Assembly: GCA_030618495.1 (NCBI GenBank)
Contig: JAUXDE010000022.1
Location: 1-18,312, forward strand
Source of the DNA: Clostridia bacterium
GTDB lineage: Bacteria > UBA6262 > WVXT01 > JAUXBS01
Direction: 5' to 3'
Length of the DNA: 18,312 bases
The position numbers and the translations under genes are program-made. The notes under the pieces are model-generated. The model had not been told where the DNA came from. It ran no database searches and worked only from the letters and a program-made list of their open reading frames with translations. Within the stretch, counting starts at the first letter, position 1. The number at the start of each line of letters is the position of its first letter. Of the stretch, positions 1-18,312 are shown piece after piece.

Positions 1-2
1 TG

Positions 3-473
3 CAGGATAAATCCCAGCGGTCTCATTTTAAGTATATGCTTACAATGTCTTTGGCATTATTTAAAATCAAGTATGTTAATTTACCCGGACTAGATGAACT
101 GTTAAATTATTCTAATTATATTAATGAAAATCTCTTCCGGGAAATATATATCAGCTTAAAGAAGGGGCTAATTCTTCCTGGGAGTCTGAAAAGTATGTCT
201 ACCGAAAGGTTAATTGAACATTTCGATGATTATTATGTTAATCCATCTCGGAATACTGATAAATATTTACTAGTTAAAGATGATCATGATTTTGAATATG
301 CTTTATCCCAGGTATTCGCAAAAAAGCAGAAAATCATATTCATGAAGAAAATAAACAATGAAAAACTAACTAAAACTGAGAATGAATACTATTCCAGGGT
401 AATAAAAAAGAAAGTCTTTGCCGTCGCAAATAAAAGATTACACGAAATGGCAGTCAGGCTGTTAATGAAGTAA
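3..473 (+). CDS. Hypothetical protein, 5'-truncated by the window edge
   Basis: The reading frame is open from the first complete codon (base 3) to the TAA at 471-473, so the visible 157 codons are probably the C-terminal part of a longer gene. An ATG at 36 exists but has no ribosome-binding site in front of it, so I do not take it as the true start. The visible part is mixed helical and ends in a basic, Lys/Arg-rich helix beginning LTKTENEYYSRVIKKK. That type of tail occurs at the end of many small DNA-binding or regulatory proteins in uncultured bacteria, but I cannot name a family. It converges with the minus-strand gene that ends 26 bp further on; no terminator is visible between them. 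Confidence 0.6.
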   Translation, partial: QDKSQRSHFKYMLTMSLALFKIKYVNLPGLDELLNYSNYINENLFREIYISLKKGLILPGSLKSMSTERLIEHFDDYYVNPSRNTDKYLLVKDDHDFEYALSQVFAKKQKIIFMKKINNEKLTKTENEYYSRVIKKKVFAVANKRLHEMAVRLLMK

Positions 474-499
474 TACTGGATACACATAGTTTTATTGAA

Positions 500-913
500 T
501 CAATTTAACCCTGCCCCGGTTGGCGTCAACGAAGGGGTTTTCATCCTTTCGGCAGTCACATCTATTTCCCTGACACCTTCCGGTTCATCAAGTACGCATT
601 CGGTCTTCTTTTCAATTTCCTTAAAAAGAACATCCGTAACGGGCGCGTTCATAATTGACTGGCGTATGCCTGAAAGCAGTTTTGCTTTTTCCTCGCGGGG
701 CTCTTTACTGATTTTCTCCAGGGTGGTTTTAATATAAGGGATAAGATTATTTTCTTCAAGGAATTCAGAATAGGCAGGACATGTTACGCAGAATCCCGGG
801 GGGACCGGGAGGCCCATGCGTTTCATGAGGACGATACTTTTTGCCTTATGCCCTGCTTCCTTTAAATCGGTATCGCTTGCAGTATCAAGTGAAATTAATA
901 TTTTGTTGTTCAT
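500..913 (-). CDS. PEP synthase / PPDK N-terminal fragment (probably a remnant)
   Basis: This 137-residue protein matches the start of the PEP/pyruvate-binding ATP-grasp domain of phosphoenolpyruvate synthase. Residues 20-55 carry the hallmark 'GHKAKSIVLMKRMGLPVPPGFCVT', here interrupted for brevity as GHKAKS...GLPVPPGF, followed by a segment like the usual 'Y-x-EFLEEN'. The family normally has about 750-900 residues and continues into a conserved RSSA-type ATP-binding motif. Here the frame stops after 137 residues, and the last 25 residues (after DEPEGVREID) no longer resemble the family. All catalytic parts (swivelling phosphohistidine domain, PEP-binding barrel) are absent. No clear ribosome site precedes the ATG. 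I read it as a decayed or truncated copy; a stand-alone small protein is possible but less likely. Confidence 0.6.
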   Translation of the reverse strand: MNNKILISLDTASDTDLKEAGHKAKSIVLMKRMGLPVPPGFCVTCPAYSEFLEENNLIPYIKTTLEKISKEPREEKAKLLSGIRQSIMNAPVTDVLFKEIEKKTECVLDEPEGVREIDVTAERMKTPSLTPTGAGLN

Positions 914-943
914 GCGTTAAGTAATTTTAAATATCTAACAATC

Positions 944-1372
944 TTAAAGAGTTGTAAGATGAATTTTCAAGAACACTTCTATTGCTTTTACGGTCTGTTC
1001 CATGACCCGTGGATGGCTCTGTGTAACCCACATTGTAAAATCATAAAGTTCTTGAACATCAACTTTCAACCACTTCTTGTTTTTATAAAAAAACACAAAT
1101 AAAGTAGTCATAGCAATTCTTTTGTTTCCATTCTGAAACGGATGGTTTTTTATCATTAAATAGAAAAGCATGCTTGTTTTTGATATAAGAGACGGATAAA
1201 ATGATTTGTTGGAAAATCCCTGAAAAGGTGTTGCTAAACAACTTTCCAGTATATTTGGAAACCGGGTAGAAAAATCAGGGATTGGTTCATTAAATGACAT
1301 CCATTCTCTTGCCATTCTAAAAGAGATATATTCCACTTCTTTAATAGTGATTGTTTCTATAATACTCTTCAT
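944..1372 (-). CDS. Fic/Doc-family toxin (death-on-curing type)
   Basis: A 142-residue all-helical protein with the Fic core motif NHPFQNGNKR, His77 being the catalytic histidine and Gly82-Asn83-Lys84-Arg85 the phosphate-binding end. Fic enzymes transfer AMP or phosphate to target proteins. The HPFxxGNKR form and the small size put it with Doc-type toxins of toxin-antitoxin pairs, although classical P1 Doc has an altered motif and phosphorylates EF-Tu. The acidic residue usually found before GN (D/E) is Asn81 here, so nucleotide chemistry cannot be assigned. No inhibitory S/TxxxE(G/N) helix is evident in the protein, so inhibition is expected to come from the partner. Its ATG overlaps the TGA of the upstream helix-turn-helix gene (ATGA), which indicates translational coupling. 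Confidence 0.85.
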   Translation of the reverse strand: MKSIIETITIKEVEYISFRMAREWMSFNEPIPDFSTRFPNILESCLATPFQGFSNKSFYPSLISKTSMLFYLMIKNHPFQNGNKRIAMTTLFVFFYKNKKWLKVDVQELYDFTMWVTQSHPRVMEQTVKAIEVFLKIHLTTL

Positions 1373-1632
1373 TCTTTTCCCAATAGTCTTAAAACTTCAC
1401 CATACTCTGCTATAGTTTTTTTTACAGCAATATCGATTACTTTTTTATCTTTCTCACTCAATTCTTTTCCCATAATAATATCAATATATTTTTTAGGTAT
1501 ATAATAATTTCTTCCTATTTTAGTGGCATCAATACGTCCGTTCTTTACTCTCTTGTAGACAGTTATTCTTGATAACCCTAATATTTTGGCTAATTCTGGA
1601 ATTGTTATATATTGTATGTCTTTTTTTATCAT
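1369..1632 (-). CDS. Excisionase-type HTH protein, probable antitoxin to the Fic toxin
   Basis: An 87-residue protein. Residues 8-52 form a MerR/excisionase-like winged helix (HTH_17 type): ITIPELAKILGLSRITVYKRV, here split as ITIPELAKIL and GLSRITVYKR, then a wing with RNYYIPKKY. Residues 57-87 form a charged amphipathic helix (KELSEKDKKVIDIAVKK onward) of the kind antitoxins use to clamp their toxin. It lies first in a two-gene minus-strand operon with a 4-bp overlap to the Fic gene, the usual order antitoxin-toxin. A good ribosome site (AGGAGA) precedes the ATG. The promoter region holds a symmetric set of GTTAAC boxes that this protein may bind, giving autoregulation. The antitoxin role is inferred from context; no biochemical motif proves it. 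Confidence 0.82.
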   Translation of the reverse strand: MIKKDIQYITIPELAKILGLSRITVYKRVKNGRIDATKIGRNYYIPKKYIDIIMGKELSEKDKKVIDIAVKKTIAEYGEVLRLLGKE

Positions 1633-1652
1633 AATTCTCTCCTATTGTATAT

Positions 1653-1704
1653 GTTAACTACATGCTGTAAGTTAACGTGTGTTAACCTATAATGATATGT
1701 TAAC
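1653..1704. promoter_or_regulatory. Four-copy GTTAAC operator of the toxin-antitoxin operon
   Basis: The palindrome GTTAAC occurs at 1653-1658, 1671-1676, 1681-1686 and 1699-1704. Start-to-start distances are 18, 10 and 18 bp, so the whole array is symmetric about 1678.5. The outer boxes extend to ATATGTTAAC and GTTAACATAT. It covers the promoter -10 and the leader up to the ribosome site, as expected for autorepression. Confidence 0.7.
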
Positions 1705-1725
1705 ATATAACCAATGATTTGTCAA
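1697..1725 (-). promoter_or_regulatory. Promoter of the HTH-Fic operon
   Basis: Read on the minus strand, a perfect -35 TTGACA (1725-1720) is followed after exactly 17 bp by TAACAT (1702-1697), a 4/6 match to the -10 consensus. The -10 overlaps the outermost GTTAAC box, so an operator-bound protein would block polymerase. Confidence 0.7.
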
Positions 1726-1821
1726 TAATTTTCTGATAATCTTTTTAATGGTTCTATAATTCCAGTTTACCCTATAACTTTTCCACGGTTTGGTTGTTTA
1801 ATATAGTAGGAGGACAAAACC

Positions 1822-2358
1822 ATGAAATGTAAAAGAATAATAAGAAACTTGCCAGCGTATCTTGACGGGGAACTTGATGAAAAAGAAAAACAGGCAGTTT
1901 CCCAACACCTTAAAACATGCCCCGACTGCAAAAAAGAACTTGCAATTCTCTCAAAACAGGATGAATATCTCAAACAGCAAAAACCAATTGAACCGTCAGC
2001 AGAGTTCAATGCCGGAGTCCTGAGGAAGGCGAGGGGGCTGGAAGAATCCGCGGATAATGGGAGGATAAGACTGCCTGTCCTTGCCCGTCTGCCTGTCCCG
2101 GCAATGGGTATCCTTATATTGATTATTGTTTTCTACATGGGTTCCTTTTCTTCTGCTCTTTTCGCAAAGGGGCAGGACGTAAAGGAAGGGATTGCGTCCA
2201 GGGTTGTTGAGAAATTAGTGGTATCAAGAAAACTGCTGAACCCCGTAACGCTTATAAACTTATGCGAAGGCTGCTGCTGCGCGCTGTGTAACTGCGCCAG
2301 GGCGCAGGGAGTACAATCGGAATGCGTATGCGGGAAGTGCGGGAATCAATACGATTGA
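1822..2358 (+). CDS. Zinc-finger (zf-HC2) anti-sigma-like membrane protein with Cys-rich tail
   Basis: A 178-residue protein. Residues 1-40 are a zf-HC2 anti-sigma module: Cys3, then His29-x3-Cys33-x2-Cys36 (HLKTCPDC), preceded by the typical LPAYLDGEL segment. Such domains bind an ECF sigma factor in the cytoplasm through a zinc site. A single membrane helix lies at about residues 92-115 (AMGILILIIVFYMG). The last 32 residues, expected outside the cytoplasm, contain nine cysteines (CEGCCCALCNC, then ECVCGKC). No sigma-factor gene stands next to it, which is unusual, since anti-sigma genes normally follow their sigma gene. A strong ribosome site (AGGAGG) fixes the start. It is followed 17 bp later by a small membrane-protein gene, suggesting one operon. 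Confidence 0.8.
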   Translation: MKCKRIIRNLPAYLDGELDEKEKQAVSQHLKTCPDCKKELAILSKQDEYLKQQKPIEPSAEFNAGVLRKARGLEESADNGRIRLPVLARLPVPAMGILILIIVFYMGSFSSALFAKGQDVKEGIASRVVEKLVVSRKLLNPVTLINLCEGCCCALCNCARAQGVQSECVCGKCGNQYD

Positions 2359-2375
2359 TAGGAGGTAATTAAATT

Positions 2376-2630
2376 ATGGGCAAATCAAAGTTGGCGCTGG
2401 TTGGTATGTTGGTGGGCATTAGTTCTTTTATAAGTCTTTTGGGTATTGAGAAGGCGGCCCTTGCGATATTGTTCGGTACGTGGGCTTTAAAGGAAGCCAT
2501 TGACGAAAAAGGGTCCAAGAAACTCGCCTGGGCGGGAATACTACTGGGATTGGCTTATATCGTAGTATTGACGGTGTTGGTAATATTTTACTTCCCAACG
2601 TTGATTGAACTGGTGGAGAAACTAAAATGA
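2376..2630 (+). CDS. Small membrane protein, DUF4190-like
   Basis: An 84-residue integral membrane protein with two or three helices: residues 6-36 (a split hydrophobic segment ending AALAILFGTWALKEA), a charged cytoplasmic or periplasmic turn (IDEKGSKK), and residues 50-77 (AWAGILLGLAYIVVLTVLVI). The pattern glycine-rich helix, 'ILFGxxALKE', short basic loop, 'AxAGILLGL' is that of DUF4190-type proteins, whose function is unknown. A full AGGAGG ribosome site lies 7 bp before the ATG. It sits 17 bp after the anti-sigma-like gene and its stop overlaps the next start (ATGA), so the three small genes appear to be one operon. Confidence 0.75.
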   Translation: MGKSKLALVGMLVGISSFISLLGIEKAALAILFGTWALKEAIDEKGSKKLAWAGILLGLAYIVVLTVLVIFYFPTLIELVEKLK

Positions 2631-2773
2631 CCATAAACCCCGGAGTAAAACTTACAATAAGCATAGTACTGACAGTACTGATTTTACCGCTTATGATACT
2701 GTCTGTATATGCCGGGGATTCAGTAATAAAACTGGATGACGTGTGGGGTGAGCTGATTGACAATACCAAGTAA
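2627..2773 (+). CDS. 48-residue secreted or single-span peptide
   Basis: A small gene whose ATG overlaps the TGA of the preceding membrane-protein gene (ATGA at 2627-2630), typical of translational coupling. The product has a hydrophobic stretch at residues 8-27 (KLTISIVLTVLILPLMILSV) ending in a signal-peptidase-like VYAGD, then a short acidic mature part of about 19 residues (SVIKLDDVWGELIDNTK). Function is unknown. The last codons contain the -35 box of the next gene's promoter, so the DNA serves two purposes. Support comes from the coupling and the clear signal sequence; no homologue was recognised. Confidence 0.6.
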   Translation: MTINPGVKLTISIVLTVLILPLMILSVYAGDSVIKLDDVWGELIDNTK

Positions 2774-2785
2774 ACGTGTTATAAT
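2757..2785 (+). promoter_or_regulatory. Full-consensus sigma70 promoter for the basic secreted protein
   Basis: TTGACA (2757-2762), 17-bp spacer, TATAAT (2780-2785), and an extended TGT just before the -10. All 12 consensus bases match. The start would fall near 2792, giving a leader of about 53 nt before the ATG at 2845. Confidence 0.85.
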
Positions 2786-2844
2786 ATTATAAAGAAAAAA
2801 TAAGGAAAATAGTTTAATATTTCCTGAAATAGGAGGATGATTCA

Positions 2845-3759
2845 ATGTATAAGAAAACAACAACCACAGTCACGCTTTTGATTACCATTTTGCTGCTATT
2901 CTGTTCAATGGAATTAGTATACGCCAGGAAAAAACCCAGAGTAAAAGGCAATGAAGGAGAGCACAAAGGTTGGAGTGAGGGGAAAAGAACAGGAAAAACC
3001 GAGAAAAAAGGCAAGGGCGGAGAGGGAAAACATAAGGGATGGACTGAAGGAAAAAGAACCGGGCAAAAGAGCGAGACGCCGTCAGGACAGAAAAAGAGAT
3101 TGAAAAGGGGTCATAGGAAAAGACCAATAAAAGGCTGGGAAAAAGGATTAAAAAAAGGCTGGAGGAAATCAATGCCTCAGGGCCGGGCTGATTGGGACAG
3201 TAAAACAAGAAGAGAATGGGAAAAGAACTTAATTAAAACTAAAAGAGTAATCAATATAGGAACTAAAAATAAAGGTTGGAACGCTGAAGAGCAGGAGAAA
3301 ATATCCATTGCCCTTGAATATTCAACAAGAAGAGGAGTCCCGTTAGGTCACGCCAGGAAAGTTGTAGAGGAGTGCATTAACCAGGGCTTAACAGGCGAAG
3401 AAACCTTAAATATTAGTATGACTTTATCCGAAGGTGTTGATAGGGGCGCAAACCTTGAAACTCTCGGCAGCCAGGTTGTGGAAAGACTGAGAGCAGGCCG
3501 CAGGGGCAAGGAACTGGCTGATGAAATTCATGTTATGATTGAGACAAGGCACAAAGCTAAAATGAAAGCGCGGGAAGAAAAGGTTGGGAAGCCTGTAGGG
3601 AGAGAGAAACCTAAGCCTGAGAAAAAAGAAGATAAATTAAAAAAGGTAAAGAAAGAAAGATTCAAAATGAAGGACATAGAAAAACCAGGAAGAGGTGGGA
3701 AGAGAAAGCCGGAAGGCAGAGGGGCTGGCGGCAAAGGCCGCGGTGGTCGTGGCAAATAA
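2845..3759 (+). CDS. Highly basic secreted Lys/Gly/Arg-rich protein
   Basis: A 304-residue protein with a signal peptide (residues 1-27, cleavage after VYA). Residues 28-110 are low-complexity and basic, with an imperfect repeat HKGWSEGKRTG / HKGWTEGKRTG and further KGW motifs (IKGWEKG, KKGWRKS). Residues 135-235 look like a helical folded domain (GWNAEEQEKISIALEYSTRR, then VVEECINQGLTGEETLNIS). The tail from 240 on is again Lys/Pro-rich and ends in RGG-type repeats (GRGAGGKGRGGRGK). A strong ribosome site (AGGAGG) and an all-consensus promoter indicate high expression. The composition suggests binding to polyanions such as nucleic acid, anionic polysaccharide or cell-wall polymers outside the membrane, but that is inference; I know no named family. 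Confidence 0.75.
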   Translation: MYKKTTTTVTLLITILLLFCSMELVYARKKPRVKGNEGEHKGWSEGKRTGKTEKKGKGGEGKHKGWTEGKRTGQKSETPSGQKKRLKRGHRKRPIKGWEKGLKKGWRKSMPQGRADWDSKTRREWEKNLIKTKRVINIGTKNKGWNAEEQEKISIALEYSTRRGVPLGHARKVVEECINQGLTGEETLNISMTLSEGVDRGANLETLGSQVVERLRAGRRGKELADEIHVMIETRHKAKMKAREEKVGKPVGREKPKPEKKEDKLKKVKKERFKMKDIEKPGRGGKRKPEGRGAGGKGRGGRGK

Positions 3760-3835
3760 CATTTATCCCGATATATTTTGTCTCATATTGATTGTTATAC
3801 CTGCATTGTACTGCCGGATTAAAAAGGAATAAGCT

Positions 3836-3881
3836 GTAAATAAAGCCATGAAATACCTTCCTGAACTTTAAAAATAAAAAA
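3836..3881 (+). repeat. Dispersed repeat, copy C (diverged)
   Basis: GTAAATAAAGCCATGAAAT followed by ACCTTCCTGAACTTTAAA. It matches the repeats at 12307 and 13636 in order and orientation (shared core AAATACCTTCCTG) and, like them, sits about 130-165 bp ahead of a plus-strand start codon. It lacks the attached TTGACA promoter found in the other two copies. Confidence 0.6.
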
Positions 3882-3932
3882 CACGAAGAATATTTACGGT
3901 AAAAAGAAAGATTCATTCAGTTGCTCAAAATT

Positions 3933-3941
3933 TGCTATAAT
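3933..3941 (+). promoter_or_regulatory. Extended -10 promoter for the hemerythrin/PAS gene
   Basis: TGCTATAAT at 3933-3941 is a perfect TATAAT with the extended TGn element. The -35 region at 17 bp (TTCATT, 3913-3918) is weak, which is normal for extended -10 promoters. It lies 55 bp before the gene start at 3997. Confidence 0.6.
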
Positions 3942-3996
3942 ACAAGTATGAACAGCGTTTACTCGAGAGAGGTTAAAGTGATACGGGGAGAATTGT

Positions 3997-5223
3997 ATGG
4001 ATGAGTTATTAAAAAATAATTCCCAAAAAAAGGAAAAACTTAAGGAAATTATTAAGAAATTGCATAAAGGAGCTGCAGTACAGGAAATAAAAAAGGAATT
4101 TTCAAAGATTATCAAGGATGTAAGTCCTGAAGAAATATCGGATATTGAAAGCGCGTTATTAGATGAAGGTGTTCCGGCAGAGGAAATACAGAGGCTGTGC
4201 GATGTTCACGTTGAGGTATTTAAGGAGGCCTTGTTAGTAAGAAAAAAGAACAAAGGACTGGAAAAAATACCGGGCCATCCGGTTCATACGTATATACAGG
4301 AGAACAAAACCGTAAAGAAGATGCTCAAGGATATAAAGCCGTTAGTAAGGAAGATATCCCGGGGAAAAGCTGATGATAATTTAATAAAGAATTTCAGGAA
4401 AGGATTGGATAAGATAAAACAAATAGATAAGCATTTCCTGAGAAAAGAAAATCAATTGTTCCCTTTCCTTGAAAAAAAGGGTTTTTATGGACCCGCAAAG
4501 GTTATGTGGGGGAAACACGATGAAGTAAGGGTTTTATTCAAAAAGATTGATAAAGCTCTTAATGAAAATGACATGAAAGAGATTGGTACACTTACTAAAG
4601 GACTAATTAAAGATATAAAGGGCATGATATTCAAAGAAGAAAAAATATTATTTCCCGTTGCATTAAAGAAGCTAACTGAAGAAGATTGGATTAAAATTCA
4701 TGAAGGTGAGAAGGAAATGGGGTATGCCTGGATTGACCCGGGGATTTTATGGCAGGCAAGGCTCTTTAAACTAAACATTTCAAGGGATAGTAAGGAGGAA
4801 AAGATAAAAGAAGAAAACGCTGATGGAATTAAACTGCAGGAGGGGGTATTAAACGCTGAGCAATTGAATTTATTGTTGAAGAATTTACCGTTTGATGTGA
4901 CTTTCGTTGATGAAAACGACAAGGTAAGATACTATACTGATAGTACTGACAGGATATTTCCGAGGAGTCCGGGGATTATAGGCAGAGCCGTACAGAATTG
5001 CCACCCTCCCAAGAGCGTGCACGTAGTGACTGAAATACTGGAAAGTTTCAGGAAGAAAGAGAAAAAATCAGCTGATTTCTGGTTAGAATTAGGTGGAAAG
5101 TTCATTTATATAAGGTACTTCCCGGTTTATGATGACAGTGGGAATTACAAGGGGGTTATAGAAGTATCCCAGGATGTCACCGGGATACGTTCTTTAAAAG
5201 GCGAGAAGCGACTGCTTGACTAG
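3997..5223 (+). CDS. DUF438 - hemerythrin (HHE) - PAS domain protein
   Basis: A 408-residue soluble protein. Residues 10-80 are DUF438: KKLHKGAAVQEIKKEF, then DVSPEEISDIESALLDEG and EEIQRLCDVHVEVFKE. Residues 93-235 form a hemerythrin-like HHE bundle with ligand-type residues His94/His97 (HPVHTYIQEN), IDKHFLRKENQLFPFLE, WGKHDEVR and MIFKEEKILFP, expected to hold a non-haem di-iron centre that senses O2, NO or redox state. Residues 288-400 are a PAS domain (LPFDVTFVDENDKVRYY, later YFPVYDDSGNYKGVIEVSQD). The DUF438-HHE-PAS order and the length are usual for this family, found mostly in anaerobes. GGGGAG lies 6 bp before the ATG. No output domain is present, so it probably acts through a partner. 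It appears monocistronic. Confidence 0.88.
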   Translation: MDELLKNNSQKKEKLKEIIKKLHKGAAVQEIKKEFSKIIKDVSPEEISDIESALLDEGVPAEEIQRLCDVHVEVFKEALLVRKKNKGLEKIPGHPVHTYIQENKTVKKMLKDIKPLVRKISRGKADDNLIKNFRKGLDKIKQIDKHFLRKENQLFPFLEKKGFYGPAKVMWGKHDEVRVLFKKIDKALNENDMKEIGTLTKGLIKDIKGMIFKEEKILFPVALKKLTEEDWIKIHEGEKEMGYAWIDPGILWQARLFKLNISRDSKEEKIKEENADGIKLQEGVLNAEQLNLLLKNLPFDVTFVDENDKVRYYTDSTDRIFPRSPGIIGRAVQNCHPPKSVHVVTEILESFRKKEKKSADFWLELGGKFIYIRYFPVYDDSGNYKGVIEVSQDVTGIRSLKGEKRLLD

Positions 5224-5351
5224 TGATTGGTAAAATAAATGTGTTTTTGAAATGGAATCCGGTCAATATTTTCCGATTATATCCCAGGCGAAGTAAAGCC
5301 CGCTCAGGTTGTAAAGCTATTTCCGGTAATCACTCTGAAGTATTAAGGAAT

Positions 5352-5381
5352 AGTACTATTTAAAAGGTTCTAAACAGTACT
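5352..5381. promoter_or_regulatory. Inverted repeat upstream of the efflux operon
   Basis: AGTACTATTTA (5352-5362) and TAAACAGTACT (5371-5381) form 11-bp arms with one mismatch around an 8-bp loop. It overlaps a perfect 12-bp palindrome AATAGTACTATT (5349-5360). It could be an operator for the efflux operon or a terminator-like hairpin for the gene before it; there is no U-tract, which favours a protein site. Confidence 0.4.
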
Positions 5382-5407
5382 TGCTTCAATTCAATCGACA
5401 ATAATCC

Positions 5408-5436
5408 TTGCCCTTTTCGTGTTTCTGTGGTATACT
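5408..5436 (+). promoter_or_regulatory. Promoter of the metal-efflux operon
   Basis: TTGCCC (5408-5413), 17-bp spacer, TATACT (5431-5436) with a TGG extended -10. Transcription would begin near 5443, so the first gene at 5458 would have a very short leader. The normal 17-bp spacer argues against control by a MerR/CueR-type activator. Confidence 0.6.
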
Positions 5437-5457
5437 TAACGGTAACAAGTGATAATT

Positions 5458-5730
5458 ATGAACAAACACTTAAAAATCATTGTTTTACTGGCAGTCGTGG
5501 TTGTATCTCTTAATGTCTTCCATGGCCTGATAGAGAACTGTCACCATGAATGCCATGAATGCGTTGAGGAGAACCACTGCGAATGTTATTGCCACCAGGT
5601 AGGACCTGCGCTCCATTGTACAGGTGGAGAGAGTTTCCTGTCTTCTGATTCATTTCAGTTCATTCCTACAAGTTATTCTATAATCAAGCAGAAGGACATA
5701 ATCAAGACTATTTTCCATCCACCCTGTTAG
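5458..5730 (+). CDS. Cys/His-rich secreted protein, first gene of the efflux operon
   Basis: A 90-residue protein with a signal peptide (about residues 1-22, LKIIVLLAVVVVSLNVFHG). The mature N-terminus is packed with metal ligands: NCHHECHECVEENHCECYC and then HQVGPALHC give seven cysteines and six histidines within about 27 residues. It ends in HPPC. Such a peptide can bind soft metals (Cu, Ag, Zn, Cd) in the periplasm and hand them to the pump. A GTG at 5449 is in frame three codons upstream, but I prefer the ATG at 5458; neither has a clear ribosome site, in line with a near-leaderless start. It lies 95 bp before the TolC-type gene. No named family is certain. Confidence 0.7.
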   Translation: MNKHLKIIVLLAVVVVSLNVFHGLIENCHHECHECVEENHCECYCHQVGPALHCTGGESFLSSDSFQFIPTSYSIIKQKDIIKTIFHPPC

Positions 5731-5825
5731 TTTACTTATCTGTAGTACCAATCTTCTATTAAATGTTTAATCAATTAGCAGTTTTCTGTTTATGTTAGTT
5801 AGTTCTATTAATAAAGGAATATAAC

Positions 5826-7040
5826 ATGTATAAAAAATACTATTTAAGGATAGTTAAGGTACTAATATTTCTGATAATCTTATTAGTTATTAATTCATCT
5901 GCTGAAGAACCTTCAAGATTATCATTGAGGGAGGTACTTAAGATTGCCTTTGATTCCAACTCAGAAGTGATAACAGCAAGGAAGGAATTAGAATCAGCAA
6001 AGGCAGGGATTATTTCAGCAAGGGCTATTAGTAATCCTGAGTTTGGCATTGAGTTTCGCCCTTCCGGTATAGAGAGTTCACTCAGCCAGGAACTGAGTAT
6101 TTTGGGCAAGCGGGGCTTAAGCCGCAGGATTGCTGATACTGGTAAGGAGATATCTGAATGCAATCTTGATTCGGTCTGGATGGAAGTATCTTTTGAAGTT
6201 AAGAAGGTATATTACCAGATATTACTTGCCGAGAAAAAGAAAGAGTTCTCTGTTGAGAGCCTGGAACTGGCAAGGAATTTCCTGGACAGGACTTCCCAGC
6301 GCTATAATGTGGGGAAGGTTCTTAAAAATGAACTTTTGCGTGCTGAAATTGAAGTGTTCCGGGCTCAGAATGAAATCATGCTCTCAGATAAAGAGATATC
6401 CTCCAATAAGGATAAACTGAACTTCTTATTCGGCAGGCCTTCTTATGAGGAATATGAATGTACTGATAAACTCGTATATTCTAAGAAAGAGTTGGATTTA
6501 GATACTCTTATTAAACAGGCATTAATGAAAAGAGCGGATATTAAGGCTAAAAAGTTGGAACTCAAGTCTTCAGGACTTGAACTTAAGTTAGCAAGAAGAG
6601 AAAGGCTTTCAAATCCAACATTCAGTCTTTTAGCAGACAGGGATACAGGACAGGATTTTGTGTTTGGCGCGGGAGTGGAGATGCCCCTTCCTCTATGGTA
6701 TAGAAATAAAGGGGAGATTTCTGCAGTTAAGAGTGAAGGCGAGAAAACAGAACATCAGATAAAATCTCTTAAGAACCGGATAGAATTAGAGGTTAAAGAG
6801 GTATATAGGGAAATTAAGTTAGCTGACAGGCAGGTGGCTTTAATGAAGAAATCCGTAAAGAAAGCAAGTGAACTGTTATCTCTTATAGAGGTCCAGTACG
6901 CTGAAGGGAAGACGACTTTTTTAAGTTACTTAGAGGCTTTAATGGTATATAGAGAAGCAAACCTGGATTATTTAGAAGCCATTCTGGATTACCGGGTAAA
7001 ATTAGCATTATTAGAAAATAGAACAGGAGGAGAATTATGA
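5826..7040 (+). CDS. TolC-family outer-membrane channel of a metal efflux system (CusC/CzcC type)
   Basis: A 404-residue protein with a signal peptide (residues 1-26, ending in NSSA). The rest shows two OEP repeats rich in amphipathic helices: the first starts LSLREVLKIAFDSNSEVITA with NPEFGIEFRPSG and LSQELSILGKRG, the second around residue 220 onward with RADIKAKKLELKSSGLELKLA and LSNPTFSLLADRD. The segments 'SNPEFGIEF' and 'GAGVEMPLPLWYRNKGEISA' are characteristic of CzcC-like proteins. It forms the trimeric exit duct across the outer membrane for the RND pump encoded downstream. AAAGGA precedes the ATG. Its stop overlaps the start of the His-rich lipoprotein gene (ATGA), which shows tight operon structure. 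No lipobox is seen, so it is not lipid-anchored. Confidence 0.9.
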   Translation: MYKKYYLRIVKVLIFLIILLVINSSAEEPSRLSLREVLKIAFDSNSEVITARKELESAKAGIISARAISNPEFGIEFRPSGIESSLSQELSILGKRGLSRRIADTGKEISECNLDSVWMEVSFEVKKVYYQILLAEKKKEFSVESLELARNFLDRTSQRYNVGKVLKNELLRAEIEVFRAQNEIMLSDKEISSNKDKLNFLFGRPSYEEYECTDKLVYSKKELDLDTLIKQALMKRADIKAKKLELKSSGLELKLARRERLSNPTFSLLADRDTGQDFVFGAGVEMPLPLWYRNKGEISAVKSEGEKTEHQIKSLKNRIELEVKEVYREIKLADRQVALMKKSVKKASELLSLIEVQYAEGKTTFLSYLEALMVYREANLDYLEAILDYRVKLALLENRTGGEL

Positions 7041-7183
7041 AGAAGATTAGTTTGTTTTTAATGGTAGTTGTGATCTTTGTTGTTGTGATAGGATTGTTTG
7101 CCGGATGCGCTGTGGAAGAGGAACACACACATGGGCAAAAAGAGCAGCATAGCTCACATGACGGGTGTAATCACGCTCATTAA
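7037..7183 (+). CDS. 48-residue His-rich lipoprotein within the efflux operon
   Basis: A tiny gene starting inside the stop of the TolC-type gene (ATGA at 7037-7040) with a strong AGGAGG site 7 bp upstream. Residues 1-23 are a lipoprotein signal with lipobox LFAGC, so Cys24 would be lipidated. The mature part is only 25 residues and holds six histidines and one further cysteine (HTHGQKEQHSSHDGCNHAH). It resembles the His-rich head of the adaptor protein encoded 12 bp downstream (HTDAHASHEGHDEESC), so it may be a metal-capture peptide anchored beside the pump, perhaps derived from a duplicated adaptor N-terminus. The function is inferred; the coupling and lipobox make it very likely to be a real gene. 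Confidence 0.78.
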   Translation: MKKISLFLMVVVIFVVVIGLFAGCAVEEEHTHGQKEQHSSHDGCNHAH

Positions 7184-7195
7184 AGGAGACAAGTA

Positions 7196-8173
7196 ATGAA
7201 AAGATTTCATTTGTTGATTATTTTGGTATGTATAGGTCTGTTTTTTGGATGTTCCGGTAAGAATGAACATGAGGGGTGTGAACATACCGATGCTCATGCT
7301 TCTCACGAAGGCCATGACGAGGAGAGTTGCGGTGAGGATGTGGTTGAAGTTTTTTCTCACTTCATGGAGTTGCTTGGTTTAAAGACAGAAAAGGTTTCCT
7401 TAAGGAACCTTAAGAAAACAATAACCATAGTAGGTGAGATAGCAAGGGACTTTGAGAAGCCGGTTCATATCACTTCCGATATAGATGGGAAGGTGGTGAA
7501 GCTGAAAGCCCGTTTAGGAGACCATCATGTGAAACGCGGTGAATCTCTTGCCGTTATTGAAGGCGAAGACGGCAGGACAAAGGAGATAACATCACCTTTA
7601 GGCTGTATGATAATAGGAGAGCATGTTGAGGAAGGGGAAGAGGTAAGCGCGGATACTTCTCTTTTTACAATGGCGGATATGTCTAAGTTAAAAGCCAGTT
7701 TTGATGTATACCAGGAAGACCTTGGTTACATCAGGCCCGGCCAGAGTATCAAGGTGGAAACATCGGTATCTCCCGGCAAACTGTATCCTGCAAAGATTTC
7801 GTTTATTTCCCCGATTGTTGACGGTAAGACCCGGGCTGTTAAGATAAGGGTTGATATAGATAACTTTGACTGTAGTCTGAAACTGGGGATGTTTCTGAAA
7901 GGATACATAACACATACCGGAGCCTCTAAGTTAATTACCATTCCCGGTTCGGCTGTACAGGTGTGGGAGGGGAAGAAGGTTGTATTCATTCCAATTTCTG
8001 AAGATAAATACAGGATGGTTGAGGTTGAACTTGGTTCCGGTGAAGGGGGATATATAGAAGTGGTTTCCGGGGTTGAGGTTGGCGATGAAGTCGTAAGTTC
8101 CGGTAGTTTTCATTTAAAGTCGGAATTAAGGAGGAGATCAGCCGGTGATACCGGTCATGGTCATGCGCATTAG
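7196..8173 (+). CDS. RND efflux periplasmic adaptor (CusB/CzcB type), His-rich
   Basis: A 325-residue membrane-fusion lipoprotein. Residues 1-18 are a signal with lipobox LFFGC (Cys19). Residues 25-50 form a His/Glu-rich metal-binding segment (HEGCEHTDAHASHEGHDEE). Then come a barrel-sandwich hybrid (HITSDIDGKVVKLKARLGDH, later SPLGCMIIGEHVEEGEEV), a beta-barrel domain (ADMSKLKASFDVYQEDLGYI, later YPAKISFISPIVDGKTRAV) and a membrane-proximal domain. The C-terminus is GHGHAH, a second His cluster. There is no long alpha-hairpin between the two halves of the lipoyl-type domain, so this is a short-hairpin adaptor. It bridges the RND pump and TolC-type channel. AAAGGAGA precedes the ATG, and the pump gene follows 9 bp later. 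Confidence 0.9.
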   Translation: MKRFHLLIILVCIGLFFGCSGKNEHEGCEHTDAHASHEGHDEESCGEDVVEVFSHFMELLGLKTEKVSLRNLKKTITIVGEIARDFEKPVHITSDIDGKVVKLKARLGDHHVKRGESLAVIEGEDGRTKEITSPLGCMIIGEHVEEGEEVSADTSLFTMADMSKLKASFDVYQEDLGYIRPGQSIKVETSVSPGKLYPAKISFISPIVDGKTRAVKIRVDIDNFDCSLKLGMFLKGYITHTGASKLITIPGSAVQVWEGKKVVFIPISEDKYRMVEVELGSGEGGYIEVVSGVEVGDEVVSSGSFHLKSELRRRSAGDTGHGHAH

Positions 8174-8182
8174 GAGCACCAT

Positions 8183-11100
8183 ATGATTAAAAAAATAATA
8201 GAGTTTGGATTTAAAAACAGGTTCTTGGTGATAATAGCTTTTGTGGGTATATGTTTGGGGGGTATAATGTCCCTGTCAAACCTGCCCATAGACGCCTTCC
8301 CTGACATCAGTCCCAACATGGTGCAGGTGTTCGCAGAGGTCAACGGCATGGCTGCCGAAGAGGTTGAGCAGTTAGTTACCAGGCCGGTAGAACTGTCCAT
8401 GATGGGCATGCGGGGGGTAAAGAGTATCCGTTCGTTATCGTCTTTCGGGCTTTCCACCGTTAAGGTATACTTTGAAGACAACCTGGACATATATTTCACG
8501 CGGCAGTTGGTGTTTGAGAGGCTCGGCAGCGCTGAAGAGGGCATTCCCGAAGGCATAGATATGTCTCACGGCATTGAAATGGGTGCCATAGCATCGGGAA
8601 TGGGTAAGATTCTTACTTATTATATTAAGGGGGATGAATATGATACCACACAGCTGCGTACCATGCAGGAGTGGATTATTAAGCCGGCCCTGCAGTCTGT
8701 CTCTGGCGTTGCGGAGGTTATAAGTTTAGGAGGGCATATAAAGCAGTTCCGGGTGGACGTATCACCGTATAAACTACTGCGCTATGATGTTACTATAAAT
8801 GAAGTAATTGAAGCGGTAAGGGAGAACAACCTCAATACGGGCGCGGGTTTACTGAAGAATTATTCACAGGAATGGATTATAAGGAGTCTCGGGCTTGTTA
8901 AGGATGTTTCTGATATTGAAAACATAGTCCTGCGGTCATACCGGGGAAGCCCGGTATACCTCAAGGACGTTGCGGATATAAGCATAAGTCAGGCGATAAG
9001 GAGAGGGATTGCCTCTATGGATGGCGGTAAGGAAATCGTAGTGGGAGGCATATACAAGATTCATGGAGAGAACTCCTTTAAGGTTATAAGCCGCCTTAAT
9101 AAGCAGATGGATAAGATTAATAAAATACTCCCTTCAGGAGTAAGCATAGTACCGTTTTATGATCAGGGAATACTGGTTAAGGAAAGCATAAAGACCGTAA
9201 GGAATGCTCTCGGGCTGGGTTTGATACTGGTATGTATAGTTCTTTTTGTCTTTCTTGGCAAACTGAAGAACGCCCTGGTGGTGGTACTGTCACTGCCGTT
9301 TTCAATGTTGTTTGCGTTAATCATGTTCCGGGTTCTTCATATTCCAGGGGATTTGATATCCTTAGGAGGGCTGGCAATAGCGCTGGGTATGATAGTGGAC
9401 GCCAGCATCATCATGGTTGAGAAGATACATACTCTGAATATGGAATCTTCTGAATCTCTTTCAATGAAGGATGTTGTCATAGCCGCCGCGCAGGAGGTCG
9501 GCAGGCCGATGTTCTTTGCCATTGCCATTATTATCATGGTGTTTCTGCCAATATGGACTCTACAGGGTGTGGAAGGGAAGATGTTCAGGCCGCAGGCGTA
9601 CTCAGTAACTATTGCCATGTTAGGTTCGTTGATATACGCCATGCTCCTTGCTCCCATCCTTTACAGCCTCACCGTGAAGAACAGAAAGCCATCCAGAGAT
9701 AAGAGCGATAAGTTCATGCAGGGACTGCATGAGCGCTATAAATCAATGCTCCAGTTCCTTCTTCCAAGGCGTAAGAAGGTAGCCATAGTGACTGCCTGTC
9801 TGCTGCTTTTAGGCATAGGCGTGTTCTTTAACCTGGGTAAGGTGTTCGTACCCACCCTTCATGAGGGGAGCATAAACGTGCTGGCTCACATGGACCCCAG
9901 CATAGCCCTTGATGAAGCAGGCAGGGTTGCCGCAAAACTTGAAGAGGAATTGAGTACGTTCAGCGAGGTCAGGCAGGTAATCTCCGAGATAGGCTACGGG
10001 GACGTGGGGCCCCACGTCCACCATACCGACTACGCCTGTATAACCCTTGACCTTTATCCCAGGCATACGTGGAAGGCCGGGGGCACGCAGGAGCAGTTAG
10101 TTTCAAGGATGAGTGAGAAACTTAAAGGCTTCCCCGGGGTGTCCATAAGTTTCTCCCAGCCGATCCAGCACGAAGTGGATGAACTGGTCGGTGGGGCAGG
10201 GGCACAGGTGGCGGCAAAACTGTTTGGTTACGACATGGAAGTGCTTAAACAGAAAGCTGCGGAAATTGAAGGAGTTCTCTCCGGTATAGAAGGGGTCGCC
10301 GACCTCAGGGTGGAACAGGTAAGCGGTCAGGCGCACCTGCATATAGAGATAGACCGTAAAGAGATGGCCCGGCAGGGTATAAACATATCAAGGGTCCAGG
10401 AAATAATAAGGAGCAGTGTGGGGGGCATAAGGGCGGGCAAGGTATTTGAAGGTGAAAAGTCCTTTGATATATTCGTAAGGTTTGAGGAGTCCCACCGAAA
10501 CGATGTTGAAGCCATAAAGGATGTGTTGATATACGGCAGTGACGGTAACAGGGTACCCCTGTCGCGCATTGCAGAAATCAGGCTTGTAGAAGGGTTCAGG
10601 CAGATAAGCCACGAAAACGGCCAGAGGTATATATCCGTACTGAGCAACGTAAGGGGAAGGGACGTCGGGGGATTCGTTGAGGAAGCGCAGAAGGAAATAG
10701 AAGAATCAGTAACCCTTCCCCCCGGTTACTCTATTTCGTGGGGCGGGCAGTTTGAACTACAGCAGGCGGCCAACAGGAGGTTGATGGTTGTAATACCGAT
10801 TACACTGTTCATTATACTGTTCCTGCTTTACAGTTTCTTTAAATCATTCAAAGAAACGCTCCTCATTGCCCTCAACATACCTTTAGCCCTGGTGGGGGGA
10901 GTCTTTGCCCTGGCAATTACCGGCCAGGACCTGAGTATCCCCGCAACTATTGGTTTTATTGCTCTTTTCGGTATAGCCCTGCAGGACGGATTGGTGTTGA
11001 TATCCCGTTTCAAGTATCTGCACGCAAAGGGTTTAGGCTTGAAAGATGGGATAATTGAAGGTTCTCTTTCAAAATTGAGGCCTGTTTTAATGACTACAGT

Positions 11101-11257
11101 GACCACTGCATTCGGATTAATACCATTAATTATGTCTACCAGTCCGGGTTCTGAGATACAGAAACCACTGGCTATTGTAGTTGTGGGAGGGATAATATCA
11201 TCAACGGTACTGACCCTGTTTGTAATACCCACACTATACGGGTGGGTGAAGGAATAG
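8183..11257 (+). CDS. Heavy-metal RND efflux pump (CusA/CzcA family)
   Basis: A 1024-residue inner-membrane proton-driven exporter with the usual RND plan: N-terminal helix (FGFKNRFLVIIAFVGI), large periplasmic loops at about 35-335 and 555-865, and two bundles of membrane helices. The PxDAxPD motif (NLPIDAFPDIS) and FELQQAANRRL are typical of the HME group. In helix 4, GLAIALGMIVDASIIMVEK places Asp406 and Glu413 in the proton path; the position of CzcA Asp402 is Ala400, as in CusA. The C-terminal half is CzcA-like (KLRPVLMTTVTT instead of the CusA RPKAMT). The CusA Met triad is not recognisable; instead His611/His613/His614 (GPHVHHTDY) lie in the matching cleft segment. The metal is therefore uncertain. 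The size fits the family (about 1020-1050). Confidence 0.93.
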   Translation: MIKKIIEFGFKNRFLVIIAFVGICLGGIMSLSNLPIDAFPDISPNMVQVFAEVNGMAAEEVEQLVTRPVELSMMGMRGVKSIRSLSSFGLSTVKVYFEDNLDIYFTRQLVFERLGSAEEGIPEGIDMSHGIEMGAIASGMGKILTYYIKGDEYDTTQLRTMQEWIIKPALQSVSGVAEVISLGGHIKQFRVDVSPYKLLRYDVTINEVIEAVRENNLNTGAGLLKNYSQEWIIRSLGLVKDVSDIENIVLRSYRGSPVYLKDVADISISQAIRRGIASMDGGKEIVVGGIYKIHGENSFKVISRLNKQMDKINKILPSGVSIVPFYDQGILVKESIKTVRNALGLGLILVCIVLFVFLGKLKNALVVVLSLPFSMLFALIMFRVLHIPGDLISLGGLAIALGMIVDASIIMVEKIHTLNMESSESLSMKDVVIAAAQEVGRPMFFAIAIIIMVFLPIWTLQGVEGKMFRPQAYSVTIAMLGSLIYAMLLAPILYSLTVKNRKPSRDKSDKFMQGLHERYKSMLQFLLPRRKKVAIVTACLLLLGIGVFFNLGKVFVPTLHEGSINVLAHMDPSIALDEAGRVAAKLEEELSTFSEVRQVISEIGYGDVGPHVHHTDYACITLDLYPRHTWKAGGTQEQLVSRMSEKLKGFPGVSISFSQPIQHEVDELVGGAGAQVAAKLFGYDMEVLKQKAAEIEGVLSGIEGVADLRVEQVSGQAHLHIEIDRKEMARQGINISRVQEIIRSSVGGIRAGKVFEGEKSFDIFVRFEESHRNDVEAIKDVLIYGSDGNRVPLSRIAEIRLVEGFRQISHENGQRYISVLSNVRGRDVGGFVEEAQKEIEESVTLPPGYSISWGGQFELQQAANRRLMVVIPITLFIILFLLYSFFKSFKETLLIALNIPLALVGGVFALAITGQDLSIPATIGFIALFGIALQDGLVLISRFKYLHAKGLGLKDGIIEGSLSKLRPVLMTTVTTAFGLIPLIMSTSPGSEIQKPLAIVVVGGIISSTVLTLFVIPTLYGWVKE

Positions 11258-11310
11258 AGTTTACATAGGTTTCATAGAATCCATAATAATTGATAAAGGA
11301 GGAGTCCTTA

Positions 11311-11988
11311 ATGCGAATTAGAAAAAGAAGTTTTTTTGTGTCATTATTAATGCTATTATTACTGTCAGTACTGATAACTGCGCAGGCCCTTTCCCAGGAA
11401 TGCGGCCCTTCCTGCCCTGTCTGTTCAGGGACAGGCGATGCTACCGGGGCACTGGTGCCGGTGGGGAACTTGATAATTTCAAATATTGCTATTCCTTATG
11501 GAGCGGAAGAAACATACATAATAAACCTGCGGGCAGGTGTTTTTCCATGGATGGATATAGGGGTGGGATATGCGTTTAAATCTACAACACCTGTATGGAG
11601 TATCAGGTTTCAGCCGTTAAAGGAAGAGGAGGATGACTGGAAACCCGGGTTGTTAATCGGAACAGGGAGCGTAAGGACAGGCGGCAGCGATCAATCCCTG
11701 TTTATGCAGGTTCTAAAAAGCTGGGAGTTTGGCGAAGATTTTGCCCTGCAGATTAACGGGGGAGTTGCATTGTTGATGCCCGGTTTTGACCGGTTGTACG
11801 GCCTGGCAGGCATTACTACTCTAATAAAGGAGAAGTGGAGTATATTTACCAGCTATGACGGAATCAATTTGCATTTTGGTTGTTCCTGGATACCCACGGA
11901 GTCCCTGGCTGTCTCAACTATGTTAGTTGAGGCCAGAGACCTGGCTATATCCATGAGGTATATACTGAAGTTCGGTAAGAAAGAATAG
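11311..11988 (+). CDS. Secreted beta-rich, probable outer-membrane protein at the end of the efflux operon
   Basis: A 225-residue protein with a signal peptide (residues 1-28, SLLMLLLLSVLITAQALS). The mature start has ECGPSCPVCSG (Cys31-x3-Cys35-x2-Cys38), a possible metal or disulfide site. The rest alternates hydrophobic and polar residues with many Gly and aromatics (YIINLRAGVFPWMDIGVGYA, LQINGGVALLMPGFDRLYGL, SIFTSYDGINLHFGCSWIP) and ends in a strand-like SMRYILKFG, as in small outer-membrane barrels. A TTG at 11290 is in frame, but the ribosome site AAGGAGGAG lies inside that extension and points to the ATG at 11311. It follows the pump gene by 53 bp and probably belongs to the operon. 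No named family was recognised; some resemblance to YjbH-like barrels is only impressionistic. Confidence 0.7.
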   Translation: MRIRKRSFFVSLLMLLLLSVLITAQALSQECGPSCPVCSGTGDATGALVPVGNLIISNIAIPYGAEETYIINLRAGVFPWMDIGVGYAFKSTTPVWSIRFQPLKEEEDDWKPGLLIGTGSVRTGGSDQSLFMQVLKSWEFGEDFALQINGGVALLMPGFDRLYGLAGITTLIKEKWSIFTSYDGINLHFGCSWIPTESLAVSTMLVEARDLAISMRYILKFGKKE

Positions 11989-12025
11989 TACATAGAGGTT
12001 TCAACATAGTTATTTTTTTCTTAAA

Positions 12026-12050
12026 TGGAGTATCCGTGTTTGATACTCTA
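12026..12050. other. Stem-loop downstream of the efflux operon
   Basis: GAGTATC (12028-12034) pairs with GATACTC (12042-12048) around a 7-nt loop, extended by a G-U and a T-A pair. There is no T-run after it, so it is not a canonical intrinsic terminator, but its position 38 bp after the last stop suggests an mRNA 3'-end role. Confidence 0.4.
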
Positions 12051-12061
12051 GTGTGGTGAGT

Positions 12062-12262
12062 CTAACATAGCTTTACATATGAAGGGCAGGTTTTAAGGCG
12101 GATTCAAGGAAAGACGCAGAATACGTCCAAATGCTGTCCTTCCCGAAGGGTCTCAGATCCTGAGCTTGTCGAAGGACTGTCGTCTTTTGTCCATCGTCGG
12201 CGTCACTCATCGTTCCTTGACGCTGAATCAAAATACTTCCAGCATATGTAAAGATATGTTAG
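12062..12262. mobile_element. MITE-like foldback element, 201 bp
   Basis: Terminal inverted repeats of 20 bp with one mismatch: 12062-12081 and 12243-12262 (shared CTTTACATATG core). The interior is also largely self-complementary. Matching CAAGGAA blocks lie near each end, and a central hairpin has GTCCTTC (12136-12142) against GAAGGAC (12171-12177), enclosing CTCAG/CTGAG (12152-12156, 12160-12164). The right central arm contains CCTGAGCTTGTCGAAGGAC, a sequence seen in intergenic repeats of many bacterial genomes. It has no coding capacity. No clear target-site duplication is visible at the ends. Confidence 0.7.
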
Positions 12263-12306
12263 CAGAAAGACTTCAAGAAATGCATTAGAAAGTCATGGAA
12301 TAAGTT

Positions 12307-12392
12307 GTAAGTAAAGTTCTGAAATACCTTCCTGGGCTTCAAGGAAAAAATGATAAGCAAGGCTTGACAAGCATGGCAATATATGTTACGAT
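12307..12392 (+). repeat. Dispersed repeat, copy A, carrying a promoter
   Basis: Begins GTAAGTAAAGTTCTGAAAT, contains the core ACCTTCCTGG, and ends in TTGACA-17-TACGAT. The copy at 13636-13733 matches at both the upstream block and the promoter, but has about 15 extra A/T-rich bases between them. The flanking genes are unrelated, so the shared part is a mobile or duplicated regulatory cassette. Confidence 0.7.
12364..12392 (+). promoter_or_regulatory. Promoter of the ATPase gene
   Basis: TTGACA (12364-12369), 17-bp spacer, TACGAT (12387-12392). The -10 lies inside the left arm of a palindromic operator, so repression by a bound protein is expected. The predicted start is near 12399, 42 bp before the ATG. 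Confidence 0.7.
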
Positions 12393-12418
12393 ACTTATCG
12401 TAACGATATATGTCGTAA
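12385..12418. promoter_or_regulatory. Palindromic operator upstream of the ATPase gene
   Basis: GTTACGATA (12385-12393) and TATCGTAAC (12396-12404) are perfect 9-bp arms separated by CT. The right arm overlaps a second, imperfect dyad (TAACGA...TCGTAA, 12401-12418). Together they cover the -10 and the transcription start. The equivalent position in the second repeat copy keeps only the left arm (GTTACGATACT). Confidence 0.6.
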
Positions 12419-12440
12419 TATTAAAAACAGGAGGTTTACG

Positions 12441-13541
12441 ATGAATCCCTTTAGATTTGGTAATGTAGTAACGGGAGAGTACTTTACTAATCGAAAGAAT
12501 GAAATAAAAGAGATAGTCTCTGAGATAAAGGCCGGCCAACACATAGTGCTTATGAGCCCGCGCCGCTATGGTAAAACCAGCCTTGTGAATGAAGCAATTA
12601 AAGCCAGCGGGGTGAAATGGGTTAGGATTAATATGGAGTTAATTGCGGATGAAGTAGACCTGGCTAATTACTATGTTAAAAATGCTTTATCGTTGAGTAA
12701 ATATGAAAAAATAAAACACTACTTAAAGAATCTAAAGATACAACCCTATATTCAGCTTCAGCCAACAACAAATGAAATCTCCGTATCTTTCAATACTGAG
12801 AAAAAAGACCTCTCAACGATTCTCTCAGACAGCCTCCAGCTTCCTGAGACAATTGCTGTAAGCATGAAAAAGAGAGTCGTAATTGTTTTTGATGAATTTC
12901 AGGAAATACGCAGGATATCTCCTGTGCTTGAAAGAAAAATGCGTGGGATATTTCAATATCATCAAAACATAACGTATATCTTCATCGGAAGTCAAGAAAG
13001 TATGATACGGGAAATATTCCAGAATAAAAAGAATCCCTTCTATAAATTTGGACGCCATATTAACTTGCACAAAATACCTGAAGCCGAATTTTCAGATTTT
13101 GTAATAAAAAGATTTTCCTCGCAAAAAATAGATACTCGTGATATTGTAAAAGACATTCTAAGTTTTACTGATTGCCAACCCTATTATACCCAACAATTGT
13201 GTCATGAAATCTATTTATTGGGTGATAAAAAGATTTTAACAAAAGGGGTGATAAATAAAGCAGTTGACCAAATTACAACAGAACATCATGCAGATTACTC
13301 GAGATGGTGGGGCAGTTTAAGCAATACCGAAAGAAAAGTCATTATAGGTATTGCTTCCGGCAATCATAATCCCACTTCACAAGAATTCATAAGAAAATAC
13401 GGGATTAAGTCAGCCAGCACTTCCGGCAGCGTAGTAAGCAAATTAATTGCCTTAGGAACATTAATAAAAAAGAATGGAAAAAAAATTAAGATAGAGGATC
13501 CTTTTTGGAAAGAATGGATATTGAAGAATCGACGATGTTAA
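12441..13541 (+). CDS. Archaeal-type AAA ATPase with C-terminal winged helix
   Basis: A 366-residue protein of the archaeal ATPase family (Pfam ATPase_2 type). It starts with the family-typical NPFRFGNVVTGEYFTNRKNE. Walker A is SPRRYGKTSL, with Lys45-Thr46; the first Gly is Ser39, a common change in this family. Walker B is VVIVFDEFQE (Asp151-Glu152). GSQESMIREIF fits the sensor 1 region. The C-terminal 75 residues form a winged helix (LSNTERKVIIGIASG, then YGIKSASTSGSVVSKLIALG). Such proteins are common in archaea and some bacteria; their role is poorly known, with links to mobile or defence-like loci. A strong AGGAGG precedes the ATG. It stands alone, under a promoter with a palindromic operator, and may repress itself through the winged helix (inference). 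Confidence 0.85.
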   Translation: MNPFRFGNVVTGEYFTNRKNEIKEIVSEIKAGQHIVLMSPRRYGKTSLVNEAIKASGVKWVRINMELIADEVDLANYYVKNALSLSKYEKIKHYLKNLKIQPYIQLQPTTNEISVSFNTEKKDLSTILSDSLQLPETIAVSMKKRVVIVFDEFQEIRRISPVLERKMRGIFQYHQNITYIFIGSQESMIREIFQNKKNPFYKFGRHINLHKIPEAEFSDFVIKRFSSQKIDTRDIVKDILSFTDCQPYYTQQLCHEIYLLGDKKILTKGVINKAVDQITTEHHADYSRWWGSLSNTERKVIIGIASGNHNPTSQEFIRKYGIKSASTSGSVVSKLIALGTLIKKNGKKIKIEDPFWKEWILKNRRC

Positions 13542-13635
13542 AATTATTAATCGGAGACAACTTTCAATTGTTTCTCATCTTAGATGATTCAATTCTCCCT
13601 CCTGTTTCACCTGAGTCCGGAAAAATACATTGATT

Positions 13636-13733
13636 ATAAGTAAAGTTCTAAAATACCTTCCTGGATTTTGAAAATAAATGAATAAAATAATAAATATGCC
13701 GGGATTGACAAGCCTGGAAACATATGTTACGAT
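13636..13733 (+). repeat. Dispersed repeat, copy B, carrying a promoter
   Basis: Begins ATAAGTAAAGTTCTAAAAT with core ACCTTCCTGG and ends in TTGACA-17-TACGAT. The promoter half is nearly identical to that at 12364-12392 (TTGACAAGCxTGGxAAxATA, then TGTTACGATACT), but the right palindrome arm is missing. Confidence 0.7.
13705..13733 (+). promoter_or_regulatory. Promoter of the GNAT-DUF2156 operon
   Basis: TTGACA (13705-13710), 17 bp, TACGAT (13728-13733). The leader of about 60 nt contains GTCAA/TTGAC (13741-13745, 13752-13756) and a CGGAG/CTCCG stem-loop (13762-13766, 13773-13777) before the GAGG ribosome site. Confidence 0.68.
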
Positions 13734-13799
13734 ACTAAATGTCAAGGATAGTTGACGTCATCGGAGATGTAGCTCCGGATAACATCCAAAGAGGTAATT

Positions 13800-14225
13800 A
13801 TGTATAAGGTAAAGATTAATGCAAGTTTCAATGTAGACCAGGTGCTTGAGATATACATGGCCGAGAAGTGGTGGAAGTGCTCTAAGAATGCTAAAGAGGT
13901 TTTGAGTAAGGCGTTCAAGAAGACATATGCTTATGCATGCCTTTATTACGGCAGGAGGCTGGTTGGTGTCGGCAGAGTCAGTTCGGATGGATTAAGCGAT
14001 GCCTACATCCATGATGTTGCTGTTATTAAGGCGCACAGGGGCAGGGGAGGCGGAAAGAAAATAGTCAATGCCCTGCTGAAGCACCTGAAATCAAAGGGGG
14101 TTGACTGGATAGTACTGATAGCGAACCCGGGCACAACCGGATTCTGGGAAGGCCTGGGGTTTTCCAGGATGAAAAGATATGCGCCAATGAGGTATAAACA
14201 GAAGGTCCGGGATAGCGGGAGTTAA
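13800..14225 (+). CDS. GNAT-family N-acetyltransferase
   Basis: A 141-residue single-domain acetyltransferase. The acetyl-CoA pyrophosphate loop is visible as HRGRGGGKKIVNALLKHL, with Arg80, Gly83 and Gly85 fitting RxxGxG/A, preceded by the beta-4 strand IHDVAVIKA. The end contains the usual ANPGTTGFWEGLGFSRM (beta-5 to alpha-4, 'FWExLGF'). The acceptor cannot be told from sequence. GAGG lies just before the ATG. It is followed after 13 bp by a DUF2156 gene that also has a GNAT-like fold, so the two probably act on related substrates or form one operon, driven by the repeat-borne promoter upstream. Confidence 0.85.
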   Translation: MYKVKINASFNVDQVLEIYMAEKWWKCSKNAKEVLSKAFKKTYAYACLYYGRRLVGVGRVSSDGLSDAYIHDVAVIKAHRGRGGGKKIVNALLKHLKSKGVDWIVLIANPGTTGFWEGLGFSRMKRYAPMRYKQKVRDSGS

Positions 14226-14238
14226 GAGAGAAACAATA

Positions 14239-15138
14239 ATGGAATATAAGAAGATTGAAGTTGAAGACAAGGGTATAATTCAGGAATTCTACAATAAAAC
14301 AACACAATGGTTTTCCGAGTACACCTTTTCAACTCATGTTGCATGGAATACGGGCGGCTATGAATACAGGTACAGGGTTGAAGAGGATACTTTATTTATT
14401 ATTGTTGAGAAATTCTCGACAGGAAGAACAGCAATGTTGAAGCCCATTTGTCTAAAGAGGGAGCTTACTCCTAAAGATTTGTCTGTAATTGCCGCCAGGA
14501 ATGGCATAGATTTATTTCTATGTATTGATCAGCATCAATTGGAAGTTTTCAGCAGGGATGAATGGGAGCAGTTCTTTGAGATTGGAGAGGACGGGGGATG
14601 GGGTAATTATTATTATTTATCCCGGGAGCTTGCAGAGCTTAAGGGGAGTAAGTTCTCGAAGAAGAGGAACCTCATTAAACAATTCAAAGCAGAATATTCC
14701 GGGGATAGAGTCGAGGTAAGGCACTGTTCGGAAGCTTTGATAAAGGACTGTGTCAAGTTGAATGAGCAGTGGTATAAAGAGAAGGGGGATTGCGATAATA
14801 AAATGATTAATAGGGAAGCCAGCGCGCTCAAGACTTCTCTTAATGAGTTTAAATCCCTTGGGCTAAGCGGGATAGGTTTGTTCATAAATGATGAATTAAA
14901 AGCATTTGCGATATACGAGAGGATGAACGATGAGGCAATAGTGGTTCATTTTGAGAAGGCAGTAAGAGGTTATAAAGGATTGCCGCAGTACTTCATAAAT
15001 CGGACAGCTGAAATCGTAAGTGATAAGTGCAAGTACATTAATAGAGAAGGGGATATGGACGACGGTGGATTAAGACAGGCAAAACAGTCAAATAAGCCTG
15101 TGTTCATAGAAAGGTCTTACAGGTTACGCCTCAAGTAA
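14239..15138 (+). CDS. DUF2156 (GNAT-like, LPG-synthase C-terminal type) protein
   Basis: A 299-residue protein of the DUF2156 family, which shares a double-GNAT fold with the catalytic domain of lysyl-phosphatidylglycerol synthases. The N-terminal half includes STHVAWNTGGYEYRYRVEED. Family landmarks follow: YYLSRELAELKGSKFSKKRN and LIKQFKAEY in the middle, VVHFEKAVRGYKGLPQYFIN, and YINREGDMDDGGLRQAKQS with the terminal PVFIERSYRL. It has no membrane segments, unlike full MprF-type synthases, so a soluble aminoacyl- or acyl-transfer role is possible but unproven. The weak ribosome site and 13-bp gap fit co-expression with the acetyltransferase gene before it. Confidence 0.85.
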   Translation: MEYKKIEVEDKGIIQEFYNKTTQWFSEYTFSTHVAWNTGGYEYRYRVEEDTLFIIVEKFSTGRTAMLKPICLKRELTPKDLSVIAARNGIDLFLCIDQHQLEVFSRDEWEQFFEIGEDGGWGNYYYLSRELAELKGSKFSKKRNLIKQFKAEYSGDRVEVRHCSEALIKDCVKLNEQWYKEKGDCDNKMINREASALKTSLNEFKSLGLSGIGLFINDELKAFAIYERMNDEAIVVHFEKAVRGYKGLPQYFINRTAEIVSDKCKYINREGDMDDGGLRQAKQSNKPVFIERSYRLRLK

Positions 15139-15224
15139 CTGACACACTCCACAGGTTCCCACTTACCTTGAAGTTATAATAACCATCTAATCGAATCCTG
15201 CGTTATTTCCTGTTATAATATCTG

Positions 15225-15419
15225 CTATAAGTATTTAACTCCTATGGTTTTGTTTAGTATTTTAATGGAATCAGTTGTTTTTTTCAATACTTTTTTATAA
15301 ATTTCATCTCTTTTCTTTTGTTTATGAGTTTTGGAATCATTTAATATAGACACTGCGCCGTATATATAGTCCAGGTTTTTTAAAATTGTTTTAATATCAT
15401 TATCTCTAATTTCAATCAT
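15225..15419 (-). CDS. 64-residue hypothetical protein overlapping the receiver gene
   Basis: A small, Lys-rich helical protein: IEIRDNDIKTILKNLDYIYG, then a long charged helix KQKKRDEIYKKVLKKTTDSI. Its ATG lies inside the last codons of the receiver gene (8-bp overlap), so it is likely to be translated by coupling. I do not recognise a family. It has no conserved histidine that would suggest a phosphotransfer role; it may bind the receiver. It converges with the DUF2156 gene, 86 bp away. Confidence 0.6.
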   Translation of the reverse strand: MIEIRDNDIKTILKNLDYIYGAVSILNDSKTHKQKKRDEIYKKVLKKTTDSIKILNKTIGVKYL

Positions 15420-15780
15420 TTTTTAATAGGTTCTCTATCTTTTTAGCAATGTTCTTTAAATTATAAGGTTTTGTTATATAATCATTTGCCCCGGCCTGGT
15501 TTCCTTTTGAGATGTCTTCCGGAGTAATTATTCTTGATGTCATTAATATCGGTAAATATTTATGTTTATCAATTTTTCTGATTCTTTTACAGACCTCATA
15601 GCCATCAATTCCCGGCATTTCAACATCAAGCACTATTAAATCGGGTGGAAGCTCATTCAATTCTATCAATGCTTCAACTCCATTAGATGCTTCTGATATC
15701 TCATATCCATTTTTTAATAGATAGGAGGACAGCATATTACTGAGTTTTGCTTCGTCATCAACTATTAGGATTCTTGCCAT
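15412..15780 (-). CDS. Stand-alone response-regulator receiver domain (CheY-like)
   Basis: A 122-residue single receiver domain. The acidic pocket is Asp8-Asp9 (ILIVDDE), the phospho-acceptor Asp52 (LIVLDVEMPG), the switch threonine Thr81 (PILMTSR), Tyr101 and the conserved Lys104 (YITKPY). No DNA-binding or enzyme domain follows, so it must signal through protein contacts. No histidine kinase is in the window. AAGGA lies about 11 bp before the ATG. The following 64-residue gene overlaps its stop. The MSRIITPEDISKGNQAGAND part replaces the more usual 'A' at the residue after the threonine (Ser82), a minor change. Confidence 0.9.
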   Translation of the reverse strand: MARILIVDDEAKLSNMLSSYLLKNGYEISEASNGVEALIELNELPPDLIVLDVEMPGIDGYEVCKRIRKIDKHKYLPILMTSRIITPEDISKGNQAGANDYITKPYNLKNIAKKIENLLKND

Positions 15781-16210
15781 TTTGTTTTAGTCCTTAAGTA
15801 ATTTCAGGTCAAGGATATTAGTACATATATCAATATGAAGTATATCACACATAATTGGAAATGTAAAGTAATTTTATTGTAAAAAATATTATTCTCAATT
15901 TTTTTGTTAATATGTTTGACCCTGGCAATTTTATTGGAGTGATTAGTATTGGAGTTTCCGGCAGGTGTAAAATGTAATGGAATCCTGATATACGGTTGTA
16001 ATCGAATATTGACACACTCAATAATGTAATCTTATCTACCTTGGTCATCCTTTCATAATAGCTGTTAAATTTGCCCAAGACAGGATTATACCAAGGCGTA
16101 TCACTTTTCGCTTACATTTTACAATAATAGTTCCTCTTTATCTTTTGTAGTGTTAACAATAGCGGTTTAAGCAGTACTTTCCCCATTTTGAATATTTACA
16201 TAGAATTTAC
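15781..16210. other. Long non-coding interval with an imperfect inverted repeat
   Basis: No convincing gene lies in this A/T-rich stretch. TGTAAAATGTAA (15966-15977) has an exact inverted partner TTACATTTTACA (16112-16123), and a weaker match (TGATA with TATCA) follows further in, so it may be an eroded foldback element of about 160 bp. TTTAAGCAGTACTTT near 16166-16180 faintly resembles the downstream MerR-array dyad. Confidence 0.4.
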
Positions 16211-16239
16211 TTGACAAAATGATGAGCTTATGGTATATT
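16211..16239 (+). promoter_or_regulatory. Promoter of the mini-MerR array
   Basis: TTGACA (16211-16216), 17-bp spacer, TATATT (16234-16239). Eleven of twelve consensus bases match. The start near 16246 sits at the edge of the first TAAAGT-N9-ACTTTA dyad, so a bound protein would block initiation or clearance. Confidence 0.78.
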
Positions 16240-16246
16240 ACAAACA

Positions 16247-16267
16247 TAAAGTATGCTGTTTACTTTA
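16247..16267. promoter_or_regulatory. MerR-array operator, site 1
   Basis: TAAAGT (16247-16252) and ACTTTA (16262-16267) with a 9-bp spacer, preceded by AAACA as at the other sites. It overlaps the start of transcription of the strong promoter just upstream. Confidence 0.65.
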
Positions 16268-16295
16268 GGATCCTTCCTAGGAGGATTATTTGAGA

Positions 16296-16373
16296 ATGCA
16301 GTTAAGCTGTTTAGTCTATGCTTTTTTATGTAGTAGTGATATATGCAGGGAATACTTATATCGCTATAAATAG
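16296..16373 (+). CDS. 25-codon leader ORF abutting a terminator
   Basis: A short ORF beginning MQLSCLVYAF, with three cysteines, and ending in YLYRYK. AGGAGG (16279-16284) lies 11 bp before the ATG; an in-frame TTG at 16290 would have better spacing (5 bp). Part of the ribosome site can pair with ATCCT at 16270-16274. The stop codon (16371-16373) is directly followed by the left arm of an intrinsic terminator (16374), so a terminating ribosome would cover that arm. This is the geometry of a leader peptide that controls attenuation. It could instead be a small functional peptide or a remnant of a duplicated gene. Confidence 0.5.
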   Translation: MQLSCLVYAFLCSSDICREYLYRYK

Positions 16374-16414
16374 ATCGGGTGTGCTAACTAATGTCGGCAC
16401 AGCCGATTTTTTTT
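16374..16414 (+). terminator. Intrinsic terminator (possible attenuator) ahead of the mini-MerR genes
   Basis: ATCGGGTGTGC (16374-16384) pairs with GCACAGCCGAT (16397-16407), 10 of 11 positions matching, and eight T residues follow (16407-16414). It would end a transcript of about 170 nt started at 16246. Confidence 0.85.
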
Positions 16415-16425
16415 GGTGTAAAACA

Positions 16426-16446
16426 TAAAGTAAGCAGTAGACTTTA
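16426..16446. promoter_or_regulatory. MerR-array operator, site 2
   Basis: TAAAGT-N9-ACTTTA inside AAAACATAAAGTAAGCAGTA. It follows a T8 run and GG, as site 4 does. TTGGTG (16413-16418) and TAGACT (16438-16443) stand 19 bp apart across it, the long spacing used by MerR activators; the boxes themselves are weak. Confidence 0.65.
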
Positions 16447-16465
16447 ATTATTTAAGGTGGCAACC

Positions 16466-16624
16466 ATGAGAACAGTTAAATACAAAAAGATGGAAATGGT
16501 ACGAGCAGGAAGTTGTTTAGAGGTTCAGTGTTTTTTTTTGAATCAAAACCTGAAGCAAGAAGTAGACTTTATGTTTAATCTATGTGGGTTGAATGAATCC
16601 AGAACGAAAGGAGAAAGAAAATGA
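16466..16624 (+). CDS. 52-residue ORF coupled to the first mini-MerR gene
   Basis: An ORF with a fair ribosome site (AAGGTGG, 5 bp before the ATG) whose TGA overlaps the start of the next gene (ATGA at 16621-16624). The product begins MRTVKYKKMEMVRAGSCLEV, contains a phenylalanine run encoded in a T9 tract, and ends in a basic tail (SRTKGERK). It shows no similarity to the MerR proteins. It contains operator site 3, so part of its sequence is constrained by the DNA site. I do not recognise it; it may be a coupling ORF instead of a folded protein. Confidence 0.45.
   Translation: MRTVKYKKMEMVRAGSCLEVQCFFLNQNLKQEVDFMFNLCGLNESRTKGERK
16551..16571. promoter_or_regulatory. MerR-array operator, site 3 (diverged)
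   Basis: TGAAGC-N9-ACTTTA, aligned with site 2 over AAAACxTxAAGxAAGxAGTA. It also follows a T9 run; TTGAAT (16539-16544) and TAGACT (16564-16569) are 19 bp apart. It lies inside the 52-codon ORF. Confidence 0.55.
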
Positions 16625-16863
16625 CAAAGAAATTCAGGCTGGAAAACGGGTTGTTGAAGATTGGGGAGATTGCAAGGGAATCGGGGATTAAAGAGTCAAC
16701 AATAAGGTACTACACAGAAGTTGGCCTGGTAAATGTTGCTGAAACGACAGAAAGCGGTTACAGGCTTTATGATAAGGATGAAACAGTGAGAGTGCTTAAG
16801 ACGATAAGAGAAGTGAATTCAAGTAGATTGACTCTTTCGCAGATAGTTGCTCAGATGGCGTAG
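16621..16863 (+). CDS. Mini-MerR DNA-binding protein 1
   Basis: An 80-residue protein that is only a MerR-type winged helix. LLKIGEIARESGIKESTIRY is the helix-turn-helix, YTEVGL the conserved turn, and GYRLYDKDETVRVLKTIREV the wing and following helix. MerR proteins normally have 110-150 residues or more, with a dimerisation coiled coil and a C-terminal effector site; here the protein ends after a short helix (LTLSQIVAQMA), so it has no effector-binding domain. It carries an N-terminal extension MTKKFRLENG shared with the next gene. AAAGGAG precedes the ATG. It overlaps the 52-codon ORF by 4 bp. DNA similarity to the next gene is high, which points to tandem duplication. Confidence 0.88.
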   Translation: MTKKFRLENGLLKIGEIARESGIKESTIRYYTEVGLVNVAETTESGYRLYDKDETVRVLKTIREVNSSRLTLSQIVAQMA

Positions 16864-16891
16864 TGTAAGAGATTTTTTTTGGACTAAAACA

Positions 16892-16912
16892 TGAAGTAGG
16901 CAGTAGACTTTA
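16892..16912. promoter_or_regulatory. MerR-array operator, site 4
   Basis: TGAAGT-N9-ACTTTA within AAAACATGAAGTAGGCAGTA, preceded by a T8 run and GG exactly as at site 2, but without the terminator hairpin. TTGGAC and TAGACT lie 19 bp apart across it. It is 23 bp upstream of the second mini-MerR start. Confidence 0.65.
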
Positions 16913-16934
16913 AGTTTCGGAAAGGAGACAAACG

Positions 16935-17177
16935 ATGACAAAGAGATTCAGATTGGAGAATGGACTGTTGAAGATTGGGGAGATTGCAAGGGAATCGGGA
17001 GTAAGGCAATCCACTATCAGGCACTACACTGAAGTGGGGTTGTTAAGCATTGCGGAAACGATGGAAAGCGGTTACAGGCTTTATGACAGGAATGAGACGC
17101 TCAGAAGGATTGGCTTGATTAAGGAAATCAGTACAAGCCGGCAGAGTTTGAACCAGATAAAGACTGCATTGGCATGA
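16935..17177 (+). CDS. Mini-MerR DNA-binding protein 2
   Basis: An 80-residue near-duplicate of the previous protein: the extension MTKRFRLENG, the helix-turn-helix LLKIGEIARESGVRQSTIRH, the turn YTEVGL and the wing GYRLYDRNETLRRIGLIKEI are conserved. Differences cluster in the recognition helix (VRQSTIRH against IKESTIRY) and the last helix (QSLNQIKTALA), so DNA targets or partners may differ slightly. There is no effector domain. AAAGGAG precedes the ATG, and its own copy of the dyad lies 23 bp upstream, suggesting local autoregulation or a response to its paralogue. The 46-bp gap to the third gene contains no dyad. Confidence 0.88.
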   Translation: MTKRFRLENGLLKIGEIARESGVRQSTIRHYTEVGLLSIAETMESGYRLYDRNETLRRIGLIKEISTSRQSLNQIKTALA

Positions 17178-17223
17178 GGAATAAAAACAGGCGTTAAAGA
17201 TTTCTTAATGAAAGGAGATTAGC

Positions 17224-17469
17224 ATGTCGGAGTTGATAAAAATAGGGAAGATGGCTGAACTGGCGGGGGTAAGGATTTCCACTATAAGGTATTACACGGA
17301 CATAGGGCTGGTTAAGGTAGCTGATACTACACCGGGAGGCCAGAAGCTTTTTGACAGCGAGGATACTCTTAAGAGGATACAGTTAGTGAAGAAGATAGGC
17401 AGGCAGAGATTGTCTCTTGATACCATAAAGAACGTAATAGATGACCACAAGGATGCGGAACTGAAGTAG
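17224..17469 (+). CDS. Mini-MerR DNA-binding protein 3
   Basis: An 81-residue MerR-type winged helix, more distant from the first two and lacking the RFRLENG extension. It starts MSELIKIGKMAELAGVRIST, then has IRYYTDIGLVKVADTTPGGQ, LFDSEDTLKRIQLVKKIGRQ and a slightly longer charged end (IDDHKDAELK). There is no effector or coiled-coil domain. The GYRLYD of the other two is changed to GQKLFD. AAAGGAG precedes the ATG. It ends 12 bp before the start of the secreted DUF2341 gene, so it is the regulator closest to the structural gene and probably co-transcribed with it. Heterodimers among the three are possible. Confidence 0.87.
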   Translation: MSELIKIGKMAELAGVRISTIRYYTDIGLVKVADTTPGGQKLFDSEDTLKRIQLVKKIGRQRLSLDTIKNVIDDHKDAELK

Positions 17470-17481
17470 GAAAGGGATAAA

Positions 17482-18312
17482 ATGTCGGAAAGCGGCAGTA
17501 GTAAAACAACTGAATATATGCAAGTACTGAGACCATTGTTAAATACAGTGCGTTCAGTCCTTGTACCGTTATTGGCAGGACTTGGAGTTCTTGCATTCAC
17601 GGCAACAGGTCATGCCGCATTCCCGGGAGACTGGGACTACAGCAAAGCGCTGTATATTTACAATTCCACGGAAACGGTAAACGATTACCAGTTCTTCATA
17701 AGCACAACGGATGTGGATACCGCCAACCTGATATCCCTGGAGCGACTTGAAGCGGATTACAGTGACCTGAGGTTTGCGGATGTTAACATATCAACAATGA
17801 GTTACTGGATAGATCCTGATATCACTACTCCCACGGGGTTCTGGGTAAGGGTATCTACACTAACAGGATATACGAGCACTAATATTAATATGTATTATGG
17901 CAATAGTTCCGCGGTAGCGGTATCAAGCGGAACAGATACCTTTTACTGGTTTGATGATTATTCAACCGACAAGACGGGCTCGTACAACCAGCTGAACATG
18001 CCTGATAGCTGGGGCGTATCGGCGGGACAGCTGTACATAACAATGGACGCCAGTGAGAGTTTCTGGCAGGATTCGCTCAACCCTGCCCCTCTGCTGTCAA
18101 TAAATGCCCCAGGATATGATTTCATTGCGCAGGTCAGGGTACAGGGAACGCCGGACCAGGACTACGAAGGCATTGGGCTCTACCTGTTCCAGGACGTTGA
18201 CAACTACTGTAAAGTCAACCATGGATTCGACACTGCTACGAATGAAATCATTGATTGGAAAGAGGAGGCCAGCGCAGTAAGTACCCTTATGGACTCGTCC
18301 TCATATTCGGGT
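17482..18312 (+). CDS. Secreted DUF2341-domain surface protein (3' end outside the window)
   Basis: An ORF of 277 codons that runs off the window end. The N-terminus has an unusually long charged/polar leader (about 25 residues, MSESGSSKTTEYMQVLRPLL) before the hydrophobic core (VLVPLLAGLGVLAFTATGHA), then a signal-peptidase-like HAA. Residues 48-160 are a DUF2341 domain: WDYSKALYIYNSTETVNDYQ, YSDLRFADVNISTMSYWIDP, TGFWVRVSTLTG and INMYYGNSSAVAVSSG. DUF2341 occurs in large extracellular proteins of Bacteria and Archaea. After FYWFDDYS comes a concanavalin/LamG-like region (SWGVSAGQLYITMD, FIAQVRVQGTPDQDYEGIGL). The ribosome site is weak (GGAAAGGG). It directly follows the mini-MerR genes and is probably their target or operon partner. 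Base composition is richer in G+C than the regulators. Confidence 0.82.
   Translation, partial: MSESGSSKTTEYMQVLRPLLNTVRSVLVPLLAGLGVLAFTATGHAAFPGDWDYSKALYIYNSTETVNDYQFFISTTDVDTANLISLERLEADYSDLRFADVNISTMSYWIDPDITTPTGFWVRVSTLTGYTSTNINMYYGNSSAVAVSSGTDTFYWFDDYSTDKTGSYNQLNMPDSWGVSAGQLYITMDASESFWQDSLNPAPLLSINAPGYDFIAQVRVQGTPDQDYEGIGLYLFQDVDNYCKVNHGFDTATNEIIDWKEEASAVSTLMDSSSYSG

Follow-up and report, generated by a model that had tools for sequence, protein, structure and literature searches.

A module that links a probable operator to MerR genes, and that lies ahead of surface-protein genes, is conserved between this Clostridia locus and its relatives. It would combine two known kinds of control, MerR regulators and roadblock attenuation, and is not a new kind of device. 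In the window, which is the entire 18,312-nt contig C105 of a 1.69-Mb assembly with 98% completeness, the module may form a negatively autoregulated operon, in which MerR would repress at the promoter operator and enhance termination at the first T-run unit, thereby gating a secreted surface protein. This reading is given about an even chance of being correct.

Anatomy of the locus

The features of the locus are listed below by coordinates and strand.

15412..15780, minus: lone 122-aa response-regulator receiver gene, divergently oriented, separated from the promoter by 430 bp
16211..16239, plus: sigma-70-type promoter TTGACA-N17-TATATT (score 11/12, TG preceding the -10), the only promoter and upstream of all operon genes
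16247..16267, plus: predicted operator copy 0, TAAAGTATGCTGTTTACTTTA, directly 3' of the -10, at about +2 to +22
16372..16414, plus: leader intrinsic terminator, stem ATCGGGTGTGC/GCACAGCCGAT, T8 tail at 16407-16414
16426..16446, plus: predicted operator of unit 1 (T8, 12 nt, operator)
16466..16624, plus: candidate 52-aa ORF with a ribosome site, 3' of unit 1 and enclosing unit 2
16531..16571, plus: unit 2, T9 (16531-16539), 12 nt, degenerate operator (16551-16571), without hairpin
16621..16863, plus: mini-MerR 1, class A, 80 aa, Pfam MerR_1/MerR
16873..16912, plus: unit 3, T8 (16873-16880), 12 nt, operator (16892-16912), hairpin not above chance
16935..17177, plus: mini-MerR 2, class A duplicate, 80 aa, Pfam MerR_1/MerR
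17224..17469, plus: mini-MerR 3, class C, 81 aa, Pfam MerR_1/MerR, without an operator of its own
17482..18312, plus: secreted protein, signal-like N terminus, DUF2341, DUF1349 match below threshold, running off the contig

A repeat search of the window recovered the four dyads of the original prediction as one 26-nt family (starts 16242, 16421, 16546 and 16887). Four copies reach an identity of at least 18/26, whereas 2000 first-order random sequences of matching composition averaged 0.0135 such copies and never contained more than 1. Perfect TAAAGT-N9-ACTTTA dyads stand at 16247 and 16426, and the copies at 16551 and 16892 are imperfect. Copy 0 (16247) is preceded by the promoter -10 and not by a T-run. 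The other three dyad cores (16427, 16552 and 16893) begin exactly 12 nt past the ends of T8, T9 and T8 runs, respectively, which agrees with the conserved spacer proposed earlier. The accompanying proposal that each dyad lies ahead of an ORF holds in part: the 16551 dyad is inside the 52-aa ORF, and neither merR3 nor the DUF2341 surface gene has a dyad of its own within the window. The stop codon of this candidate ORF overlaps the merR1 start (ATGA), and the ORF may encode a coupled leader peptide.

The leader terminator (-21.5 kcal/mol, z -5.4), which lies between the promoter and the regulators, has T-run 1 as its tail, and the leader carries one predicted operator at either end. The original prediction included neither the terminator nor the placement of probable operators at the promoter and again shortly beyond the terminator. 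Folding of the sequences preceding T-runs 2 and 3 of the window gave no hairpin above chance. All units 0-3 sit between the operon promoter and regulator genes, the downstream position that characterizes roadblock autoregulators. The T-run-dyad units are 75-80% identical to one another, and the class-A gene was probably duplicated together with its unit.

MerR_1 and MerR are the sole Pfam families above cut-off in the three regulators (E 1e-10 to 1e-13), consistent with the predicted run of three MerR-only genes of about 80 residues, and the surface-protein ORF indeed begins 12 bp past the third MerR stop. An AlphaFold model of MerR 1 (pLDDT 89) comprises an N-terminal helix, the wHTH and a short last helix at residues 72-79, and structure comparison matched it to the SoxR, MtaN and GlnR folds. 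The classical coiled-coil dimer helix and effector domain are absent from the window MerR proteins, which end at 80-81 aa. This absence had been noticed from the start; it is real but less anomalous than stated, since BldC (PMC5859096) and GlnR (PMC9249791) also lack such a helix. The operators do not occupy the classical MerR position within a 19-20 bp -35/-10 spacer; the spacer is 17 bp and the dyads lie downstream of the -10. Elsewhere in the window (5826-11257), an apparent RND efflux set was read from the translations, with an outer-membrane-factor-like protein, a membrane-fusion-like protein and a 1024-aa CusA-like pump.

Relatives within and outside the order

Two loci from another family of the order (f2; L070 and L071) contain a promoter, a leader of ~300 nt, a terminator (-40.9 kcal/mol in L070), T7, 12 nt, GAAGTAAGCAGTTCG/ACTTTAA and mini-MerRs A and B. 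In L070 these genes are followed by a class C mini-MerR and then by a secreted protein without a Pfam family, and L071 stops at the contig edge after mini-MerRs A and B. At both loci a second, reversed operator lies just upstream of the -35, so that two operators bracket the promoter and leader, and no receiver gene adjoins. L073 and L074 present one mini-MerR and another giant secreted protein, with the terminator CCGRGTCTCGTGACTCGG-T8, 12 nt and GAAGTGACACTGCTCACTTTT. The expected conservation of cluster and dyad is thus borne out, by tandem mini-MerRs with the dyad ahead of a giant secreted protein in another family and by the operator before Elusimicrobiota MerR and MerR-receiver genes. 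Conserved synteny extends to the mini-MerRs, the dyad and a secreted protein; DUF2341 as the conserved partner is not supported, since the secreted proteins differ among loci.

In the MerR tree, which was built from a short alignment and has many weak forks, both window class-A genes group with the A genes of L070/L071 (support 83/84), and window C is nearest to L070 C and to uvrB-linked copies. On this grouping, the tandem arrangement is probably older than the split of the two families.

Mini-MerRs also occur in other contexts. A fourth one belongs to the cell-division cluster mraZ, mini-MerR, rsmH, ftsL, ftsI, in the same genome (contig C86, L003 1025-3228) and in L072, with RNase P RNA upstream of the cluster (match in L072); the region preceding this mini-MerR showed no T-run-dyad unit. 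Single mini-MerRs lie within housekeeping operons (L077, L078, L079; L075, L076, L080, other family), namely uvrB-MerR-nadC-birA and oligopeptide ABC transporter-MerR-cca. The leaders of two surface loci (L070 3855-4170 and L073 2796-3075) have in common a hairpin at the 5' end and a stretch resembling GGGACTTTAGGGTAACATAGTGGYATC, possibly a structured RNA, for which no Rfam match was found.

Beyond the order, scanning genome contigs yielded 36 loci, most of them from Elusimicrobiota; the ~205-aa regulators scanned there consist of MerR_1 and Response_reg. The Elusimicrobiota upstream unit reads T6-T8, 11-14 nt (mostly 12) and RAAGTANGCAGT, often with a TTGACA promoter shortly before it and with the T-run preceded by a hairpin of unrelated sequence. 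Operator and MerR occur together in L105, L110, L114, L116, L118, L119 and others, and L070, L071, L097, L105, L111, L112 and L119 have a promoter like that of the window upstream of the operator. A second draw of 198 Elusimicrobiota genomes, 26 of them with a match (L135 and L140 uninformative), added the T-run-unit loci L129, L132, L138 and L144, among which L129 and L144 had lower scores and were identified by eye. At L099, L137, L141, L143, L145 and L147 the operator follows straight after the -10 with no T-run; the terminator part is therefore common, not universal. At L097 and L100 the operator follows the -10 in front of a mini-MerR gene, in the same place as window copy 0, and genes for secreted TPR and OmpA-like proteins follow. 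A MerR gene and then a secreted-protein gene is the arrangement at many loci. In Elusimicrobiota this MerR wHTH is usually fused to a receiver (L116, L119, L110, L106 and others) and often stands ahead of secreted-protein genes, at some loci ones for CHU_C, fn3 or FlgD-like proteins. No relatives of the locus were found in viral contigs, and searches of the open-access literature turned up no account of either this module or MerR-receiver regulators in Elusimicrobiota.

Motif specificity and hairpin enrichment

A 25-nt matrix was trained on nine short Elusimicrobiota sequences only, with the window and f2 sequences excluded. Among 1224 distinct T-run contexts, it ranked the window units 7, 13 and 16 and the f2 units 2, 3 and 6. 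Leave-one-out analysis of single Elusimicrobiota training loci gave only moderate ranks of 17-124 of 1224, a weakness to be expected with so few and short sequences, and L101, whose spacing differs and which is out of register in the matrix, failed (rank 938). Among the matches listed for the operator at 0-1 mismatch in 14 genomes, all fell at these MerR loci, with ~0.05 expected by chance. The pattern T-run+N6-9+AAAACATGAAGT occurred at MerR loci only (17 genomes; control 0), and T7+N9-13+AAGTANGC was confined to this window in its own genome. A regulon search of the same genome revealed no further site with 0-1 mismatch; an operator-like site with two mismatches lies near thrS.

Hairpins of -10 kcal/mol or below were present in the 40 nt before motif T-runs in 9/15 cases, compared with 9% of control T-runs, although the count includes the close relatives L070/L071 and L111/L112 as non-independent cases. 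The corresponding p of about 1e-6 (computed on 9/14) overstates the evidence, because the hairpin of L111 takes in part of the promoter and some of the loci are closely related. The hairpin sequences are unrelated between lineages, while the operator and its spacing from the T-run (12 nt mostly, 11-14 overall) are retained, and this persistence is the main argument for a functional link of terminator and operator.

Proposed mechanism, rival explanations and known systems

In the proposed mechanism, the one sigma-70 promoter would drive a short leader, the two class-A mini-MerRs, the class-C mini-MerR and the secreted surface protein, and the mini-MerRs would bind the AAGTANGCAGTNNACTT operator. 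A mini-MerR at copy 0 (about +2 to +22) would repress initiation. A polymerase halted by a DNA-bound protein has its active site roughly a dozen bases short of the obstacle. Since the operator of unit 1 lies 12 bp beyond the terminator U-tract, a mini-MerR bound there would stall polymerase with the active site over the U-tract, the place of termination, and more termination would result. Such transcription roadblocks are reviewed in PMC10310618. Once the mini-MerRs were released, the polymerase would read through into the surface gene. The MerR-receiver fusions of relatives and the lone window receiver, which is 27-39% identical to the receiver halves of the Elusimicrobiota fusions, suggest two-component phosphorylation as a plausible releasing signal, and the receiver gene 430 bp away is a possible partner of the mini-MerRs. 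Units 2 and 3, whose T-runs have no hairpins, would have arisen with the regulator duplication and may serve as weaker roadblocks or extra binding sites.

Conservation of the tandem mini-MerRs and dyad in relatives makes regulation of the downstream surface gene likely, and to this extent the original prediction is supported. A sequential cascade is not supported, as one promoter lies upstream of all genes and merR3 has no site. More broadly, the locus could represent an attenuation device that is widespread and so far undescribed: a MerR bound about one helical turn past an intrinsic terminator would gate termination of its own operon. Such a device would switch secreted surface proteins in Elusimicrobiota and related lineages, with input through a fused or, in the window, separate receiver and with tandem MerR duplications tuning the threshold; this wider proposal is regarded as less likely than not.

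The same anatomy might instead reflect plain autorepression, in which ordinary MerR operators would block initiation or act as a simple roadblock, the terminator would be an independent constitutive attenuator or the end of the leader, and the fixed spacing would come from common descent. The many relatives that lack a T-run and carry the operator immediately downstream of the -10, the hairpin-less T-runs of units 2 and 3, and the operator being the best conserved part of the module all fit this explanation. Against it, the T-run and the 11-14 nt spacing are kept across distant lineages in which the hairpin sequences are wholly different, and it is regarded as possible but somewhat doubtful. 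Oligomers like those of BldC, coating direct repeats (AAGTAAG-AAGTAAG) and docking on the narrow minor groove of the T-tract, with no role in termination, would account for the retention of hairpin-less T-tracts in units 2 and 3. The protein size and absent effector domain fit BldC (PMC5859096), and AAGTA direct repeats ~7-8 bp apart occur in L070, L073, L131 and L096; but the sites depart from the AATTXXXX(C) consensus of BldC, several of them form fair dyads (5-7/8 positions paired) and hairpins are enriched ahead of the T-runs, which makes such coating unlikely.

A riboswitch-like or antiterminator RNA, for example one in which transcript dyad 0 pairs with dyad 1, is very improbable. The window leader does fold far better than shuffles with these dyads paired (z -6.9), and the f2 leaders fold well and are conserved between two loci. 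However, the pairing follows from the repetition of palindromes and was set aside as not conserved, and no relevant Rfam match was obtained for the window region or the f2 leaders. The upstream dyad of L070/L071 lies before the -35 and hence is untranscribed, the Elusimicrobiota loci have a single copy of the dyad, and the L070 arms AAGTAAG/CGCTT show no covariation as a hairpin.

With regard to known systems, GlnR and TnrA recognize TGTNAN7TNACA, a 17-bp dyad whose length fits the window dyad. These Bacillota regulators resemble the mini-MerRs in having a MerR-like wHTH without a coiled coil and a palindromic site, which for the mini-MerRs is the predicted dyad operator; GlnR and TnrA monomers dimerize weakly on theirs (PMC9249791). 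Their small, weak dimer interface is formed by N-terminal residues, and the MerR 1 model also has an N-terminal helix; it aligns with GlnR and TnrA at Z 9.7-10.6 and rmsd 1.9-3.2, although the fit to SoxR, MtaN and other MerR proteins is as good or better. By contrast, the window mini-MerRs have no glutamine-synthetase-binding tail and next to no residues after the wHTH, and their operator differs in sequence and is tied to a terminator. BldC of Streptomyces is likewise a very short MerR-like wHTH protein without effector or dimer domain, with widespread homologues (PMC5859096), and in this the window proteins are alike. It binds head to tail on direct repeats, whereas the candidate sites here are mostly dyads of another sequence, and its sequence similarity to the window MerR is weak (hhalign 72%, 22% identity, with an approximate BldC query). 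BldC is absent from the structural matches listed for the MerR 1 model, which carries no weight for or against a relationship.

Roadblock autoregulation and trans-attenuation by downstream-bound regulators are known from other protein families. C.Kpn2I (PMC6237814) and YtgR of Chlamydia (PMC6504234), bound downstream of a promoter, stop the elongating polymerase and lower the full-length transcript of their own or a linked operon. The polymerase block was demonstrated in these cases and is inferred for the window, and the descriptions of both systems mention no intrinsic-terminator hairpin placed at a set distance before the operator. If the attenuation reading is right, protein roadblocks and intrinsic terminators would be joined in one compact module conserved across distant lineages, and the module would give an initial way into the regulation of large secreted proteins in uncultured bacteria. 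The series from MerR-receiver fusion through mini-MerR near a separate receiver to tandem mini-MerRs lets the question be asked of how a MerR protein functions without the dimerization helix.

Follow-up and report, generated by a model that had tools for sequence, protein, structure and literature searches.

The window (the whole stretch of 18,312 nucleotides that was analysed) carries towards its 3′ end a promoter, a short leader closed by an intrinsic terminator, three short MerR genes in tandem and a large gene cut by the end of the contig. A 21-bp dyad of the form TAAAGT-N9-ACTTTA occurs in this region at 16247, 16426, 16551 (a degenerate copy) and 16892. The features are, in their order along the DNA:

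16211..16239, plus strand: sigma-70-type promoter, TTGACA at 16211 and TATATT at 16234-16239 with a spacer of 17, 11/12 consensus positions and an extended TG ahead of the −10 (consensus match)
16247..16267, no strand: dyad 1, TAAAGTATGCTGTTTACTTTA, where transcription is expected to start, immediately 3′ of the −10 (repeat comparison)
16269..16287, plus strand: predicted RNA hairpin of 8 bp holding AGGAGG (16279-16284) (fold)
16290..16373, plus strand: leader ORF with stop TAG at 16371-16373, coding status doubtful (non-coding codon usage)
16374..16414, plus strand: intrinsic terminator, stem of 10/11 pairs and T8 (16407-16414) (fold and uniform finder)
16426..16446, no strand: dyad 2, TAAAGTAAGCAGTAGACTTTA, 11 nt 3′ of the T8 (repeat comparison)
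16457..16624, plus strand: second small ORF, 55 aa from GTG 16457 or 52 aa from ATG 16466 (non-coding codon usage)
16531..16571, no strand: T9 (16531-16539), 11 nt and dyad 3 (16551-16571), not preceded by a GC-rich stem
16621..16863, plus strand: short MerR 1, 80 aa, DNA-binding domain only (PF13411, 1.4e-13)
16873..16912, no strand: T8 (16873-16880), 11 nt and dyad 4 (16892-16912), the copy nearest to the element of the relatives
16935..17177, plus strand: short MerR 2, 80 aa, 67% identical to MerR 1
17224..17469, plus strand: short MerR 3, 81 aa
17482..18312, plus strand: large secreted or surface protein with DUF2341, cut by the contig end (PF10102, 1.8e-18)

The MerR winged-helix DNA-binding domain (MerR_1) was found above the Pfam cut-off in all three short genes. 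The match covers residues ~6-79 of proteins of 80-81 aa, and the C-terminal dimerisation/effector part is absent; matches to the ZntR, CueR and MerR families of NCBIfam are far below cut-off. The stop codon of the second small ORF overlaps the start of MerR 1 (ATGA), and the T9 tract and dyad 3 lie inside this ORF. The N-terminus of the DUF2341 protein appears signal-peptide-like by eye; the comparison with the contigs of other DUF2341 genes covered ORFs. Elsewhere in the window we note an operon for an outer-membrane efflux protein, an adaptor and an RND transporter, by eye of the heavy-metal efflux type (5826-11257), and on the minus strand (944-1632) an ORF with the Fic/Doc-like motif HPFQNGNKR which adjoins a small helix-turn-helix-like ORF, together toxin-antitoxin-like by eye.

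The near-consensus promoter had been listed in an earlier sequence-only reading of this DNA and is borne out. It matches TTGACA-N15-GGTATANT, the perfect core of a lineage-wide promoter class with 10 matches in the genome, while the reversed pattern used as a control gives 0-1 matches in any of six genomes. Five other members of the class were inspected and lie 27-290 nt 5′ of an ORF without intervening terminator, so that among the inspected members the window promoter is the only one leading into a terminator. In this terminator a GC-rich stem is directly followed by the T-run, as is required of an intrinsic terminator. The arms ATCGGGTGTGC (16374-16384) and GCACAGCCGAT (16397-16407) form 10 of 11 pairs as described earlier, and the 43-nt hairpin has a predicted energy of −20.2 kcal/mol (z −5.8, equalled by 0/200 shuffles) and ranks 5/39 by score when one uniform finder is applied to 422 kb of this genome. 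Judged by the genome counts against controls, the folding shuffles and this rank, promoter and terminator stand well above chance; the contact between leader ORF and stem, judged by shuffles of the leader, does so modestly. The search of the whole window against Rfam 15 gave no family at the gathering threshold, nor did the leaders of the window, L007, L008 and L010; an identity with MicC was rejected (24.5 bits against a cut-off of 90, E 0.75).

The dyads that flank the terminator and the MerR genes had been missed in the earlier reading. Dyads 2, 3 and 4 each begin exactly 11 nt past a run of 8-9 T. Allowing up to two mismatches, the dyad is confined to this locus in the 1.69-Mb genome (5 matches at 4 sites) and to the homologous locus in G002 and G005 (2 sites each). 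The copies of the repeat in the window diverge by 15-31%, and the stemless T-tracts before dyads 3 and 4 may be remnants of duplication. MerR copies elsewhere in these genomes, for example between mraZ- and mraW-like genes, are without the dyad. From their position we regard the flanking dyads as likely MerR sites.

As an observation in its own right, a short MerR gene without dyad lies between genes that are mraZ- and mraW-like by eye (L048:2917-3144 and L043:5658-5882), i.e. a regulator in a division gene cluster, and was found in this genome and in a genus mate; in G001 the MerR gene of the mraZ-mraW region is followed downstream, after ~0.7 kb, by a class A RNase P RNA (L009:2380-2699, minus strand). 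Several MerR genes in G002 and G005 are adjoined by other repeated intergenic elements (AGGAGTAGCAGAC..GTCTGCGT and CGACGAATAAGGAG..), located at L044 ~9590-9660 and, in L052 and L054, upstream of the respective MerR gene.

The layout recurs in the phylum, which is represented by six genomes. Four loci in three other genomes (G002:C45, G005:C96, G003:C144 and G005:C46) share the order of leader, terminator, T7-8, 11 nt, dyad and MerR gene(s) and, where the contig of the relative continues, have next a long secreted-looking ORF with a signal-like start. The element of T-tract and dyad can be aligned across all loci, and the distance of 11 nt is also present in the aligned copies of the relatives. 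The region of promoter and leader has no DNA similarity between the window and the relatives. The leaders of the relatives are of two types, both without sequence relation to the window leader, and the layout is therefore seen in three separate instances. The terminators and T-tract of the relatives are kept through changes in the stem (G-U to G-C in G002/G005, G-U to A-U in G003/G005), and the terminators are doubled or nested. All leaders fold far better than their shuffles (z −3.9 to −6.4); after removal of the terminators the values are −1.7 to −3.2, so most of the excess is due to the terminators. DNA searches of the six genomes with two leaders as query returned the known loci and short chance or promoter-only matches, and a wider scan of genome contigs returned distant MerR proteins only. 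A candidate leader copy at G001:C120 was rejected: the match is the promoter for an ArsR-like gene, behind which comes a dnaK-like gene.

In G002 and G005:C96 the dyad is also present in reversed orientation just 5′ of the leader promoter. Here it precedes the −35, whereas in the window it follows the −10, and its effect can thus not be equal in both. This placement also excludes there the long-range pairing of dyads 1 and 2 that is predicted for a read-through RNA of the window. For the leaders of the G003 type no promoter-near dyad was found, and the promoter is weaker (9/12).

Between the T-tract and the MerR genes no site scoring more than 8/12 was found at any of the five loci, compared to a score of 12 for the leader promoter (with the TG bonus; window and G002). 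The simplest reading is that read-through supplies the operon, and the recurring layout together with the lack of promoter-like sequence downstream partly upholds the notion of a terminated leader gating a MerR operon. We tentatively favor, as a good possibility, that a conserved gate precedes an operon which regulates itself. The strong promoter at 16211 would make a leader of ~170 nt that ends by default at the terminator (16374-16414). The three MerR genes and the DUF2341 gene, which are without a recognisable promoter of their own, would be supplied by those polymerases that read through, and the MerR proteins of the operon may, judging from the position of the dyads, bind to them. Bound to dyad 1 over the start site, MerR could damp initiation; bound to dyad 2, 11 nt past the T8, it could meet the polymerase in the T-tract as a putative roadblock and favor its release. 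Termination might be lowered by translation, by release of MerR from the dyad or by some further factor.

A polymerase paused in the T-tract has a downstream reach of ~18-20 nt ahead of its active site. The dyad falls within this reach, and a bound MerR protein would accordingly be met there; that this encounter is coupled to termination we infer. The new feature of interest is the conserved spacing between terminator and presumed operator. A more specific version of the gate, in which a short MerR protein at the dyad acts as a roadblock and holds the polymerase in the T-tract for release by the hairpin, so that the terminator of the operon tightens itself, with the stemless copies within the operon acting more weakly, appears to us improbable at present. 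Proteins bound to DNA can stall and release polymerase, and the LacI, CcpA and CodY operator roadblocks resemble our case in that a regulator sitting on the DNA ahead of the polymerase can pause it and lead to its release (PMC4132739). In contrast to these, the presumed operator is here fixed 11 nt past the T-tract of an intrinsic terminator. To our knowledge, within the literature we consulted, no roadblock with an operator at such a fixed distance from a terminator T-tract has been described.

The main rival, which we consider rather unlikely, is that two independent units adjoin each other, namely a gene for a small RNA or small protein, equipped with promoter and terminator, and a MerR operon with a separate MerR-dependent start of transcription at dyad 2, the terminator serving as insulation. 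Such a promoter, far from consensus, could exist and would count against the gate. The terminators are indeed strong, those of the relatives being doubled or nested, copies of the T-tract and dyad also precede MerR 1 and MerR 2, and the dyads could mark a MerR-type promoter, as frames of the form TTG-N19-TAGACT reach 7-8/12 when compared to TTGACA/TATAAT. Against this stands the 8/12 ceiling between terminator and MerR genes at all five loci. In MerR-type promoters the center of the dyad lies in the middle of the spacer, whereas here it adjoins the putative −10, and by our reading of the alignment the conserved TTTAA beside the dyad is explained by an extended dyad. The autoregulated operons of MerR, CueR, ZntR and SoxR share with this locus the DNA-binding domain PF13411 and dyads beside the regulator's own genes; they differ from the tandem 80-aa proteins without effector domain that are found here downstream of a terminator and without a promoter of 19-20-bp spacer near consensus.

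A further alternative is a ribosome-controlled attenuator, in which translation of the leader up to the UAG would mask the left arm of the stem and let the polymerase enter the MerR genes. This was in essence the proposal of the sequence-only reading, with the peptide as a sensor of cysteine supply or redox state. Its elements are in place: the ORF of 25 codons (ATG 16296, 11 nt past AGGAGG; alternatively 27 aa from TTG 16290, 5 nt past it) has a ribosome site and ends at the terminator, with the first base of the stem directly following the stop codon. In dinucleotide shuffles of the leader an ORF of at least 24 codons ending at most 3 nt from the stem occurs in 2.4%; this falls to 0.04% if a Shine-Dalgarno sequence, a criterion chosen post hoc, is also demanded, and without that demand an ORF end near the hairpin has a chance of ~1-7%, according to the length and tolerance set. 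In G002 and G005:C96 the G of the stop codon TAG is the first base of the stem, and the open frame of the G003 type ends in a hairpin loop. The blocking of the hairpin by a ribosome at the stop is physically possible: the intrinsic terminator tR2 of E. coli is disabled by a ribosome finishing a few nt upstream of it, termination falling from ~90% to <10% once the stop was moved to 5 nt upstream (PMC4824070), and in the pyrBI leader a ribosome near the terminator suppresses termination (PMC5021804). The pyrBI (pyrL) attenuator of E. coli is also built in the same order, with a promoter, a leader ORF that overlaps or adjoins an intrinsic terminator, and an operon downstream (PMC5021804, PMC4824070). 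It differs in that the leader ORF of the window is without sign of coding, and that the terminator of the window is followed by a dyad resembling a protein site, by MerR regulators and by a surface protein.

It is the coding status that makes us doubt this attenuator strongly. The codon usage of the window ORF (z −1.25) is below that of its own shuffles and of the other two frames, compared to z 3.1 for MerR1 and 4.5 for MerR3; among the leader ORFs G005:C96 alone reaches z 2.3. Between the leader ORFs of G002 and G005:C96 (62/68 aa) 14 codons differ, 12 of them nonsynonymously and 2 synonymously, with 5 changes per codon position and hence no excess at the third, and within the G003 pair 9 codons differ (7 nonsynonymous, 2 synonymous). 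Frame-restoring indels between the leader ORFs of G002 and G005 were rejected, as the alignment is ungapped there and gives no coding signal. The conserved first part of the G003-type frame has no ordinary start codon, the leader peptides share no sequence, and neither the window ORF nor the 62/68-aa ORFs have a match in Pfam or NCBIfam. Codon usage, synonymous bias and conservation thus all speak against a coding leader, the leaders compared being distant ones. In the window AGGAGG is moreover predicted to be sequestered by pairing with ATCCT (16270-16274), which agrees with the partial pairing noted earlier, and the three Cys are scattered over the 25 codons without forming a run of control codons. 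A strong antiterminator was rejected as well, since for the left arm only a weak, G-U-rich alternative pairing is predicted.

By these measures the tiny leader peptide is not convincing as a genuine protein, and the proposed sensing of cysteine or redox state finds no footing in them. Sensing by the peptide is unlikely; a ribosome translating as far as the stem would suppress the terminator even if the ORF had no meaning (PMC4824070). What holds of the earlier proposal is the terminated leader before MerR genes, with its layout at four further loci, and what does not is the peptide as sensor. The comparison with relatives, which that reading had suggested, divides in the same way: pairing in the stem is kept through changes, and conservation at the level of codons is absent. 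The relatives thereby resemble the case in which the terminator is kept and the ORF is not, which had been named as speaking against a translated gate, their leaders not being close relatives of the window leader. Least probable is a remnant without regulatory role, in which the terminator would be left over from an upstream gene since lost and the T-tracts and dyads would have been scattered by duplication. This would fit the stemless internal copies, the divergence of the repeat copies and the dissimilar upstream region; it is opposed by the four other loci, which repeat the arrangement of leader, terminator, T-tract and dyad and have kept the pairing.

If the proposed gate before a self-regulated MerR operon holds true, a small and little-sampled phylum would control large secreted proteins by means of a terminator which a regulator of its own is able to strengthen. 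Attenuation and roadblock, two textbook devices, would then be joined in one short element of fixed spacing.
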